Part shown: one piece after another, positions 1 to 64,000 of the stretch
How positions within the stretch are numbered: the first letter of the stretch is position 1
Layout of the letters: the number at the start of each line of letters is the position of its first letter
DNA from: Acidobacteriota bacterium
GTDB lineage: Bacteria > Acidobacteriota > Terriglobia > Acidiferrales > UBA7541
NCBI GenBank assembly: GCA_016201285.1
Contig: JACQDE010000084.1
Span: 1-64,000 of the forward strand
DNA length: 64,000 bases
Reading direction: 5' to 3'
The notes under the pieces: generated by a model
Seen by the model: only the letters and a program-made list of their open reading frames with translations
Databases searched by the model: none
What the model was told of the DNA's origin: nothing
Program-made: the position numbers and the translations under genes

Positions 1-66
1 GATCCCTTCCTGCACGATCTCCCACTTCTCCTCCGCCGTCCGCTGCACTCGCGGTTTCCTGCTCAT
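1..66 (-). CDS. Transposase OrfA, N-terminal fragment (window edge)
   Basis: The ATG at 66 (minus) opens 22 codons before the window ends. The peptide begins MSRKPRVQRTAEEKWEIV, which resembles the first residues of IS3-family OrfA helix-turn-helix proteins (a basic start, then xxEEKxxIVxEG). OrfA normally binds the terminal repeats and is joined to OrfB by frameshifting to make the active DDE transposase. The rest lies left of the window, so intactness cannot be judged. Confidence 0.6.
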   Translation of the reverse strand, partial: MSRKPRVQRTAEEKWEIVQEGI

Positions 67-139
67 GTCGCCGCCTTTGAAGTCGGAGGCCCCGCATCAT
101 ACCGAAACTACCTGTCTAGTTTTAGAGGGGTGCACTACA
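1..139 (-). mobile_element. End of an IS3-family-like insertion sequence (runs off left edge)
   Basis: On the minus strand a terminus starting TGTAGTGCACCCC (first base at 139) is followed by an AAAACTAGACAGG stretch, resembling the ends of IS3/IS150-type elements. The start of a transposase reading frame lies 73 bases further in. The IS end supplies the stop codon of the neighbouring zinc-ribbon gene, which is how the boundary was placed. Only one end is inside the window, so the family and the target duplication cannot be confirmed. Confidence 0.65.
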
Positions 140-398
140 GCTCCATGACCTGCCCTAGCCACCGACAAAGCACGGCTTTCGAGCTGCGCACGGCTTTCCG
201 AAACTGGGCCAATTCAGTTGCACAACCACGGCTGGCCGCGTTTGCTTCCGCTTGGGAAAGCCTCTTCGCAAGTGCTTCGAGTTCTTCTGGTTTAGATGCC
301 GCGCGCACGTTTGGGAAGCCACACGGCTGGAAACAAACTGGGCATCGGTCTTCCGATTCTCGAATCTCAGCTCGGCAGTTGGGATTGGGGCATTGCAT
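135..398 (-). pseudogene. Zinc-ribbon protein truncated by the IS
   Basis: The ATG at 398 begins MQCPNPNC, followed by a second CPVC pair (two CxxC-type knuckles within the first 30 residues), then a helical stretch ending AVLCRWLGQVMEL. The final TAG is made of IS terminal bases, so the original gene continued beyond position 140 and has lost its C-terminal part. Residues seen are 87. The family is a presumed uncharacterised acidobacterial zinc-ribbon protein; its function is unknown. The call as a broken gene rests on the IS end coinciding with the stop. Confidence 0.6.
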
Positions 399-540
399 AT
401 GAAGTTTTCTACATCTGAGGCCGTTTGGTGCCTCGAAGAGTGGCAGATGAACACAGATGATAGCGGTTGTCAATCGAGACTGGAAAGGTGAAATCCAAAT
501 GGCGCTTGAAACCGGGGAAAATCGCTGATAAACAAGGGGC

Positions 541-2001
541 ATGCCGTCCGCACAGACGCAGGGTAAGACTATCGCATTTGAAAGCAGAGAGTCCCAAATT
601 GAGGCGATCCGCGCGAGTTCGCTCTACAACGAAGACCTGGCGCCGACCGCGGTCGCCGAACGCCGCTGGGGCGCGTATGAATTCGCGGCGCTGTGGATCG
701 GGATGGCCATCTGCATTCCGAGCTACATGCTGGCGTCGAGCCTGATTGCCGGCGGGATGAGCTGGAAGCAAGCCGTCTTCACGATTTTTCTGGGCAACCT
801 GATCGTGCTCGCGCCGATGCTGCTGAACTCGCACGCCGGCGCGCAGTACGGGATTCCCTTCCCGGTATTCGCCCGGTCGGCGTTCGGCGTGCTCGGCGCA
901 AACATTCCGTCGGTGGCGCGGGCGCTGGTGGCGTGCGGATGGTTCGGCATCCAGACGTGGATCGGCGGGCAGGCCATCCACACCATTCTGCTGTCGCTGT
1001 GGAGCGGATGGAGGGGCGTGCCGGGCGGCATCTGGATCTGCTTTTTCGCGTTCTGGACGATGAACATGTACGTGGTGATCCGCGGGACGGAATCGATCCG
1101 CATCCTCGAAGATTACGGCGCGCCGTTCCTGATCGTGATTTCGGTGGCGCTGCTGGCGTGGGCGTACGTGCGCGCGGGCGGTTTCGGACCGATGTTCAGC
1201 GCGCCGGGGAAGTTTGCGAGCTTCCGCGAGTTCCTGCCGTTTTTCGTCGTGTCGCTGACGGGGATGGTGGGGTTCTGGTCCACGCTGGCGCTGAACATCT
1301 GCGATTTCACGCGCTACGCGCGGAGCCAGCGCGCGCACGCTATGGGGCAGAGCCTCGGCTTGCCGCTGACCATGACGCTCTACTCGTTCATCGGGATTGC
1401 GGTGACGTCCATGACGGTGACGATTTTCGGCGAGGCCATCTGGGATCCCGTGGCGCTCGCTGGAAAGCTCGGCTCACCGATTGCCGTGGCGATTGCGCTG
1501 GCGGGCGTGGTGGTGGCCACGCTGACGACGAATGTGGCCGCGAACATTGTTTCGCCGGCGAACGCGTTTTCAAACGCATGGCCGCGGGGAATCAGCTTCC
1601 GCACCGGTGGGATCATTACCGGCATCCTGGGCGTGGCGATGATGCCATGGAAACTGCTGGCCAATTACGAGACGTACCTCTATACGTGGCTGGTGGGCTA
1701 TTCGGGATTCCTCGGGCCGATTGCGGGGATTCTGATCTGCGATTACTACCTGCTGCGGAAGAAACAGCTTTCCATCGCGGACCTCTACCAGCGCGGCGGA
1801 GTGTACGAGTTTTCGCGCGGATTCAACTGGAACGGTCTGGCGGCGCTGGCGGCGGGTTGCGGCGCGGCGTTTTTGGGGCTGATCTATGAACCGATGCGGA
1901 TGCTATACAGTTATGCGTGGTTCGTGGGTTTCGCGGTGGGGTTGAGTGCGTACTATGCGTTGATGACGGTGACACAGCCTGCGCCAGAGGCGGCGGATTA
2001 G
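541..2001 (+). CDS. NCS1-family nucleobase/hydantoin permease
   Basis: A 486-residue integral membrane protein with about twelve hydrophobic segments, the usual size for nucleobase:cation symporter-1 (NCS1; cytosine, allantoin, hydantoin, uracil) transporters. Typical features are the N-terminal NEDLAPT / RRWG stretch ahead of the first helix, the IQTWIGG segment (residues about 138-144) and the long run of paired helices. It would import a cyclic ureide across the inner membrane using a cation gradient. It is followed at short distance, same strand, by an LLM oxidoreductase and a dihydropyrimidinase, which makes hydantoin, uracil or a related ring the probable substrate (inference). The exact substrate cannot be read from the sequence. 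Confidence 0.85.
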   Translation: MPSAQTQGKTIAFESRESQIEAIRASSLYNEDLAPTAVAERRWGAYEFAALWIGMAICIPSYMLASSLIAGGMSWKQAVFTIFLGNLIVLAPMLLNSHAGAQYGIPFPVFARSAFGVLGANIPSVARALVACGWFGIQTWIGGQAIHTILLSLWSGWRGVPGGIWICFFAFWTMNMYVVIRGTESIRILEDYGAPFLIVISVALLAWAYVRAGGFGPMFSAPGKFASFREFLPFFVVSLTGMVGFWSTLALNICDFTRYARSQRAHAMGQSLGLPLTMTLYSFIGIAVTSMTVTIFGEAIWDPVALAGKLGSPIAVAIALAGVVVATLTTNVAANIVSPANAFSNAWPRGISFRTGGIITGILGVAMMPWKLLANYETYLYTWLVGYSGFLGPIAGILICDYYLLRKKQLSIADLYQRGGVYEFSRGFNWNGLAALAAGCGAAFLGLIYEPMRMLYSYAWFVGFAVGLSAYYALMTVTQPAPEAAD

Positions 2002-2004
2002 CAG

Positions 2005-2058
2005 ATGTAGCGGCGGGTTTATCCTGCCAGAGTGGCGGCGTAAAGCCGTCTCTACAGG
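2005..2058. repeat. Dispersed GTAGCGGCGG...AAAGCCG palindromic repeat
   Basis: Bases GTAGCGGCGGGTTTATCC followed by GGCGGCGTAAAGCCGTC form the same kind of short palindromic unit seen at 3.1, 58.5 and 61.0 kb. Units like this are scattered through acidobacterial intergenic regions. It sits between the permease stop and the ribosome binding site of the next gene. Confidence 0.6.
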
Positions 2059-2069
2059 GGGAAAGGGCC

Positions 2070-3083
2070 ATGCAATTCGGGATTACGTTGAAGCCGGACA
2101 TCTCCGTGGAACGCGTGGTGGCGCTGGCGCGGCAGGCGGAGGAATGCGGGTTCGAATACGGCTGGATGTTCGACTCGCACGTGCTGTGGAAGGAGCCGTT
2201 TCCGCTGATGACGCTGATGGCGGCCAACACGAAGCGCATGCGGCTGGGACCGTGCGTGACGAATCCGGCGGTGCGCGACGTGACCGTGTGCGCGAGCCTC
2301 TTTGCGACGATGAACCTGATCTCCGGCGGGCGAATGGAAATTGGCATCGGGCGCGGCGACAGCTCGCGGCGCGTGCTGGGCAAGAAGCCGACGACGCTCG
2401 AGAACCTGGAAGAATTCGTGCGCGACTTCCGCGAGCTGAACGCTGGAAGAACGGTGCAGTACGAGGGAAAGGACGCGCGCCTGACGTGGACAAACGGCAG
2501 CGTGCCGCGCGTGTGGGTGGCAGGTTACGGACCGAAGGCGCTGCGGTGCGCGGGGCGGATCGGCGATGGCGTGATTCTGCAATTTGCCGACCCGGACCTG
2601 ATTGCATGGTGCGTGGGGTTTGTGCGCGAAGGCGCGCAGGAAGCGGGGCGAGATTTCAGCAAGATTGAGATCATGTCCGCGGCGCCGGTGTGGGTGTCTG
2701 ACGACCTCAATGTGTGCCGCGAGCGCGTGCGGTGGTTCCCTGCCCTGGTGTCGAACCACGTGATGGATTTGATTTCAAAGTACAAACCGGAAGAGCTGCC
2801 CGAGGCGCTGATTTCCTACGTGCGGAACCGCGGCGGGTACGATTACCAGCACCACTGCGAAGTGGGCAGCGACAACGCGGATTTCGTCACCGATGAAGTG
2901 GTGGACCGCTTCTGCCTGGTGGGGCCGGTGGAGGCGCACCGGCAGAAGATCGAGAAACTGCGGAGCGTGGGCGTGACGCAGTTCAACATCTACCTGATGT
3001 GCGGCGAGGAGGAGAAGACCCTGGAGATTTATCAGCGCGAGGTGCTGCCGCATTATCAACGAGCATCGAAAGTGTCCGGCTAA
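2070..3083 (+). CDS. LLM-class (luciferase-like) flavin/F420-dependent oxidoreductase
   Basis: 337 residues with the bacterial luciferase-like (beta/alpha)8 fold: an N-terminal MQFGITLKPDISVE strand, a GFEYGWMFDSH segment, the RMRLGPCVTNPAVRD strand (residues about 52-66), GGRMEIGIGRGDS (about 87-99) and PRVWVAGYGPKAL (about 147-159). Such enzymes use reduced FMN or F420 to act on small organic substrates. The ATG at 2070 follows GGGGGAAAGGG. It lies between the NCS1 permease and a dihydropyrimidinase on the same strand, an arrangement that suggests a role in oxidising or reducing a ureide or pyrimidine. Cofactor choice (FMN or F420) is undecided. Confidence 0.8.
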   Translation: MQFGITLKPDISVERVVALARQAEECGFEYGWMFDSHVLWKEPFPLMTLMAANTKRMRLGPCVTNPAVRDVTVCASLFATMNLISGGRMEIGIGRGDSSRRVLGKKPTTLENLEEFVRDFRELNAGRTVQYEGKDARLTWTNGSVPRVWVAGYGPKALRCAGRIGDGVILQFADPDLIAWCVGFVREGAQEAGRDFSKIEIMSAAPVWVSDDLNVCRERVRWFPALVSNHVMDLISKYKPEELPEALISYVRNRGGYDYQHHCEVGSDNADFVTDEVVDRFCLVGPVEAHRQKIEKLRSVGVTQFNIYLMCGEEEKTLEIYQREVLPHYQRASKVSG

Positions 3084-3084
3084 G

Positions 3085-3152
3085 TAGATTCCTCGCTTCG
3101 CTCGGAACGACATCAAAAACCAACGGAGCCGGCGAGACGCCGGCGCTACGAG
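3085..3152. repeat. Chromosomal short repeats (TCGCTTCGCTCGGAA and GCCGGCGAGACGCCGGCGCTAC)
   Basis: Two different intergenic units are adjacent: one containing ATTCCTCGCTTCGCTCGGAACGAC and one containing GCCGGCGAGACGCCGGC-GCTAC. Both look like dispersed palindromic units typical of acidobacterial chromosomes. They fill the gap before the hydantoinase start. No terminator is apparent. Confidence 0.5.
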
Positions 3153-3158
3153 GCACTC

Positions 3159-4550
3159 ATGCGATTCGATACGGTGATCAAGAACGGCACGGTGGTGACG
3201 GCAACGGATACGTATGCCGCGGACGTGGGTATTGTGGGCGACACGATTTCCGCGATTGCGGCGCAACTGCCCACCGAAGGCGCGACGAAAATCATTGATG
3301 CGAAGGGCTGCTTCGTGATGCCGGGCGGCATTGATGTGCACACGCACCTGGACATGCCGTTCGGTGGAACGACCAGCGCGGACGATTTCCAGACCGGCAC
3401 GATCGCGGCGGCCTTCGGCGGCACGACCACGCTGGTGGATTTTGCAATCCAGTACAAGGGCCAGACGCTGCGCACAGCGTTCGACGCATGGATGAAGAAG
3501 GCCGACGGCAAAGCGGCGACGGACTACGCGTTTCACTGCATCATCACCGACCTGAATGACGCGCAGCTCGAAGAGATGGGCGCGCTGGTGCACGAGGGCG
3601 TGTCGAGCTTCAAGCTGTTCATGGCGTATCCGGGCGTGTTTATGCTGGATGACGCGAGCATTTTCAAAGCGATGTCGCAAGCCGCGAAGCACGGCGGGCT
3701 GATCTGCATGCACGCCGAGAACGGCGGGGCGATTGACGTCATTGTGCAGCGGGCGCTGGCGGAAGGAAAAAAGGCGCCGAAGTATCACGCGCTGACGCGT
3801 CCGACGACGGCGGAGGCGGAAGCGACGTCGCGGGCTATTGCGCTGGCGGAGATGGCCGGCGCGCCGGTGTACATCGTGCATCTTTCGTGCAACGACGCGC
3901 TGGAAAAGGTGCGCGAGGCGCGCGACCGCGGGGTGCCGGCGTACGCCGAGACTTGCCCGCAATACCTATTTCTTTCCCTCGATAATTTTGACGTGCCGGG
4001 ATTCGAAGGGGCGAAGTATGTGTTCACGCCGCCGCTGCGGGAAAAGTGGCACCAGGAAAAACTCTGGCAAGGCCTGGCAAAGGACACGTTGCAGATGGTC
4101 TCCACCGACCACTGCCCGTTCTGCTTTAAGGAGCAAAAGGAGATGGGCAAGGACGATTTTACGAAGATCCCGAACGGCGGGCCGGGAATCGAGCACCGGC
4201 TGAGCCTGGTGTACACGGGCGGAGTGCACGGCGGGCGGTTTTCGGCGAACCGGTTCGTGCAGCTCGTTTCCACAGGGCCGGCGAAACTGTTCGGGCTCTA
4301 CCCGCGAAAGGGCACAGTGGCGGTCGGCTCGGACGCGGACGTAATCGTCTTCGACCCCAACTTCGAGCAGACGATCAGCGCGAAGACGCACCACATGCGC
4401 GTGGATTATTCGATGTTCGAAGGCATCCACACGAAAGGCGCGCCGAAAGTGGTGCTTTCTCGCGGGCGCGTGGTGATCGAAAACAATTTGTTCGTTGGCC
4501 GCGCCGGCGCGGGACAGTTCCTGCGGCGGCGGACATACACCGGGCTGTAG
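3159..4550 (+). CDS. hydA: Dihydropyrimidinase / D-hydantoinase
   Basis: 463 residues, the normal length for the cyclic-amidohydrolase family that opens dihydropyrimidine or 5-substituted hydantoin rings to N-carbamoyl amino acids. The metal site is visible: HTH in GGIDVHTHLDMPFGG (residues about 56-70), the lysine that becomes carboxylated in SSFKLFMAYPG (about 149-159), the histidine of CMHAENG (about 184-190), VHLSC (about 240-244) and STDHCPF (about 314-320). It is cytosolic. The gene is the last of a three-gene plus-strand set with an NCS1 permease and an LLM oxidoreductase. It lies just left of the att site of the integrated element, so downstream partners such as a carbamoylase may have been separated (inference). 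Confidence 0.9.
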   Translation: MRFDTVIKNGTVVTATDTYAADVGIVGDTISAIAAQLPTEGATKIIDAKGCFVMPGGIDVHTHLDMPFGGTTSADDFQTGTIAAAFGGTTTLVDFAIQYKGQTLRTAFDAWMKKADGKAATDYAFHCIITDLNDAQLEEMGALVHEGVSSFKLFMAYPGVFMLDDASIFKAMSQAAKHGGLICMHAENGGAIDVIVQRALAEGKKAPKYHALTRPTTAEAEATSRAIALAEMAGAPVYIVHLSCNDALEKVREARDRGVPAYAETCPQYLFLSLDNFDVPGFEGAKYVFTPPLREKWHQEKLWQGLAKDTLQMVSTDHCPFCFKEQKEMGKDDFTKIPNGGPGIEHRLSLVYTGGVHGGRFSANRFVQLVSTGPAKLFGLYPRKGTVAVGSDADVIVFDPNFEQTISAKTHHMRVDYSMFEGIHTKGAPKVVLSRGRVVIENNLFVGRAGAGQFLRRRTYTGL

Positions 4551-4571
4551 GAGAAGAGCAGGTTGTAAGTG

Positions 4572-4630
4572 TGGTGCCCGGGGCGAGAGTCGAACTCGCA
4601 CGTCCTTTGTAGGACTGGGGATTTTAAGTC
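4572..4630 (-). other. attL: displaced 3' half of the original tRNA-Leu gene
   Basis: Read on the minus strand this is the anticodon-loop-to-CCA half of a leucine tRNA: TTAAAATCCCC, a variable arm with GTCCT/AGGAC pairing, a perfect T arm GCGAG-TTCGACT-CTCGC, the acceptor strand CCCGGGC and encoded ACCA. There is no matching 5' half next to it. The upstream bases do not restore the anticodon stem. Bases 4615-4630 (plus strand CTGGGGATTTTAAGTC) are identical to 46391-46406 in the intact tRNA-Leu. It is therefore the half that was pushed aside when the element integrated. Confidence 0.85.
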
Positions 4631-4750
4631 TCAACTCTGTGATTCTTGTCCGTTTCGAAATTCCTTGCAAGAGGTTGAAGAAGAACCGAATGCGCACAAA
4701 TAGCCGTGTGCACTGGTTTTGCCTGTTTGAGCCAGAATTTAAACATTTTA

Positions 4751-4769
4751 TAACAGGTATTGTAACAGG
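4751..4769 (+). other. Candidate integrase/excisionase arm sites, left arm
   Basis: Two TAACAGG boxes lie 12 bp apart (4751 and 4763). A matching pair of TAACAA boxes with the same 12-bp pitch lies at 46271 and 46283. In the excised circle the two pairs would lie roughly 120-140 bp on either side of the core, as arm-type sites do in tyrosine-integrase attP regions. This is pattern evidence only. Confidence 0.4.
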
Positions 4770-4867
4770 TTCCTTGCGGTCAAACAAATCAATCACGCGA
4801 CACGGGCATCATCGCTTACCAGCAAATCCCGCGGTCGGTGCTGTGAAACTTCTCAAAGGAGGATGTC

Positions 4868-5893
4868 ATGCGTCTTGCGGGGCGCGAGCGGTTGGGGTTT
4901 TATCCGCTTCCAGTTGCGGAAGCCAAGCGTATCCGGGGATTTCTTAGCTTCACGAGCGGTCCATGCACGTCGCTTGATCCCTGCATCGGGGACGGTATTG
5001 CGTTCCAGGCCGTGACCTCTGATGCGCAGATGCGTCGTTACGGAATCGAGCTCGACGCCTATCGAGCTGAGCAGGCCCACGCGCTTGTGGACGAGTTGAT
5101 CCACGGCAACTGTTTCGACGTGCAGTGTCCGGTCGATTCCTTCTCCCTGGTTTACTTGAACCCTCCCTATGACTTCGAGGTCGGCGAAGGGAAGTCACAG
5201 CGGATGGAGAAGCTCTTTCTGGAGCACGTATACCGCTGGCTGAAGTGCGGAGGCGTGCTCGTATTCGTGATTCCAGGGACGCGCATTGAGGAATGCAATG
5301 CCGCGCTCTCGGTCCACTTCCGCGACGTGCGTGTCTACCGGCTCATCGAGCCTGAGAGCGCGCGCTACAGACAGGTTGTTCTCTTCGGCGTTCGCCGCAC
5401 GCGGAACGAAAGGGAGAAATTGCAGGATGCCGACATCACGCGCGCGCGGCAATGGCTCGGGTCACTGTCGAGGGATCCTGAGCAACTTCCGCCTCTTTCG
5501 TTCGAGCCGAATCACCAATATGTGGTGCCGCCCGGGGACCCGGTGCGCATGGTTTACCGTGGGCTTCCGTTGGACCAGATTGAGGACATGCTTCCAAAGT
5601 CTTCCGCGTATCGTCAGGCCGCGCCCATCCTGTTCGCACAAGAGGCAGATATCGCCGGCCGGCCGCTAACGCCGCTGCACGGCGGCCACGTGGGACTTCT
5701 TTGCACGGCAGGAATGCTGAATGGGATCTTCGGCGAGGGAGAAGCCCGGCACATCGCTCACTGGCAGTCCATCAAAGTCGTGGACCGGACAGAGGAGGAG
5801 GAAGACAGATCAACAGTAGTTCGAGAGAAAGAGCGGTTCTCGAACGAGCTAACAGTCATATACTCGACCGGCCAAACTGCCGTTCTGAAGTGA
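4868..5893 (+). CDS. DUF6094-like N6-adenine methyltransferase-type protein
   Basis: 341 residues with a class I methyltransferase signature: DPCIGDG (37-43, motif I, SAM-binding), an acidic ELD (61-63) and NPPYDFE (98-104, catalytic motif IV of the N/DPPY type). The order resembles DUF6094 proteins common on integrative elements. It may methylate element DNA or take part in element biology. The ATG at 4868 follows a textbook AAAGGAGG. It is the first gene inside the left att end and starts a plus-strand run with an exonuclease. No specificity subunit or restriction enzyme is adjacent, so it is better viewed as an orphan or backbone enzyme. Confidence 0.75.
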   Translation: MRLAGRERLGFYPLPVAEAKRIRGFLSFTSGPCTSLDPCIGDGIAFQAVTSDAQMRRYGIELDAYRAEQAHALVDELIHGNCFDVQCPVDSFSLVYLNPPYDFEVGEGKSQRMEKLFLEHVYRWLKCGGVLVFVIPGTRIEECNAALSVHFRDVRVYRLIEPESARYRQVVLFGVRRTRNEREKLQDADITRARQWLGSLSRDPEQLPPLSFEPNHQYVVPPGDPVRMVYRGLPLDQIEDMLPKSSAYRQAAPILFAQEADIAGRPLTPLHGGHVGLLCTAGMLNGIFGEGEARHIAHWQSIKVVDRTEEEEDRSTVVREKERFSNELTVIYSTGQTAVLK

Positions 5894-5988
5894 GCCTGAA
5901 TTCACTGGGGGCAATGCGCTTCTTGAACTGGCAACCTTGCACGAGTAAGTTTTGGCAGGAAGGCGGAATCCGATTGGCGAGGGGTGAG

Positions 5989-6423
5989 ATGAGCCTTGTC
6001 TTCGTGGATTGCGAAGCGGTAGGTCCCTGTCCGGCACTCGGTCGGTTGACAGAATTTGGCGCTGTCATCTTCGATACCAGGGCGACCTTCCACGGAATTA
6101 CCAAGGAAGGAGAGGAGGCAGAAGTGTTTCGTTCCTTTGCGGCATGGCTCAAAGAGAACGTGGAAGGGCGCCCCGTCTTCGTATCCGACAATCCAGCCTT
6201 CGACTGGCAGTGGATCAATGACGGCTTCCACCGCTTTCTCGGCTATAACCCGTTTGGGCATAGCGCGCGAAGAATCTCCGATTTCTACGCAGGCTTGTGC
6301 GGAGATTTCTACAAGACTCAAAACTGGAAACGACTGCGAATTACGCCGCACGACCACCATCCGGTTCACGATGCCCTGGGAAATGTGGAAGCGTTCGAGC
6401 GGCTGCTTAAGGGGGAGCGATGA
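5989..6423 (+). CDS. DnaQ-like DEDD 3'-5' exonuclease
   Basis: 144 residues, a stand-alone exonuclease domain. The first acidic pair is FVDCE (Asp7, Glu9). The second motif is in VSDNPAFDW (about residues 63-71). The third is HHPVHDALGNVEAF near the end, giving the DEDDh set of metal ligands. Related small proteins trim 3' ends of DNA or RNA. The ATG at 5989 after GAGGGGTGAG is preferred over upstream starts, whose translation shows no conserved sequence. It lies about 95 bases after the methyltransferase on the same strand. Its role in the element (replication, repair or host interference) is unknown. Confidence 0.75.
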   Translation: MSLVFVDCEAVGPCPALGRLTEFGAVIFDTRATFHGITKEGEEAEVFRSFAAWLKENVEGRPVFVSDNPAFDWQWINDGFHRFLGYNPFGHSARRISDFYAGLCGDFYKTQNWKRLRITPHDHHPVHDALGNVEAFERLLKGER

Positions 6424-6717
6424 CCGACGCACGGGTCTTCTAGAGATATCCCGTGGTGTGGGAAGTGCCTTTGGAGAACGGAAAGCCACGTAACTCAATC
6501 CACGCGTGTCGCATCGTTGTTTGATTCTCTCCCCTCCGCGAACGAATGCCGCCTTTTCCTTCATTCAGAAATGGAGCGAAATCCCGTCCTTGCAGACAGG
6601 AGCGCGATGGCAAGCCCATAGAGATGCCAATCGTGATTTTGGCTGAGCGCCACTTTGGGCAAATTTCTCGAACCTGGGGAACGACCACTGACACTTGATG
6701 TAAGGAAAGGAGTATCG

Positions 6718-7377
6718 GTGAAGAACGCCAACGAGCGTTTTGGAAGCCTCGAATTCACAAAGCAGGTGAAGGACGCAACCACGCGAATTCGCGTTTACAT
6801 GGACCGGCTGATTGCAGAACCACCGAAGGAAGAGCGTGGATCAGCTGCCGCCCATTTCTTCTCAATCTTGGGGGGCGATGCGGAGGTTGCTGCCTTGTGG
6901 GCAGCCGTGACAGAGGGAGCATTCTTCCAGGCCCGGTTTCCGGGCCGGCCGCCGATTACGATTTCTTTGGGCCCCGAGGCGCAATGCTTTCGCGGGAGTG
7001 TGACAATTCAGGGGCGTAATCGTCCGGTCCGACATCTGGTGGCGCTCTCGGCGGAGTTGGTCAAGACCAGGCCCGGAGCGGACGGCGAGGGGAAGCGAAC
7101 CATTCTGTACGACGACGATCCGGCATTCGTGCTGTATCGGCTGTCGCGCCGCTTCGGCTTGCCCGTCGTCCCTGAGTGGTCAACGTGGTTCAAGCGCGAA
7201 CTTGAACGGCGCAAGGCCATCGAGCCGCTCTGGGGACTCGGATGCTCGCCAGTGCTCGTAAAAGGAAACAAGGAACGGTTTCTCGGCTGGATTGGCAAGG
7301 CCTTGAAGCAGGGCTTGGTTTCTATTCCGGAAAGCAATGGATCAGTTCTTTGGAGGTTGCCGGCGAATTCCTGGTGA
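6718..7377 (+). CDS. Hypothetical protein, element backbone
   Basis: 219 residues, not recognised. The GTG at 6718 is chosen because AAAGGAG stands five bases upstream; a longer TTG reading from 6655 lacks such a site. The product is soluble and mixed alpha/beta in appearance, with a basic middle part (QGRNRPVRHL, about residues 113-122) and a C-terminal part that could be a small winged helix (SPVLVKGNKERFLGWIGKAL). It follows the exonuclease on the same strand after a gap of about 295 bases in which no other gene was seen. It converges on the SIR2 gene downstream. Function is not assigned. Confidence 0.6.
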   Translation: MKNANERFGSLEFTKQVKDATTRIRVYMDRLIAEPPKEERGSAAAHFFSILGGDAEVAALWAAVTEGAFFQARFPGRPPITISLGPEAQCFRGSVTIQGRNRPVRHLVALSAELVKTRPGADGEGKRTILYDDDPAFVLYRLSRRFGLPVVPEWSTWFKRELERRKAIEPLWGLGCSPVLVKGNKERFLGWIGKALKQGLVSIPESNGSVLWRLPANSW

Positions 7378-7480
7378 AGACAGGGGGACGCCTGCAACTA
7401 GGGAACCGTCTCGTGGTGCCTGGCCTCCGCAGCCCCGGGGAAGGCTAGGCAGGGGGGTAGTGAAGCAGGCTTGCGCCAAC

Positions 7481-10400
7481 TTAGCAGCCAGCGGCCTTGT
7501 CGAATTGAGGGGGAGGCCCAGGCCTGGGTGACTCAGACGCGTACTCTTCGACTCTTTGCCTCAGCATAGCCGCAAAAGAGGCATCTATCAGTTCCGGCGG
7601 GAATTTCTTCAAGAATGCCAGCAGCACCTGATATGTCACGCTGAGGCCAAATAAGTAGGTGTCTGCGGAAAAGGCATCGTAGGCAAGACAAAAATAAACT
7701 ACGGCCCTCTGCCACTGGCCGCGCTCCAATGCCAAGAGGAAGAGATTGCGATAAAAGCGTCCTCTTTCTGCAGGACCGCAGGTGTACATTCGCTTCTTTA
7801 TACTCTCACAGATGTTCTGAGCCGTTTTGAATTCTCCGCATTCGATCGCGTAAGATAAGAGGTTGTCAGACATCAAGGCCGCGAAATCGCTGTCGCCAGC
7901 TATCTGCGACTGATTCTCAGCCTCCCGGCAACACGCAACGATCCGTCTGGTCAGATCAAGCAATACTTGCATTCTGTTTGAAGCTTCCGACCGAGGCTTC
8001 GAAAACTTGATGCTCGCGGAGGGATCCTCCATGCCTTTTCGAAAAGCTGCGGCCATGTCTTTGCGCCGTATCGGTTCTGAAGGTGAGACCTGATCTCGCA
8101 CTGCTCTGTACATCGCCCCTAGGCGGGCGTACATTAGCGCACGACTGCGTGCGGTCTTGCGATCCATGCGGCGTCCCGAAGCTTTGTTAAGGGCGGTTAC
8201 GAGCAGGGAGATTGCAGTTGTGAGATCGTTCGCTGCGTAGGCTAGATTTGCCAGCGCAAGGCCGGTTGGCTTTCCGCGCATGCCAAAAAAAATGCTGGCC
8301 AAAGCTCGGATCAGGGCCGAGTTTAGCTGAACATCTATCTGCCCTTCTTTGCTCTGCTGCAACTCTATCGTAGCTAGAAGGGCCACATCTCCGAAAGCCT
8401 GCATCTTATGCTCTGCTGTGAGGTGCGGGAGGATTGGGGTCTGCAAGAAGTCGACAATCGTTGAAGCTAGAAATCTTCGGCCATAGGGATCGTTCACAAG
8501 CCCGTCCCACAAGAGGTGCAAGCATCCATAAGCCAAGGTGTATCGACCGGATTGAAAAAGAAGATCCTCTGCATCGAGTACATTCCGATAGTCATGTCTT
8601 CTTTGCGACAGCATCAGTAAGCGCCTAGGCAACAGTCGGCGCGTGCTTTCGCAATCCGCAGATGCGACCGCCTGCAGCATCGATCTGAGTCGGTGATGAA
8701 GAAAAAAGTATTCTCCATTACGTCCGGAGCGTTCGACCAATCGCAAACTAAGGGCAACAGGCAGCCCACCTGCTACGGTCCGACCCCCAAGCAGCACTTC
8801 AAGACCCACCTCATCCTCGGGTCGTCGCAGAAGAGATAGACCGACTAGCAGTTCGTATGCTTCTCTCGGGAGCATGGCTTTCCATCGTTCAACTAATTGT
8901 CTTAGGTGTCGATTGGGGCCGATTACAGTTGCCGGTGAGTTGGCGGGCTTTACGATGCGTGGCGAATGGTGCGCTGGTGTTGCGGCTTCGCATTTAGCAA
9001 TTAGGGCGTTCGTCGAGGCGGCGTCAGCCACCATCTCCGGACTACGGCCAGTGATACTGGCCAGAAGAACCGGATCGGATTGCTGTGCGTGGACTATAGC
9101 CCCGAAGTGGTGTAATCGCCGTTGAAGTTCGCGAGCAAGTTCGACACCATCTGCTGCCAATCTGGGCAACAACAAATCGGGGTCAATTTCTGAGGTCATC
9201 AAGACAACTGCACCTGCGTCGAGGCAATAGAGAATGACGTAGCCGAGGGCATATTCCCAAAACTCTCTCCTGACCTCCGCTGTGCCGTTGTGTCGTGCAA
9301 CATCCACAAAAACCAACCCGCATTTGTTCACACCAAGCAACTTGGAGTTCTCGTCGATGTTGCGCTCTGTCCGCACGCCTTGTGAGCGCAGGAATCGAGT
9401 AATGTCAGAGCGCATTTGAAAACCTGGAACCGTGCCAATCTGGAACGGGCGGAACCAGAGCGCGTGCTCTGCGAGATTTTCTCCCGCTAGCGCCTTCGCA
9501 ATTGCACAACTCTTTCCGACTCCGGCTGGCCCCCAAACAAAAATCAGCTGCTTGCCAGAGGCAAGTCTTTCGCCGATCTGTTTGGACAGGACAGTCGGGA
9601 CAAGCTCCCTATCGAACTGTCGGGCTGCATCGAACCCAAAACGAGGCGCGGGACCACGGGTTCGGTAACGGCTACAGAATGACACCAGCCAATTAAGAAA
9701 CTCCTGAGACGGGTGGGCACTCACTTCCGAGTGAAAAAGGTCCTCCGGAAGAGGCAGGCGCCGGAGGTGAAGCGCTTCGTGTAACTGTGCAAATAGCGCT
9801 TTGGCATCCTCAATCACCAATTGGCGAGCGATGATCCCTCTCTTTGCCGCTAGGGACAGCAAGCGCCGAACGCCCGGGCGGACTGGAGACCCGCGCCTTT
9901 GGGCCCAGTACAAGCCGTGCTGACAACCTCCGCGCACAATTGTGTCGCTAAGGATTCGAAGGACGCTGTTGTCTCCGCCATACCCAACCACGAGCAATGC
10001 CCTCTCAGAAAGAAGCCTGCTGAGCTTCCCGCGCATGTTCTTTGTGTACTTTGCACGGATTTCCGCTGGTAGATTCGCGAGATCAGTCTCGTGGAAGTCG
10101 CCGTGGAGTTTTATGACTACCGTGCGCGGCTTCGTTCCGACTTCCAAGGACGCATCGTGTGTTACAACTAGAGGTGGATCTTCTGGTGCGAGAAGTGCGG
10201 TCGCTACTTCGATGAAACGATCAAAATTTGTTGTGTAAACCTCGCGGATCAGTCCTTCTCCTACCAATTGAGCCAGCAAAAACTGTGCCTCCGTTGGCCA
10301 CGCTCCGTCCATCAGTGATTCAAAGAAGGCGCGGCGTTCAGTTGGGTGAGGGAATGTCCTAAGCATGGCAAGGGAGTAGTCAGAAAGTTTTCGGCTACAC

Positions 10401-10621
10401 GACTGCCGATATCTTTTCCACCACCCTTCGACTTTCTCGCCTGACGGTTCGGCGCGAGTCACCAAACGGTGGATCTGCTTAAATAGGTCCCGTTTTAGTT
10501 GAGCTGTCAGTTGCTCACCGGTTGGGATTGTAGGGGCAGAACATCCAGCGCCGACAAAGACGGCGAGCTTGCCCTCTTGCAGCATGCGGATCAACTCGCC
10601 GGTTTCCTCGCCTGATACCAT
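7481..10621 (-). CDS. SIR2-domain NTPase with helical-repeat C-terminus (probable antiphage NADase)
   Basis: 1,046 residues in three parts. A SIR2 domain (about 10-280) has GAGCSAP (24-30), TTNFD (130-134), KLHGD (171-175) and GYGG (213-216), the NAD-binding and catalytic positions of bacterial defence sirtuins. A P-loop NTPase follows (GPAGVGKS, 364-371, and a VFVDV Walker-B-like strand), then a long alpha-helical region to the end. This layout matches SIR2-STAND/AVS-like defence proteins that degrade NAD+ when the C-terminal sensor meets a phage product (family knowledge). The ATG at 10621 is preceded by GGAAG; the open frame runs further upstream without conserved content. It is a single-gene module on the minus strand, opposite to the neighbouring backbone genes. 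Confidence 0.8.
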   Translation of the reverse strand: MVSGEETGELIRMLQEGKLAVFVGAGCSAPTIPTGEQLTAQLKRDLFKQIHRLVTRAEPSGEKVEGWWKRYRQSCSRKLSDYSLAMLRTFPHPTERRAFFESLMDGAWPTEAQFLLAQLVGEGLIREVYTTNFDRFIEVATALLAPEDPPLVVTHDASLEVGTKPRTVVIKLHGDFHETDLANLPAEIRAKYTKNMRGKLSRLLSERALLVVGYGGDNSVLRILSDTIVRGGCQHGLYWAQRRGSPVRPGVRRLLSLAAKRGIIARQLVIEDAKALFAQLHEALHLRRLPLPEDLFHSEVSAHPSQEFLNWLVSFCSRYRTRGPAPRFGFDAARQFDRELVPTVLSKQIGERLASGKQLIFVWGPAGVGKSCAIAKALAGENLAEHALWFRPFQIGTVPGFQMRSDITRFLRSQGVRTERNIDENSKLLGVNKCGLVFVDVARHNGTAEVRREFWEYALGYVILYCLDAGAVVLMTSEIDPDLLLPRLAADGVELARELQRRLHHFGAIVHAQQSDPVLLASITGRSPEMVADAASTNALIAKCEAATPAHHSPRIVKPANSPATVIGPNRHLRQLVERWKAMLPREAYELLVGLSLLRRPEDEVGLEVLLGGRTVAGGLPVALSLRLVERSGRNGEYFFLHHRLRSMLQAVASADCESTRRLLPRRLLMLSQRRHDYRNVLDAEDLLFQSGRYTLAYGCLHLLWDGLVNDPYGRRFLASTIVDFLQTPILPHLTAEHKMQAFGDVALLATIELQQSKEGQIDVQLNSALIRALASIFFGMRGKPTGLALANLAYAANDLTTAISLLVTALNKASGRRMDRKTARSRALMYARLGAMYRAVRDQVSPSEPIRRKDMAAAFRKGMEDPSASIKFSKPRSEASNRMQVLLDLTRRIVACCREAENQSQIAGDSDFAALMSDNLLSYAIECGEFKTAQNICESIKKRMYTCGPAERGRFYRNLFLLALERGQWQRAVVYFCLAYDAFSADTYLFGLSVTYQVLLAFLKKFPPELIDASFAAMLRQRVEEYASESPRPGPPPQFDKAAGC

Positions 10622-11036
10622 CTCGGATGTCTTCCGTTCTAATGTTCCCCTAATTCTGTAGCTAGATCTAACCTCAGAATGAGCGTGCTCGACATTCAGT
10701 ATGAAAGAAGCGGCCACCGGTGGGCCGCATTCTAGGCTAGTTGCGCCTGGGATTCTAACTCCGGATTTAGGAATCGGCTTAGTTCCTCCACTTCGCGATG
10801 GCCTTTGAGATTGTGAAAGTTCTTCTCCGGTTTGGTCGTAGCCATTTGTGCTCCTGGATGGGCATACCACAGACCGGTTTCTTGCCCATCGCGATTCCCG
10901 GGAGTACCAATGTCGACCTAGCGGCAGCAGAAAACGCAAGACAAACTCTTTGTTAGCCTAAGATGCAGCCGACGACTGAAAATGCACTCCGGAAATGCGT
11001 TCCTTCCAACAAAGGACCTCCCGAAAGGACAAGACC
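10622..11036. other. Divergent intergenic region between SIR2 gene and helicase
   Basis: About 415 bases separate the two divergent starts. The region contains an imperfect palindrome GCGGCC-ACCGGTG-GGCCGC at 10710-10728 and is otherwise unremarkable. Open frames running through it on either strand show no conserved sequence. It probably holds the promoters for both genes; no clear sigma-70 boxes were identified. Confidence 0.4.
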
Positions 11037-13364
11037 GTGCAATTGCCAAAAGACATCAACGACTACTTGCGTGCCTGGGCTTCAGAACTGGGGGAAAGGA
11101 TTCTTTGCTCCTACCCGCCGCTCCACTTTGTTGAGGATGTGCCTGCGGTGTCGCTCGGGCACCTGTTACGGAAACCATTCCCTGCCCAAACGCTCGCCAT
11201 CATGGGCGTCGTGAAGCGCTGGAACGATGCCCGCGCCGCAGCCGTGATCGCCGAATGTGGCACGGGCAAGACGCTGATTTCTCTCGCAGCGATTCATGCG
11301 CACAGTGACGGAAAGCCATTCACCGCCTTGGCGATGGTTCCACCTCAGTTGGTCGAGAAGTGGGCGCGAGAGGCGTTTCGGACCCTGCCGCGTATCCGCG
11401 TGTTTTTCATCGACGGTCTTCGCACTCCAATGAGTTCGAACGGGCATGTCGGGGTCAACGAAGTGAGGCTGAGAAATGGCCGCATCGTGCGCGAGGGATT
11501 GCGCACCACGTTGACGGAGTTGCGCCTGCGAAGGACTGCACGGACGGCACGGGAGCGATGGGATTCCATCTGCTGCGGCCCGGCGCTCTTCATTGTTGGT
11601 CGCGACCGGGGAAAGCTGAGCTACTTCTGGCGCCATGCCTACGCAATTGCGCGCTGTGGACGTTTTCAGGGCAGCGTCGTCAACGCAGACACCGGCAGTC
11701 CCATCTACTTGGGGGAAGATGGCGAGCGACTCCTCTCCATTGACTTCAAGAAAGCCAAGCTGAGTGAAATCCTCGGCAGTCCTAACGGCGACGAAACCAA
11801 GAAGTTGCGCCGGGCCCTGTACAGCGCGCTATGGGAGGCAGATGGCAGTAAAGTCCGCCGCTTCGCTCCTGTCGACTTCATCGGCCGCTACATGCCGGAC
11901 TTCTTCGATTATGCCATCGCCGATGAGGTGCACGAACTGAAGGGAGACACGGCGCAGGGAAACGCGCTAGGCACCCTTGCTGCATGCGCCCAACGAACCC
12001 TCGTGCTGACGGGCACGCTGCTTGGGGGCTATGCCGACGAGGCGTTCAACATTCTGTTCCGGCTTGAACCAGCGAAGATGGTGAAGGAAGGCTTCGAGTT
12101 TGGCGAAGCCGGTATCCGCGCTTTCACGGAAACCTATGGGCTGCTTGAGAAAGTTACGGTGATCGAGCCGGCAGACAACGCCTGCTCAGAAGCTCGCATA
12201 ACCAAGCGCGTGCGGCGGCGCCCAGGCGCTTCGCCTCTGCTCTTTGGCCGCTTCCTGATGAGCCTCGGGGCGTTCATCTCACTCGAAGACATTTCGGAGG
12301 CGCTGCCGCCTTACCGGGAAGAGGTGGTCAGCGTGGAGATGGACCCTCCGTTGCGCGAGGCCTACCAGAAACTCGAAGAGGACGTGAAGCGCGCCTTCAA
12401 GGAACATCGCGGCAACCAGTCGGTGATGAGCGTCGCGCTCAACGCCCTGCTGCTGTATCCCGACCGCCCATTTCATTTGGGGAACCTGTTTGGGTGGGAG
12501 TTTAATCCGGAGACGCAGCGCCGGGAAAAGTTCTTAATTGCAGAGACACAGGACCTGGACGAGGAGCGTGTATACGCGAAAGAGCAGAAGCTCGTGGAGG
12601 AGGTCAAGGCGGAACTCGCGCGGGGTCGTCGCTGCCAGATCTATGCGGTGTACACGCAAAAGCGAGATGTGACACGGAGGCTGGAGCGCATCCTTGCCAA
12701 TGAAGGAATCCGAGTGGCCATCCTGACGACGGAAACACCTCCCGAGTCGCGCGAGGCGTGGTACGAGCGGCAGCTCCGCGCGGGCGTGCAAGCAGTCATC
12801 TGTCATCCGAAGCTGGTTCAAACAGGACTGGACCTGATCGAGTTTCCGACGATTCTGTTCTACGAGACCGGGTACTCCATCTACGTGCTTCGCCAAGCCA
12901 GCCGCAGAAGCTGGCGCATTGGCCAACGGTCTCCGGTCAAGGTGAAGTTCCTTCACTATGCGGGCACCATGCAGGAGACCTGTCTGCGGCTAATGGGCAA
13001 GAAGCTTCTGGTGTCGCTCGCTATGGAGGGTAAGTTTTCTTCGGAAGGGTTGCAGGCCATCGAGGACGGCGAAGACATTCTCATGGCGATGGCGCGGGAG
13101 TTGGTCACGGAGAAAGGGATCGGCGAAAGAGCCGATGCTATCTGGGCGGCGTTGCAAAAGAAGCAAGAAGAAGTGCTTGGAGTCTCAGCGACTGTGGCGG
13201 ATGAACCTGAAGTTGCAGAGATTCCCGACGTGACATCGCCAGGTGAGCCTGCTGTACCGATGCCCGATCAGTGGACGGAGCTGCGCGCATCACTTGATTC
13301 CGGTCGGAGGAAGAGCGGGCGGCGGGGAGCGACGCCACCTGAGGGACAGCTCGCTCTGTTCTGA
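11037..13364 (+). CDS. SNF2/DEAD-like superfamily 2 helicase
   Basis: 775 residues from the GTG at 11037, which follows AAAGGA; an ATG at 10995 would add 14 residues but has no ribosome site. Motif I is CGTGKT (74-79), motif II DEVH (296-299), motif III LTGTLL shortly after, and the motif V/VI region LVQTGLDL...RQASRRSWRIGQ (about 590-630), close to the RxxxRxxRIGQ of SNF2-type enzymes. It should hydrolyse ATP and translocate on or remodel nucleic acid. It precedes the Gp3/RDF-like gene on the same strand and looks like part of the element backbone. Nothing links it to the SIR2 gene, which is divergent. Confidence 0.8.
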   Translation: MQLPKDINDYLRAWASELGERILCSYPPLHFVEDVPAVSLGHLLRKPFPAQTLAIMGVVKRWNDARAAAVIAECGTGKTLISLAAIHAHSDGKPFTALAMVPPQLVEKWAREAFRTLPRIRVFFIDGLRTPMSSNGHVGVNEVRLRNGRIVREGLRTTLTELRLRRTARTARERWDSICCGPALFIVGRDRGKLSYFWRHAYAIARCGRFQGSVVNADTGSPIYLGEDGERLLSIDFKKAKLSEILGSPNGDETKKLRRALYSALWEADGSKVRRFAPVDFIGRYMPDFFDYAIADEVHELKGDTAQGNALGTLAACAQRTLVLTGTLLGGYADEAFNILFRLEPAKMVKEGFEFGEAGIRAFTETYGLLEKVTVIEPADNACSEARITKRVRRRPGASPLLFGRFLMSLGAFISLEDISEALPPYREEVVSVEMDPPLREAYQKLEEDVKRAFKEHRGNQSVMSVALNALLLYPDRPFHLGNLFGWEFNPETQRREKFLIAETQDLDEERVYAKEQKLVEEVKAELARGRRCQIYAVYTQKRDVTRRLERILANEGIRVAILTTETPPESREAWYERQLRAGVQAVICHPKLVQTGLDLIEFPTILFYETGYSIYVLRQASRRSWRIGQRSPVKVKFLHYAGTMQETCLRLMGKKLLVSLAMEGKFSSEGLQAIEDGEDILMAMARELVTEKGIGERADAIWAALQKKQEEVLGVSATVADEPEVAEIPDVTSPGEPAVPMPDQWTELRASLDSGRRKSGRRGATPPEGQLALF

Positions 13365-13438
13365 ACTCGTTCAATTCGCCCCGAATTCCTCAGCGAGCGA
13401 GACCACTCCAAATCAAAAATTGAAGGGAGAAAAACCAA

Positions 13439-14620
13439 ATGGGAATCCTCGGCTTGACGCACGATGAAACTGGCGCGGCGTTGGAAAGGCTCCCGGTCAC
13501 GATCAAAGTAGCGATTGGAGAAGGGCCGCAGCCGGGAGAACAGAACGGTCATCCGCGCCGTCTCGATCACTTTGTTTTCAAACGCAAGACTCTTCGAGGG
13601 CAAGACGTTGTATGGGAGCCTGCGACAGACATCGCCGAAGCCTTTGGCGAAAAACCGACCGAACTCGGGATCATCTTCCTCAATGACGACCCGCGAGAAG
13701 TTTTCCGCACGGAATATGCCTGGTGGACTCCTACAGGCTGCAAGTGCCACGGCGAGTTGGTGCAAATCGAGAATGGAGATGGCGCGAAATACGAGATGCG
13801 TGCCGTCCGGAGGACACCGAAGCATCCGGAAGGCGAACTGTGGCCAGGCGGCTACAAGTACGTCGATGGTCCGAAGAAAGGACAGCCCGTGCCTCCATGC
13901 GGGGACGGCTGCCCTGATCTGGAGCGAGGCGACTGCCGGCCCTCGGGTGACCTCTACTTCATGCTGGAGAAGTTCCCGACGCTGGGTGCCGTGTGCCGCC
14001 TCCACACGAGCAGCTACCGTTCGATCCGCAACCTGTCAAACGGGTTGATGCAAATTCGGCGATTCAACGGGGGCCGTCTTACACGAATTAGGGCCCTGCT
14101 GAAGTCAACTCCAGAACGAATCTGGTACAACGATCGCGACGGCACGCGGCACTCGTCTGTGGCATACATCCTCAGTCTGGAGCTCGCGGCCATGAATATC
14201 CCTGGGCTTGTGGCCAGCATGACTGAGCCAGTCCGACTCCTAAAACAGCGGCGCGGCAATTCTCACCGCAACAGCCAAGCTCAGTACGTTGTGCGCGAGA
14301 CGGACGCCGAACGAGCGGAAGAGATTGCCGCCGAGTTCTATCCGAACAACGGTGTCCAGTCACCGGAAAACGCAGGGCCGGCCGAAGGACCAACTGAAGA
14401 AGACGAGCAGCGCGTGAGGATCTGCGAGATTGCCCGCAGGCTTGGCTACAACGAGGCCAAGATTAGGATGAAGTTGGGGCAGTGGGCCCGGAATCTGGCT
14501 GGCCTCGAACGCGAGCTGTTGAACGAGCTTGACGCTTTGCCTGATGACCCAGATCGGCGGTCCGACAGAACTGGGGCCAAGCGAGGCCGGGAAGAAGGTC
14601 AAGAAGGCCAGCACTGCTGA
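13439..14620 (+). CDS. Gp3/recombination-directionality-factor-like metal-binding protein
   Basis: 393 residues. The order of features fits the Gp3-like family (named after serine-integrase directionality factors): PTELGIIFLNDDPREVFRT (about 73-91), a first Cys pair C101/C103, then C154, C158 and C166 likely to bind zinc, then TSSYRSIRNL (190-199). The C-terminal third is charged and may be disordered. The ATG at 13439 has AAGGGAG nine bases before it. Homologues are widespread on mobile elements, often annotated as hydrolase or metal-binding protein. This element uses a tyrosine integrase, so a directionality role is uncertain; a DNA-binding role is the safer reading. Confidence 0.5.
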   Translation: MGILGLTHDETGAALERLPVTIKVAIGEGPQPGEQNGHPRRLDHFVFKRKTLRGQDVVWEPATDIAEAFGEKPTELGIIFLNDDPREVFRTEYAWWTPTGCKCHGELVQIENGDGAKYEMRAVRRTPKHPEGELWPGGYKYVDGPKKGQPVPPCGDGCPDLERGDCRPSGDLYFMLEKFPTLGAVCRLHTSSYRSIRNLSNGLMQIRRFNGGRLTRIRALLKSTPERIWYNDRDGTRHSSVAYILSLELAAMNIPGLVASMTEPVRLLKQRRGNSHRNSQAQYVVRETDAERAEEIAAEFYPNNGVQSPENAGPAEGPTEEDEQRVRICEIARRLGYNEAKIRMKLGQWARNLAGLERELLNELDALPDDPDRRSDRTGAKRGREEGQEGQHC

Positions 14621-14882
14621 AGCTGCGAATTCTGCGACTCCAGCGACACCGGGCTGAAAAGCCGGGGTCTGCCGTGTGCCTCCTCTTTTGAGAGCTTGGC
14701 CTGCGAGGATTGTTCCAGCCTGCTGTACAACAGGAAGCGACAAGTGGGTTACCGGATCTGAAACCGAATCACAATTGCTAGTGTCGTTTGCCCCTTGACC
14801 ACAATTGCTGTTTTTTGAGAGGATTTAGCGAGTTGGGGAATCGCTCAACTTTGAAGGAACTCAGCAGGAGAGGACGACTACG

Positions 14883-15296
14883 ATGCAGAATCAGATCCCG
14901 CTTACATCCCTTCCCAACGGTTCGGTGCTGGCAACAACCATCTACTACGGCGGGATTCCGTTTCCCCACTCGGGAATTATTGAGCGCACATGGAAGGGGC
15001 CGGTGGTCCACCAGAATTCAAAGAAGCTTGGGAGAGCCGTCACAACCAGCTTCGAGGAATTTACTGAGGGCAACCCCGCTCAGGTAACCTACATTCCGCA
15101 ATCGGCGGCAGAAGGATCCCTCATTGTTCGCAGGGCTTTGAATGACGTCGCGCGCGGCATTCCGTGGACGGTAGTTGATAACTGCGAGGACCTCGTGTCG
15201 CGCGCAGTCACCGGCCGTAACGGAAGCCCAACTCGGAAAGCTCTCGTCGGCGTAGGCTTGTTCGGCCTTGCCCTCTTTTTTGCATCAAGAGCCTGA
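14883..15296 (+). CDS. LRAT-like (papain-fold) protein with C-terminal membrane helix
   Basis: 137 residues. A histidine in FPHSGII (His29) and a downstream NCED (100-103, Cys101) are arranged as in the LRAT/H-rev107 branch of NlpC/P60 proteins, where His and the Cys of an NCE motif are catalytic. These enzymes are acyltransferases or lipases on membranes. A hydrophobic tail (about 119-135) would anchor it, again like that family. The ATG at 14883 follows GGAGAGG. It stands alone between the Gp3-like and nuclease genes on the same strand. A toxin, effector or lipid-modifying role is possible; none can be proven from sequence. Confidence 0.6.
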   Translation: MQNQIPLTSLPNGSVLATTIYYGGIPFPHSGIIERTWKGPVVHQNSKKLGRAVTTSFEEFTEGNPAQVTYIPQSAAEGSLIVRRALNDVARGIPWTVVDNCEDLVSRAVTGRNGSPTRKALVGVGLFGLALFFASRA

Positions 15297-15638
15297 CTGA
15301 CCGGGGGTCCAGAGGGCCGGTTTCAGGCCGCTTTCCCGTTCACAGATGATGGACGATAAGGCACCCAGTTCTCTCAGCCCCCTGCTTTAATGCCCAAGGC
15401 ATCGGCCCTAGAGCGGGAGCCGACCGAAGGCTTCCTCCTAAGAACCCCACCGGCTGATTGCCCACAGAGACTCACCAAGCCCGAGGCGCAACCATTCAAG
15501 AACAGCGGTGCGTCCCTAGTCGGACCTATTGGGCCAGGGGCTGGTCAGGAATCGGCCCTCGCGGCTTGGCGTAATTCTTCTCAAGCAGGCCGATCGGACA
15601 CCAAACTCCAACAAGCATCGTTTGGCGGAGGTGGAAAG
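15297..15638. other. Intergenic gap, nothing clear
   Basis: Roughly 340 bases between the LRAT-like and nuclease genes. An in-frame extension of the nuclease frame runs back to 15390, but its translation is proline-rich and low in conserved features. No tRNA, repeat array or obvious terminator was seen. Confidence 0.4.
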
Positions 15639-16865
15639 ATGAATGCGTCTGCGGAGCACCTAGTCGGAGGCCAACTACTGCTCATCCCACCGCTGAGTCA
15701 GTCTCGTCAGGCGGACATGGCCTGCCAAAGCCTTTACGTACGAAAGCATGTCGTTGGCGGACGTGCCGCCGATAGTGAGGCCGCGGCACGAGGGATCGAG
15801 GTTCACCAAGTCCTGGCCGAGTACATCAACCAGCTAGTGGAAACCAGGCGATCAACTGACTTCAAGCTGTTTGACCGCCTGGCTAGTGGCGCGGGGCGCG
15901 AAGCCCGGGAGGCACTAGACAGGTTCCGGGACAACCACGCTTTCGATCCCGAGCGAGTGCTGGCGACGGAGTTCTACATCGCGCTCGACAACGGCTTCAA
16001 CCCAATTGAAGGCGCTGCGTCAGACGCGTGCGATCCCGGAGCCAACAGCACGGGGCGCGCCACCTACGAGGGCACGCTTGATTTGATACTCCTCGATTCG
16101 GTCACAGACGCTGAGATCCATGACTGGAAGAGCTACTACCAGATCATCGATCCAGACACCTTCCAGTCGAAGTTCTATCCGCTGCTACTGATGTGCCTCA
16201 ATCCGTCCTTGCAGCGTGTGAGGTTCGTACTGGAATTCATCCGCTACGGAGCCTCTCGATCAATCGAGTACACGCGGCAAGACGTGCCCCGGTTGAAAGA
16301 ACTGGCGGAGCACGAGCGCGCGCGGCAGCGCCAACTCCACGAAGTTAGTGCCGAGGGCAGAGGGGAGCTCAAGGCTTCGCCCGGCCGGCATTGTACTTGG
16401 TGTCCGCTTCTGCTGAACGGATGCCCCGTTTCAAAGACAAACTCCTATGCCCAAATGACCGCGGAGGAGCGCCTCCGGTTTGCGCTGTGGCTTCAGGAGG
16501 CAGAGAAGCAGAACACAAAGGTCTTGAAAGACCTCATGGTCGACCATGGCCCCATCAGATACAGGGATGAGAATGAGACCGAATACTTTGCCGACTTCAT
16601 GCCTGTCGAAAAGAAGTTCTATCCTTACGGGGAGACCGCACGCGTCCTAGACGAGTGGCTCACGACTCATCCTGAAGACACAGAGTTTACAAAGAGACTT
16701 ACAGTGTCCGGACTATCGTCGCCACTCAAAGCCAAGAAGCGCAATGAGCTTGCTGCCAAGATGAGTGAGTTGGCGGAGATTCGTGTAGAGACGGAACTCA
16801 AAGTCGGCCGAGCAAAAGATCAAGAGGCGGGACTAGAAATGGCGAGTAGGAAGGAACGGTCTTAG
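15639..16865 (+). CDS. RecB/Cas4-like PD-(D/E)XK nuclease with probable Fe-S cluster
   Basis: 408 residues from the ATG at 15639, which follows GGAGGTGGAAAG. The nuclease core has RGIEVH (51-56, motif with the conserved His), Glu111, GTLDLI (145-150, Asp148) and DWKSYY (162-167, Lys164), then Gln176. Cysteines at 29, 252, 255 and 262 have the one-plus-three arrangement that binds a 4Fe-4S cluster in Cas4, AddB and Dna2-type nucleases. The protein probably cuts or resects single- or double-stranded DNA ends. It belongs to the plus-strand backbone and may serve element replication or recombination with the helicase and exonuclease. No cas genes or CRISPR array are nearby. Confidence 0.75.
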   Translation: MNASAEHLVGGQLLLIPPLSQSRQADMACQSLYVRKHVVGGRAADSEAAARGIEVHQVLAEYINQLVETRRSTDFKLFDRLASGAGREAREALDRFRDNHAFDPERVLATEFYIALDNGFNPIEGAASDACDPGANSTGRATYEGTLDLILLDSVTDAEIHDWKSYYQIIDPDTFQSKFYPLLLMCLNPSLQRVRFVLEFIRYGASRSIEYTRQDVPRLKELAEHERARQRQLHEVSAEGRGELKASPGRHCTWCPLLLNGCPVSKTNSYAQMTAEERLRFALWLQEAEKQNTKVLKDLMVDHGPIRYRDENETEYFADFMPVEKKFYPYGETARVLDEWLTTHPEDTEFTKRLTVSGLSSPLKAKKRNELAAKMSELAEIRVETELKVGRAKDQEAGLEMASRKERS

Positions 16866-16986
16866 AAATCAGCCGTTCGAGGCGAAGCGCAAGGGCTATC
16901 GGACCTATAGAAATCCTAGCGACGACTTTGTGGTTGCGGCACAATCAGGCTGGCGGTGACTGTCAGCAATTTAGGGAGGCAGGCAA

Positions 16987-17193
16987 ATGACGGTGCAAGA
17001 ACTCTATGACCTAACGAGGAAAGAAGGGCATGACCCACGCAGGGTGGAGATTTTTCTAGCGGAAGGCCTGGCGGCGAAAGGTTTCCAACCCAAAGCAGAC
17101 CCCGTTGCCGAGGTGGCGTTTCAAGGGCACGCGGAAGGGCGGCGCGGCTGGCGTGGGGCCTACTTGGTATTGGAGGGGGCCATTCACTTGTGA
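16987..17193 (+). CDS. Small hypothetical protein paired with the next gene
   Basis: 68 residues; the ATG is preceded by a strong GGGAGG. The sequence is soluble, with a helical N-terminal half (VQELYDLTRKEG) and a strand-rich second half. The next gene starts 21 bases after the stop on the same strand, so the two are probably co-transcribed. It is not recognised. The short upstream protein plus a downstream protein of about 145 residues has the shape of a two-gene toxin-antitoxin or effector-immunity pair, but no family match supports that. Confidence 0.5.
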   Translation: MTVQELYDLTRKEGHDPRRVEIFLAEGLAAKGFQPKADPVAEVAFQGHAEGRRGWRGAYLVLEGAIHL

Positions 17194-17214
17194 CCTTGCA
17201 AGGGGTGGCCAAAT

Positions 17215-17652
17215 ATGAAAAAAGCATATCGGCAAGCTCTGATTGCCAGGATCAACTGCAAGGACTGGTGGCATGTTCCTCCAGTTGATCCCCAGGCCTA
17301 CCAGAAACGGGGGAAGTTCTATGCTTCCACGTTTCGAGAAGCGGAGTTCTGGGGTCGGCCACTGGACATGCCTGAGCGGGTGCGAGTTGAGAATCCGCTC
17401 ATAGGTGACGAGTCGCACGTCGAGAAGGCACTATTCGGAAAGGCCCTGAGGCACCCCGACCTGGACAAAACTCCCCATGCCAACTTGGTTGCATGGCGAT
17501 TCAGACTGGACGCCAGAATGAAGAAGGCCGCAGTAGCGAAGGGCTATGACGCCATTGTGATTCTGAGCAGGTCGGGTTTCCAGAAGCTGCGAACTCAGGG
17601 CAGACTTCCCCTCAGCATCGAATTGAACATCGTTCGCGCAACAAGAGCCTGA
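17215..17652 (+). CDS. Hypothetical protein, possible ADP-ribosyltransferase-like fold
   Basis: 145 residues, soluble. Features that recall small ADP-ribosyltransferase-like domains are FYASTFREAEFWG (about 34-46), an EKALFGKAL helix in the middle and KKAAVAKGYDAIVIL (about 100-115), where many ART-like proteins carry an alanine-rich helix followed by GYDAIV. The catalytic residues of that family cannot be assigned securely. The start is ATG with GGGGTGG upstream. It lies just after a 68-residue gene on the same strand. Function is unassigned; ART-like is a hypothesis only. Confidence 0.5.
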   Translation: MKKAYRQALIARINCKDWWHVPPVDPQAYQKRGKFYASTFREAEFWGRPLDMPERVRVENPLIGDESHVEKALFGKALRHPDLDKTPHANLVAWRFRLDARMKKAAVAKGYDAIVILSRSGFQKLRTQGRLPLSIELNIVRATRA

Positions 17653-17739
17653 TTCCTCGGAAGATTGGGGCGAGGTTTGATTCTGGCAATATCGGATGAG
17701 ATCTTTAGCGACCGCAGGGCAAATGGGCTCTTCTCTCGG

Positions 17740-19440
17740 CTAGCTTAGGACCAGCTTCAAGTCAATAACGTAGATTGGCTGGACGAAACCTGAAAGTATC
17801 AAACGGTGGGTTGAGTGTGGAATGACTTGAGGATTCGGCACTGCAATTGGGGAGGATTCGAGTCTCTCAACAGTGATTCCGATTTCCGCTAATGCTTGCC
17901 TGTCCTCATCAGTGATCTCCCAGCACACAATGCAGTTGATATCGTTGAACATCTTCTGCGCGTCATCGAAATCCTTGGTGATGTTCCTGAGCCTAGATTT
18001 GAACTCAATGACTAGCTTCTTGTTGCCCCAGAGGGCGTACAAGTCATACTTACTTCGATATCCACAGCACAGCGGGGTGATGTTCCTGATTCTCCCGTTT
18101 CCAATGCATTCGAAGAACAGGGCAACCACACTTGCTTCCTGGTCCTTTGGGTTTTTTCTTAAGTGGATTCCCTGAAGCCCAAGATCAACAAGGCGGTCGA
18201 TTTCAGCAAACGTTTCATCGCGATCCCAATCACTGATTGTGCTAACTTCTCCCGAGACATACTTCGTTACGTACTGGAGGTATTCGTTGAATATTTTCTT
18301 GCTGTAATCCTTGTAGATCGCGGCTTGCTTGCCGTGGATTGCCTTGCGTCCGATGTCGAACTTGAGCTTTGCGTCTTCAAACAACACAAAGACGTTTGAC
18401 CAATACCCCGCGTAACCTGTCGTGGGATGCTCTGTTGAAATGCCGGTTGGCATTCCCCTAACGGAAGTAAAAATGCCGTGTTCAAAACGTGTAAATCCGA
18501 AATTCTCAAGCCATTCGTCGTCCTGGACTTGTTCTTGTGTGCATAGCCCGCTATAGATTGACAGCTGATCCCATGTGCTCCTCCTCGGGACAAAACAAGA
18601 AACGTATCGGATTACTCGCTGGTCTGAATGCTCGAACCTGCCATTCCGGGATATGACTCTGTCTCTGAGCTTAGTTCTCTTTTCGTGGTCAGTCCTGTCG
18701 CCCTCTCTGGTCCAAGCTATGAAATCATCCAAGTCGATTTGCGCGTTTTCCGACAGGTTCTCGAAGGGAAGCCAATATTTGAAGGGTACACGGTCCTCAT
18801 GCGTTTGACCATCTTGGTCCTTAAACTTCAGGTGGATTTCAATCTCTTTATCAACATCCCATATGGTCTTTGTATTGCCTATCGCGGTCTTTGTGCGGAG
18901 AACGTGAACGAGTTGGGTCGCCTTCAAGCTGAAAATGCTCGGATTCTCAACGCCCTTGGCATGAACGATCGTACCCTGATGATGTGTATCTAAGCGGTCG
19001 TGTTGGAGCTTGAGAGGTGAGGGGTCGGTGGAGTTTTTCCAAGCAAACGCGTTGAGAACTTTTCCCTCACTCGCCCCATGTTCATTGCCCGATTTTATGT
19101 AGAAATCGTTGCACGAAAACATGACAAAGGTAAGCCCAACGCCCTTTTCACCGATAGTCTCCTCGTTACCGGCCTTGTCTGTGGCAAACGGCTTCAACAA
19201 CTCCGGCAATCTTTCAGGGGGGATGCCTACGCCGTTGTCAGAAATCAGGATAGACTTTTCGTTGGCGTCAATTTCTAGGCGAATAATTCCCCTCTCCACA
19301 TTTGCTTGCCGGACGGCGTCAACTGCGTTTTGGCAAAGTTCCGCAAGGACATCCCATGTATGATTGTAGCTGTCGTCGATGTCCCTAATACTGTGTCTGA
19401 TCTGCTCGACGTTTGGCTGGAGAAAGTCTACAGAGCTCAT
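17740..19440 (-). CDS. GHKL ATPase fused to a PD-(D/E)XK-like nuclease domain
   Basis: 566 residues. An HSP90/MORC-type ATPase domain occupies the start: N-box ELCQNAVDA (34-42), G1 DNGVGI (68-73) and G2 GEKGVGL (97-103). A middle region resembles the transducer of GHKL proteins and includes FDIGRKAIHGKQ. Near the C-terminus YDLYALWGNKKLVIEFKSRL has the D...ExK spacing of a restriction-endonuclease-like fold. The combination of ATP-driven clamp and nuclease suggests DNA sensing and cleavage. The ATG at 19440 was chosen because upstream residues are not conserved. An XRE repressor-like gene lies just upstream on the same strand. It is probably a defence module; no methyltransferase accompanies it. 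Confidence 0.7.
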   Translation of the reverse strand: MSSVDFLQPNVEQIRHSIRDIDDSYNHTWDVLAELCQNAVDAVRQANVERGIIRLEIDANEKSILISDNGVGIPPERLPELLKPFATDKAGNEETIGEKGVGLTFVMFSCNDFYIKSGNEHGASEGKVLNAFAWKNSTDPSPLKLQHDRLDTHHQGTIVHAKGVENPSIFSLKATQLVHVLRTKTAIGNTKTIWDVDKEIEIHLKFKDQDGQTHEDRVPFKYWLPFENLSENAQIDLDDFIAWTREGDRTDHEKRTKLRDRVISRNGRFEHSDQRVIRYVSCFVPRRSTWDQLSIYSGLCTQEQVQDDEWLENFGFTRFEHGIFTSVRGMPTGISTEHPTTGYAGYWSNVFVLFEDAKLKFDIGRKAIHGKQAAIYKDYSKKIFNEYLQYVTKYVSGEVSTISDWDRDETFAEIDRLVDLGLQGIHLRKNPKDQEASVVALFFECIGNGRIRNITPLCCGYRSKYDLYALWGNKKLVIEFKSRLRNITKDFDDAQKMFNDINCIVCWEITDEDRQALAEIGITVERLESSPIAVPNPQVIPHSTHRLILSGFVQPIYVIDLKLVLS

Positions 19441-19591
19441 TAAGCGCTTTCCTATCCGGGGGCATATTACTGCCAGCCTCAAACCGTGGCAAGGCATGTG
19501 AGTGTTTTGTCTCGGAGGAGGCTTGAATATGTGGGGCAGCGTCAATCCAAATTACCTTGCCCGCGAATTGTCCAACACCTTTTGTCTGCTT

Positions 19592-19870
19592 TCAATACAC
19601 TCTGTGAACTCTTGGAAGTAGTTTTCGGATGCGGCGAACGAGGTAGGACGGCGAGACCTTCAGGGCGGCTGCGATCTCAAGAACGGCCGTAAGGGTTGGG
19701 GTGTGTTTCCTTCGCTCTAGAAGACTGATGTATTTGGGATGGTAGCCGCTCTCAAAAGCCAGGGCTTCCTGGGTCAAATGACGTTTCTCACGAAGCTCCA
19801 CCAAGACCCGAGCGAAAGCCGCCCGCACGTGAAGCTCTCTAGGATGAGTCTTGCCGCCGATGCCTGCCAT
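19592..19870 (-). CDS. XRE-family helix-turn-helix regulator
   Basis: 92 residues from ATG 19870. The five-helix XRE fold is clear: FARVLVELREKRHLTQEALA, then ESGYHPKYISLLERRKHTP (recognition helix), then LTAVLEIAAALKVSPSYLV. It ends 151 bases upstream of the GHKL-nuclease start on the same strand, so it probably represses or times expression of that gene, as controller proteins do for restriction enzymes (inference). It has a short basic tail and no second domain. Confidence 0.8.
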   Translation of the reverse strand: MAGIGGKTHPRELHVRAAFARVLVELREKRHLTQEALAFESGYHPKYISLLERRKHTPTLTAVLEIAAALKVSPSYLVRRIRKLLPRVHRVY

Positions 19871-20132
19871 AGGCGGCAATAGGTTGCGACTTTGCTAAGC
19901 ATAGTTCCACAAAGTATACTATCCCAGTGAATTGAGCCTAAAATGACTTCGGTGGGGGCTTCAGCACGGTGAGAAGCACTGCGCCATCGAGTTTTGGCAT
20001 AGCCGACCTGACGGAATGTCCAGCATTTAGCAAATGCGGAATGGTTGCGACTGACGGGCTATACTTGCCGCGCTCCGGGGTGCCGTTCATCCCTGGTCGG
20101 ACTCAGCATGGAATGATTCATAGGAGAATGTG

Positions 20133-20462
20133 ATGAGCAAGAGTGGACGACCCCTAGCAGTCAGTGACGACCGCAAGTTCGAAGTGCATTGCGACGCGGG
20201 TGCTTTCGGTTCATTCTCCGTCGGGGCCAACGGGCTGGCTCTTCGGGCGGCGCAGCGTGTGCGACGGGATGGCACCCAAGAGATGTGGGAGTCGGTGGTT
20301 ATAATCGGTAAGGAAGAAGAAAATGGTTCACTGGTGGTCCAAGTCCTGATCTGCAACCCTGAGTGGGATGAACCGGTTGAAGTTGCCCGTATCCGTTCGC
20401 AGCCCAAAACCTCTGGAGGGCCGACCATTGAGTGCGATCTCGGTTTGGCGAGACCCTGCTAG
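20133..20462 (+). CDS. Hypothetical protein
   Basis: 109 residues, mostly beta-strand in appearance, beginning MSKSGRPLAVSD, with strands such as FEVHCDAGAFGSFSV and SLVVQVLIC. The ATG at 20133 follows AGGAG seven bases upstream. There is no signal peptide or membrane segment. It is not recognised. It lies between the XRE/GHKL module and the sigma factor on the plus strand and may belong to the backbone. Confidence 0.5.
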   Translation: MSKSGRPLAVSDDRKFEVHCDAGAFGSFSVGANGLALRAAQRVRRDGTQEMWESVVIIGKEEENGSLVVQVLICNPEWDEPVEVARIRSQPKTSGGPTIECDLGLARPC

Positions 20463-20751
20463 GAGTGAACTGTCGTGCTCAGTCCTGGTCCCCAAATCAA
20501 ACCGGCACTCCGCGTGCCCGAGCATTGCCGATGCACCCGATTAATTTAGCTTGAATGCCTCACGCTATGCAGCTAACGTTCGGCGAGCAACAGGCGAGGA
20601 TGGACGGGGTAAAAGGGCGGATGCTGTTGACGCTCTCGGGATCGAGGAGATTAGGTTGTTCGGCATGGTCCAGTAACGCAAACGAACGCTTGAGAGCATC
20701 TTTCGCTTGCGATCGAAGGCCCAAATTCTGTTTGCGGGAGGAACTTGGCGT

Positions 20752-21429
20752 GTGACTTTGGATAACGAAAACCCGCGCTCGACCCCTGAGAGGCCTTCCG
20801 CTAACGCTTCTCGTGAGGTTTCACATCTTTCGGATGAAGAACTCATCCTGCTGTTGCGGTCCGGCTCCCACCCTGCCATGTCCGTCCTGTTCGACCGCTT
20901 CCACAGGCTCGTTTTGAGCGTTGCTTGCCGGATTGTCCGCGACTTTGGCGAAGCAGAAGATGTGATGCAGGAGGTGTTCCTCGAAATCTATCGGAAGGCG
21001 ACTCTCTTTGATCCTGCCAAGGGAAGCGCTAAGGTTTGGATTCTGCAGTATGCTTACCACCGCAGCATGAATCGCCGGCAGTTCCTCGCGATTCGAGGCC
21101 ACTATGACCCGCGAAACCCCGTCATTTCAAACCGCCAGGAGTGGGAACCCCAAATGTCCCCCAATGGGTGGGGTGGATTGACCATCGAGGAACGCGAACG
21201 AATCATGCTGAAAGGCATGGAATCTTTGTCGGAGAAGCAACGAACGGTTCTCCAATTGGCATACTTCGAGGGGCTCTTGATAAAGGAGATCGCCGAGCGG
21301 ATGGGCGAAAGTGCTGAGCGGGTCAACAACTATTACTTCCGGGGCCTGCACAAGCTTCGGGACGTGCTGCACGAAATGCTTGCGAGTGCGAAAGACGACA
21401 AGAAATGCACCGAGACGGCGAAGTCATAG
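20752..21429 (+). CDS. ECF-type RNA polymerase sigma factor
   Basis: 225 residues from the GTG at 20752, preceded by GGGAGGA; a TTG at 20707 is an alternative. Region 2 runs from VLFDRFHRLVLSVACRIVRD through AEDVMQEVFLEIY (the DAED-like core-binding helix) to WILQYAYHRSMNRR (promoter melting). Region 4 is LSEKQRTVLQLAYFEGLLIKEIAERMG (a helix-turn-helix). The protein directs RNA polymerase to specific promoters. The next gene, overlapping by 25 bases, is a zinc-binding membrane anti-sigma factor, so this is a classical co-expressed pair. Its targets may include element genes. Confidence 0.85.
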   Translation: MTLDNENPRSTPERPSANASREVSHLSDEELILLLRSGSHPAMSVLFDRFHRLVLSVACRIVRDFGEAEDVMQEVFLEIYRKATLFDPAKGSAKVWILQYAYHRSMNRRQFLAIRGHYDPRNPVISNRQEWEPQMSPNGWGGLTIEERERIMLKGMESLSEKQRTVLQLAYFEGLLIKEIAERMGESAERVNNYYFRGLHKLRDVLHEMLASAKDDKKCTETAKS

Positions 21430-22688
21430 ACCACGTCAAGTTCCAACAGCTAGCTGCTTTGGCGGCGACGGGCCAGCTTTCGGCGGCGGAGTATGCCGAA
21501 CTCGCTGCCCACTTCGAAGTGTGTCCGACTTGCAAAGAAGAGTACGGTGACTTTGAGGAGATCCTGCACGGCCAGTTGCCGCTCCTCCATTCGGAATTGG
21601 CCCCCCCGGCCGAGCTGAGTTCAGGTAGCCGCTCGGATGAATTCAAGGAGAGGTTCTTCGCCCGCGCACAGGCAAAGGGCCTGCCATTTGCCCCAGCTCT
21701 GCCCCCACGCCAAACCTGGGGTGCGAGGCTGCGACTCATTGCGCCGGGTCCGGTCTTTGCTTATGCCGCTATCCTGGTGCTCGCCGTCTTGGTCGGCTTC
21801 TCGGCCTACCAAGGGCGCCGGGCGAATCTGATAAGCCAGGCCCGCTTAGAGGAAATCCAAAGACTCGACAAACAGAATGCCGCCCTACGCGAAGAACTCT
21901 CTGACAAAGAAAAGGCTCAGGACGCCCTCACCGCCGATGAGCTATCAGCGGCGCGCTCCAAGAACGTGGAGTTGGCCGTGCGGTACGACACAATCGAGCA
22001 AAAGTTGAAGGCGGCATCGGATGAAATCGAGGCTTTGCGAAAACAGGCCCAGGAACAAACCCAAATCGGGCAGGAGAAGGAGAGCCGTCTATCAAGAGAT
22101 TTGGATGTGTCTCGGGCAGCAATCGGCCAGATGACGGTCGAGCTCGACAATCTGCGCAAGGCACGCAATGAGGGTGCTCTTGCACTTGCAGATCGGCAAG
22201 CTCGAATTGAGGAGTTGCAGAAACAGTTGACGACTCAGACGGAATCTCTGGATCGCACGAGAAGATTGCTTACGGCGGACCGTGACATTCGGGACCTAAT
22301 GGGCGCCCGCAACCTCCACATCACCGATGTGTACGATGTGGATGGGAAAGGAAAGACCCGCCAACTCTTTGGCAGGGTTTTCTACACAAAAGAAAAGTCC
22401 CTCATCTTCTACGCATTCGATTTGCAGAATCCGCAGATTACGCCAGCCAAACAGTCCTTCCAGGCTTGGGGCTACAAAGAATCTGCGAAGCAAGTCGCCC
22501 GCAGCCTCGGTATCTTCTATTTGGACGACAAGAACCAGAACCGCTGGGCATTGAAATTTGACGACCCCGCCGTGCTGGCGGAAATCGACGCCGTTTTTGT
22601 CACCGTCGAACCGCCCGGGGGCAGTTCCAAGCCCACAGGGCAGAAGCTTCTTTACGCGTTCCTACGCTCAGATGCGAACCATCCTTAG
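21405..22688 (+). CDS. Membrane-anchored zinc-binding anti-sigma factor
   Basis: 427 residues. The N-terminal HxxxCxxC zinc motif (His36, Cys40, Cys43) is that of ZAS-type anti-sigma factors. One transmembrane segment follows (about 112-135). Residues 145-300 form a long coiled coil rich in Glu, Lys, Gln and Leu. The C-terminal domain (about 305-425, starting DLMGARNLHITDV) resembles the extracytoplasmic part of RskA-like proteins. It should hold the sigma factor at the membrane until a signal frees it. It overlaps the sigma gene by 25 bases. The unusually long coiled coil is a feature worth noting. Confidence 0.8.
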   Translation: MHRDGEVIDHVKFQQLAALAATGQLSAAEYAELAAHFEVCPTCKEEYGDFEEILHGQLPLLHSELAPPAELSSGSRSDEFKERFFARAQAKGLPFAPALPPRQTWGARLRLIAPGPVFAYAAILVLAVLVGFSAYQGRRANLISQARLEEIQRLDKQNAALREELSDKEKAQDALTADELSAARSKNVELAVRYDTIEQKLKAASDEIEALRKQAQEQTQIGQEKESRLSRDLDVSRAAIGQMTVELDNLRKARNEGALALADRQARIEELQKQLTTQTESLDRTRRLLTADRDIRDLMGARNLHITDVYDVDGKGKTRQLFGRVFYTKEKSLIFYAFDLQNPQITPAKQSFQAWGYKESAKQVARSLGIFYLDDKNQNRWALKFDDPAVLAEIDAVFVTVEPPGGSSKPTGQKLLYAFLRSDANHP

Positions 22689-22722
22689 GGGGACGGTGAC
22701 AAGATCCGCCCTGAGGGGCCCT

Positions 22723-23586
22723 CTATTCTCGGACTTCTTCCCGCTGTCGGGCCGCGGCAACCCACTCCTTTACGAGGAGGGGAACTCTCTCCAAGACTTC
22801 TGATCCAAACAGAACCTCATCGACGTACCCCATGTGGAGCATGTCCACAATTCTGCAAAGGTAGGAACGCCCCATATTCCACCAGGTATCGTAAGCGTCC
22901 ACCATCAGATAGTGCTTAACATCGATGTGCTCGTGTTCGCGGAGTTCTTCCAATTCCATGCCGTCGAGTAGACTTTCGTACACGCCGTCTGCGACTCGGC
23001 TCCCGAATGTAGTGGTGTAGTAGTATTCCTTAGTTTCCCAGATAGCTATCGGATTCTCTGTGCTTGGAAAAGCCCCATCCACCCACCGGGCCAATGTTCG
23101 AACTGGCGCACCATCAACCGTGACCGACGTGAGCCCTCTTGGACTGTAGTCACAAGGGAGCTCCTCACAGTTTGTTTCGATTAGCATATTGATGATGCCA
23201 GTGAAATAGGCCTCCGCTTTCTTTGTGCCCTTTTGTTTGTTCATTGGCACGGTCCATTTGGGCTTCAGTTTCTTCCTGAGTTGTCGAAAGATCTTCCTCG
23301 CTTTCGCAGCGTTCATAAGGTGAGGCCGAGCAACTTCATAAAGTACGCTTGCACGGTGCTCAAAATACGCCGCGAGGTTTGCACCCAATTCTGTCGGTTG
23401 GTTGCCCTCACCGATTACGTGGGAACTTCTAAGACCGAGGTCTTCGAGGGCTTTGGCGATCTCTTTCAGCGAAGGAACCCTGATTCGCCCCGTACTTCGC
23501 TCCGTGTAGCCAACATGCTGGCTAACGCTTCGGACGTTCGCCCAGAAGTACTTTGGTTGTTTTAGGAACCTTGTGTCTGGTTTCAT
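22723..23586 (-). CDS. Probable type II restriction endonuclease
   Basis: 287 residues from ATG 23586. A PIAIWETKEYYYTTTFG segment (about residues 180-196) has the ExK of a PD-(D/E)XK nuclease followed by the aromatic run seen in a family of restriction enzymes; GSRVADGVYESLLDG comes next. The gene overlaps by 65 bases the upstream XRE-type C-protein gene on the same strand. A D12-class adenine methyltransferase starts divergently 314 bases away. That three-gene layout (C, R and divergent M) is typical of controller-regulated type II systems. The target site cannot be predicted. Confidence 0.7.
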   Translation of the reverse strand: MKPDTRFLKQPKYFWANVRSVSQHVGYTERSTGRIRVPSLKEIAKALEDLGLRSSHVIGEGNQPTELGANLAAYFEHRASVLYEVARPHLMNAAKARKIFRQLRKKLKPKWTVPMNKQKGTKKAEAYFTGIINMLIETNCEELPCDYSPRGLTSVTVDGAPVRTLARWVDGAFPSTENPIAIWETKEYYYTTTFGSRVADGVYESLLDGMELEELREHEHIDVKHYLMVDAYDTWWNMGRSYLCRIVDMLHMGYVDEVLFGSEVLERVPLLVKEWVAAARQREEVRE

Positions 23587-23824
23587 TCCCAAGACCTTCA
23601 AATCGACGGACGAACTCCTCCAGAGAAACGCCAACCGCTTTGCAGATTTGTTGCAGTTCCAGCAAGTCCAAGCGCCGTTCACCGCTCTCGTACTTGCTCA
23701 CGAAGGATTGCGACTGTTTCAGAATTCGCGCCAGGTCACCTTGCCTCAACCCTGCCTCCACGCGAACTTGGCGCAGTAGCTCCCTGAGACACCGCTGTTG
23801 CGAACTGCCTGTGTATCGGGACAT
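23522..23824 (-). CDS. XRE-type controller (C) protein of the R-M system
   Basis: 100 residues. The helix-turn-helix is LRELLRQVRVEAGLRQGDLARILKQSQSFVSKYESGERRL, followed by LLELQQICKAVGVSLEEFV. C proteins bind palindromes in front of their own gene to delay endonuclease production until the methyltransferase has protected the DNA (family knowledge). The stop lies inside the start of the endonuclease gene (65-base overlap), so the two are translationally linked. The divergent methyltransferase is 75 bases away, and a TATTC-N7-GAATA palindrome sits between them. Confidence 0.8.
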   Translation of the reverse strand: MSRYTGSSQQRCLRELLRQVRVEAGLRQGDLARILKQSQSFVSKYESGERRLDLLELQQICKAVGVSLEEFVRRFEGLGNETRHKVPKTTKVLLGERPKR

Positions 23825-23855
23825 TTAGGGGGTAAAATTAACCACTGTTGATTCG

Positions 23856-23872
23856 TATTCCAAAACAGAATA
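23856..23872. promoter_or_regulatory. Candidate C-box operator: TATTC-N7-GAATA
   Basis: A perfect 5-bp inverted repeat with a 7-bp centre lies in the 75-base gap between the divergent C and M genes. Two direct GGACC copies (23883 and 23895) lie between it and the methyltransferase start. The position fits a C-protein operator controlling both directions. Confidence 0.45.
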
Positions 23873-23899
23873 TGCTTTGATTGGACCAATTGCTGGACC

Positions 23900-24802
23900 A
23901 TGAGCCTGCATCGACAAATGGAACTGCTAGTGGAAGCACCCAGCACCGCACTGTCGCCTGAGGCCGGGCCGCTTCTTAAGTGGATTGGCAACAAACACCG
24001 TTTTGCTCGGGAGATCGTTTCTTACTTTCCGAAAGGCTACAAAACCTACCGCGAACCTTTCCTTGGAAGCGGGGCCGTACTTGGCACGCTCGCACCTGAG
24101 CGCGGAGTGGGATCGGACAGCTTCGAACCGTTGATCGAGATTTGGAAGGCCCTTCGGGAAGATCCCCAGAAGCTAAAGAGGTGGTACTCCGAGCGCTGGC
24201 ACGCCATGATGGATGGCAAAAAGGTCGAAAAGTACGAGCGCATTAAGGCCCATTACAATGCCAAACCAAACGGCCCCGATCTTCTTTTTCTGAGTCGCGC
24301 ATGCTATGGAGGGGTGGTTCGATTTCGTAAGGCCGACGGTTACATGTCCACGCCCTGTGGAGTTCATGATCCAATCTCCCCAGCATCTTTCGCGAAGCGC
24401 GTTGACGAATGGCATAGCCGCACGGCCGGAACGAGCTTTGTTCTCCAAGACTACAGGGCAGCGATGGAAGGGGCGTCCAAGGGAGATCTTATCTACTGCG
24501 ACCCTCCGTACACTTTTACGCAATCCATTCTCTACGGAGCTCAGGCGTTCGACCTCAAGGATCTATTTCGGGTCATAGGGGAGTGTAAGAAGCGTGGCGT
24601 AAACGTTGCCCTGAGCATCGACGGCACAAAGCGCTCGGGCAGCATGGTCTGCAATGTGCCGATACCGAGAAGCCTTTTCGAGAGGGAGGTCATGATTCAC
24701 TGCGGACGCTCGATGCTGAAGCGTTTTCAAATGAACGGGAAGACACTGGAAAAGGAAGTCGTCCATGACAGGCTGCTCCTGACATACGAATTGCCTACAT
24801 AA
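23900..24802 (+). CDS. D12-class (Dam-like) N6-adenine DNA methyltransferase of the R-M system
   Basis: 300 residues in the alpha-class order: KWIGNK (27-32, SAM-binding region), EPFLGSGAV (52-60, motif I), a target recognition region, then DPPY (201-204, catalytic motif IV). It transfers a methyl group from SAM to N6 of adenine. It is transcribed away from the C and R genes and should protect the sites cut by that endonuclease. The ATG lies directly after a GGACC repeat, so initiation may be affected by operator occupancy. The family is confident; the pairing with the endonuclease is inferred from position. Confidence 0.85.
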   Translation: MSLHRQMELLVEAPSTALSPEAGPLLKWIGNKHRFAREIVSYFPKGYKTYREPFLGSGAVLGTLAPERGVGSDSFEPLIEIWKALREDPQKLKRWYSERWHAMMDGKKVEKYERIKAHYNAKPNGPDLLFLSRACYGGVVRFRKADGYMSTPCGVHDPISPASFAKRVDEWHSRTAGTSFVLQDYRAAMEGASKGDLIYCDPPYTFTQSILYGAQAFDLKDLFRVIGECKKRGVNVALSIDGTKRSGSMVCNVPIPRSLFEREVMIHCGRSMLKRFQMNGKTLEKEVVHDRLLLTYELPT

Positions 24803-24946
24803 ACGGAAGACAAGTTACCCTTCAGATTTGCGAGGGCATCGGAGACAGGCTTGGACTATTAGTCGCATACCCGCCTTGCCCATTAGATCTTCCGGTCGCG
24901 CTCAGGACCGCTTAAGTAGGAACGGACCGACGATTGGAGGATGCCG

Positions 24947-25162
24947 ATGCTCACGCCGAAGCAATTTGCCACATTCACTCCGAAGCGCAGAGAAGAGATT
25001 CGAGACAACTATGTCTTCATTCCGCGCAACCGACACGGCGTCAGATCCGGCTACTATCGTGACAGGGATATCGTGTCACTGTTGCGTACCCACTCTCGCG
25101 AGGTAGACATAGTTCTTTTCGTAGCGGGTACGGTTGCCTCCGGGCAGGCGGCAGGAGCGTGA
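24947..25162 (+). CDS. Small hypothetical protein
   Basis: 71 residues from ATG 24947, with GGAGG six bases upstream; an ATG at 24941 is too close to that site. The sequence begins MLTPKQFATFTPKRREE, is basic in the first half and ends in a hydrophobic, glycine/alanine-rich stretch (IVLFVAGTVASG). It lies after the methyltransferase on the same strand. No family was recognised. The good ribosome site is the main reason to list it. Confidence 0.4.
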   Translation: MLTPKQFATFTPKRREEIRDNYVFIPRNRHGVRSGYYRDRDIVSLLRTHSREVDIVLFVAGTVASGQAAGA

Positions 25163-25341
25163 GCCGTCACGTTCCCCCCAGACCCGCATGCCCCCTTCAA
25201 ATCTGGGAGAGACTTGCGTCTCCCGAATACGGGGCGCGGTTTGTATAGAAGGCTCGATTCGGTGACTCGGAAGGAGTGCGGGCTGGAAGGCAGTGGCGAA
25301 CGCATTGCTCTTGCTGCAACCGCTCTGCCGGATAAAACACC

Positions 25342-26361
25342 TCAAGAAACATCGTACTGAAATGTACGCCCGACTCCGCGAGAGTAGCGCTTCGGATTAA
25401 AACATACGGGCGAAGTAAAAATGAGTTGTACTTCGGGATGTCTTCGCCAGAATAAGTAACTCGCCACTGCCTGCATTTTGCTGCATTGAGATGCGATGGC
25501 AACATCGTATTGATCTCTGATTGTTCGGAACTCTTCCGTCAGGGCCTCCAATATCTCACCGACTCCGAGTGTCGATACTTCTCCCTCTCTTACTGGCCAT
25601 TGAGAGAACAAATCGCTGTGAAGTTCTTTAGACAACTGCGTTCGCCACCGGAGGTGCGGATGTGGTGAAACTCCATAAAGAACTATCAATGCGCCCGGCG
25701 CATAGTCATCCACAAGGCCCTCGACGCGGTTCGGCTCGTGGCCTGCTAGGACAATAAGGCAAGTCTGATGACCAGGCCGAAAGTTACCGGCGAACTCTGG
25801 AGGAATATGAACTGCCTTTAAACCGGCACTCTGAAGGAATCGGCGGGAACCCTCGTATTCTCTTGTGCGCCAGGCCCGCACGACTTTTCTCCACATGGCT
25901 TTCGAGGGGAAATACGATTTTGCCTCGGAGTAGGCTATGGTGGTCCGAAGCCCGCTTACTAGACACGCATGCAAACAGCTCACAGCAAAGAGATGCGTCA
26001 TGCCCGAAATGTCTATGATGGCCGTCCGCGATGAGATTCGCTTGGCCAATTCTCCTATCCTTGATTGGATCTCTTGACTGCTCTGCACAGACCGGTCGTC
26101 GCTCACGGTGATTGACTCGGGCTCACTTCGGCAGAGCAGATGCATTCGCCTCTTTACCCGCAAGAAGTTTGCTTCGTTTTCTGTGGCCGGAGGGTTCTCG
26201 TACCTTAGAATGAGAGATCGTTCCGTCCAAAATCGCCCCTTGCGAAGCCGAGACGCAAAGGCCACGGACCTCCGTTCAAAGCCGCCGGCGCAAACCGCTA
26301 GTCCCGGGGCGGACCTAATTGAAAAATCCCATTCGGCCGGAGCCCTTTCATTCTGTAGCAC
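25342..26361 (-). CDS. Rossmann/CARF-like protein, last gene of a four-gene operon
   Basis: 339 residues from the GTG at 26361, which has GAGGA six bases upstream and overlaps the end of the kinase-ATPase gene by 14 bases. An upstream ATG at 26433 would overlap by 86 bases. Two alpha/beta halves are visible: one with GLAVCAGGFERRS (about 17-29) and AIIDISGMTHLFAV (about 115-128, like the DxTGGTK-type loop of nucleotide-sensing CARF domains), and one ending VAIASQCSKMQAVA and FTSPVCFNPKRYS. No catalytic motif was recognised. It could be a sensor or effector for the operon. CARF-like is a hypothesis based on short similarity. Confidence 0.55.
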   Translation of the reverse strand: MLQNERAPAEWDFSIRSAPGLAVCAGGFERRSVAFASRLRKGRFWTERSLILRYENPPATENEANFLRVKRRMHLLCRSEPESITVSDDRSVQSSQEIQSRIGELAKRISSRTAIIDISGMTHLFAVSCLHACLVSGLRTTIAYSEAKSYFPSKAMWRKVVRAWRTREYEGSRRFLQSAGLKAVHIPPEFAGNFRPGHQTCLIVLAGHEPNRVEGLVDDYAPGALIVLYGVSPHPHLRWRTQLSKELHSDLFSQWPVREGEVSTLGVGEILEALTEEFRTIRDQYDVAIASQCSKMQAVASYLFWRRHPEVQLIFTSPVCFNPKRYSRGVGRTFQYDVS

Positions 26362-29221
26362 TGTTTTCCTCAAATAGGAGGCCTTGGGGTGGCTGCCCTT
26401 TGACTTTGGTCCGTCGTCGATCGGCCAGTTCATCTAATTTTCGCCGATGTCGGCTAACAAACTTGTCAGGCTTCGATAGCAGTTCCACAAATCGGTTGCG
26501 CGTTACATAAATGTGGTTCCGGACGCGGTAGGTTGTCTGGAAGGCTGGTGCAAAAATCTTGTTCATGTCGTATCTTGGCAGAAGCCCGAATTGTGCTCTA
26601 GAAAACGTGATGCCCTCGTCGAGCAATAACCCGTACTTCACCAGCTCATCCAAGATGTTTTGAGCCCCTTGGGGTAACCGACGCCGGTCAAGTCGCTCCA
26701 ATGAGATCGTTTCATACCAGCGGCCCTTCTCTCCTGTTTCGTATCGTTCCAAATACTGCCGTGACATTTCCCCAATTGCGCTGATTACTCCCTGTAGCCG
26801 TGGACCTATCGGCTCACCATCGATTGCTCCTGGGAGCATCGAAAGCGCTTTATAGTGCAAATTCGAGTAACTTCTAACGGCAGAATCTTGTACTTTAAGT
26901 GCGATCCCGTCGGTCTCCTGTGATGCCTTACTCTTCCGAAAGATGTATTCAACTAGTTCGAGAAGTGTACGAATACTACCATGGGCCAAGCTCCAGACGA
27001 TGTTCCAGCCAGCATAGTAAGCCCGCGGACGCGGCGCTTTGGGTGCGGCCCTCTCTCCTTTCTTGGGCCGCCGTGAACCCGGGACACTCAGGGCTGCAAG
27101 GAATTCCCGCGCATCTTGAGATCGTCCGAGAATTGCACGTATCTCCGATTTGTATCCGGCTGCCCTGAGCCTCGAATCGATCACACGAGCCATATATTCG
27201 GAAAGGTCCACCGCGGTTTCACGCTGGGCCTTCGTTGAAACTTCTCCGAGATCGACATAGGTAACTTCATGCCGGGGGTCAATCGCTCTCCCATCCGCCG
27301 TGTCGAGCGTGTACATATACTTTTCACATGTGATCTTGAAACAGTGATTTGCTTGGACTGCCCGAACGAGCGAGTTTAAGAGTTTTTGCATTTCGAAATG
27401 GATGTGCCCGTAGCTTGCATCGTCGACCAGAATGTAGAACCGCGTCTCTGTAAGGTCCGGGAAAGTCTGCTTCACAACTCGAAAGAACTGGTCTAGATCA
27501 GCCTCGTCCAATAGGCGACCACTCTTGCGCCGGGCTGCGTCGGGCCAAACCGCAACAGCGGAGTTCTCGCGCGCCGAGCAGGCGGCAAGGCATTGCAAAA
27601 ACACACTCTCTGCGGTCGGGTCTTCCATGACCGCCATGCTCCCAAGCCTGTCCTCAAAGAACTGGATCAGATGCGTGGAGTTTGTCGGCGGCGCGAGCAC
27701 AGATCTATTGGTTTCGTCCTCGCAACACTCTAGGCCTTCCTTAATCGTTTGTAAGGTTTTGTTCCAAATCTTGAGAATCAGAATGTGTTTGAGGAAAGCT
27801 TTGGTCTCGGAATCAAATGTCGTCCTTCGCATAACGTCTGGCGCGAACGGCTTAAACTCTCCAAGCCGGCACGCGAAAAGAATTCCAAATGCTCTCTTGA
27901 AATCGTAATTGATCGATTTGAGCTTCTGGTTCAGTTCCTGATTCTTCGCGGCTTCGACGATTACTTGCGGGTGGAAAGCAAGGACTCGAAGGTAGTGCGA
28001 TTTGCCGCAACCCCTCGGCCCAGAGAGCCAAGTGTTTCCGAAGCGCGCAATAGTCTCGAATCGCGAAGGCACTGGCTCAAAGAGCCTATAAAGCCATTCT
28101 GCAGACGGAATGAACTCGACTCGCAGCCATTCGAAAGGTTCAGGCAAAGGAGCACGGAAATAATCCTGGGGAATTGGAAGGCGTGAGCGGTGAAAGTCTT
28201 CCAACAATTCACTAAAACTCCTATACGCCTCATTTCGAAGCCCTTCAAGAACCCTGAATACATTCTCACCAAGGAGTAGCCGCACTGAATAGCCGGGGTA
28301 TCGCTCGCACGCCACAACTGCCGCTCTCAGCAAGTGATTCCGAAAGTTCTCCATATCCGATGGAACATCCATCTCGGGAGAACTTGTGGACGGAACCCCA
28401 ATGAAGTCGATGACCCAAAAATCTTGGGTCCCTCCATACGACGCTCTTTTCGCTACTAGAATATTCCTCTCATGGAGATCCCCATGGCTGAGACCAACCA
28501 ATTCGATCGCGGCCAAGGCTCCACCCACTCGTTCAACAAACCTCTGGAATACCCTTGGACTGAGATTCTCTTGGGATTTCAAGAACTCAGCAAACGTCTG
28601 AGAGTTGCTGACGTATTCGAGGGCCACGCACGCGGTAATGTGCGAACGACCATCGGGGCACCTAATCATGACTTGGCCGGCATCAACTATTTCTGGGACA
28701 GCGACATCTCCGGTGATTTGGGCCCTTTTCCTCAGAGCTTCATCGAGCCGTTCATACGTGACCGTACCTGGAATAAAGATTTTTAGCGCCCGGTCGCGAT
28801 GAGTGCCCGACTGCTCAGCGAGGAAGGTGTAGGACGTTGCCCCAATCCCGATCAGGTTTTTGATCTTGTATTCGTTCCGCAATGCATTTGCCAAGGCGGC
28901 AGGATCGGCGACAAGCTTCGCGCCAACCAGGAACTCAAAAGATGTCGAACCAAAGGCTATTCTCTTTTCCCCTAGAACAGTTAGCGAATACAGTCCGCTT
29001 GAGTATGCGATTAGCTCAGCATCTACCGCGACCGCGAGCAGCGAATCCACATCTCTCTGACTCAGAGCCGCAGCCTCCGCTATCTGCTTCACAGTGAGAG
29101 GGCCGCGCTTGAAGATCGAATCTAGAAGGAACAGACAGCGCGGATTTGCCAGAGCTTCGTGGAGTGCCTTCCCCTTGAGCACGAGCTGATTTGGCGCACG
29201 CAATGTGGTGGTCGAACTCAT
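26348..29221 (-). CDS. Winged-helix / protein-kinase-like / P-loop ATPase fusion
   Basis: 957 residues in three parts. A winged helix lies at about 25-90 (LTVKQIAEAAALSQRDVDSL). A serine/threonine-kinase-like domain lies at about 118-300: glycine loop GIGATSYTFLA (125-135), Lys147, catalytic HGDLHERN (246-253) and DFIG (272-275), so the catalytic residues are present. An ATPase follows with P-loop GPRGCGKS (401-408) and a YILVDD Walker-B-like strand. The rest is helical. The ATG at 29221 overlaps the TGA of the preceding gene (ATGA). Such a fusion suggests phosphorylation-dependent signalling linked to ATP-driven switching, as in several phage-defence proteins. I do not recognise the exact architecture. 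Confidence 0.75.
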   Translation of the reverse strand: MSSTTTLRAPNQLVLKGKALHEALANPRCLFLLDSIFKRGPLTVKQIAEAAALSQRDVDSLLAVAVDAELIAYSSGLYSLTVLGEKRIAFGSTSFEFLVGAKLVADPAALANALRNEYKIKNLIGIGATSYTFLAEQSGTHRDRALKIFIPGTVTYERLDEALRKRAQITGDVAVPEIVDAGQVMIRCPDGRSHITACVALEYVSNSQTFAEFLKSQENLSPRVFQRFVERVGGALAAIELVGLSHGDLHERNILVAKRASYGGTQDFWVIDFIGVPSTSSPEMDVPSDMENFRNHLLRAAVVACERYPGYSVRLLLGENVFRVLEGLRNEAYRSFSELLEDFHRSRLPIPQDYFRAPLPEPFEWLRVEFIPSAEWLYRLFEPVPSRFETIARFGNTWLSGPRGCGKSHYLRVLAFHPQVIVEAAKNQELNQKLKSINYDFKRAFGILFACRLGEFKPFAPDVMRRTTFDSETKAFLKHILILKIWNKTLQTIKEGLECCEDETNRSVLAPPTNSTHLIQFFEDRLGSMAVMEDPTAESVFLQCLAACSARENSAVAVWPDAARRKSGRLLDEADLDQFFRVVKQTFPDLTETRFYILVDDASYGHIHFEMQKLLNSLVRAVQANHCFKITCEKYMYTLDTADGRAIDPRHEVTYVDLGEVSTKAQRETAVDLSEYMARVIDSRLRAAGYKSEIRAILGRSQDAREFLAALSVPGSRRPKKGERAAPKAPRPRAYYAGWNIVWSLAHGSIRTLLELVEYIFRKSKASQETDGIALKVQDSAVRSYSNLHYKALSMLPGAIDGEPIGPRLQGVISAIGEMSRQYLERYETGEKGRWYETISLERLDRRRLPQGAQNILDELVKYGLLLDEGITFSRAQFGLLPRYDMNKIFAPAFQTTYRVRNHIYVTRNRFVELLSKPDKFVSRHRRKLDELADRRRTKVKGQPPQGLLFEENSATE

Positions 29222-29868
29222 GAAGCACCGCTGCCGGTAGCAAGCTCCCACTGCTTTCTTTCGGCCACTTTCTGTATGTGCTGTACAATTCGCGTAGCGA
29301 GATGACATTCCGCGATGTCGGTCGGGTTCTGAAACCAATCGAGCTTGCCGTTATATCCTTCAAAAATCCGAAGAATACCCTGCGCGCTGTATCCGCTCTT
29401 ATGCTGTCCGTCAACGCAGATCATCATTTTGACAGCTATTCTCCTGTCTTTCGCAAGATCGTGGGCCTCTCCGATGGATCCGGGGCTGGCCATCAGACAA
29501 ACGACATAATCATATGCCCGCGCCTGAATATATTCGGCGATTGCTAGATTCAATCCGCTGCGCTCCAAAACGTCCGGCGTCCAGATGTCTTCGCAGAAGT
29601 GGGCCTCGTGACCCAGTCGGGTTAGCAGTTCGCGTACCTCGCACCGTTTTCGATAAATCTCTCCCCCACTTTCTCCGGGTCCCAAGATCAGAATCTTGAG
29701 TCTGATGCTCTTTTTCACCAGACCCGCAACGGTGACCAGTAATTCCGTGTTGGACCGCGACGCTTCTTCGAGCAGTTCTTCTGCCAACAGCTGAGCCAGC
29801 CTTTCGGTCGTTAACCCGTGAAGGCTTTCCCCCCTTCGGGCGATTCTCAGCAAGAAGTCGATCATCAC
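29218..29868 (-). CDS. Nucleoside-deoxyribosyltransferase/TIR-like protein
   Basis: 216 residues. The N-terminal third is helical. From about residue 58 an alpha/beta domain begins LKILILGPGESGG, then CEVRELLTRLGHEAHFCED, YDYVVCLMASPGSIGEAHDLA (about 118-138) and an MMICVDGQ strand. The SPGSIGEAHD segment resembles the loop with catalytic Glu of nucleoside 2-deoxyribosyltransferase and related TIR/SLOG folds, which can hydrolyse nucleotides in defence. Starts TTG, GTG and ATG (29871, 29868, 29865) all lie just after GGAGG; GTG is given. It overlaps the kinase-ATPase start by four bases. It also overlaps the tail of the upstream methyltransferase frame by about 360 bases. Confidence 0.6.
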   Translation of the reverse strand: MMIDFLLRIARRGESLHGLTTERLAQLLAEELLEEASRSNTELLVTVAGLVKKSIRLKILILGPGESGGEIYRKRCEVRELLTRLGHEAHFCEDIWTPDVLERSGLNLAIAEYIQARAYDYVVCLMASPGSIGEAHDLAKDRRIAVKMMICVDGQHKSGYSAQGILRIFEGYNGKLDWFQNPTDIAECHLATRIVQHIQKVAERKQWELATGSGAS

Positions 29869-30817
29869 CAATTTGGACCTCCGAAGGATCATAATTCGTG
29901 ACAACAATTTCCCTGACTCGGAATCGGTCACCGTTCGACCCCAGCCAACGGGTTGCGCCGAGCCGATGAAATCGGAATCCTCTGTAGAGAGAGACGACCC
30001 TTTTCTGATCCGCGTTGGAAAGCATCACGAGGCAACCCCTTCTTGCCAATCGCCTAAACACCTTCGCAACTCGAATCTGTTCATTCCAGTCAAAACGATC
30101 GCGCGAGTAGTGCACGAAATAGGCAGTATCGCTTCGAGGTGGGTATGGCGGATCGAAGTACACAAAATCACCTCGCCTTGCACGCCTCAAAACCTTTTCG
30201 AAATCACCAGCAATAAGGGACGCTTGCTTGAGGCACTTCGATGCCGCCAGCAAATCTTCGCGCTCGGGGACCGCCGGCCCGTTCTCGCTTGGTCCATATG
30301 GCACGTTAAATTTCCCTTGTTTGTTTACTCGATAAATTCCATTGAAAGCGGCTTTGTTTAGATAGATGAATTTTGCAGCGCGAGCCGCCAGCGAAGTCAT
30401 TCCGTTAGAGCGGTCCCGTACCCGGTAAAAGAAGGATGCCGAATCCTTGCGCACGTATCGCCGGAGCAACGAAGCGACGGACTTTGGTTTTTTTCGCACC
30501 AACTGGTAGCAATTGATCAGATCCGCGTTTACGTCTGAGAGGACCGCGCGCTTAGGCTGAACAGCAAAGTAGACCGCACCTCCCCCGAAGAACGCTTCAA
30601 AGTACGTACGGTATCGGTTCCCAGATGGAACGAATTCTACCAGCGAACTCACCAGCCGCTGCTTGCCTCCGGCCCACCTGAGGAACGGTCTCGGAGAGGA
30701 GTTATTCGATGGCTTAGCTGCATTACGACCCAGCCGCTGACCATTGAGCTGCGACGCCACACCACCGAGCCGTTCAGTGGACGTGCCGGATTCATTCTTG
30801 AGGCTCCGCTTTGACAT
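29510..30817 (-). CDS. Dam-like D12-class N6-adenine methyltransferase with long overlapping tail
   Basis: 435 residues from ATG 30817. The first ~320 are a canonical Dam-type enzyme: FLRWAGGK (45-52), EAFFGGGAV (74-82), SDVN (94-97), the FNGIYRVN segment and DPPY (222-225), finishing VREIVVTNYDPSEVQ. The remaining ~115 residues are Arg/Gly-rich and have no family counterpart; they are read in a second frame through the next gene. A stop codon was probably lost, or the tail is simply not needed. It is first in a minus-strand set of four genes. It may mark self DNA for the downstream proteins (inference). Confidence 0.8.
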   Translation of the reverse strand: MSKRSLKNESGTSTERLGGVASQLNGQRLGRNAAKPSNNSSPRPFLRWAGGKQRLVSSLVEFVPSGNRYRTYFEAFFGGGAVYFAVQPKRAVLSDVNADLINCYQLVRKKPKSVASLLRRYVRKDSASFFYRVRDRSNGMTSLAARAAKFIYLNKAAFNGIYRVNKQGKFNVPYGPSENGPAVPEREDLLAASKCLKQASLIAGDFEKVLRRARRGDFVYFDPPYPPRSDTAYFVHYSRDRFDWNEQIRVAKVFRRLARRGCLVMLSNADQKRVVSLYRGFRFHRLGATRWLGSNGDRFRVREIVVTNYDPSEVQIGDDRLLAENRPKGGKPSRVNDRKAGSAVGRRTARRSVAVQHGITGHRCGSGEKEHQTQDSDLGTRRKWGRDLSKTVRGTRTANPTGSRGPLLRRHLDAGRFGAQRIESSNRRIYSGAGI

Positions 30818-31128
30818 AGGCAGTTCTACGCCGCTGAATCTACTATGGATGTGGCGTACACGTAAACCTTCACGTTGTGCCAACTGCCGCCCGGGCGCCA
30901 GTGGTTTGTCAGAACAGATTTTGGCTCACTTCCGTGTCCCAAAGGTGGGGAACGAGTCTGTTTCACATCGCCGAATGAGCACACGCAAGCTCGGTTGGAA
31001 TGCCAACCAGGACCACATTACTCACACCTGAGCGGCACGTCACCATGTAAATACCGAAGTCGCAGAGCGAACCAACGTTCGGCCTGCCGCGACAGGGATT
31101 CTAGAAGCACCATCGATGGGAAACAGTC
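30818..31128. other. Divergent promoter gap
   Basis: About 310 bases separate the divergent methyltransferase operon and a sigma-like gene. No open frame with good features was seen, nor a tRNA or repeat array. It presumably contains the promoters in both directions; none could be assigned confidently. Confidence 0.35.
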
Positions 31129-31719
31129 ATGGCTGGCGGGAGTCGGCAAGGCAGTGTTCGGATTAATGCCGTAGACCCATTGGGGAGGAGCATCGATCCC
31201 GCTGTGTTGGCCGCGGCTGAACAGATTGGTGAACGGGCACTCGATTATGGGGAAAGGGTGCTCCGCGATCCGGCATTGGCAGTCAACCTGCTCGAAGAGT
31301 CAGCGGCTCTGGTATCCCGTGCCCTGAGGCAGAAACACAACACTGGTTCGAGCAATGTACAGAATTTGCAGGCGTACATATTCATGGCTTTCCGTAGGCG
31401 CGTGAACCGGGCCCGACAAAGAGATCCGGTCTTGGCAAATGCGGCGGGAATAAGCCACGCAGGGCTGAGTGAGCCAAGTTACGGGTCCGATGGGTTCGAC
31501 CTGAGGATCCTTGTCAATGAGCTGTTAATGAGGTGTGATCCTGCAATTCAAGACATGTTCCTCAGGCGCGTACGGGGCTTTTCGTGGGCAGAAATTGCAC
31601 GCATCCACAGGACAACAACCCACGCGGCAGAGTCAAAATTCAGCCAGGCGTTGCGACGTGTTCGAAAGGAGCTGGGCCTAGACCACGAGTCCAAAGCCGG
31701 GGATCGCGCAAAGAGATGA
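31129..31719 (+). CDS. Sigma-factor-like protein (region-4-type HTH)
   Basis: 196 residues. The C-terminal helix-turn-helix DMFLRRVRGFSWAEIARIHRTTTHAAESKFSQALRRVRKEL fits sigma-70 region 4. The N-terminal part is helical (AAAEQIGERALDYGERVL) and the middle contains AYIFMAFRRRVNRARQRD, which resembles a reduced region 2. It is shorter and more divergent than the ECF factor at 20.8 kb and has no anti-sigma gene next to it. It may be a specialised sigma-like regulator of the element. The ATG at 31129 is preceded by GGGAAA. Confidence 0.6.
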   Translation: MAGGSRQGSVRINAVDPLGRSIDPAVLAAAEQIGERALDYGERVLRDPALAVNLLEESAALVSRALRQKHNTGSSNVQNLQAYIFMAFRRRVNRARQRDPVLANAAGISHAGLSEPSYGSDGFDLRILVNELLMRCDPAIQDMFLRRVRGFSWAEIARIHRTTTHAAESKFSQALRRVRKELGLDHESKAGDRAKR

Positions 31720-32240
31720 TGACAGTTCCAGTCGGTTGGTCCAAGAAATGTGCGGGAGGCATGACTCTTCATGGCCTCTTTGCCCCTCCTTTGAGTTTCC
31801 TTTGCGTTTCCATTGGGCCGCATTGCCCTTTCCAAGCCTCCCGCAAGTAGCTGCTGGAAATATGTTTGTGCGCTTACTATCCTCCGTATTGATGTGTTTT
31901 GCAGCCGAAAACGACGGCCTGATTTGTGATGTGATGGCGCGCAAAGTGACCAAGGTCTGCTGATGAGCAATTCATTTGGACGGCGGACGATGACCACAGA
32001 ATGTGAATCTGAATGGATGAATGGGCGGATTCGTGTCGCGAATTAGGCGAGGTATACCGTACAAGCTGAGTGGTAAGTTTTGTTAGGTTGCCTCAGATCG
32101 GGTAAGCTGTGCGCCGCAACACTGCGCGAAAATGAGGTCTAGCCAGTGAGCACCATCGACGGTGGAGTGCAGCATTCAAGCGTCAGTAAGGCGCTCATTG
32201 GCGTGGAATTGTCAGTTGATTGGCAGGAGGAGTTCGCGTC
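31720..32240. other. Gene-poor stretch
   Basis: About 520 bases with only short, unsupported open frames. A TTTGCGTTTCC-rich and pyrimidine-rich segment lies around 31780-31830. No tRNA-like fold, repeat array or strong terminator was noticed. It could hold a leader region for the next gene, which starts after GGAGGAG at 32226-32232. Confidence 0.35.
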
Positions 32241-32624
32241 ATGGCCAGAGGAACGTGGCAAGATTTCATAGACAAGTTCGGCTTTAATGATGGAGAGTCT
32301 GTCGACACACTCGACTACGCAGCCCGCGATTTCTTGGTCAGAAAGCTGAATAAAGACAGTCGGATGTTGCGAAACCGAGTCCGTGCGGTCGCCTATGATT
32401 TCGCCGGTGTGCACAACGGGTGTCGCATCTTACTTGTGAAGGATACAGGCCGAGTGAAACTGAAGAACCGGATGGAAGGCGATCTTCCGGCCAGCATCAA
32501 GTTCGCCGAGTTGCCCCCTGAACTTGGAGATGATATCGACGAGATTGTCTACGAGAGCTACGACAAAGCTTGGGATGCTCTGATACCTTCATCCAGGAGC
32601 AAGCGGCGCCGGTCCACGAAGTGA
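32241..32624 (+). CDS. Hypothetical protein
   Basis: 127 residues. The ATG follows GGAGGAG with good spacing, so translation is likely; longer starts are not needed. The protein begins MARGTWQDFIDKFGF and includes a strand-rich middle (GCRILLVKDTGRVKL) and a strongly basic tail SRSKRRRSTK, which suggests nucleic-acid contact. No family was recognised. It converges on the DGQHR module. Confidence 0.5.
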   Translation: MARGTWQDFIDKFGFNDGESVDTLDYAARDFLVRKLNKDSRMLRNRVRAVAYDFAGVHNGCRILLVKDTGRVKLKNRMEGDLPASIKFAELPPELGDDIDEIVYESYDKAWDALIPSSRSKRRRSTK

Positions 32625-32781
32625 GGGTTGCTCACCGATCCGTGGCTTAGTTCTGCGTGCGGAAACGAGGGCAATGAGCTTCGTAGAATCCAGTGTCCAA
32701 CACTAGGCGGCATCTCACAGTGGAGCAACACGCGAATTAGCCGCCGTAGTCACCATTCTGTAACCTTGGAATGACATGCGC

Positions 32782-33630
32782 TTATGCTTTTCTTGCGTAG
32801 AGTGCCGCAAATACCGGTTCTACGACACTAAACTTCATCACCTCGGGACACCAAGACGGATTGCGCTGAACCATCCAGAATCGATTCCCTTTGCAGAGCT
32901 CATCCACTAGTTGCCGAAACTTAACGAGTCGGTGGTAGGCAATGATCTGGACGCTGTCTAAGTCGGGGAATTGGTCTGCCCTTGGAACGGGCACAGCCGA
33001 AAACTCGATCTTCGAGATCTTTTCAACGCGATTGTTAAGAAGCTGTTCCTCGAGAGGACGAAATACCGGGAACCTGCAAACGTGATCTGAATAGTTTGCT
33101 TTGTTTCTGTGAGCCACATCTGATTCCGATTGATCTTCTCGATTCGGACAGAAGAATGGATCGCCTGCCAGCTGAGGGTGCTCACTTACAAATCTCCAAT
33201 AGAACTTGTGTTCTCCGTGATTTCCTTGCTTCTTCTCGATGCGAAAAACAAGCCGGTTTCCTTCCTCTTCAAGGCGAACAATTCGCTTCTTTCGGTGGAG
33301 CTGAAAAACACCGAAGAGGTGCGCAAAGGCTCGAACCGAGTAGTGACTGGAATAGTAGCCTGCTACAGAGGACCAAATTGGGCTCGCCTCCGTGAGTGAC
33401 ACAGAGATCAAGAAGCTGTGCACGGATCTGAGCCACATTTCAACCGCAGCCGTCGCAAAGCAGGTCAACCTCTGTGGCGTCGCGGCCACGCTTGAACTCG
33501 AAGATGAAGTGTCAACGTCTCTCGAGAGCAAACCTGACAAAGTATCCGGCGCGGGAAAAGAAACGGCAGCACTGCGGCTGTTCAATGCGTGAAACATGAG
33601 CTGCACTCGCCCCACTAACTCTTTGTCCAT
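32782..33630 (-). CDS. Partner protein of the DGQHR gene (HEPN-like hint)
   Basis: 282 residues, starting five bases after the stop of the DGQHR gene, so the two are almost certainly co-translated. The middle includes WSSVAGYYSSHYSVRAFAHLFG (about 86-107), resembling the helical core of HEPN or uptake-type domains that place YY..hy..RA in a helix. The second half is charged with several aromatic residues and no catalytic motif that I can name. The family is not recognised. Together with a DndB-like protein it may form a two-gene defence or DNA-modification module. Confidence 0.55.
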   Translation of the reverse strand: MDKELVGRVQLMFHALNSRSAAVSFPAPDTLSGLLSRDVDTSSSSSSVAATPQRLTCFATAAVEMWLRSVHSFLISVSLTEASPIWSSVAGYYSSHYSVRAFAHLFGVFQLHRKKRIVRLEEEGNRLVFRIEKKQGNHGEHKFYWRFVSEHPQLAGDPFFCPNREDQSESDVAHRNKANYSDHVCRFPVFRPLEEQLLNNRVEKISKIEFSAVPVPRADQFPDLDSVQIIAYHRLVKFRQLVDELCKGNRFWMVQRNPSWCPEVMKFSVVEPVFAALYARKA

Positions 33631-33634
33631 AGGT

Positions 33635-35023
33635 TCAGATCTCGAGAGCCCGGTGGACCTTGGCGCGCATTTCGCCCGCTACCCGCGCGATCCTCTCGCT
33701 CTTTGCTCTGCGCAGATTCAGCTTCGCTCCCATTGCCGCCCAAAGGGTGTCGCGGAACAAGCCTATGCCGCCGCTCCCAAGGTACTTTCGGTTTTTGAAT
33801 TCTCTCTTCCCGATAAACGTGCCGTCCTGCAACAAGCTAGCTCTGTCCGCAATCTCACGTAACCACTTCGCGAGGTGCTCTTGAGCGTTGGTCGAGACAA
33901 ACGGCACCTTCGCCTTTCTTAGTGCCCACAGCATGCCGGGAACCAAGGCTAGGATTGAAACGAGAACCCGCCCCTGGTAAACAACGTTCTCTCGGTCAAG
34001 TTTCTTTTTTTTCAGTGTCCGTTTGCTCTCAAAACGACCCGACGCCTCCAACCACGCGGTGAGACATTGCGCTAAGAACTCAGTTTGCATCTCGAGGCTT
34101 TCGATCCCGCACTTCTCCAGTGTGGGCAGGACATCTTCGATTGCACTGTTAAGCGTAGAAAGCGTAATCACGTCTTTTACGCCATACTTGATTCCTGGAA
34201 TCTGGATCATCCCTACTAGCGGCCCTGCCTCAAGCATTAGCCTTCGGCCTATATCTTGAGCACGCTCTTTATCGTCAAGCGCTTCCCGTCTCCCGCGCGC
34301 CGTGGGGTACAGATCCGCAACGAGGGAACGATCCACCTTCTTCTGGTTGAAGTTCACGTCGATAAAAATCTGTGCTTGCTTCCTGGGCGGCTCACCGGCC
34401 GGGTCAAGGTCAAGAAATACTTCAGCGGGGATCTCCCATTTTGCGCTGGGCTTTTCCTCTTGGAGCAGTTTGACCGCGAAGTACGCTCCATTGATGCGGT
34501 GCTGTCCATCGATTACCATAAAGTTGAGGCGCTCACTGTTTTCATCGAAGGTCAGTGTGCCTGATGTGCCTGCCTCATCCTCCTCGCTGTCTTGGGAGGG
34601 TACGATTGTGGCTCCGTTTACGTGGAGGAGGACATTGCAAAATGTGGGGAACTCGCTCCTGACCGGAGTAATGACACTCGTGACGTTGGGGGGCCATTCG
34701 CGACCAGGCTCATTCTTCCTGGGCTCGTAAATTGTGCGAAAACATCTATCCAGCTTCGTTGGGACATCGACAATTTCCTTTTGAAGCAGGTACGCTGCGA
34801 TGTGGGCAACTCGTTTCCACTCAAGCGAACGCTGAATCGCCTTTACCTTCCCGGGGTCACGGTGGGGAGAATGAGGCGTTCCCGGCCACCACTCCATGAG
34901 CTTCGTCACATCCAAAGCACAGAGGCAGTGACTCTTCTGCTGCAATTCTGGGAGAACAAAAGGATTCCTCGGAACGATCACTGAAATACGTTGGACAGAT
35001 GCTCCACTAGACTGGCTCTTCAT
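33635..35023 (-). CDS. DGQHR-domain (DndB-like) protein
   Basis: 462 residues. The signature DGQHR (172-176) stands in FMVIDGQHRINGAYFAVKL. A second conserved piece is FIDVNFNQKKVDRSLVADL about 45 residues later, as in the DndB/DGQHR family. DndB regulates phosphorothioate DNA modification, while other DGQHR proteins sit in defence islands with unknown roles. No dndA, C, D or E gene is present here, so a classical Dnd system is unlikely. Its direct partner is the 282-residue gene immediately downstream. The ATG at 35023 is the most upstream start. Confidence 0.8.
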   Translation of the reverse strand: MKSQSSGASVQRISVIVPRNPFVLPELQQKSHCLCALDVTKLMEWWPGTPHSPHRDPGKVKAIQRSLEWKRVAHIAAYLLQKEIVDVPTKLDRCFRTIYEPRKNEPGREWPPNVTSVITPVRSEFPTFCNVLLHVNGATIVPSQDSEEDEAGTSGTLTFDENSERLNFMVIDGQHRINGAYFAVKLLQEEKPSAKWEIPAEVFLDLDPAGEPPRKQAQIFIDVNFNQKKVDRSLVADLYPTARGRREALDDKERAQDIGRRLMLEAGPLVGMIQIPGIKYGVKDVITLSTLNSAIEDVLPTLEKCGIESLEMQTEFLAQCLTAWLEASGRFESKRTLKKKKLDRENVVYQGRVLVSILALVPGMLWALRKAKVPFVSTNAQEHLAKWLREIADRASLLQDGTFIGKREFKNRKYLGSGGIGLFRDTLWAAMGAKLNLRRAKSERIARVAGEMRAKVHRALEI

Positions 35024-35379
35024 AGTCCAACTCCCCTTAGGCTAACTCTGGGACCTTCATGCATGCCTCCGGGCTGATCGGCGAAAACATCCCGCTCGGC
35101 TCCCATGGCCGGGGCATGAGCGCCTATCCCCAGCGTGTCGCGGGGCCTGGATTCGATTTCGCCGAAACGTTGCCTCCTTGCAAACAAAACCGAAGGGACT
35201 ATACCAGAACCACTGCCAAAGCTGTGAGCAAGAGGCGCAGTTGTGCAGGCCACCGCCCGAAGAGACAATTCCGTATCACAGATGTTCCTCGTAGGTACGT
35301 GATCGATGCGGACTTGTGGGCCGCCACCAGAAGTTCTTGCGTTTGGGGGGTTTCACCGCACTGGAAAGGAGGATTCTCC
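35024..35379. other. Divergent gap with a possible plus-strand promoter
   Basis: About 356 bases between the DGQHR gene and the next plus-strand gene. A TTGCAA-N16-TATACC pair at 35178-35205 resembles a sigma-70 promoter reading right, 175 bases before the start at 35380. Open frames in the gap are not convincing. Confidence 0.35.
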
Positions 35380-35799
35380 ATGTTTGGAAAGATGAGTGTA
35401 GTCCCGGTTGTCGACCTGCGCGTTTCGTTCGAAGATATCGGTGGGGCATTGGAAGGAGCCGTTGCGGAGTTGCTAGCCGTAACGGAGCATCCAACCATCC
35501 AGAAATGGGTGCAGTTTCGCCAAGCCCTGTTGCTCTTTCTCATGGTTCCGGGTGATACGGAATCAGGCGCGTTCTATGTCTACGACCGCCGTTCGAGGAT
35601 TTGGTTCTGGGTGGACTTCGAGGACGAGAAATTCGGCGGCTACAATGTGAGTGATTTCGAACGCTTGGTGCGGGAATGCAAGTTTTTGGACATCGTGGAG
35701 CGGCCCCATTTGCTGCATACTGAAGGGTGCTGGATCGTTGAGCCCGGTGCACATCCGCGACAGATGGCTGACAGCATGAATTCCACCGGGAGCACGTAG
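35380..35799 (+). CDS. Hypothetical protein upstream of the FRG gene
   Basis: 139 residues. The ATG at 35380 follows AAAGGAGG, a very strong site, which rules out longer starts. The chain begins MFGKMSVVPVVDLRVSFEDIGG and includes SGAFYVYDRRSRIWFWVDFED, a run of strands with many aromatic residues. No signal peptide is present. The FRG-domain gene follows within 30 bases on the same strand, so they likely form a pair. Family not recognised; it could be the partner or antidote of the FRG protein (inference). Confidence 0.55.
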   Translation: MFGKMSVVPVVDLRVSFEDIGGALEGAVAELLAVTEHPTIQKWVQFRQALLLFLMVPGDTESGAFYVYDRRSRIWFWVDFEDEKFGGYNVSDFERLVRECKFLDIVERPHLLHTEGCWIVEPGAHPRQMADSMNSTGST

Positions 35800-35826
35800 A
35801 GGTCAGTGGCATGGTGGGGGAATGAT

Positions 35827-36660
35827 ATGGAAGACGACCTCATGCGTTTGTTAGCTCGCCGATCCGGGCTCTCGAAAAAATTTGGGCTCTGCTATGTTGA
35901 AGGGCCGTGGCCCCATCTGGAGGTCGATCACCCCGCCGGAGTCGCACGGCTTATCGGTGAGGCGAAGAAACAAGTTGATCCCGGCCGGGTCTTCCTTCGC
36001 GGCCAGGTCGAGCAGCACCATGCCATGCTGCCTGGCCTATTTCGGGCCAACAAAGTCGACCCCAACACCTTGAAGGAAGCTGAACGAGAATTGGCTGACC
36101 GAATCCGCCATTCCATCCCGGTGAAGCGATTCGAGTCTGGGGATTTGCCGGCTTTGCTTCAGCATTATGGATTTCGTACAAGTTGGCTAGACGCGGTAGA
36201 CAACTTTTTTGTTGCCGCTTGGTTTGGTGCTAACGAACTACTGACCACGGCAGACTGCTTCATTGAAATCACTCCATCGTCGAAGCAGCACGGTTGGCTC
36301 TTCCTGATCGCCACAAGGGCCGGGTCAAGGCAACTTAGGCATGTCGATCTCCGGATTGAGCACCACGCCTTGAGTTCCCGTCCACACATTCAGCATGGGA
36401 TTTCCCTCACGGGCTTCGATTCGAAAGAGTACGACCTGCGTGACTTTGTGGTCGGAACGGTCCGTTTCCCGATTAGCAGGTATACGACGACTGGGGCGCT
36501 TTTTGAGAGTTCATTCCTATTCCCAGGCACGGATGACGACCACACTCTCCGGCTGCTTGTAAAGCACCGAGTCAACGATATCGCGGCTGCTGTTGAGAAG
36601 AAATATGAATTATCCGATGGAACTCTTGGGCGGGTGTCACGTCTTCGGTGTACGGCCTGA
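35827..36660 (+). CDS. FRG-domain protein
   Basis: 277 residues from ATG 35827, with GGTGGGGG upstream; a GTG at 35806 is an alternative. RVFLRGQ (54-60) is the FRG signature region, and HYGFRTSWLDAVDNFFVAAWFG (about 105-126) matches the conserved HYG..T..LD..N...A..FA segment of FRG proteins. These occur in phage-defence and toxin-like contexts; their biochemical activity is not settled. It is preceded by a short co-directional gene with a strong ribosome site. No transmembrane segment is visible. Confidence 0.75.
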   Translation: MEDDLMRLLARRSGLSKKFGLCYVEGPWPHLEVDHPAGVARLIGEAKKQVDPGRVFLRGQVEQHHAMLPGLFRANKVDPNTLKEAERELADRIRHSIPVKRFESGDLPALLQHYGFRTSWLDAVDNFFVAAWFGANELLTTADCFIEITPSSKQHGWLFLIATRAGSRQLRHVDLRIEHHALSSRPHIQHGISLTGFDSKEYDLRDFVVGTVRFPISRYTTTGALFESSFLFPGTDDDHTLRLLVKHRVNDIAAAVEKKYELSDGTLGRVSRLRCTA

Positions 36661-36913
36661 CTGGCTCGCATCACGGAACGCAGACGGACAACCGCAGTCC
36701 CCTGCGCCTCTATAGGATCGTTCCAGAAAACGAGCCGACGACATTCCTTCCGTTTTCCTTAAAAGCGGCCATTGTTTCTGAGTCCGCACTTGCATTATCC
36801 CGCTGACTGAAAACTCCAGCCCATTTTCCAGCAACTCGAAGGTTGCGTTTTCGGGACTGTACCGATTCACGGACTTTCGCGTTGATTCACCATATGAAAG
36901 GAGAACCACACAC

Positions 36914-37675
36914 ATGGAGCAGTCTCAACTCTTGGCTCACTGCGGGAGTTCGAAGATCACCCGAGAAGAATTAAAGGTGATCCCAACCCCCGCGGGGAGT
37001 GCAACCCATCAACCCCTTCCGCATTACGAGATTGTCGGGGCCCTGGTCGAAACCCTGAGCTTCCGGCAAATCTCGGTGGTGCGGGAGGAATACGCGGTTT
37101 CAGGCGACGGCATGAAGATGTTCGGAGTCCTCGACCTTGAAACCACGTTCGACGGCTGCCGGTTTTCAGTCGGCGTCCGAAACTCCAACGACAAGTCCAT
37201 GCGGCTTGCCCTCACCGTCGGTTACCGCGTGGTGGTGTGCGACAACATGGCGTTTCACGGGGATTTCACGCCGGTGCTCGCCAAACACACCAAGAACGTG
37301 AGCCTCGTGGATATCCTGGCAGTCGGCGTGGACCGCATGCAGCGTAACTTCGAGCCAATGCGCAAGCAAGTCGAGGCATGGAAGAGCACCTGCCTTCCGG
37401 ACGAGACTGCGAAGCTGGTCATCTACCGGGCCTTCGTGGAAGACGGACTCGACGTGCCGAAGCATCTGGCGCGGCGCGTTCACGAACAGTATTTCAACCC
37501 GCAGGTCCCGGAATTTGCCCCGCGCACGCTGTGGAGCCTCTCCAACGCATTCACGGGCGCCTTCAAGGACCTCGACCCGATTCCGCAGTTCAAGGCCACG
37601 GCGCGCCTCGCGTCGTTCCTCGAAGTGGCCACTGCCGGGGCGCGGCTGGCGCAAGGGATACCCCTGGCCAGTTGA
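36914..37675 (+). CDS. DUF932-family protein (mobile-element backbone)
   Basis: 253 residues starting at ATG 36914 after AAAGGAG. The LPHYEIVGALVET segment near the start, RFSVGVRNSNDKSMRLALTVGYRVVVCDNMAF in the middle (about 78-110) and the long helical second half agree with DUF932 proteins found on plasmids, phages and integrative elements. Function is unknown. It lies in a plus-strand run leading to the interrupted HTH gene, excisionase and integrase, so it is considered backbone. Confidence 0.75.
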   Translation: MEQSQLLAHCGSSKITREELKVIPTPAGSATHQPLPHYEIVGALVETLSFRQISVVREEYAVSGDGMKMFGVLDLETTFDGCRFSVGVRNSNDKSMRLALTVGYRVVVCDNMAFHGDFTPVLAKHTKNVSLVDILAVGVDRMQRNFEPMRKQVEAWKSTCLPDETAKLVIYRAFVEDGLDVPKHLARRVHEQYFNPQVPEFAPRTLWSLSNAFTGAFKDLDPIPQFKATARLASFLEVATAGARLAQGIPLAS

Positions 37676-37866
37676 ATCTCTCCGGGACTCCTCGGGTCGT
37701 GCGGCCCACGGCCCGGGGAATCATCTGCTCTCGAGCCAGCCCTCTTCATTGGTAATGCAATCCACAGACGAACTCGATTAGCTCTCGCTCGTTGCCTCAG
37801 TTCTCTCGCCTCTCGGCGGCGGCTCCCGAATCCCTGAACCCGCCACTTCCACCAAGGGAGCGCGCC

Positions 37867-38088
37867 ATGAAACTCGCTGACATTCCTCCGGGAAGTGACC
37901 TTGCATATCGCCGCGCTGCCAAATTGATCGCTGAGCAGGTTGAGTTTGAACTCGAAACGTGCCGACAGCTCTTTGGCACGGAACCAGAGAAAGTCTTGGA
38001 ACTTCTCGCCAATACGCCCGACTGGACAGTCTTCTTCCAGGAAGAAGACGAAGCCTCGAACCGACCCGCTCCGCTACTCAAGCCGTAA
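37867..38088 (+). CDS. Small hypothetical protein
   Basis: 73 residues. The ATG at 37867 follows AAGGGAG. The sequence MKLADIPPGSDLAYRRAAKL is mostly helical and acidic, with one FELETCRQLFG helix and a tail rich in Glu/Pro. It sits between DUF932 and the HTH gene on the same strand at short spacing. Its family is not recognised. Confidence 0.5.
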   Translation: MKLADIPPGSDLAYRRAAKLIAEQVEFELETCRQLFGTEPEKVLELLANTPDWTVFFQEEDEASNRPAPLLKP

Positions 38089-38136
38089 TCCGACTTGCCT
38101 CAGTTCCAACACAAATCACTCCCAGGGGAAGCAGTC

Positions 38137-38538
38137 ATGATTTGCGCTGTCTGCGGTCAACCTATTGAGGAGGGCTGCCAAAACGGTTTACCTCCCCGCG
38201 AAGCGAAATACTGTTTGAAGTGCCGCGCCGAGCGGCGTCGGCGTGCCAAGCTGAAGTACGTATGGCGGCCGGAGTACGGCGCATATCTTAGGGCGCACTA
38301 TTTCGGTGGGCTGAAGCGTCGCTTCCGAGTTCTTAGCCAAATGGTCCGGATGACCGGCTTGCCGCGATGGTACATCAAACGGCAGGCCGGGCGGCTGGGC
38401 CTTACGATGCACATGGATCGTCGGCCATGGACGGAGGCCGAGATGAGACTACTGGTGGGCATGGTCGGTCTGGTGTCAACGGCGACCATCGCGAAGCGCT
38501 TGCAGCGTCCGGAGAGCTCCGTGGTCAATAAGCTGAAG
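38137..38538 (+). pseudogene. N-terminal half of a zinc/HTH protein, split by the RIT insertion
   Basis: 134 residues: CAVC...CLKC zinc knuckles (cysteines near 3, 6, 28, 31), a basic region, and a SANT-like helix-turn-helix RPWTEAEMRLL...TATIAKRLQRPESSVVNKLK. After codons CTG AAG the frame runs 57 bases into RIT terminal DNA and stops at 38595. The right half resumes at 44259, also directly after an in-frame CTG AAG. Joining the two gives one 266-residue DNA-binding protein whose junction reads VVNKLK-RIGTSRR without a frameshift. The disrupted gene was probably a backbone regulator. Confidence 0.8.
38533..38538 (+). repeat. Target-site copy CTGAAG, left
   Basis: The hexamer CTGAAG precedes the left RIT end and is repeated at 44253-44258 after the right end. 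Both copies are in the same codon phase of the split gene. They are either a target duplication or the crossover region. Confidence 0.65.
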
Positions 38539-38647
38539 TTATGTGGTCGTGCACATAACTTCAGTTATGTGGAGTTGGAGTTTATGTGGTGCTGAGGCGA
38601 AGACGATCGTAATTGCCTGCGTTTTGCGCCGCGCACCGACCACATAA
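38539..38647. repeat. TTATGTGG repeat cluster at the left RIT end
   Basis: Direct copies start at 38539, 38565 and 38582; inverted copies are CACATAA at 38552 and ACCACATAA at 38639. The first pair makes a 12-bp palindrome (TGAAGTTATGTG...CACATAACTTCA). Likely recombinase binding sites. Confidence 0.7.
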
Positions 38648-38669
38648 TTGACAGAAGATCTGGGGAAGG

Positions 38670-40151
38670 TCAGGGTGCGGGAGGCATCAAGTTGAGAAGT
38701 CTGCGGACGGCGTTGATGTCGGGGCGAATGTCGCCTGGATAGACGCCCTTTTCCTCACCGCGCCGCTCCCACTCCAAGAGCAGGGCCTCGACGATCTCTC
38801 GGCCGTCCAGATCCTGAACGGCTTGCCTGGGCGTGCGACCCCCGAGAAGGGGAACCTTCTGGTCCACCCAAGCCTCGACATGCTTTTGCAACGACTCTTG
38901 CACACGCTTTCTCACTTCGGGATCGCGCAGCATGTCCTGAAGCTCCTCATCGTCGAACTTCGCCGGAGACGCTTTCCGCCGGGGAGAGTCTTTCAGCATC
39001 TCCTCCGGAGTCCGTGCGCGGGTGCGCTGATGAACCGCCGAAGGGCCGAGTCGCTTTTCGATTTCCGCGTGCAGGCGCGTGGCGCGCTTCTCGGAGTTCA
39101 CTTCGGCAACAAGGGAATCGCGCGAAATTGTGATGCTGCCGAGGATGGTGTTGTCCCAGCTCGAAATCTTTCGGTTACCTTTCTTCAGCCAATCGAAGTT
39201 TACGCGTTGAAGCTTGCCATCGGGGTCGAATTCTGCCTCTCTGAGCAGGTCACCTTTGGATCGGCCCACGGCCAGGGGAGCCAATGCCTCAAAAGCCTCT
39301 TCAGCCGATTCAATCCGATAGGTCAGGGAATGCAAGACAAGCGGATCGCCATCCGTGTTGCAAAGCCGTGGGGGTGTATGCAGCGCATCCCGAATATTCA
39401 GGTATGTCTCCCGGATGTCGTCCGCGTACCGAATTAGACCACCTGAGGTCAGATCTCGATTCTGCTTTGCGATTCTTTTCCGCAATTTCTTGCGAAGCCC
39501 AATCACATCCGCCTTCCGGTCCGGCGGGATGCAAATAGGGGCACAGCAGCCTAGGATCGCAAGACCGGGCAAGTTCCACACTTGCGCATAAGTGATGTCC
39601 CCTTGACGCAGCGTCCGAGATGCCGAGCGCTCGATCACCTCGATTTCCCCGCCCGTGAGGATGTCTCGAATCGCCATCCGTTCCCCGGGCTCGCTCCGGA
39701 GGACTTCATAGAAACTAACCGGCTGCGAGACGGCCTGATCGAGAAACAGCTTTTCCGCCTCTGAGAGCCTGGCGGCTCTCTCCAGCATGTACCACCGCGT
39801 TACAATGCCGCCTTTCCCGTATGCACTCCTTCCTTTCGCGCGACTGTCCGGGTCCCAATGGAACAAAAAATAGGGCATGAAGATCTGATCCTCTGTCGAG
39901 CGGTCCACGGATGGCATCGGAAGATCACTCATGTTGAAGTCCTGCCACGCGTCATCCACCTGCCTGCCAAACTTGCGGGCCGCAAACCTCATCAATTCCC
40001 GCGTGAGCTGATCCGAGGCCTCGCGCTGTCTCGCCCACGACCTTTCTTCCGAAAGAGACTCGTGCTGCAGGCAGCAGCGCTTGTATTTCTTGCCGCTACC
40101 GCAGGGACAAGGATCATTCCTACCGGTCTTCGGATGTAATGTGGAAGGCAT
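38670..40151 (-). CDS. SEC-C zinc-motif protein, RIT passenger
   Basis: 493 residues. The N-terminal CPCGSGKKYKRCC (15-27) is the SEC-C zinc motif of SecA tails and many nucleic-acid-linked proteins. The body has no enzyme motif that I can assign. Near the C-terminus VPLLGGRTPRQAVQDLDGREIVEALLLEW resembles the MbcA/ParS-type antitoxin domain segment. It lies inside the RIT element, divergent from the recombinases, with its stop 22 bases from the last left-end repeat. It could be a passenger with a stress or defence function; this is inference. Confidence 0.75.
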   Translation of the reverse strand: MPSTLHPKTGRNDPCPCGSGKKYKRCCLQHESLSEERSWARQREASDQLTRELMRFAARKFGRQVDDAWQDFNMSDLPMPSVDRSTEDQIFMPYFLFHWDPDSRAKGRSAYGKGGIVTRWYMLERAARLSEAEKLFLDQAVSQPVSFYEVLRSEPGERMAIRDILTGGEIEVIERSASRTLRQGDITYAQVWNLPGLAILGCCAPICIPPDRKADVIGLRKKLRKRIAKQNRDLTSGGLIRYADDIRETYLNIRDALHTPPRLCNTDGDPLVLHSLTYRIESAEEAFEALAPLAVGRSKGDLLREAEFDPDGKLQRVNFDWLKKGNRKISSWDNTILGSITISRDSLVAEVNSEKRATRLHAEIEKRLGPSAVHQRTRARTPEEMLKDSPRRKASPAKFDDEELQDMLRDPEVRKRVQESLQKHVEAWVDQKVPLLGGRTPRQAVQDLDGREIVEALLLEWERRGEEKGVYPGDIRPDINAVRRLLNLMPPAP

Positions 40152-40509
40152 AACGCCCTGACATTACCGTGAGGAATCTGGGAAGACAAGGGGACACGAG
40201 TAACTGCTCCTGCGGACGGAAGACAGTGGCCTTGATCTGGCGGCGAACCGGACGGCCGTTACGGGAGACTCAGGTCTTGATCCGTTTGTGGGGAGCAGCA
40301 GCTTCAAACTTCTTGCGAAAGATGGGTTTCCACTCCTGCAACTGTACGGCTAGAAGTACCACACAACATTCGATTTCCGAGCGACGGCCGATTCGCGGCG
40401 CCCCACTAGAAACCGAGCACAAAGACGGCGATAGGCGATCTCCGGTCTTGTGTTCCACCGCATGGTCTGGATACTGGCGGAAGTCTGAACGCAAGAGCGA
40501 GACCCGGCC
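40152..40509. other. Gap between the SEC-C gene and recombinase trio
   Basis: About 358 bases without a credible gene; open frames here give low-complexity Arg/Ser-rich translations. It probably contains divergent promoters for the SEC-C gene and ritA. No strong boxes were identified. Confidence 0.35.
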
Positions 40510-41760
40510 ATGTTTGAGCAGATCTTCAAGTTGCCGAGTGTCATTGCACGCCACCGCGAGGCGCCCCTTGCTGAAGAACGAGCTAACTATCTGACTCATC
40601 TCGCCGGGCGCGGCGCGTCTCGCTCTTTGTTGCGGCAAACAGAGTTTTACATGCTGGCCGCAGCCAAGCGGATGAAGCTCGATGAGACCAGTCGGCTTTC
40701 ATCCGAACAGATCGCGGCGGCCGCCAGGAGTTGGGCTAACCGCAGACAACGAAAGTCATACCCTGGCAGCATCTCAGGCCCGAAAGAAAAGTTCGAGTCC
40801 GTTGCAACCGCTTGGTTCGGCTTCCTGGGGCATCTGAACCGGCCTGAGCCGGCGCCCGAACGCTTTGCTGCTCAAGTGCAGGATTTCGAGCAGTGCATGA
40901 GGAATGAGCGCGGCCTTTCGGAAGAAACCATCCGAGCGTACTGCCAGATCGTAAGAAAGTTCCTGAATAAGTCGGCTGTGTGCCGTGCCACTCTTCGCGC
41001 ACTCCAGGTCAGACATGTCGAAGAATATCTTATTCGGATCGGCGTTCGGGGGTGCACACGGGTATACATCCGGTTCCATGTGTCTGCATTGCGCGCGTTC
41101 TTTCGCCACGCAGAACGTCGCGGATGGTGTGCAGGCGGAATCGCAGCAGCCATACCCTCGCCGCGAATCTACCGGCAAGAAGGACTGCCATCCGGTCCGT
41201 CTTGGCCGGAGGTGCAGCGGTTGCTCACTGCTGCTCGCACGAACCACCCAACAGATATTCGCGACCGTGCCATTTTGATGCTGCTTGCGGTTTATGGATT
41301 TCGGTCCGGGGAGGTTAGCAGGCTCCGTTTAGACGACATCGACTGGCAGTGTGGGCTCATCTCGATCACGCGCTCGAAGCAACGCTGCGCTCACCAGTAT
41401 CCCTTGTTGCGGTCGGTTGGTGAGGCCATTCTGCGTTACCTCAGGGAGGTCCGTCCTCGAGTTCGAGACCGAACCCTCTTCATAACTGCCCGGTGTCCAC
41501 GGCAGCCACTCAGCAAGTACGCGCTCTGGCAGATAGTGTCCAGACGGCTGCAAAAACTCGGTGTCGTCCCGCCGCGGCACAGGGGGCCGCACTGTCTCCG
41601 CCACGCTTGCGCCACACACCTCCTTACAGAGCGGCTGTCTCTCAAGGAGATTGGAGACCATTTGGGCCACCGCAGTACTGAGGCAACGCGAATTTACGCG
41701 AAGGTAGACGTTGCTGGCTTGCGAGAAGTAGGGGATTTCGACTTGGGAGGTCTTCTGTGA
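40510..41760 (+). CDS. ritA: RIT tyrosine recombinase A
   Basis: 416 residues, with an N-terminal core-binding region (about 115-220) and a C-terminal catalytic domain. Catalytic residues are in YGFRSGEVSRL (first Arg), HCLRHACATHL (His-x-x-Arg), GHRS (His) and the final RIYAKV (Tyr). As first of the trio it matches the size of RitA proteins. The stop overlaps the GTG of the next gene by four bases (GTGA), which implies coupled translation. Together the three recombinases should move the RIT element. Confidence 0.85.
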   Translation: MFEQIFKLPSVIARHREAPLAEERANYLTHLAGRGASRSLLRQTEFYMLAAAKRMKLDETSRLSSEQIAAAARSWANRRQRKSYPGSISGPKEKFESVATAWFGFLGHLNRPEPAPERFAAQVQDFEQCMRNERGLSEETIRAYCQIVRKFLNKSAVCRATLRALQVRHVEEYLIRIGVRGCTRVYIRFHVSALRAFFRHAERRGWCAGGIAAAIPSPRIYRQEGLPSGPSWPEVQRLLTAARTNHPTDIRDRAILMLLAVYGFRSGEVSRLRLDDIDWQCGLISITRSKQRCAHQYPLLRSVGEAILRYLREVRPRVRDRTLFITARCPRQPLSKYALWQIVSRRLQKLGVVPPRHRGPHCLRHACATHLLTERLSLKEIGDHLGHRSTEATRIYAKVDVAGLREVGDFDLGGLL

Positions 41761-42698
41761 AACTTTCCCAAGCCATTACAGAGTACGTAGCTCTAAAACG
41801 CGCGATGGGTGCAGGCTTCGACGCCGACGCTCGTCATCTCAAGGCACTGGCCCTAGCCGTTGGAGCCAACATTGCGGTGGCCGATCTCACAGAAGACCAC
41901 TTGCGTTCCTACCTCGCTCCCAGGGGTGTGTTGTCCTCCTCGTGGCACCGCAAATACGTTGCGGTATCAGGCTTCAACCGGTTCGCGATGGGGCGTGGCT
42001 ACACAGCGTCGTTGCCTCTGCCGAAACTGCGCCCGAAGAAACCCCAGACATTCGTTCCCTACATTCTTAGTAGCGAGGAGCTGCACCGGTTGCTCGATGC
42101 CGTCCCGTATCGCCGCAAGGACGCGCTGCTCCAGCCGCCGACCGTGCGCATGATCCTGTTGCTGCTTTACGGTGCAGGGCTACGTCTTCGCGAGGCGCTT
42201 TCACTCACGTTGGCCGACGTGAACCTCCGGGAAAGCCTGCTAACCATACGAGAGACAAAATTTCATAAGAGTCGCTTGGTATCCATGGGGTGCCAACTCT
42301 GCCGCGCAATGACCCTCTACTTCAGGTGGCGACACGAACAGGGGCATTCACAGGGGAACCACTCACCGTTCTTTGTCACGCGCACCGGGGCTCCCGTGAA
42401 TCATGACAACTTGCGAGGATGTTTTGAGTTCCTCCGGGACCGCGTCGGGCTTCGCAAGAAAGGGACTGGCCAAAAGCCCCGCCTTCACGACCTGCGGCAT
42501 TCGTTTGCCGTCCATCGCTTGCTGTCGTGGTACCGCCAAGGTGCGGACGTGCAATCGCTCCTACCCAAACTGGCTACCTACCTGGGCCACGTGTGTATCT
42601 GCTCGACTCAGGTCTATTTGACGATGACACCAGAACTGCTGCAGGAGGCCAGCACACGCTTTGAAAAGTACGCTCTCCCGGCGGTGCAACGTGGATGA
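41757..42698 (+). CDS. ritB: RIT tyrosine recombinase B
   Basis: 313 residues starting with GTG inside the ritA stop. The catalytic set is in YGAGLRLREALSL, the HDLRHSFAVHRLL box, the LGHV box and TQVYLTM (nucleophilic Tyr). It lacks the long N-terminal part of RitA, as expected for the middle member. The stop is overlapped by the start of the third gene by eight bases. All catalytic positions are present, so it should be active. Confidence 0.85.
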   Translation: MKLSQAITEYVALKRAMGAGFDADARHLKALALAVGANIAVADLTEDHLRSYLAPRGVLSSSWHRKYVAVSGFNRFAMGRGYTASLPLPKLRPKKPQTFVPYILSSEELHRLLDAVPYRRKDALLQPPTVRMILLLLYGAGLRLREALSLTLADVNLRESLLTIRETKFHKSRLVSMGCQLCRAMTLYFRWRHEQGHSQGNHSPFFVTRTGAPVNHDNLRGCFEFLRDRVGLRKKGTGQKPRLHDLRHSFAVHRLLSWYRQGADVQSLLPKLATYLGHVCICSTQVYLTMTPELLQEASTRFEKYALPAVQRG

Positions 42699-43701
42699 CC
42701 GAAACGTGCTGGGCCCGTGGCTGCGCCGATTTCTACTCGAACACTTGGTGAGCGAACGCAATTTGTCTCTCAATACCCAACGCAGCTATCGTGACACTTT
42801 AATCTTGCTCGTCACTTTTCTCGCGCGCACGCTCCGGAAGACCCCGGAGCGTCTCACCATCATGGACCTTACAGAGGACCAAATCCTGGTATTCCTGCTG
42901 TACTTGGAGAATTCTCGCCACTGCGGGGTCCGCACCAGAAATCAGCGCCTTAGCGCCATTCACGCTCTCGCACGCTTCATTGGGATGCGCAGTCCCGAAC
43001 ACATTGTTTGGTCCGGACAGATATTGGCCATTCCGATGAAGAAGGCCATGCGCGGGCTGATCCCGTACCTCGAGAAGTCAGAGATCGATACTCTGCTGGA
43101 AAGTCCAGACTGCAAAACCTCACAGGGTCGCCGGGACCGAGCGCTCTTGTTGTTCCTGTACAACTCGGGTGCTCGTGCTGGCGAGGCAGCTCAACTGACC
43201 ATTGCTGACCTAGACCTGGCACGTACTCCCTCCAACGGGCAGTCCTCGGCGAAAGTCATCGGGAAAGGCCGGAAGCTGCGACGCTGTCCGCTTTGGCCGC
43301 GCACTGCCGCCGAACTAGCGTTTCTGGTTGCAGGCCGTTCTCCAAGTGATCAGGTGTTCCTTAACCGGCGAGGTCAGCCTCTGACGCGGTTTGGGATTCA
43401 CGCGCTCGTCAAACGCTATGCGCGCCGGGCATCCAGCAAACTGCCTTCCCTCGCAACCAAGAAAGTCAGTCCGCACACGATCCGTCACACCACTGCGACG
43501 CATCTCTTGCGGGCTGGCGTGGACATCAATACGATCCGCGCCTGGCTCGGGCACGTCTCCATCGAGACGACCAATGTGTACGCCGAAGTTGACCTCGAAA
43601 TGAAAGCCAAAGCCTTGGCGCTATGCGACATCGGAGCCGGAAAGACTTCGGCCCCGTGGAGTAGAAATAGGAGTCTGCTGGCGTTCCTGCGCTCACTTTG
43701 A
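42691..43701 (+). CDS. ritC: RIT tyrosine recombinase C
   Basis: 336 residues from the GTG at 42691, which overlaps ritB by eight bases; the frame is open further upstream but that part lies in ritB. The N-terminal core-binding domain includes ERNLSLNTQRSYRDTLILL. The catalytic domain has YNSGARAGEAAQL, HTIRHTTATHLL, LGHVSIETTNVYAEV. The stop falls inside a GCTCAC-tttgat-GTGAGC hairpin. It completes the three-gene order that defines RIT elements. Confidence 0.85.
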   Translation: MDDRNVLGPWLRRFLLEHLVSERNLSLNTQRSYRDTLILLVTFLARTLRKTPERLTIMDLTEDQILVFLLYLENSRHCGVRTRNQRLSAIHALARFIGMRSPEHIVWSGQILAIPMKKAMRGLIPYLEKSEIDTLLESPDCKTSQGRRDRALLLFLYNSGARAGEAAQLTIADLDLARTPSNGQSSAKVIGKGRKLRRCPLWPRTAAELAFLVAGRSPSDQVFLNRRGQPLTRFGIHALVKRYARRASSKLPSLATKKVSPHTIRHTTATHLLRAGVDINTIRAWLGHVSIETTNVYAEVDLEMKAKALALCDIGAGKTSAPWSRNRSLLAFLRSL

Positions 43702-43752
43702 TGTGAGCTTTCGGGAGGCGTGCGCAGATCGGGACTCAAGCTGGGCGGTAGC

Positions 43753-44121
43753 TCAGAAGCAGTAGCCTCGCGCCACCCAGTAATGCCAGTCGCCAATGGC
43801 CTCGGTGGTGGATTCGTCGGCGTCAACTGGGGTCAGTTGAGACAAAGGAACTACCACGTTCCGGCGGTGCCACCGGATCAGCACGAGCATATCGCCGGAG
43901 CAAACATCTTCTGGAGCCATGCGCCGGACTTCGACAGTTTCACCCTTGAGGAGTGGCGAAACCACCTTGGCAACGATACACTTTGCCTGGAACGGGAAGC
44001 GCATTTTGTTCTCCAGGTAGTAGTACCAGCCCATGGCCTGCTCCTCCGGCCCATAAGCGTCCACCACAGCTTCGTTGTGAATTCGCTCCTCTCGCACGGG
44101 ATCCCTTTTGAGTTTGGCCAC
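43753..44121 (-). CDS. CcbP-like calcium-binding protein, RIT passenger
   Basis: 122 residues. The MGWYYYLENKMRFPFQAKCIV segment (about 30-50) and following SPLLKGETVEV, then MLVLIRWHRRNVVVPLSQLTPV, resemble the small calcium-binding protein family known from cyanobacterial CcbP. It is cytosolic. It converges on ritC with 51 bases between the stops. It lies inside the RIT element, as judged from the right-end repeats at 44228-44252, and is therefore a passenger. Its role on a mobile element is unclear. Confidence 0.7.
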   Translation of the reverse strand: MAKLKRDPVREERIHNEAVVDAYGPEEQAMGWYYYLENKMRFPFQAKCIVAKVVSPLLKGETVEVRRMAPEDVCSGDMLVLIRWHRRNVVVPLSQLTPVDADESTTEAIGDWHYWVARGYCF

Positions 44122-44227
44122 GGATTAAGTCCTCGGTTCCGTCTTAGTCCCGGAGGAGTTGCCGAACCGATTATGTAATGTCCAGAGCCCGTTGCGCCAA
44201 CTCTAATCGGCCCTTCCTCGCTGGAGG

Positions 44228-44252
44228 CCACATAATCAGGGACACCACACAA
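44228..44252 (-). repeat. Right RIT end with TTATGTGG-type repeats
   Basis: On the minus strand the end reads TTGTGTGGT (terminal, 44252 inward) and a second TTATGTGG starts 17 bases in (44235). An opposite-orientation TTATGT lies at 44171. It is the mirror of the left-end cluster. Confidence 0.7.
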
Positions 44253-44258
44253 CTGAAG
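44253..44258 (+). repeat. Target-site copy CTGAAG, right
   Basis: Second copy of the hexamer flanking the RIT element; codons CTG AAG in the frame of the split HTH gene. Confidence 0.65.
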
Positions 44259-44657
44259 CGAATCGGCACATCGCGGCGCGTGCGGGACGGTTACACAATG
44301 CGTGACCTGGAGCAATGCCTCGGCGAAGATCACCGCAAGATCTCAACATGGATCGCGAACGGCTGGCTCCAGGATCGCCTTCAAGGAACCCGACGGCACG
44401 ATGGGAATGGAAACGACATTCACCGCATCCGCGAGCAAGACATTCTGAATTTCATCAAGAACCATCCGCAGGAGATCAATCTCGGGAAGGTGGATCAAAC
44501 CTGGTTCCTAGATCTGGTGCTGCTGAAGGGGCGGGAAGTGCCCGAGGCAAAGTCACCTCGGCCGACGGGGGCGGTAGAATCGCGCCGTGGATTGTTAGTC
44601 ATGAATGCCGCAATCGGTGAGAAAGTCGCCCAGCATGGATCTTTCGTGGGGCATTGA
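44259..44657 (+). pseudogene. C-terminal half of the split zinc/HTH protein
   Basis: 132 residues continuing the frame of the gene that breaks at 38538: RIGTSRRVRDGYTMRDLEQCLGEDHRKISTWIANGWLQ, a MerR/HTH-like module, then DIHRIREQDILNFIKNHPQEINLGKVDQTWFLDLVL. An ATG at 44178 inside RIT DNA opens the same frame, so a shortened protein could still be made. In the undisturbed gene this part would give the second DNA-binding domain. The ATG at 44298 is another possible start. Confidence 0.75.
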
Positions 44658-44912
44658 CAGTAGAGGTTGGCCCTCCGGTTTCGGCAGCACTGGAGCCCGG
44701 CAGGACTCATAGTCACGAGTTGTGCAATCAGCAAAAAAACCGCTTCGATGGGCGTGTATGGCCTTCGACCAGGTTGGAAGCATTGGGTTTGTATTGCGGC
44801 TCCACGGGGTGAGCCCCTTGCGTCTCAGGTCGATTGCATCCGCTCGGACATGCGCGTCGGCGTAGTCCGGTGTACGTTTCTCGCGCGCAACGGCACTGAG
44901 TCGGAGGCCGAC
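44658..44912. other. Gap upstream of excisionase
   Basis: About 255 bases with no convincing gene. It includes a small hairpin GGCTC-cacggggt-GAGCC around 44800-44817. It probably contains the xis-int promoter. Confidence 0.35.
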
Positions 44913-45161
44913 ATGGACCAAGCAATATCCGGCACGCGAAGAGAGTCACCGTTGTCGTCAGGCACAAGCGACCGGCGTTGGTTAACTCTCGAACAGCTTC
45001 TGGAAGTGTTGCCCCTGAAACGGAGCCGCATCTACTACCTGACGCACACGCGACAGATACCCTTCCGCAAGGTCGGACGCACTCTACTGTTTGACTTCGC
45101 GGAGATTCAGAAGTGGCTGGAGGGGAGCGGAAACGGAAATGACCCAGGCATATCTGATTGA
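44913..45161 (+). CDS. xis: Excisionase-like MerR/HTH protein
   Basis: 82 residues from ATG 44913, preceded by GGAGG. The winged-helix DNA-binding domain is WLTLEQLLEVLPLKRSRIYYLTHTRQIPFRKVGRTLLFDFAEIQKWL, the pattern of excisionase-family proteins. The gene overlaps the start of the integrase by 23 bases, so the two are translated together. It should bend att DNA and favour excision. Confidence 0.8.
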   Translation: MDQAISGTRRESPLSSGTSDRRWLTLEQLLEVLPLKRSRIYYLTHTRQIPFRKVGRTLLFDFAEIQKWLEGSGNGNDPGISD

Positions 45162-46446
45162 GATCGAAGGCCGGTGGTACGCCCGCTACAGAAAACCTGA
45201 CGGCAAGTGGACCCATAAATCCATGCGCACCTCCAAGAAGGCTCTTGCCCAGGTCAATTTCTCTGCTTTCCTGAAGAAGCTTGAGGAACGTGACCTCCAT
45301 TTTTCCAGCGTCCGCCCTGTTCCGTTGGGCGAATTCTTCGAAGAGTACTTGCGCTATGTGAAGACGCACAAGAGCCGCGCGTGGCATGAAAAGCAGAATG
45401 CGTACATCTACGAAAGCAAGAGAGCGCGGAAGGAGAGAAGAGTCACAAAGGTGCTCCCGTTCTTCGGAAAAGACACGCTCACAACGCAGGTCACATCACG
45501 GAAGATCGAGCAGTATGCGGAGACCCGGAAAGCCGAGGGGGCCCGATGCACAACAATTAACAAGGAATTGGCTGCTGTGCGCCATGCCATGAAGAAGGCG
45601 GAGGAGTGGGGCTACATCCTGGTGAACCCTGCCCGCAAAGTGAAGGACCTACCTGACGACGGGAAGATCCGGGAAAGATTCCTGACACCAGACGAATACC
45701 TGCTGCTCTTGCGTGACGCCGACGCAAATGATTCAGGTCCCTGGACGCTTCCGAACGAGCGCTTCACAGACCTCCGCGAGCTTGTCATGCTCGCGTGCAA
45801 CACGGGGCTACGCAGATCGGAACTGCTTTTCCTGGAGGTCTCGGACATCGACTGGGAACGTCGGGTCCTCCGCGTGAGGAACAAGCCGCATCTCTTGTTC
45901 CATGTGAAGAACTACCAGGAGCGGCACATCCCCCTGAACAATCACGCCTGGGAGGCGCTGCGATCCATGCTTCAGAAAAAGCACGCGGCCGCGGACTTCG
46001 TGTTCCACAAGAGCGATGGCGCCCGCTGGACGGATATCCATGATTCCTTCCATGCCCTCGTGAGACGATGCGGGCTTGAGGCGGAGCCGCCTTTCAACAT
46101 TACGTTGCACACGCTCCGGCATACGTTTGGATCATGGGCTGCGATCAGCGGTGCTTCCATGCGAGCCATCCAGAAGCTGATGGGGCACAATTCCATCGTG
46201 ACAACAGAACGCTATGCGCACCTCAGCGCCGACAGCTTGGCGGCGGTGGCAAGAAACATAGGGGCGTTTGTAACAAATTCTGTAACAACTTTTGCGAACA
46301 GCGACAAAAAGGCGCTGCCCGAAAAGTCCTCAAGCGGTTTGGAATCATGGTGCCCGGGGCAGGACTCGAACCTGCACGGCCCGTTAGGGCCTGGGGATTT
46401 TAAGTCCCCTGCGTCTGCCATTCCGCCACCCGGGCGTCAATCCTGA
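45139..46446 (+). CDS. int: Tyrosine integrase of the tRNA-Leu element
   Basis: 435 residues. The arm-binding region at the start (IEIEGRWYARYRKPDGKWTHKSM) and the core-binding domain precede the catalytic part: NTGLRRSELLFLEVSDIDW (Arg), HTLRHTFGSWAAISG (His-x-x-Arg), LMGHNSIVTTERYAHLS (His and Tyr). The last ~38 codons run antisense through the tRNA-Leu gene and past the att core. The C-terminal tail therefore differs between integrated and excised forms. ATG 45139 overlaps xis. It should integrate the element at the tRNA-Leu core. Confidence 0.9.
   Translation: MTQAYLIEIEGRWYARYRKPDGKWTHKSMRTSKKALAQVNFSAFLKKLEERDLHFSSVRPVPLGEFFEEYLRYVKTHKSRAWHEKQNAYIYESKRARKERRVTKVLPFFGKDTLTTQVTSRKIEQYAETRKAEGARCTTINKELAAVRHAMKKAEEWGYILVNPARKVKDLPDDGKIRERFLTPDEYLLLLRDADANDSGPWTLPNERFTDLRELVMLACNTGLRRSELLFLEVSDIDWERRVLRVRNKPHLLFHVKNYQERHIPLNNHAWEALRSMLQKKHAAADFVFHKSDGARWTDIHDSFHALVRRCGLEAEPPFNITLHTLRHTFGSWAAISGASMRAIQKLMGHNSIVTTERYAHLSADSLAAVARNIGAFVTNSVTTFANSDKKALPEKSSSGLESWCPGQDSNLHGPLGPGDFKSPASAIPPPGRQS
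46271..46288 (+). other. Candidate arm sites, right arm (inside int)
   Basis: TAACAAATTCTGTAACAA: two TAACAA boxes 12 bp apart, matching the left-arm pair at 4751-4769. They lie within the last part of the integrase coding sequence. Confidence 0.4.
46348..46435 (-). tRNA. trnL: tRNA-Leu (anticodon TAA), attR
   Basis: Minus strand, 85 bases plus encoded CCA (46348-46350). The acceptor GCCCGGG pairs with CCCGGGC. The D arm has GGCGGAATGGCAGAC, the anticodon stem is GGGGA/TCCCC around CTTAAAA, the long variable arm is GGCCC/GGGCC, and the T arm is GCAGG-TTCGAGT-CCTGC. The 3' half (46348-46390) comes from the element and replaced the original half now at 4572-4614; acceptor pairing is kept. Confidence 0.97.
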
Positions 46447-46618
46447 ACTAGAAGTTACCACGAGTAGGGCCTGCGGGCATGGCGGGCGCGGGCCGGCTGT
46501 GCCTTGTGGTGAAGGATACGGCCTGGGAGAGCGCGGCGCCGGCGAAGAGACGGCGCGGGGCTCGACGTGGACAAGACCTGAAGTCCCTGAAACAAGCGAC
46601 ACCGGCGGGCCGCTTCCA

Positions 46619-48340
46619 TCAGCGCAGGCGGCGACCGAGGGCGCGGGCGACGAAGCGCAGGCGGTCCGCCCACGGAAGGCGGCCGAGGTTGGTCCGCACA
46701 ACGCCGCGGGTGAAGTACGTCTTCCGCGAATAATCAATCTCCACTTCGACGACGACGGGGCGTCCGGCGGCGGTGATGGCGCGCGCCTGCCGCAAGACGC
46801 TCTCGACATCGGCGTCGCGAGGCAACGGAAGGAAATCGACGCCACAGGCGCGGGCGAGCGCGGATAGATCGAATTCGTGGAGCTCGCTGCACGTTTTTTG
46901 CGCGAGGGCCGTTTCCTGGAACTGCGCGATCTGCGCGAGTTCGCGGTCGCGGAGAACGAGAACCATGACGGGCAGTCCGAGATGGGACGCCGTGAGCAAT
47001 TCGAGGCCGGTCATCAGGAAGGCGCCGTCGCCGGCGAGCGCGGCGACCGGGCGTTCGGGACACGCCAGGGCGGCGCCCAGCGCGCCGGGAACGGCGTAGC
47101 CCATGCAGGAGTAGTCCACCGGAGCGAGGAACGAGCGCGAACGATCGAGGCGCAGGCATTCGACGGCAAGAAATGTGCCGTTGCCGCTGTCGGTCGTGTA
47201 GATTGCGTCCGGCCCGAGAACCGTTTGAAGAGTTTTCAGCAGATGCGGCGGAGACACGCGCTCGCCGCCGGCCTGGGAGGACCAATCGGACCAGACTTCG
47301 GCGTGGCCGGCGCGGATGTCCTGGCGCAACTCAGAGCTGGCGTTTTTCTGCGGAAGATCGGTGAGCAGCGCGGAGACGAATGCGGCGGCATCCGCGACGA
47401 CCGGCGACGCAGCCGGAAAATTTTTTCCGAGCACGGAGGGATCAATGTCCACGTGGACGAGCGGGCCGGGCGGCTCCAGACCATAGCTGCCGGTGCCGAC
47501 TTCGGAAAAACGGCAGCCAATCGCCAGCGTGAGGTCGCAGTCCGCGGCGATTTTGCGGACGAAGGATGGCGCGGCGGCGCCGAAGCCGCACCAAAGCCAG
47601 AGCGGATGATTTTCAGGAAACACGCCTTTGCCCTGAATGGTCGTGGCCACGGGCGCTTCGAGACGCTCGGCCAGGGCGACGAGATCATCCCCGGCGCCGG
47701 CGGTGCCGAGGCCGAGATAGAGAAGCGGGCGGCGGCTCGATGCGAGCAGCGCGCGGACGCGCTCGAGGGCCTGTGGCTCGGGCGGCTGCGGAGCGGGCGA
47801 GACATCAGAGGGCGCATTGAGCGCGACGTCGTGGCGAAAGAGATAGAGGTTGACGGGGATCTCGACGAAGACGGGTCCGGCGGGCGCGGTGCGCGCGAGG
47901 CGGCACGCGCGGCGAATGAGGGCGTAGATTTCCGAGCCGTGCCCGGCGCGAAACTGCGCTTTGGTGACCGGCCGGGCGATGGCCATCTGATCCACGTCGT
48001 GCAGTTGAAACGCTTTGCCGGAATCGGTGCGGATGCCGCAGGCGAGGACGAGCATGGGGATGCCGTCGAGGAAGGCTTCGGCGATTCCCGAGAGCGCGTG
48101 CGTGAGGCCGGCGCCGGGAACGACGTTGACGGCGCCGAGTTGTCCGGAGGAGCGCGAGACGCCATCGGCCATGAAGGAGGCGCTCTGCTCGTCGGTGACG
48201 AGGATGGGGCGGACGCTCTCGGCGCGGCCGAGTGAGTCGTAGAGCTCGATGTTGTGCGTGCCGGGGATGCCGAAGGTGAACGGAATGCCCTCGTCCTCGA
48301 GTGCGCGGACAACGATGTCGCCGCCGGTTATTTTTGTCAC
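46619..48340 (-). CDS. Thiamine-diphosphate-dependent enzyme, acetolactate-synthase-like
   Basis: 573 residues, the usual length of the IlvB/benzoylformate decarboxylase family. The N-terminal domain has FGIPGTHNIELYDSL and the catalytic-type Glu in VTDEQSASFMADGVSR (about residue 51). The central domain binds a nucleotide in some members. The C-terminal ThDP site is GDGAFLMTGLELLTASHLG. No IlvN regulatory subunit is adjacent. It starts with GTG inside the stop of the GMC gene (GTGA). Decarboxylation or carboligation of a 2-oxo acid is likely; the substrate is unknown, and true acetolactate synthase is only one option. Confidence 0.8.
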   Translation of the reverse strand: MTKITGGDIVVRALEDEGIPFTFGIPGTHNIELYDSLGRAESVRPILVTDEQSASFMADGVSRSSGQLGAVNVVPGAGLTHALSGIAEAFLDGIPMLVLACGIRTDSGKAFQLHDVDQMAIARPVTKAQFRAGHGSEIYALIRRACRLARTAPAGPVFVEIPVNLYLFRHDVALNAPSDVSPAPQPPEPQALERVRALLASSRRPLLYLGLGTAGAGDDLVALAERLEAPVATTIQGKGVFPENHPLWLWCGFGAAAPSFVRKIAADCDLTLAIGCRFSEVGTGSYGLEPPGPLVHVDIDPSVLGKNFPAASPVVADAAAFVSALLTDLPQKNASSELRQDIRAGHAEVWSDWSSQAGGERVSPPHLLKTLQTVLGPDAIYTTDSGNGTFLAVECLRLDRSRSFLAPVDYSCMGYAVPGALGAALACPERPVAALAGDGAFLMTGLELLTASHLGLPVMVLVLRDRELAQIAQFQETALAQKTCSELHEFDLSALARACGVDFLPLPRDADVESVLRQARAITAAGRPVVVEVEIDYSRKTYFTRGVVRTNLGRLPWADRLRFVARALGRRLR

Positions 48341-49839
48341 AGTGAGCGAACCTCCTCGCGGATTTTTTCGGCCACGCGGTCGGCCAGCGACATGATGGTG
48401 AGATACGGATTGATCTCCACGGAGTCGGGGAAAAGACTCGCGTCGGCGACACGCAGCCAGGGAATGCCGTGCACGCGGCCGAAAGGATCGGTGACGGAGT
48501 CCGCTGGCGCGCGGCCCATCGCGCAGCCACCCTGCAAGTGCGCGGCGGAAACGGTGACCTTGCCGAGATGGAAGGGCGTTTTCTCTGCAATGGGGTCGAG
48601 GCGAGCGGCATCGCGTGCCTCCACAGTGGGAGGCTGGGCCATCGGCAGATGGACGCGGCGGGCGCCGGCGGCAAAGAAAATCCGCGCGGAAGCAACCGCG
48701 CCGCGGACGAGCGTGCGAGTGACTTCCGGCGCGAAGTAGTAGTGCACAACGGGGCGCCCGGCGGCGTCAATCGTCACGCGGTTGCGCTCCACCGCCGGAT
48801 CGCAGGCGAGCACGAGAATCATCTGCAGCCGCGGAAAGGCGCGCATGAACGAGCTGTGCGCCTCGCCGAAACCCGCCAGGCTTTTGGCAGTGATGAACGG
48901 GAAATACATGCAGGTTTCGAGCAGAAAGCGGTCGCTTTCGGCGAACTCGTCGAGGTAAAAGCTCTTGGGATGGCCGACGAAGTTGGTGATGGGCCGCTCG
49001 TGCTCGGCGACGACGATGAGCGCCGGATGAGCGGTGAAGCCGCAGCCCAGCCGCGGCAAGCGCCGGCCCAGGCCCGAACGGAGCAGCAGCGCGGGTGTGC
49101 CGACGGCGCCGGCAGAGACCACGACGATCTTTGCCGCGATGCAGTACTCGCCGGGCTCCCACGGCGACGGTTCGCCTGTGGCGCCCTCGGGCTTCGCGAA
49201 GACGCGTACGAACAGCTTTTTTTCTTCGAGCCGCAGCACTTCGCAGCGCGTGATGACTTCGACGCCGTTGCGCTCCGCCTGCGGGAGTTGCACGCGGTCG
49301 GTGCCCTGCTTGGCCTGATTGGGACAGCCCAGGTTGCAGAGACTCGAGCCGCGGCAACCCTTCACGTTGACAGGAAACTGCCGCACCTGCCAGCCCAGAC
49401 GGCGGCAGCCCTCGACAAACAAGCGATTGTTTTCGTTGATGAGCTCGTCCTCGATCAGATGGACATTGTTCTGCGCCATGAACTTTTGCGCGCGGCGCTC
49501 GATCTCGTCGAGTGTGAGGCCGGGGACGTTCCAGTGGTGGAGGACACGCTCGGGCGGGAGGAGCGAAGTGCCGGTGTACACGGCGGTGGAGCCGCCGTAG
49601 GCGCTGCCGAAGGCCAGCGTCATCGTGCCCTCGGCGGTGAGGAAGCCGCCGCCCTCTTCGTAGAGGACGCGCGCCATCTCGAATTCCCTGCCGGTGAACT
49701 CAGCGTCGCGGAGCTTGGGCCCCTTTTCGAGCACGGCGATGCGCAAGCCGTCGCTGCAGAGCGGTGAGAGTTCCTGCGCGACCGTGCCACCGCCCGCGCC
49801 GGAGCCGACGACGATGATGTCGTAGGCGCGTTCCTTCAT
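48337..49839 (-). CDS. GMC-family FAD-dependent oxidoreductase
   Basis: 500 residues from ATG 49839. The FAD fold begins YDIIVVGSGAGGGTVAQEL (about 5-23). NLGCPNQAKQGTDRV and the C-terminal HLQGGCAMG and VADASLFPDSVEINPYLTIMSLADRVAE segments fit glucose-methanol-choline oxidoreductases, near gluconate 2-dehydrogenase large subunits. The preceding gene is a small subunit-3-like protein whose stop overlaps this ATG by four bases. They could form a membrane-linked sugar or alcohol dehydrogenase. A cytochrome subunit is not present. Confidence 0.8.
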   Translation of the reverse strand: MKERAYDIIVVGSGAGGGTVAQELSPLCSDGLRIAVLEKGPKLRDAEFTGREFEMARVLYEEGGGFLTAEGTMTLAFGSAYGGSTAVYTGTSLLPPERVLHHWNVPGLTLDEIERRAQKFMAQNNVHLIEDELINENNRLFVEGCRRLGWQVRQFPVNVKGCRGSSLCNLGCPNQAKQGTDRVQLPQAERNGVEVITRCEVLRLEEKKLFVRVFAKPEGATGEPSPWEPGEYCIAAKIVVVSAGAVGTPALLLRSGLGRRLPRLGCGFTAHPALIVVAEHERPITNFVGHPKSFYLDEFAESDRFLLETCMYFPFITAKSLAGFGEAHSSFMRAFPRLQMILVLACDPAVERNRVTIDAAGRPVVHYYFAPEVTRTLVRGAVASARIFFAAGARRVHLPMAQPPTVEARDAARLDPIAEKTPFHLGKVTVSAAHLQGGCAMGRAPADSVTDPFGRVHGIPWLRVADASLFPDSVEINPYLTIMSLADRVAEKIREEVRSL

Positions 49840-50282
49840 CGGAACGCCTCCCATCCGCGCGGGTCGGCTTTGTAGCCGATGGCCGCCGCGGCCTCCGGGC
49901 GGCCATAGAAGCCAAGCAGGACCAGCGTGCGCAGGCCCCAGAAGCCGCTGCGGATGAGCTGCACCGTATGATTTTCCAGGCCAGCGAGGAAGCGTGCGCG
50001 CTGCGCGGGCTGCAGCGAGGCAAAGCGGTGGCCAAACCGAACTACCGGCAGCCAGTCGATGGCGCGAAGGAAAAGTTGCAGGCGGCGTTGCAGGGCGGGT
50101 GGCCGGTCACCCAGCGCGGCATCGATCAACGTCTCGAAGTTGGCCCAGGCTTTTTCGTCGAGCGCCGCAGCCTCCGGGACGATCGTGCAGGCGATGGCGC
50201 GGACGAGCGGACGGAACGAGAAGAGAGCAGGCGACAGTTGAGCCGCTGATGGATTCCTTGTTGGATGCTCGGTGGCCGGCAT
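49836..50282 (-). CDS. Gluconate 2-dehydrogenase subunit 3-like protein
   Basis: 148 residues, helical, with LFSFRPLVRAIACTIVPEAA at the start and RSGFWGLRTLVLLGFYGRPEAAAAIGY at the end, similar in shape to the small subunit of GMC-type dehydrogenases. No twin-arginine signal is visible. The stop overlaps the GMC start (ATGA). It begins the three-gene set with the oxidoreductase and ThDP enzyme. The family assignment rests on length, position and short similarity. Confidence 0.6.
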   Translation of the reverse strand: MPATEHPTRNPSAAQLSPALFSFRPLVRAIACTIVPEAAALDEKAWANFETLIDAALGDRPPALQRRLQLFLRAIDWLPVVRFGHRFASLQPAQRARFLAGLENHTVQLIRSGFWGLRTLVLLGFYGRPEAAAAIGYKADPRGWEAFR

Positions 50283-50336
50283 GGAAGATACCCGTTACAC
50301 GAGAGGCAGAAAGTTTGCAAGCGCAGATGCGCAAGT

Positions 50337-51248
50337 TCAGGGTTCGAGCGAATTGCTGTAGCTGGTGATGAACACCATGATGTCGGAAGCTTCAAGCACG
50401 TTCTTCGCGCGGTAGCGTACGGAATGGGAGGCGGTGCGCTCGAAGCCCGGCAGGTAGGCGAGCAGCTCGGCCTGCGTGTAATGCTTGAAGCTGACGTCCA
50501 CGGCGACCGGCGCCAGAATCTTGTAGGGCTTGAAGTCTTTGATGCGGCCGAGCGCGGCTTTTGCTTTCTGGCCGATGAGCTCGTAAGAAGCCTGCGGAGT
50601 GAGAGTGCTGGCGGAATGGAAGCCGAGATTTTTCTTTGTCTCCGCGCCTTCGATATTGCCGACGAGGGAACGCACCTCGGCGATGGCGGCATCGTCGCCG
50701 GAGATCATGATGACGGGAACGCCAAAATGGCCGGCGATGGCGGCGTTCCACGCGCCTTCGGTGACGTTCGTGCCGTTCAAAGCGACGCGGGTGAGGCGGG
50801 CGCTGGAAAAAGTGTGGGCGCGAACGCCAGCGGGGTTGTCGGTGGAGGCGTGGTAGCCGATGAAAATCGCCGCGTCGAAGCTTTCGTCAATGCCGGCCAT
50901 CATCGAAAGGTGGCGCGGCCAGGAGCGAATGATGCGCACGTCCGGCGGGAAGAGTTCGATGAGGAGGTTTTCACCGTTGCCGTGCGAATCGCTGACGAGG
51001 ATTTCCGTGGCGCCGGCTTCCTTGGCGGCGTTGACAGCGGCGAGCGTTTCGCGGGTCATGAACTCGCGGAAGCGGCCGTACTCAAAGCCGGAGGGGCCAA
51101 GCTGGTCGCCAGTGACCGTGCCGACCACGCCCTCCATGTCCACCGAGATATAGACTTTGAGTTTTTTCGCCTGTGGCGGATCGGCCGCGACCGCGAGAGA
51201 CTTGCAAAGCACCAGCAGACAAACCATCGCGAGCATCCGAAGCTTCAT
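50337..51248 (-). CDS. M55-family D-aminopeptidase (DppA-like), exported
   Basis: 303 residues from ATG 51248, preceded by GGAAGGAGAG. A signal peptide (MKLRMLAMVCLLVLCKSLAVAA, cut near 22-23) leads to the DppA fold: VYISVDMEGVVGTV (about 32-45, metal-binding Asp-x-Glu), VSDSHGNGEN, MMAGIDESFDAAIFIGYHAST (His), VPVIMISGDD. M55 enzymes are zinc aminopeptidases acting on D-amino-acid peptides. It has its own position between the GMC and his operons. Function in peptidoglycan-peptide or dipeptide use is probable. Confidence 0.85.
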   Translation of the reverse strand: MKLRMLAMVCLLVLCKSLAVAADPPQAKKLKVYISVDMEGVVGTVTGDQLGPSGFEYGRFREFMTRETLAAVNAAKEAGATEILVSDSHGNGENLLIELFPPDVRIIRSWPRHLSMMAGIDESFDAAIFIGYHASTDNPAGVRAHTFSSARLTRVALNGTNVTEGAWNAAIAGHFGVPVIMISGDDAAIAEVRSLVGNIEGAETKKNLGFHSASTLTPQASYELIGQKAKAALGRIKDFKPYKILAPVAVDVSFKHYTQAELLAYLPGFERTASHSVRYRAKNVLEASDIMVFITSYSNSLEP

Positions 51249-51506
51249 GGACTCTCCTTCCCTACCCGCCCGGGCAGAATGCCTCCGGTAGGAAGCAAGG
51301 ACTATGCTTTGAAGCAGCGCCGCCGTCAATTCCGAAACGTGAGCGCGCGGGCCCGACACCCAGCCGTTGCCCGTGAATCGGCAGGGATAACGTGGGAAGC
51401 CGGCGGAACGGATGAAGTACCTTTTTTCAGCGAACGGCGGTGGGGAGGAATGGACTAGGTCGCGGTGCGCTTTTTCTGGTTTGGAGAATCCAGTTCAGCC
51501 GGTTCC
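51249..51506. other. Gap between hisA and the M55 gene
   Basis: About 258 bases; no gene or clear terminator hairpin recognised. It should contain the end of the his transcript and the promoter of the aminopeptidase. Confidence 0.35.
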
Positions 51507-52184
51507 TCAGCGGAGCTGATCGCGATAGAGGGCCATGCCGACGGCGGCGTTCATGCCGAGGCGGGCAAGGGCGCGGACTTCGCGGCGGCTGCGGATGCCG
51601 CCGGCGGCCGTGACGGGCAGGCGCGTGGCGCGGCGCAGCGCGCGGAACCAGGCGAGGTTCGTGCCGCGCATGGTTCCTTCGTTCTCCACGCAGGTGCAGA
51701 GAAACTCCGAGCAGTAGGGCTCGAGTTGCGGCATCACGTCCTCCGGACGCAGCGACAATTGCTGCCGCCAGCCACGTACCACGATGCGTCCCTCTTCCGC
51801 GTCCAACGCCAGAATAATTCTTCGGCGCCCAACACGGCGCGCCAGGCGCCGCAGAAACGCCTGGTGGATTTTCCCGCCACGGAACGCCGCGCTGCCCACG
51901 ATGACCTTCTCCGCGCCCCAGCGCAGAATCCGCTCCGCGCGCGCTACAGTGCGAATCCCGCCGCCGACGTGCACTCTTGATTTCGATTGGCAGCACAACA
52001 AGCGGACCAAACGGGCGTTGCCGCCGCAGCGCAGCGCGGCGTCGAGATCAATCACATGGAGCAAGGGGTATTCGCGAAAGCGGTCGAGCAGGCCAAGTAC
52101 GTCGTTCACGGCCAGCGCCCGCCGGCGGCCGCGCACAAGCTGCACGGCTTGTCCGCCCTGCAGGTCAATGCACGCGATGATCAT
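51507..52184 (-). CDS. hisA: Phosphoribosylformimino-5-aminoimidazole carboxamide ribotide isomerase
   Basis: 225 residues of the (beta/alpha)8 HisA/HisF fold. Catalytic or phosphate-binding segments are ACIDLQGGQAVQLVRG (4-19, Asp6), LHVIDLDAAL, VHVGGGIRTVARAERIL, ILALDAEEGRIVVRGW and PVTAAGGIRSRREVRAL. It isomerises ProFAR to PRFAR. Start ATG 52184 overlaps the hisF stop by four bases. It is the last gene of the operon; somewhat shorter than the usual ~245 residues. Confidence 0.85.
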   Translation of the reverse strand: MIIACIDLQGGQAVQLVRGRRRALAVNDVLGLLDRFREYPLLHVIDLDAALRCGGNARLVRLLCCQSKSRVHVGGGIRTVARAERILRWGAEKVIVGSAAFRGGKIHQAFLRRLARRVGRRRIILALDAEEGRIVVRGWRQQLSLRPEDVMPQLEPYCSEFLCTCVENEGTMRGTNLAWFRALRRATRLPVTAAGGIRSRREVRALARLGMNAAVGMALYRDQLR

Positions 52185-52945
52185 CGGCCCATTCGCACCG
52201 GCACGCCGCGCGCCGCGAGAAATTCCTTCAGCGCAGCGATGGGCTGGAGGTTGTCGTGGAAGATCGATGCGGCCAGGGCGGCATCGGCCGCGCCATCGGC
52301 GAAGACGCGCAGGAAATCCTCCGCAGAATCGGCGCCGCCCGAGGCAATCACGGGCACGCGGACGGCGCGCGAGACGGCGGCAGTGAGTGCGCAGTCGAAT
52401 CCGCTGCGCGTGCCGTCACGGTCCATCGAGGTGAGCAGGATTTCGCCGGCGCCACACGCGACGCCTTCGCGCGCCCATTCGACCGCAGCGCGCCCCGCCG
52501 GCACGCGGCCGCCGCGCACGAACACCTCCCAATGGTCCGCGTTGCGGCTGGCGTCAATCGCCAGCACCACGGCTTGCGCGCCGAACTCGGCGGACAGCTC
52601 GGCAAGAAGCTCTGGGCGCTCGACGGCGGCGGTGTTAACGGCCACTTTGTCTGCGCCGGCGCGCAGAACGGCGCGGGCGTCCTCGAGCGTGCGGATGCCG
52701 CCGCCGGCGGTGAGCGGAATCGCAAGCTGCTCAGCAACGAGACGAATCGTTTGGAGGAAGGTTGGCCGGTTGTCGCGCGCGGCAGCGATATCGAGCACGA
52801 CGAGCTCATCGGCGCCTTCGCGGTTGTAGCGCGCGGCCAGAGCGACGGGGTCGCCGGCGTCGCGGAGGTCGGCAAACTGCACGCCCTTCACGACGCGGGC
52901 GCCATCGGTATCGAGGCACGGAATGATCCGTCGCGCCAGCGTCAT
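52181..52945 (-). CDS. hisF: Imidazole glycerol phosphate synthase, cyclase subunit
   Basis: 254 residues. RIIPCLDTDGARVVKGVQF (5-23) has the catalytic Asp11. The chain continues with ELVVLDIAAA, PLTAGGGIRTLEDAR, VVLAIDASRN (second catalytic Asp) and PVIASGGADSAEDF. With HisH it makes IGP and AICAR from PRFAR. It overlaps hisH by four bases, so the two subunits are translationally coupled. Confidence 0.95.
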   Translation of the reverse strand: MTLARRIIPCLDTDGARVVKGVQFADLRDAGDPVALAARYNREGADELVVLDIAAARDNRPTFLQTIRLVAEQLAIPLTAGGGIRTLEDARAVLRAGADKVAVNTAAVERPELLAELSAEFGAQAVVLAIDASRNADHWEVFVRGGRVPAGRAAVEWAREGVACGAGEILLTSMDRDGTRSGFDCALTAAVSRAVRVPVIASGGADSAEDFLRVFADGAADAALAASIFHDNLQPIAALKEFLAARGVPVRMGR

Positions 52946-53580
52946 CGCGACAGCTCCAAGAAATTCTGGAGCACCTGCGCGCCCGGCTCGCCGGATTTTT
53001 CCGGGTGGAACTGAACGGCATTCGCGGCGCCCTGCTGCAAAACAGCGACGAACGGCGCGCCATGTTCACAGAGAGCAACCGTGCTTCCTCGCAGCGACGA
53101 CCCAGCGGCGCGCCCTTCACTCGCAAGTGCGGCGTAGGAATGCGCGAAATAGAACCACGCGCCGTCCGGCACGCCACGGAGCAATTCGCTCTGGCCCACG
53201 CGGCGCAACTGGTTCCAGCCCATGTGCGGCAGCTTGACCGTTTGTGGCAAGGGTTCGACGCGTCCGGGCAGGATGCCGAGCCCTTCCACGCCGGAGGCTT
53301 CCGCGCTGCACTCAAAGAGCGCGTGCAGGCCGAGACAGATACCGAGGAACGGCACGCCGCGGCCGATGGCCGACCGCAGAGGCGAGATCAGGCCGCCCGC
53401 GCCGAGTGTGCGCATCATGGCGCCGAAATGCCCCACGCCGGGAAGCACGAGGACGCGCGCGGTTTCAACCGCGCGCGGATCGGCAGTGCGCTCCGTCTCC
53501 GCGCCGAGACGCCGCAGCGCCCGTTCGACCGAGGGTAGATTTCCGGCACCGTAGTCCACCAGAGTGATTTTGGCGGGCAT
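52942..53580 (-). CDS. hisH: Imidazole glycerol phosphate synthase, glutaminase subunit
   Basis: 212 residues of class I glutamine amidotransferase. LVDYGAGNLPSVERAL at the start, LVLPGVGHFGAMM, LGICLGLHALFECS (nucleophile Cys about 81) and AVQFHPEKSGEPG (His, Glu) give the full catalytic triad. It provides ammonia to HisF. The hisB stop lies two bases upstream. Confidence 0.93.
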   Translation of the reverse strand: MPAKITLVDYGAGNLPSVERALRRLGAETERTADPRAVETARVLVLPGVGHFGAMMRTLGAGGLISPLRSAIGRGVPFLGICLGLHALFECSAEASGVEGLGILPGRVEPLPQTVKLPHMGWNQLRRVGQSELLRGVPDGAWFYFAHSYAALASEGRAAGSSLRGSTVALCEHGAPFVAVLQQGAANAVQFHPEKSGEPGAQVLQNFLELSR

Positions 53581-53582
53581 CC

Positions 53583-54179
53583 TTACAAAAGCTCCTTTGT
53601 GCTGGGCAGCACGCCGCGCAACTGCGCGTCGCGGGAAACGGCAAACCGGAGCGCGCGGGCGAAGGCTTTGAAGAGCGCCTCCACCTGATGGTGCGAGGAG
53701 CGCCCGCAGAGCAATCGCAGATGCACATTTGCCGCCGCAGCCTGCGCGAACGCGCCGAAGAAATCCTCGAGCAGCTCGGTCTGCAGATCACCCACGCGCC
53801 GCGCCGTGATCCGCCACTTGCCGGCGAAGCAGGCGCGCCCGCCGAAGTCCACCGCGGCGACGGCAAGCGTTTCGTCCATGGGCATCACGAAGTAGCCGGC
53901 GCGCAGGATGCCGCGCTTCGAGCCAAGCGCCCGGCGCACCGCCTGGCCCAGCGTGATGCCAATGTCCTCGACCGTGTGGTGCTGGTCCACGTCGAGGTCG
54001 CCCCGAGCGTCCACTTCCAAATCCAGTGCGCCGTGACGCGCGACCAGCTCGAGCATGTGATCGAGGAAGCGGACGCCGGTGCGGATGCACGCGCGGCCGC
54101 GGCCGTCGAGGTTCAGGCGGACGCGGATGTCGGTCTCCGCTGTCGTGCGGCGAATCAGCGCCTTTCTCATGGCAGCCAC
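53583..54179 (-). CDS. hisB: Imidazoleglycerol-phosphate dehydratase
   Basis: 198 residues, the monofunctional IGPD form. The metal-binding repeats are [13 protein letters not shown] (His, His) and [18 protein letters not shown], with a second pair LVRFAG-type region weaker here and [21 protein letters not shown] near the end. There is no histidinol phosphatase domain; that function may be supplied by the HAD gene just upstream, which overlaps by 13 bases. Confidence 0.92.
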
Positions 54180-54853
54180 CGCTCCACCTCTTCCACGCGG
54201 TGCAGGATGGCGCGGGCGCCGAGGTCGCGCAGCTTCGGACCAAGCACGCGGCGCGCGGCGCTGTCCCGCCGAAGCACGCCGAAAAACGGCACGCCGGCGG
54301 CCCGGGCAGCAAGCGCGTCGTCCACGTTATCGCCGAGATAGAAAGCGGCAGCAGGGTCGCGGCCGTCGAGAATTTTCAGCAGGCCTTCGGGGGCAGGCTT
54401 CGAGCGGCGGACGTCGTCGAGCGTGACGATGGCCTTGAAATGACGGCGGGCATTCGCGCGGTCGAAGGTGTGGCTCAGCTCGCGCCGCGTGCGACCGGTG
54501 AAAATGGCAAGCTCGGCGCGGCGCGCGAGGCGCCGCAGCGTAGCGGGGGAAACCAGCCATTTTTCGAGGGCGACGTTGCCGCAGCCGTTGGCGCCCCAAT
54601 AGAACTTCTGGAACTGCCGCTTCACTTCGGCGTACTCGACGGCCACGCCGAGCGAGCCGATCCAGTCGGTGGAAAGTTTCCAGTCGTCGTTGTAACCGCT
54701 CTGATTTTTCCAGCGCAGGATGTCGGCGGGGCGGAATCGTTTGCCGGTGTAATGATGCACCGTATCCAGGGTGGACTTGTGGAAGGAGCCGCGGACGTCC
54801 ACCAGCACGCCATCCACGTCGAAGATGAGAATTTGAGGATTCGTGTTCAGCAT
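54167..54853 (-). CDS. HAD-superfamily phosphatase inside the his operon (candidate histidinol-phosphatase)
   Basis: 228 residues from ATG 54853. HAD motifs are [15 protein letters not shown] (Asp pair about 11-13), [10 protein letters not shown] (Thr in motif II), SKPAPEGLL (Lys, motif III) and [16 protein letters not shown] (motif IV). It overlaps hisC upstream by seven and hisB downstream by 13 bases, so it is built into the operon. The pathway needs histidinol-phosphate phosphatase and no other candidate is present, so this assignment is likely but inferred from position. Confidence 0.8.
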
Positions 54854-55902
54854 TGGGCTTCCAGGGCGCGCACCAGGCGGCGCATCTGCGGCCGCGTGCC
54901 GATGGTAATGCGAATGAATCCCGCGCGGCCGAAGTCGCGGGTGCGGTCGCGGAGCAGAATGCCCTGCCCCGCCAGCGCGCGCAGGAGGGCCGGAGCGCGG
55001 GCGCCAAAGTCGGCGAGCAGGAAGTTTCCGCCGCTGGGGAAGAAACGCACACCGAGCCGCTCGAGCGCGGCTTCGAGCACGCGCTTGCCGCGGTGCACTT
55101 CCGCAACAGTGCGGCGCAGGTAGGCGGCGTCGCGGATGGCGGCCTCCGCGGCGACGAGTGCGGGCGTGTTCACCGGAAAGGGCGGCTGAGCCTTGCGCAT
55201 CTCGGCGATCAGATGGCGGTTCGCAAAGAGACAGCCGAAGCGCAAGCCGGCGAGGCCCGCGACCTTGGAAAACGTGCGCGTGACAACAAGGTTCGGAGAG
55301 CGGCGAATCCACGGCAGCACGGTGACACCGGAGAACTCCGCGTAGGCTTCGTCCACGACGACGAGCGTGCGCGGGGCGGCATCGAGAATTGTCCGCAATT
55401 CGCGCCGGCCAAGCAGTGTGCCGGTGGGATTATTCGGATTGGCGAGCAGAAAGATGCGCGGCTTGAGCTTGCGGAGAGCGCGCACTACTTTGTCCAACGG
55501 AAAACACATCTGGGCGTCGAGTTGCTCCGTCAGGACGCGCGCGCCGTGGAGCGCGGCGTACAGGCGGTACATGTCAAACGTCGGCTCGACGAGGAAGACG
55601 GAAGCGCGCGGCTCGACGAAGCAGTCGAAGATCAGCTTCAGGCTGTCATCCACGCCGTTGTTGAGGATGGTTTCCGCAGGCGAAACGCCGAAGTACTGCG
55701 CCATGCGGCGGCGCGTGGCTTCATACTCGGGATAGACGGCAATCTGCTCGCGCGAAAGTTTCCTCAAGGCGGCGCGCACAGCGGGAGAGCAGCCCACCGT
55801 GTTTTCATTGAAATCGAGCCGGAGCTTTCCGGCGCGGCCCTGCGGCATCTGATCGCCGCGCATCCGGAGCACTTCCTTGCGCGGCAACACTCGCGGCCTC
55901 AT
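54847..55902 (-). CDS. hisC: Histidinol-phosphate aminotransferase
   Basis: 351 residues, PLP-dependent fold type I. LDFNENTVGCSP near the start, NNGVDDSLKLIFDCF, NPNNPTGTLL (about 166-175), VVDEAYAEFSG (about 198-208) and RTFSKVAGLAGLRFGCLFAN (PLP lysine in the SKV segment) are all standard. Converts imidazole acetol phosphate to histidinol phosphate. It starts within the hisD stop (four-base overlap). Confidence 0.92.
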   Translation of the reverse strand: MRPRVLPRKEVLRMRGDQMPQGRAGKLRLDFNENTVGCSPAVRAALRKLSREQIAVYPEYEATRRRMAQYFGVSPAETILNNGVDDSLKLIFDCFVEPRASVFLVEPTFDMYRLYAALHGARVLTEQLDAQMCFPLDKVVRALRKLKPRIFLLANPNNPTGTLLGRRELRTILDAAPRTLVVVDEAYAEFSGVTVLPWIRRSPNLVVTRTFSKVAGLAGLRFGCLFANRHLIAEMRKAQPPFPVNTPALVAAEAAIRDAAYLRRTVAEVHRGKRVLEAALERLGVRFFPSGGNFLLADFGARAPALLRALAGQGILLRDRTRDFGRAGFIRITIGTRPQMRRLVRALEAQC

Positions 55903-57224
55903 ACGATTCCCTTAGTCATTTTCTCTTTCCTCGTTTCCATCTGCGTTTCGGTGAGTTCGCCCGCGGTTTCCTCTCTTACTGCCACGGCGCGCCTGTGCGC
56001 GGCGAGTCCTTCCGCTTCGGCCAGCGCGCGAGCCACCGGCGCGAGCCGCTTGAGGCCCGCGCGGGAGACCCGTTGCACACTCGAACATTTTACGTAGTCC
56101 GCGACCGATAGCCCACCGCGGGCACGGGCCCAGCCACCCGTTGGCAGGACGTGGTTGGCGCCGCTGGCATAATCACCGAACGGCTGGGCGCTCCAGCGGC
56201 CGAGAAAGGCGCTGCCCGCGGCCTCAACCTGTCGCAGAATGCCAGGCTCGCCGCCGGGCAGACTGAGGTGCTCCGGGGCAAAACGATTGGCGAATTCAAC
56301 CGCGGCGTCAAGGCCGGGCGCAAGGAGGATCCATCCATTCCGCGCAAGAGAACGCGCGGCACAATTGCCCTCCGGCAACACGCGGAGCTGTTGCTTTAAT
56401 TCCTGCAGCACGGCGCGGGCCAACTTGCGCGACGTGGTGATGAACAGCGAGATCGCGTCCGGATCGTGCTCGGCCTGTGCGAGAAGGTCCGCAGCGATGA
56501 ATCGCGGGTTGCCACGAGACGCCAGGATAAACACTTCCGTTGGCCCGGCGAGCATGTCAATGGCGCAATCGGCGCTGACCAACTGCTTCGCCGCAGTGAC
56601 GTAGCGGTTGCCCGGGCCGAAGATTTTGTCCACGCGCGGGATGGTTTCCGTGCCATACGCGAGCGCGGCAACGGCCTGCGTTCCGCCGATCCGCGCAATC
56701 TCACGCACGCCAAGCAAACCAGCCGCCGCGAGCAGAGCCGTATTCGGGCGCGGGCAGGCGACCACGATTCTCCGCACACCGGCCACCTGCGCGGGAATCA
56801 CGGTCATCAGCAGAGTGGAGACGAGCGAGAAGCGGCCGCCGGGAATGTAGCAGCCGATGGTGTCCAACGGACGCACGAACTGCCCGACGCGCACGCCCGG
56901 CTCGACTTCGAGCGTCCACGGCCGCGGCTTCTGGCGTTCGGCAACGCGGCGGATGTTCCGCGCGGCGTGGCGGATGGCGCAGAGCAGTTCGCGGTTGACC
57001 TCGCGCTGCGCGCCGACGATTTCACGGGCGCTAACCCACAGCTCGCGCGCGGAGGGAACGGCAAGGCCGTCGAGCCGGCGGCCCCAGGCGAGCAGGGCAG
57101 TGTCGCCGCGGCGGCGCACGCCGGCGACAATGCGTGTGACAACACGTTCCGTGGCGAGATCGCGGCCGCGGCGCGTCGCCAGGATTTTTTCTGCCGTCGC
57201 TTTGGTGAGCGGAACAATGCGCAT
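55899..57224 (-). CDS. hisD: Histidinol dehydrogenase
   Basis: 441 residues. Conserved pieces are CYIPGGRFSLVSTLLM (about 125-140), IGGTQAVAALAYGTETIPRVDKIFGPGN, DMLAGPTEVFILA, AQAEHDPDAIS (zinc and catalytic region) and FAPEHLSL (catalytic Glu-His). Oxidises histidinol to histidine with two NAD+. The ATG at 57224 is directly at the hisG stop. A Lys-rich tail ends the chain. Confidence 0.95.
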   Translation of the reverse strand: MRIVPLTKATAEKILATRRGRDLATERVVTRIVAGVRRRGDTALLAWGRRLDGLAVPSARELWVSAREIVGAQREVNRELLCAIRHAARNIRRVAERQKPRPWTLEVEPGVRVGQFVRPLDTIGCYIPGGRFSLVSTLLMTVIPAQVAGVRRIVVACPRPNTALLAAAGLLGVREIARIGGTQAVAALAYGTETIPRVDKIFGPGNRYVTAAKQLVSADCAIDMLAGPTEVFILASRGNPRFIAADLLAQAEHDPDAISLFITTSRKLARAVLQELKQQLRVLPEGNCAARSLARNGWILLAPGLDAAVEFANRFAPEHLSLPGGEPGILRQVEAAGSAFLGRWSAQPFGDYASGANHVLPTGGWARARGGLSVADYVKCSSVQRVSRAGLKRLAPVARALAEAEGLAAHRRAVAVREETAGELTETQMETRKEKMTKGIV

Positions 57225-58096
57225 CAGAGCACGATTTTGTTCAACGGGTATTCGACGATCCCCTGCGCCCGGGCCGCTTTCAGTTTGGGGATGATCTGGC
57301 GGACGATTTCCTCGTCCACGATGGTATTCACGGCGACCCAGCCGGGATCACTCAGCGCGGAGATTGTGGGATTCTTCAGCGCGGGCAGGGCGCCGAGAAC
57401 GCCGGGCAGGTCGTCGCATCGCACGTTGAGCATCAGGCCGACCTTGTTGTAGGCAGCGATAGCGCCTTCGAGCAGCAGCGCGAGGTTTGCGATTTTCTCA
57501 CGCTTCCAGAGGTCGCCGACCGCGGCGTGGTTCGCGATGAAGACGGTGGCAGACTCGAGGACGGTGTCCACCACGCGCAGGCGGTGGGCGCGGAGGGAGG
57601 CGCCGGTTTCGGTGACCTCGACGATGGCGTCGGCGAGCTGCGGAACTTTCACTTCCGTCGCACCCCAGGAAAACTCGATACGCGCGGAGACACCGTGCCG
57701 GCGGAGATAGTCTTTGGTGATACGCATGACTTCAGTGGCGATGACTTTGCCTTCGAGGTCTTTCACCGACAGCACCGGTGATTCCTCCGGCACGGCGAGC
57801 ACCCAGCGGACGCGGGAGAGGCGCTGCTTGGCGTAGATGAGCTCGGCAATTTCGGCCACGCCGGCGCCGGTCTCGAGCACCCAGTCGCGGCCGGTGATGC
57901 CGGCGTCGAGCGCGCCGTTCTCGACGTAGCGGGCCATCTCCTGCGCGCGGACCATCGTGCAGGCAATCTCCGGGTCGTCAATCGCGGGGAAATAGCTGCG
58001 CGCGTTCGAGGTGATGCGCCAGCCGGCGCGGGCGAAAAGCTGCAGCGTCGCCTCCTGCAAGCTGCCCTTCGGAATGCCAAGCCGCAACTGGCTCAT
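57224..58096 (-). CDS. hisG: ATP phosphoribosyltransferase (long form)
   Basis: 290 residues, the long form with a C-terminal regulatory domain (about 215-290), as no hisZ is seen. [22 protein letters not shown] starts the chain; [14 protein letters not shown] and the phosphate loop region [12 protein letters not shown] follow. This is the first committed step and is usually feedback-inhibited by histidine. It overlaps hisI by four bases. Confidence 0.93.
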
Positions 58097-58482
58097 GACT
58101 GCTTCCCTTCTCCGTAGATTTGTCCCGGGTCGAACGTTTTTTCGGCGATGACCGTCCCTTCGCCCTCGGCGTTCAGGCGGCGAAAGAAACAGCTCTGGAA
58201 ACCTTCGTGACAGACGCCGGAGCCGAGCGGCTCGACGCGGGCGAGCACGGCATCGGCGTCGCAGTCAATCCGCAACTCGCGCAGGCGCAGGCGGTGGCCG
58301 CTGCGCTCGCCCTTCACCCAAAGCTTGTTGCGCGAGCGGCTGAAGAAGGTGACGTTGCCGGTCGAGAGCGTGGCCTCGAGGGCGGCGGCGTTCATGAAGC
58401 CGAGCATGAGCACTTCGCCGGTGCGGAAGTCCTGCACGACGGCGGGGACGAGCCCGCCGAGCTTTTCAAAATCGAGTTGCAT
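58093..58482 (-). CDS. hisI: Phosphoribosyl-AMP cyclohydrolase
   Basis: 129 residues; [52 protein letters not shown] and the zinc-binding [30 protein letters not shown] cluster are typical. No HisE domain is fused and no hisE gene was found here. It is the first structural gene, 113 bases downstream of the attenuator U-tract. Confidence 0.93.
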
Positions 58483-58530
58483 CGTCCCTCCGAATAATGT
58501 GGAAGATGCCGGCCTCCCGACTTTGCCGGG

Positions 58531-58588
58531 ATAAATTCCGGCCGGCGCTACACGGCGCCAGATGGCGGCGTAAAGCCGCCGCTACGCA
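58531..58588. repeat. Chromosomal palindromic repeats in the his leader
   Basis: CCGGCCGGCGCTACACGGCGCC and GGCGGCGTAAAGCCGCCGCTAC are two units of the dispersed repeat family also present at 2.0, 3.1 and 61.0 kb. They lie between the attenuator and hisI and would be transcribed with the leader. Confidence 0.6.
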
Positions 58589-58595
58589 CGCAAAT

Positions 58596-58632
58596 AAAAA
58601 AAGCCCGCCGGGGCTGGCCGCGCCGGCGGGCT
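58596..58632 (-). terminator. Intrinsic terminator / his attenuator
   Basis: Minus strand: perfect 10-bp stem AGCCCGCCGG / CCGGCGGGCT with an 11-base loop, directly followed by seven T residues. It lies 26 bases after the stop of the histidine-rich leader peptide and before hisI, so it is placed to attenuate the operon. Confidence 0.85.
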
Positions 58633-58658
58633 GAGGAGTGCTTTATGTAGCTAGCGAC

Positions 58659-58724
58659 TCACACGACCGCAGACACGGCGTCACCGTGGTGATGATGGTG
58701 ATGACGATGTGCCCGCAGTTGCAT
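58659..58724 (-). CDS. hisL: his operon leader peptide (seven His codons)
   Basis: A 21-codon minus-strand frame begins ATG CAA CTG and contains His codons 6 and 8-13 (one Arg between), then GDAVSAVV and stop. Seven histidines in eight codons is the hallmark of a his attenuator leader: a ribosome stalled for lack of His-tRNA would alter folding of the downstream terminator. It starts about 12 bases after the promoter -10 box, so its 5' leader is only a few bases and initiation may be leaderless. No Shine-Dalgarno is present. It is too short for automatic gene finding. Confidence 0.85.
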   Translation of the reverse strand: MQLRAHRHHHHHHGDAVSAVV

Positions 58725-58735
58725 AAGAGAGGCGT

Positions 58736-58764
58736 ATCGTAGCGAAAAAAGAGCGGTTGGTCAA
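58736..58764 (-). promoter_or_regulatory. Sigma-70-like his promoter
   Basis: Minus strand TTGACC (58764-58759), a 17-base spacer, TACGAT (58741-58736). The start point would lie just before the leader peptide ATG at 58724. The spacing and boxes are near consensus. Confidence 0.7.
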
Positions 58765-58790
58765 GCGGAAGGGCGATACAGACCCGAGAC

Positions 58791-59888
58791 TCATTCAGGG
58801 CGGGAACCGGTTTCGGTCGTGGGGCCGGCGCCGGCCGCATCCGAAACGGATTCCGCCGCAGGCGGCTCGATAGCCTCAGCCAGGGCAGTGCGTTCCGCGC
58901 TTGCGGGCGCGGAAGCCGCGGCGACGGCGGAGGCTTCCTGGGGTGCGGCGGCAGCCGGGATGGCGGTGAGCGCGGCGAGGCGGGTGGCAAGAGCCGAAGC
59001 GATCAGCTCGACGAGCATCTTCGCGGCTGAGCCGTCGGGGTCGCGGTCGGGATTGTAGGCGGTGACTTCGACGGCCAACAGGTTTTTTTGCCGCACGAAA
59101 ATATCGAGCGCTTCGCGGACGTCGGCGAGGCGCAGGCCGCCAGCGCCGGTGAACTCGCTGGCGGAAAACTCTTCGCCGGAAATCACGTCGGCATCGAGGT
59201 GCAGGACGAAGTTGCGCGTTTCGGAGTGGATGTGCTCGACGGCGCTTTGCGCGGCGCGGGCGACGCCACGGTGGAGAACCTCAGCGGCGGAAAAATGGCG
59301 GATGGGCGAGTTGCGGAGCAGGTCGCGCTCGTAGGTGTCGTATTCCTCGCAACCGAAGAGCGCGACGTCCGGCTCGCGCACCAGCGGCGGCTCGCCCCAG
59401 AAGCGCACCAACTCCGGCGCGCCGCGCCCGACGACATGAGCCAGCACCATGCCGGCGAAACGCCCGGAAGGCGTGCTGGCAGGCACGTTGAGGTCGGGAT
59501 GGCGGTCCATGTAGAGCAGGCAGACGTGGCGGTAGTAGCGGCGGACGGCGGCGACGGTGGCGAGGGCGATGGTGCAGTCGCCGCCGAGGACGAGCGGGAG
59601 CGCGCCAGACTTCGCGGCTTCCTCGACTTTCGGGCGGAGAGCGTTGAGCGCGGCGAGCACGGCGGGGAGGTTGCGAGCGCGGGGGCTTTCGTCGTCCTGC
59701 TGGAAGAGCTGTGTCTCGAAGTCGCCGAGATCGTTGACCATGAAGCCAGCGGCGTTGAGGCGCTCGACAAGACCGGCGGCGCGCAGCGCGACCGGGGCCT
59801 TTTCGTGCCCGGGCGCGTGGGCAGCGGCGCTGGTGGGTGCGCCGATGAGAGCGATGAGATTCGGTTGACGGACGATCTTGACGGCCAA
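58791..59888 (-). CDS. Arginase/agmatinase-superfamily protein (variant metal site)
   Basis: 365 residues from the TTG at 59888, which has GAGGAG seven bases upstream; a longer frame to 59966 overlaps ispH and lacks a site. Ureohydrolase motifs are LGGDCTIAL (first motif, Cys where arginases have His), YMDRHPDLN (second motif) and VLHLDADVISG (third motif), so two of the three metal-binding motifs are intact. The C-terminal ~65 residues are Ala/Pro/Glu-rich and probably disordered. It lies between ispH and the his leader. It may hydrolyse a guanidino or formimino compound; formiminoglutamate would fit a histidine link but is speculation. Confidence 0.75.
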   Translation of the reverse strand: MAVKIVRQPNLIALIGAPTSAAAHAPGHEKAPVALRAAGLVERLNAAGFMVNDLGDFETQLFQQDDESPRARNLPAVLAALNALRPKVEEAAKSGALPLVLGGDCTIALATVAAVRRYYRHVCLLYMDRHPDLNVPASTPSGRFAGMVLAHVVGRGAPELVRFWGEPPLVREPDVALFGCEEYDTYERDLLRNSPIRHFSAAEVLHRGVARAAQSAVEHIHSETRNFVLHLDADVISGEEFSASEFTGAGGLRLADVREALDIFVRQKNLLAVEVTAYNPDRDPDGSAAKMLVELIASALATRLAALTAIPAAAAPQEASAVAAASAPASAERTALAEAIEPPAAESVSDAAGAGPTTETGSRPE

Positions 59889-59925
59889 AGAAGAGCTCCT
59901 CGGTTCGCGAAGCGCCCCGGACAAG

Positions 59926-60876
59926 CTACTTCGAGGCCAGCTCCGGAGGCAGGCTGAACCGGACATCTTCGCGGATCAGCTCAAAGTCGTTCTGTTCCTT
60001 GTAGCCCAGGCCGGCCAGGCGCTGGCTGACCTGCTCGACCAAAACCTCAGGCGCGGAAGCGCCGGCAGTGAGGCCGACACTGGTGACGCCTTCGAGCCAC
60101 TCCTCGCGAATCGCGGCGGCATCTTCAATCAGGCGCGCGGAAACGCCGGCGCGTTCGGCTACCTCGACCAGGCGGTTCGAGTTGGAACTGTTGGACGAGC
60201 CGACGACGAGCACCAACTGAACTTCCTTCGCCAGGTACTCGACCGCTTCCTGGCGGTTCTGCGTGGCGTAGCAGATGTCGTCCGACGCCGGCCCGGCGAT
60301 TTTCGGGAAGCGCTCGCGGAGGCGCGTGACGATTCCCTCGGTGTCGTACATGCTCAGCGTGGTCTGGGTGAGGAAAGCGAGCCGCTCGGGATCAGGCACC
60401 TGGAGACGGTCCACATCCTCGACGCTGTCCACCACGACGGTCTGCTGGGGCGCTTCGCCGGATGTGCCGACGATTTCCTGGTGGTCGCGGTGGCCAATAA
60501 GAACGATGGTGCGGCCCTCGCGGGCAAACTTGAGGGCTTCGAGGTGGACCTTGGTGACGAGCGGGCAGGTGGCGTCGATCACGCGCAGGTTGCGTGCTTT
60601 GGCTTCGTCGCGGACCGAGGGCGGAACGCCGTGAGCGCTGAACACGAGCACCGCGCCGGCGGGCACTTCATCCACCGCTTCGACAAAGATCGCCCCGCGG
60701 CGGCGGAGCTGGTCCACCACATAACGGTTGTGCACGATTTCGTGATGGACATAGACGGGCGAGCTGTAGGCGTCCAGCGCCAGCTCGACGATTTCCACCG
60801 CGCGCACCACGCCGGCGCAAAAACCGCGCGGCCGCGCGCGCACCAATCGCCTCTTGTTATTGCCGGGTTGCGTCAC
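59926..60876 (-). CDS. ispH: 4-hydroxy-3-methylbut-2-enyl diphosphate reductase
   Basis: 316 residues from the GTG at 60876 with GGGGGAAGG upstream. The Fe-S cysteines are in RPRGFCAGVVRAVEI (about 17), DATCPLVTKVH (about 100) and DDICYATQNRQEAV (about 196). HHEIVHN and TSVGLTAGASAPE are also conserved. It performs the last step of the MEP isoprenoid pathway, giving IPP and DMAPP. The arginase-family gene follows 37 bases downstream on the same strand. Confidence 0.95.
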   Translation of the reverse strand: MTQPGNNKRRLVRARPRGFCAGVVRAVEIVELALDAYSSPVYVHHEIVHNRYVVDQLRRRGAIFVEAVDEVPAGAVLVFSAHGVPPSVRDEAKARNLRVIDATCPLVTKVHLEALKFAREGRTIVLIGHRDHQEIVGTSGEAPQQTVVVDSVEDVDRLQVPDPERLAFLTQTTLSMYDTEGIVTRLRERFPKIAGPASDDICYATQNRQEAVEYLAKEVQLVLVVGSSNSSNSNRLVEVAERAGVSARLIEDAAAIREEWLEGVTSVGLTAGASAPEVLVEQVSQRLAGLGYKEQNDFELIREDVRFSLPPELASK

Positions 60877-60944
60877 TTGTGCACCTTCCCCCGCCTGCAA
60901 ACTCAATATAATACGCCATCCGCGGCCCTTCTGGCTACGCCTTG

Positions 60945-61050
60945 GTAGCACAGGCTTATAGCCTGTGCGCATGTAGCGCCGGCTTTAGCCCGGCATCTGT
61001 AGCGGCGGCCTTTAGGCCGGCATCTGTAGCGGCCGCTTCACGCCGCCGCT
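60945..61050. repeat. Tandem chromosomal palindromic repeats
   Basis: Four units in a row: GCACAGGCTTATAGCCTGTGC, GTAGCGCCGGCTTTAGCCCGGC, GTAGCGGCGGCCTTTAGGCCGGC and GTAGCGGCCGCTTCACGCCGCCGCT. Each can fold into a hairpin. They occupy the ispH upstream region. Confidence 0.7.
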
Positions 61051-61051
61051 C

Positions 61052-61159
61052 ATGATGGGCTACCCCGGTCCGAAGTATAAGAACCCAAAGCGGCTGGGTC
61101 ATACGACTCAGTGCCTGTACGTCAACGTGGACAATGTGGACAAGCACTTCGCGCGGGCC
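61052..61159 (+). pseudogene. VOC/glyoxalase-family fragment
   Basis: About 36 codons beginning MMGYPGPKYKNPKRLG and running to YVNVDNVDKHFARA, the end of which is the usual VxVDDVDxHFxxA segment of vicinal-oxygen-chelate (PhnB-like) proteins. Nothing before or after continues the family: repeats precede it, and the XRE gene fragment on the other strand follows. The two fragments meet at GCGCGGGCC. Confidence 0.5.
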
Positions 61160-61308
61160 ATTTTCTCCAACGTTTCGATGGCCGGAACCACGTGTTCGTT
61201 CACGGCGCGGGAGAGGTAGCAGCGAGGCAGTCCTGTCCGCTTCCCCATATCCCCCTGAGAGAGCTGCTTCTCTTCCTGGAGCGCGCGCAACTGACCTGCG
61301 ATCACCAT
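61108..61308 (-). pseudogene. XRE-family regulator, truncated
   Basis: The first ~50 residues match a common acidobacterial XRE protein: LRALQEEKQLSQGDMGKRTGLPRCYLSR, then VPAIETLEKMARA. After that, the expected continuation is lost and the frame enters the VOC fragment, ending at 61108. Probably non-functional. The ATG at 61308 is the natural start. Confidence 0.6.
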
Positions 61309-61336
61309 GCCCGTATTACCCTAAATGGTTGTTTTA

Positions 61337-62311
61337 TTACTTGTCCACCGAACGTTCCAAAGTTATTACTATTTTTCCTCGAGCGTGCCCTTCTTCAAGA
61401 TAACGGAGAGCTTCAGCCACGTCGCTTAAGGGGTAACGTCTATCTATGACGGGTACAATCTTTCCGGCTGCAAGAAAATCTTTCAGAAGAACCAAATCCG
61501 TCTTGTTTATCTTCGCCACAAAGAAACGCATCTTCTTGCTCCCAATCAGTGACAGTAATGGTCCCAGTAGCATCGCTTGGAGAACTTGAGCCCAACCACC
61601 TCCAACCATGACATAAATTCCGTCCTGACCGAGCGCACGTCTGTAATCGAAAATCGAATGATATGCATTCGCAGCAAGAATCAGGTCGTAACGCTGCCCA
61701 CTTTGCGTGAAATCTTCTCGCGTGTAATCAATGACGTGGTCCGCGCCAATCGATCGCGCCGTGTCCACATTCCTCGTACTGCACACGGCAGTGACTTCAG
61801 CCCCGAACGATTTGGCAATCTGGACCGCAAATGTACCCACTCCACCAGACGCGCCATCAACCAGAACCTTGTGGCCTCGCTGGACGCGTCCCTTATCACG
61901 AAGACCCTGCAGGGCACTGAGTGCCGCCACTGGTACGGCTGCTGCCTCCTCAAACGATATGTTGGCTGGCTTCAATGCCAATTTGTCTTCCATAACAGAC
62001 GCATACTCGGCAAAAGCCCCACGGCACGCGCCGAACACCGCGTCGCCTGGTTTGAATTGCGTTACGTTCCTGCCAACCGCTTCCACCTGGCCGGCCACAT
62101 CACAGCCGAGTCGTGTGTCCTTTGGTTTGCGCAGCCCGGCCCCTATGCGAACGATGTACGGCGTGCCTCTCATGGAGTGCCAGTCAAGGGCATTGACGGA
62201 AGCCGCGCCAACTTCTATCAAAACTTCGTTGTCCCCAGCGGTCGGCCTTTCAATCTCTTCACACTTGAGAACATCGGGCGAACCGTAGTTACGATAAACA
62301 ATAGCTTTCAT
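61337..62311 (-). CDS. MDR-family NAD(P)-dependent oxidoreductase (quinone-oxidoreductase type)
   Basis: 324 residues from ATG 62311 with GAGGAA upstream. GroES-like part: MKAIVYRNYGSPDVLKCEEI, VGAASVNALDWHSMRG, LGCDVAGQVEAVG. Rossmann part: VLVDGASGGVGTFAVQIAKSFGAEVTAVCS (about 145-174). No catalytic zinc cysteine set is visible, so it belongs with zinc-less quinone reductases. It ends LERSVDK. Reduction of quinones or alpha,beta-unsaturated carbonyls is likely. Confidence 0.85.
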   Translation of the reverse strand: MKAIVYRNYGSPDVLKCEEIERPTAGDNEVLIEVGAASVNALDWHSMRGTPYIVRIGAGLRKPKDTRLGCDVAGQVEAVGRNVTQFKPGDAVFGACRGAFAEYASVMEDKLALKPANISFEEAAAVPVAALSALQGLRDKGRVQRGHKVLVDGASGGVGTFAVQIAKSFGAEVTAVCSTRNVDTARSIGADHVIDYTREDFTQSGQRYDLILAANAYHSIFDYRRALGQDGIYVMVGGGWAQVLQAMLLGPLLSLIGSKKMRFFVAKINKTDLVLLKDFLAAGKIVPVIDRRYPLSDVAEALRYLEEGHARGKIVITLERSVDK

Positions 62312-62349
62312 GAGGTTCCTCAAGAGTCTGCAAACCTACCCGGCACAGG

Positions 62350-62814
62350 TCACTCCCTTGCCTGAAGATTGTCGTGGCTCCGGAGCGACAGTGCTAGGCC
62401 AACGACCATAAGAGCGAGGAGTACGAGGTTCACGAAGAAGCCGGGTGGTGTTCCGGTTCTGACAATGGGCATAACAAGAAAAATCAGTCTTCTGCTCAGG
62501 TGTTCCAGCAGGACTAGGGCAAACATGAAGGGAACCAAGGCGCGATATCGAGCTAAGACCACTATACATAGCAAGCAGATGATGAGCTGGGCCAGCCCCC
62601 AGGCCGCAAAAAGAGAAACTACTGCCTGTGCGCCGGCCGGCGTGAATGTGTCCAGTGGAATCCCGTCGGCGGAAGTCGCCACAGAGTAACCGTTGAAGAT
62701 AGAGTTCAGACTCATGGCAACCTTCATAAGCACGAGCAGTGCAAAGAGCCAGAGCGCGAGCTTGTAACCGTGATAGGTGTTGTCGACGTGCCGGGGAAGG
62801 AGTTGGTTGAGCAT
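62350..62814 (-). CDS. Small membrane protein
   Basis: 154 residues with four hydrophobic helices (about 18-35, 65-85, 90-105, 125-143). It begins MLNQLLPRHVDNTYHG and ends SLRSHDNLQARE. Similar in general form to small conserved membrane proteins. No catalytic motif. It lies between the oxidoreductase and a DUF4386-type gene on the same strand. Function unknown. Confidence 0.6.
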   Translation of the reverse strand: MLNQLLPRHVDNTYHGYKLALWLFALLVLMKVAMSLNSIFNGYSVATSADGIPLDTFTPAGAQAVVSLFAAWGLAQLIICLLCIVVLARYRALVPFMFALVLLEHLSRRLIFLVMPIVRTGTPPGFFVNLVLLALMVVGLALSLRSHDNLQARE

Positions 62815-62888
62815 AGGAGTCCTCCGGGAACGGCGAGCGGCTTCACGTGACGCCTAACGCCGGATTTGTCAAACGCCAGCAATGCAGC

Positions 62889-63602
62889 CTAACCACCCGC
62901 CGACGAGGAGGCTGCGGCGTCCAGCGGTTGCGGCTTTGCACCCTTGATCAAAAGCCAGAGCACGATCGCCATCTCTCCGAAGAGGGCGGGGAAGGCGATG
63001 CGAAAGGCCACATCGTTGTACTGCGGTAACAGTAAGCCCGTAAAGCTAAGGGCCACATAGGCGAAGCAGTTGATGATCAGCCAGACGCCCAGGATGCGGG
63101 GAAGGAAGCCCGATCTCATCACCAGCACGCCGAAGGGGAAGAGCCAGAGGCCCCAAAACATTTCGTTGATCACGAGTCCCTGACTATGCAGGCGGAGGAA
63201 CAGCATGGCCAGGGCGTCTAGCTGACCTTTGTTGAATACGGACAGGAAATCGGCGCCGCGGAAGAGGGTGAGGGCGGCGATGTTGTTCACCACATTCATA
63301 AACCCGACGGCGACGGAGACCAGAACCAAGGCCACCATCAGCGAAGCATGCGTCTTGTTCACGCCGCTGAGCAAACGGTAGAGAGCCAGGACCAGGAAGA
63401 TGAAAATGACCGAGGAGATCACGTCAGCGACGATGCCGAGACGGAAAAGCGTCTCGTGAGCCAGGATGTTATTGGCCGTCGCGGTGGCGTCCCCCCGCAC
63501 GATCAGAGTGCGGGGAATATAGATCAGGCTGAAGGGGGCGGTGACTGCCATTGATAGATATACCGCTCCTGCGACGCGTGCAGCTTTGTCGGTTGGGTGC
63601 AT
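62889..63602 (-). CDS. DUF4386-type membrane protein
   Basis: 237 residues from ATG 63602. Six or so transmembrane segments; RVAGAVYLSMAVTAPFSLIYIPRTLIVRGDATATANNI at the start, NEMFWGLWLFPFGVLVMRSGFLPRILGVWLI in the second half, as in DUF4386 proteins. Function unknown. A second member begins upstream beyond the window edge, so the two are probably paralogues. Confidence 0.75.
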   Translation of the reverse strand: MHPTDKAARVAGAVYLSMAVTAPFSLIYIPRTLIVRGDATATANNILAHETLFRLGIVADVISSVIFIFLVLALYRLLSGVNKTHASLMVALVLVSVAVGFMNVVNNIAALTLFRGADFLSVFNKGQLDALAMLFLRLHSQGLVINEMFWGLWLFPFGVLVMRSGFLPRILGVWLIINCFAYVALSFTGLLLPQYNDVAFRIAFPALFGEMAIVLWLLIKGAKPQPLDAAASSSAGG

Positions 63603-63640
63603 GGTCTCACTCTCCTCAGTCTCAGGTTGACGCAGGGCCG

Positions 63641-64000
63641 TTACGCAGCGAGCGGTGTTTGCAAGCCCTTGAACAGCAGCAAGAAACTCAGGGCCAGCTC
63701 GAAGAGGGCCATCGGCGTATCGAACCACCAGAGATTCACGATCGTCGGGAAGGTGGGAAAGATGAAGAGAGCGACGGTACACGCCGCGCACCACGCCGAC
63801 CCGAGCAAGCCAAACGCGGCCAGCGCTCTCGGGACGTATCCCGACTTGAACCACAAGTAGGCGCAAATGGTGGATGCCAGCGACCAAAACAGCAGGCCGA
63901 CGTAGTACTGGTCGAAACCGGTGAGGTAGAGCCGCGCCAAGACCGGCAACTGATCGGGTCCGAAGGCTCGCGCGTAATCGGCGCCGCTCAACAGCCGCAC
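63641..64000 (-). CDS. DUF4386-type membrane protein, C-terminal part (window edge)
   Basis: 119 residues seen, with no start in the window. GFDQYYVGLLFWSLASTICAYLWFKSGYVPRALAAFGLLGSAWCA matches the second half of the same family as the gene at 62.9 kb. Three to four transmembrane segments. The gap to the next gene is 38 bases, so co-transcription is likely. Confidence 0.65.
   Translation of the reverse strand: MRLLSGADYARAFGPDQLPVLARLYLTGFDQYYVGLLFWSLASTICAYLWFKSGYVPRALAAFGLLGSAWCAACTVALFIFPTFPTIVNLWWFDTPMALFELALSFLLLFKGLQTPLAA

Follow-up and report, generated by a model that had tools for sequence, protein, structure and literature searches.

The closest described counterpart of the element reported here is the his leader of enterobacteria, in which hisL carries seven consecutive His codons and, together with a terminator and an antiterminator, controls the whole his operon (PMC3896937). 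The enterobacterial leader comprises six segments that fold into the hairpins A:B, C:D and E:F or into the alternatives B:C and D:E. Candidate His leaders have also been described in the Firmicutes, in the B. cereus group, Peptostreptococcaceae and Erysipelotrichales (PMC9413887), and for hisZ/hisS* (PMC2965389). A further group of attenuators is distinguished by leader peptides that are translated from leaderless transcripts: trpL1, leuL and ilvL of Streptomyces lividans (PMC8079986), the ilvB leader of C. diphtheriae (PMC5784534), trpL of Sinorhizobium meliloti (PMC7298713) and, as cited in PMC13236596, the polycysteine uORFs of mycobacteria. No His leader was among the leaderless attenuator peptides that we found in the literature, and a search of open-licence PMC papers brought up no description of his attenuation in the Acidobacteriota.

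Here we describe such an element in a window of acidobacterial DNA (the whole analysed stretch of 64,000 nucleotides). On the evidence of its sequence, we consider it very probable that a ribosome-mediated transcription attenuator of the Salmonella/E. coli his type controls the operon hisIGDC-HAD-BHFA. The original prediction had named a promoter TTGACC-N17-TACGAT, a 21-codon leader with seven His codons and a perfect 10-bp GC-rich terminator stem with a T7 tract, preceding hisI in that order; each of these is present, all on the minus strand, which the prediction had left unstated. As in E. coli and Salmonella, seven His codons, a terminator before the first his gene and a putative antiterminator stand in front of a his operon. 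Unlike the enterobacterial leader, the element belongs to another phylum, has a predicted near-leaderless start with no Shine-Dalgarno (SD) sequence, and precedes hisI rather than hisG as the first gene; furthermore, its His codons are seven of eight instead of seven in succession.

The operon, which makes the amino acid that the leader would sense, lies entirely on the minus strand. Its first structural gene is hisI (phosphoribosyl-AMP cyclohydrolase, 58093..58482), with an ATG at 58482 and its own SD, GGAGG, followed by hisG in its long form with a C-terminal regulatory domain (57224..58096), hisD (55899..57224), hisC (54847..55902), a HAD-family hydrolase gene (searched segment 54167..54730, the start being approximate), hisB (imidazoleglycerol-phosphate dehydratase, 53583..54179), hisH (glutamine amidotransferase, 52942..53580), hisF (His_biosynth family, assigned by length and sequence, 52181..52945) and hisA or a hisA-like gene of the same family (51507..52184). 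As hisB encodes the dehydratase only, the HAD hydrolase is a candidate for the histidinol-phosphatase step. A spacer of about 110 nt separates the terminator from hisI. Its positions 58500-58590 consist of dispersed repeats, with 32 further partial genome matches to a 601-bp query that all fall at the spacer end, and these repeats fold into strong hairpins (z -2.5); in close relatives outside the genus, hisI often follows immediately 3′ of the terminator. On the upstream side, an arginase-family gene on the same strand (58791-59966; a PF00491 match that stays under the NCBIfam cut-off for arginase, its C-terminus being Ala-rich and of low complexity) ends 26 nt 5′ of the his -35 hexamer.

The leader ORF (58659..58724, with the ATG at 58724 and the stop at 58661-58659) encodes MQLRAHRHHHHHHGDAVSAVV, and its control codons CAT CGT CAT CAC CAT CAT CAC CAC occupy 58686..58709. 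Seven or more His codons among 20 are expected with a probability of about 1.6e-6 at 2/64 per codon, and an in-frame run of six CAY codons is present a single time in the window, 100 shuffles of which gave none. The leader peptides matched no family in Pfam or NCBIfam. Downstream of the His run the peptide reads AVSAVV in the window's genus and PCPRRxx in other genera, where region 2 is read in a different frame. A 2-nt difference in the window's genus shifts the frame after the His run and leaves the RNA of region 2 intact, and so it is the RNA rather than the peptide that is conserved in this part of the leader sequence.

The terminator stem (58632-58602) contains ten perfect pairs, AGCCCGCCGG/CCGGCGGGCU, which are followed by one mismatch and two further pairs, with a folding energy of -25.9 kcal/mol; it begins 26 nt after the leader stop and runs into the T7 tract of the predicted intrinsic terminator (58596..58602). 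One terminator-like site was found in 58000-59500 against 1.6 expected, a count that is not significant on its own, and the terminator gains its weight from being conserved. Four segments suffice to describe the switch. Segment 1, at the leader start (58700..58724), would pair with segment 2 (58661..58685) on ribosome-free RNA, the 1:2 duplex having an energy of -29.2 kcal/mol; across the set of leaders this pairing is weaker than in the window (mean z of the ORF fold -1.2). The core of segment 2, GCCGUGUCUGCGG (58679-58667), is the putative antiterminator strand and sits just 5′ of the leader stop. It is complementary to segment 3 (58617..58632), the 5′ arm of the terminator, AGCCCGCCGGCGCGGC: in the window GCCGUGUC-U-GCGG pairs with CCGC-C-GGCGCGGC with one mismatch, at -23.3 kcal/mol. 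Segment 4 (58602..58616) consists of the loop remainder and the terminator 3′ arm, the 3:4 pairing being the terminator stem itself. In close relatives the stop codon of the leader marks the end of segment 2. Some folds of the window contain a small extra stem, GAGU/GCACUC. The original prediction had called the element a classical his attenuator, a description that holds for its ribosome-mediated anatomy; the switch itself is shorter and four-segment (trp-like), not demonstrably six-segment, and has a segment 2 that extends to the leader stop, unlike the enterobacterial his switch.

When a ribosome is modelled with His codons 1-5 in its A site, the pre-terminator RNA folds into the antiterminator at about -29 to -33 kcal/mol; with the ribosome modelled at the leader stop, only the terminator is left to form. 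At equilibrium, a fold containing the terminator (about -40 kcal/mol) is predicted to be favoured, also when a ribosome is stalled, over the antiterminator hairpin, for which about -30 kcal/mol was obtained with the terminator still incomplete; the outcome of the switch must therefore depend on which structure folds first, as is assumed for known attenuators too.

Regions 2 and 3 hardly vary within the window's family, which makes co-variation uninformative there; the co-variation of the two strands was therefore assessed in the wider set of 79 distinct leaders, all of which are followed by a hairpin and a T-rich stretch. Summed over these leaders, the native pairing of region 2 with the terminator 5′ arm amounts to -1814.6 kcal/mol, compared with -1508.4 (sd 25.4) on average for permuted sets, and none of 20,000 permutations matched it, in a test that does not correct for relatedness. 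For the 27 leaders whose alignment needs no gaps, pairing in register is seen in 249 of 270 cells, as opposed to at most 152 when the strands are slid by 1-3, and two pairs of 2:3 show C-G/U-A exchanges. Larger changes are likewise matched: L137, from a contig titled Armatimonadetes, combines a terminator arm of very different sequence, GCCGAGCCTGCCG, with a region 2, CGGCAGTTCGGC, that matches that arm, and in L038 and L042 also the terminator sequence differs and segment 2 is changed to match. L035, L077 and a few others show little or no 2:3 complementarity. The window's own region 2 paired no better than foreign regions 2 (z 0.2), for which reason the case for 2:3 rests on the whole set, and no better than shuffled copies of itself when the arm was cut at the terminator loop, a cut that omits the loop GG that pairs with region 2 and whose inclusion raised the energies. 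At the level of sequence, 1:2 and 2:3 complementarity together with 2:3 co-variation is the anatomy of ribosome-mediated attenuation; computationally, complementarity, co-variation and the pre-terminator fold point to a putative antiterminator strand and a terminator that exclude each other.

Related genomes, to which the original prediction had looked for confirmation, contain the same element. Upstream DNA was taken from 61 genomes, from the same genus to the same class, that were searched with HisG, and leaders were sought as His-rich short ORFs without the window leader as a query. All 35 same-class loci in which hisG is full-length and sufficient sequence lies upstream carry a leader, 33 strong (at least 4 His in 9 codons) and two weak (L039 and L040, with 3 His and a terminator following); Terriglobus roseus, Granulicella, Terracidiphilus and Bryobacterales are all among its carriers. 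Named relatives place the group in the class Terriglobia of the Acidobacteriota. Among more distant loci from other acidobacterial families, a His-rich leader with a terminator was found in 19 of 40. Throughout, the element stands just 5′ of hisI or hisG, a position that it occupies in roughly a hundred acidobacterial loci. Genomes that matched HisG weakly, with hisG in its short form, mostly have no leader adjacent to hisG, and the loci from Planctomycetes, Verrucomicrobia and Bacteroidetes returned by the same search have no equivalent leader. In the source genome, a simple scan for Trp, Leu, Val or Ile runs upstream of trpE, ilvB and leuA revealed no similar leader. A His leader of the same kind, again with promoter and terminator, also occurs in L088, L103 and L137, whose MAG contigs bear the titles Ferrithrix, Acidimicrobium and Armatimonadetes; these contigs are mis-binned, or else the attenuator has travelled with its his operon.

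We propose the following model for this attenuator. Transcription would start at the leader AUG or 0-5 nt 5′ of it, and a ribosome would load onto this leaderless or near-leaderless mRNA. When charged His-tRNA is scarce, the ribosome would stall at the His run and cover segment 1; segment 2 (GCCGUGUC-GCGG), left uncovered, could then pair with the 5′ arm of the terminator once that arm is made, no terminator would form and the operon would be transcribed. When His-tRNA is plentiful, the ribosome would proceed to the stop codon at the end of segment 2, cover that segment and allow the 3:4 terminator to form. Should the leader go untranslated, 1:2 would form and 3:4 would again terminate transcription.

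The part of this model that concerns initiation depends upon the promoter. Its -35 hexamer TTGACC (58759..58764) and its -10 hexamer TACGAT (58736..58741) were located by a promoter scan with a spacer of 17, TTGAC being kept at this place in most relatives, and form the sole sigma-70-like match within 58000-59500 (0.1 expected). Downstream of TACGAT lies ACGCCTCTCTT and then the leader ATG, 11 nt from the -10. Transcription usually starts about 7 nt 3′ of the -10, so the predicted 5′ UTR of the leader, whose length is taken from the promoter position, is approximately 0-5 nt, and the spacing is kept in relatives. The leaderless translation suggested in the original prediction gains support from this conserved spacing and from the rarity of SD sequences, with the transcript start itself a predicted one; since the AUG lies 6-12 nt from the -10 and SD sequences are rare, the leader is probably translated from a leaderless, or nearly leaderless, start.

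An alternative that retains the attenuator is that its leader is translated in the ordinary manner from a longer transcript, begun at a farther-upstream promoter or reading through from the arginase-family gene. We found no terminator between that gene, which is on the same strand, and the his promoter, and the first of two tandem attenuators in another acidobacterial family, f26, has GAGG 8 nt 5′ of its ATG and a longer promoter spacing, both of which would suit such a transcript. This explanation is nevertheless unlikely in light of the comparative data. The distance from a TAnnnT -10 to the leader ATG is 6-12 nt in 85% of the 79 distinct leaders, drawn from many families, versus 19% for shuffled upstream sequences; of 24 leaders outside the class, 18 have a distance of 8-10 nt. 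In several of the outliers among the 79, the usual spacing is restored by a start codon that lies in frame a few codons 5′. With the best promoter of each leader scored as a -35, 16-19 nt and a -10, the mean score is 11.4 for the 79 leaders and 7.8 for shuffled upstream sequences. An SD-like 4-mer precedes only 4 of the 79 leaders, the other 75 having none, as opposed to 44 of 73 hisI starts. Furthermore, the pattern TTGAC-N-TAnnnT-N7..12-ATG occurs 32 times in the source genome and three times for the reversed control, and many of the 32 ATGs open genes that we recognise by their N-terminus (pyrE, hemE, argR, selB, purD and serA). Given this roughly ten-fold excess and the housekeeping genes that follow, near-leaderless genes seem, from sequence, to be common in this genome. 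Indeed, 9.7-19.4% of genes have been predicted to be leaderless in three Acidobacteria, with a TA-like signal about 10 bp 5′ of the start as the mark (PMC3160421). One further near-leaderless ORF of the source genome (L199, G000:C38:44849-44893) has eight codons, MGGYTLPA, and is directly followed by a hairpin that looks like a strong terminator, with its T run; it may be a further attenuator or a small RNA.

A quite improbable reading is that transcription always stops at the terminator and that the product, a small RNA or a His-rich (metal-binding) short peptide, functions in its own right, the operon having another promoter. The terminator is strong, and the trp attenuator RNA and peptide of S. 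meliloti do have roles in trans (PMC7298713). However, the peptide 3′ of the His run is unconserved and differs in frame between genera where the RNA is kept, region 2 and the terminator arm co-vary, and the element is found directly 5′ of hisI or hisG throughout; a role in trans may exist in addition to attenuation. Control by a T-box, a riboswitch or a HisR-type repressor in place of ribosome-mediated attenuation is less probable still. Such mechanisms do govern his genes in Firmicutes and Actinobacteria, according to PMC3896937 and PMC9413887, but they need no in-frame His codons in a conserved ORF, and no T-box or riboswitch was found with Rfam in 58000-59200 at E <= 5, or at the gathering score in 18 relatives, the T-box covariance model included. 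Finally, although one terminator-like site is expected in a stretch of this size, the chance that a His-rich ORF and a terminator merely happen to precede hisI is vanishingly small, being refuted by the comparative data, in which so rare a His run turns up in this position in roughly a hundred loci of the phylum.

The near-leaderless attenuator of the window is a single one. In f26, from another part of the Acidobacteriota, two His-rich leader ORFs, each with its own terminator, lie in series upstream of hisG in each of the four genomes examined (L166, L167, L226 and L227, from G087, G098, G119 and G074). In L167, MVTATLSRLHHHHHPIIGPGTGAHAV is followed by a terminator and then by ...FHAHHHHHFHLPSG, whose region 2, CCGGGUGA, matches the second terminator arm, UCACCCGG. 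To judge by their sequences, the f26 pairs are apparently tandem attenuators for one amino acid. They resemble the leader of Salmonella mgtCBR, a Mg2+ transport and virulence operon (PMC3641672), in having two short ORFs in series, and differ from it in that both f26 copies carry His codons. We lean towards a broader reading in which the near-leaderless his attenuator is the ancestral his control of the Acidobacteriota, a ribosome that initiates without an SD step to set its arrival would keep up with RNA polymerase closely enough to decide attenuation, and the module was doubled before hisG in one family.

The leaderless attenuators of Actinobacteria and S. meliloti likewise encode a control-codon peptide on a transcript that starts at the AUG, upstream of the controlled gene; they serve other amino acids in other phyla, and their 5′ ends are mapped, where those described here are predicted. 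Like the acidobacterial leaders, the Firmicutes candidates combine a His-codon leader with a terminator and antiterminator outside the Proteobacteria and are missed by RF00514, according to the accessible part of PMC9413887; there they have three to five consecutive His codons in 17 genomes of separate lineages, as against up to seven and a spread across the phylum here, and that part of the paper contains no report of a leaderless start. The Rfam His_leader model (RF00514) scores 22.7 bits in the window, below its gathering cut-off of 49, the scan of this region giving only sub-threshold His_leader and Trp_leader matches, and none of 18 relatives reached the His_leader cut-off. Because leaderless attenuator peptides are known elsewhere, for trp, leu, ilv and cys, what appears to be new is the phylum-wide presence of a his attenuator in the Acidobacteriota, as an addition to a known type. 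Specialist interest should be greatest in the near-leaderless start and in the two His attenuators in series of f26.

The his leader gives a clear function to a sequence element of a large soil phylum that has been little studied, and adds this phylum to the known range of his operons with peptide-leader attenuation. The signature TTGAC-N17-TAnnnT-N7..12-ATG-His run-terminator could be used to annotate his operons that Rfam now misses. Finally, throughout the phylum no more than a few bases separate the predicted transcript start from the leader AUG, which makes these leaders a natural system for studying the timing of leaderless initiation relative to transcription.
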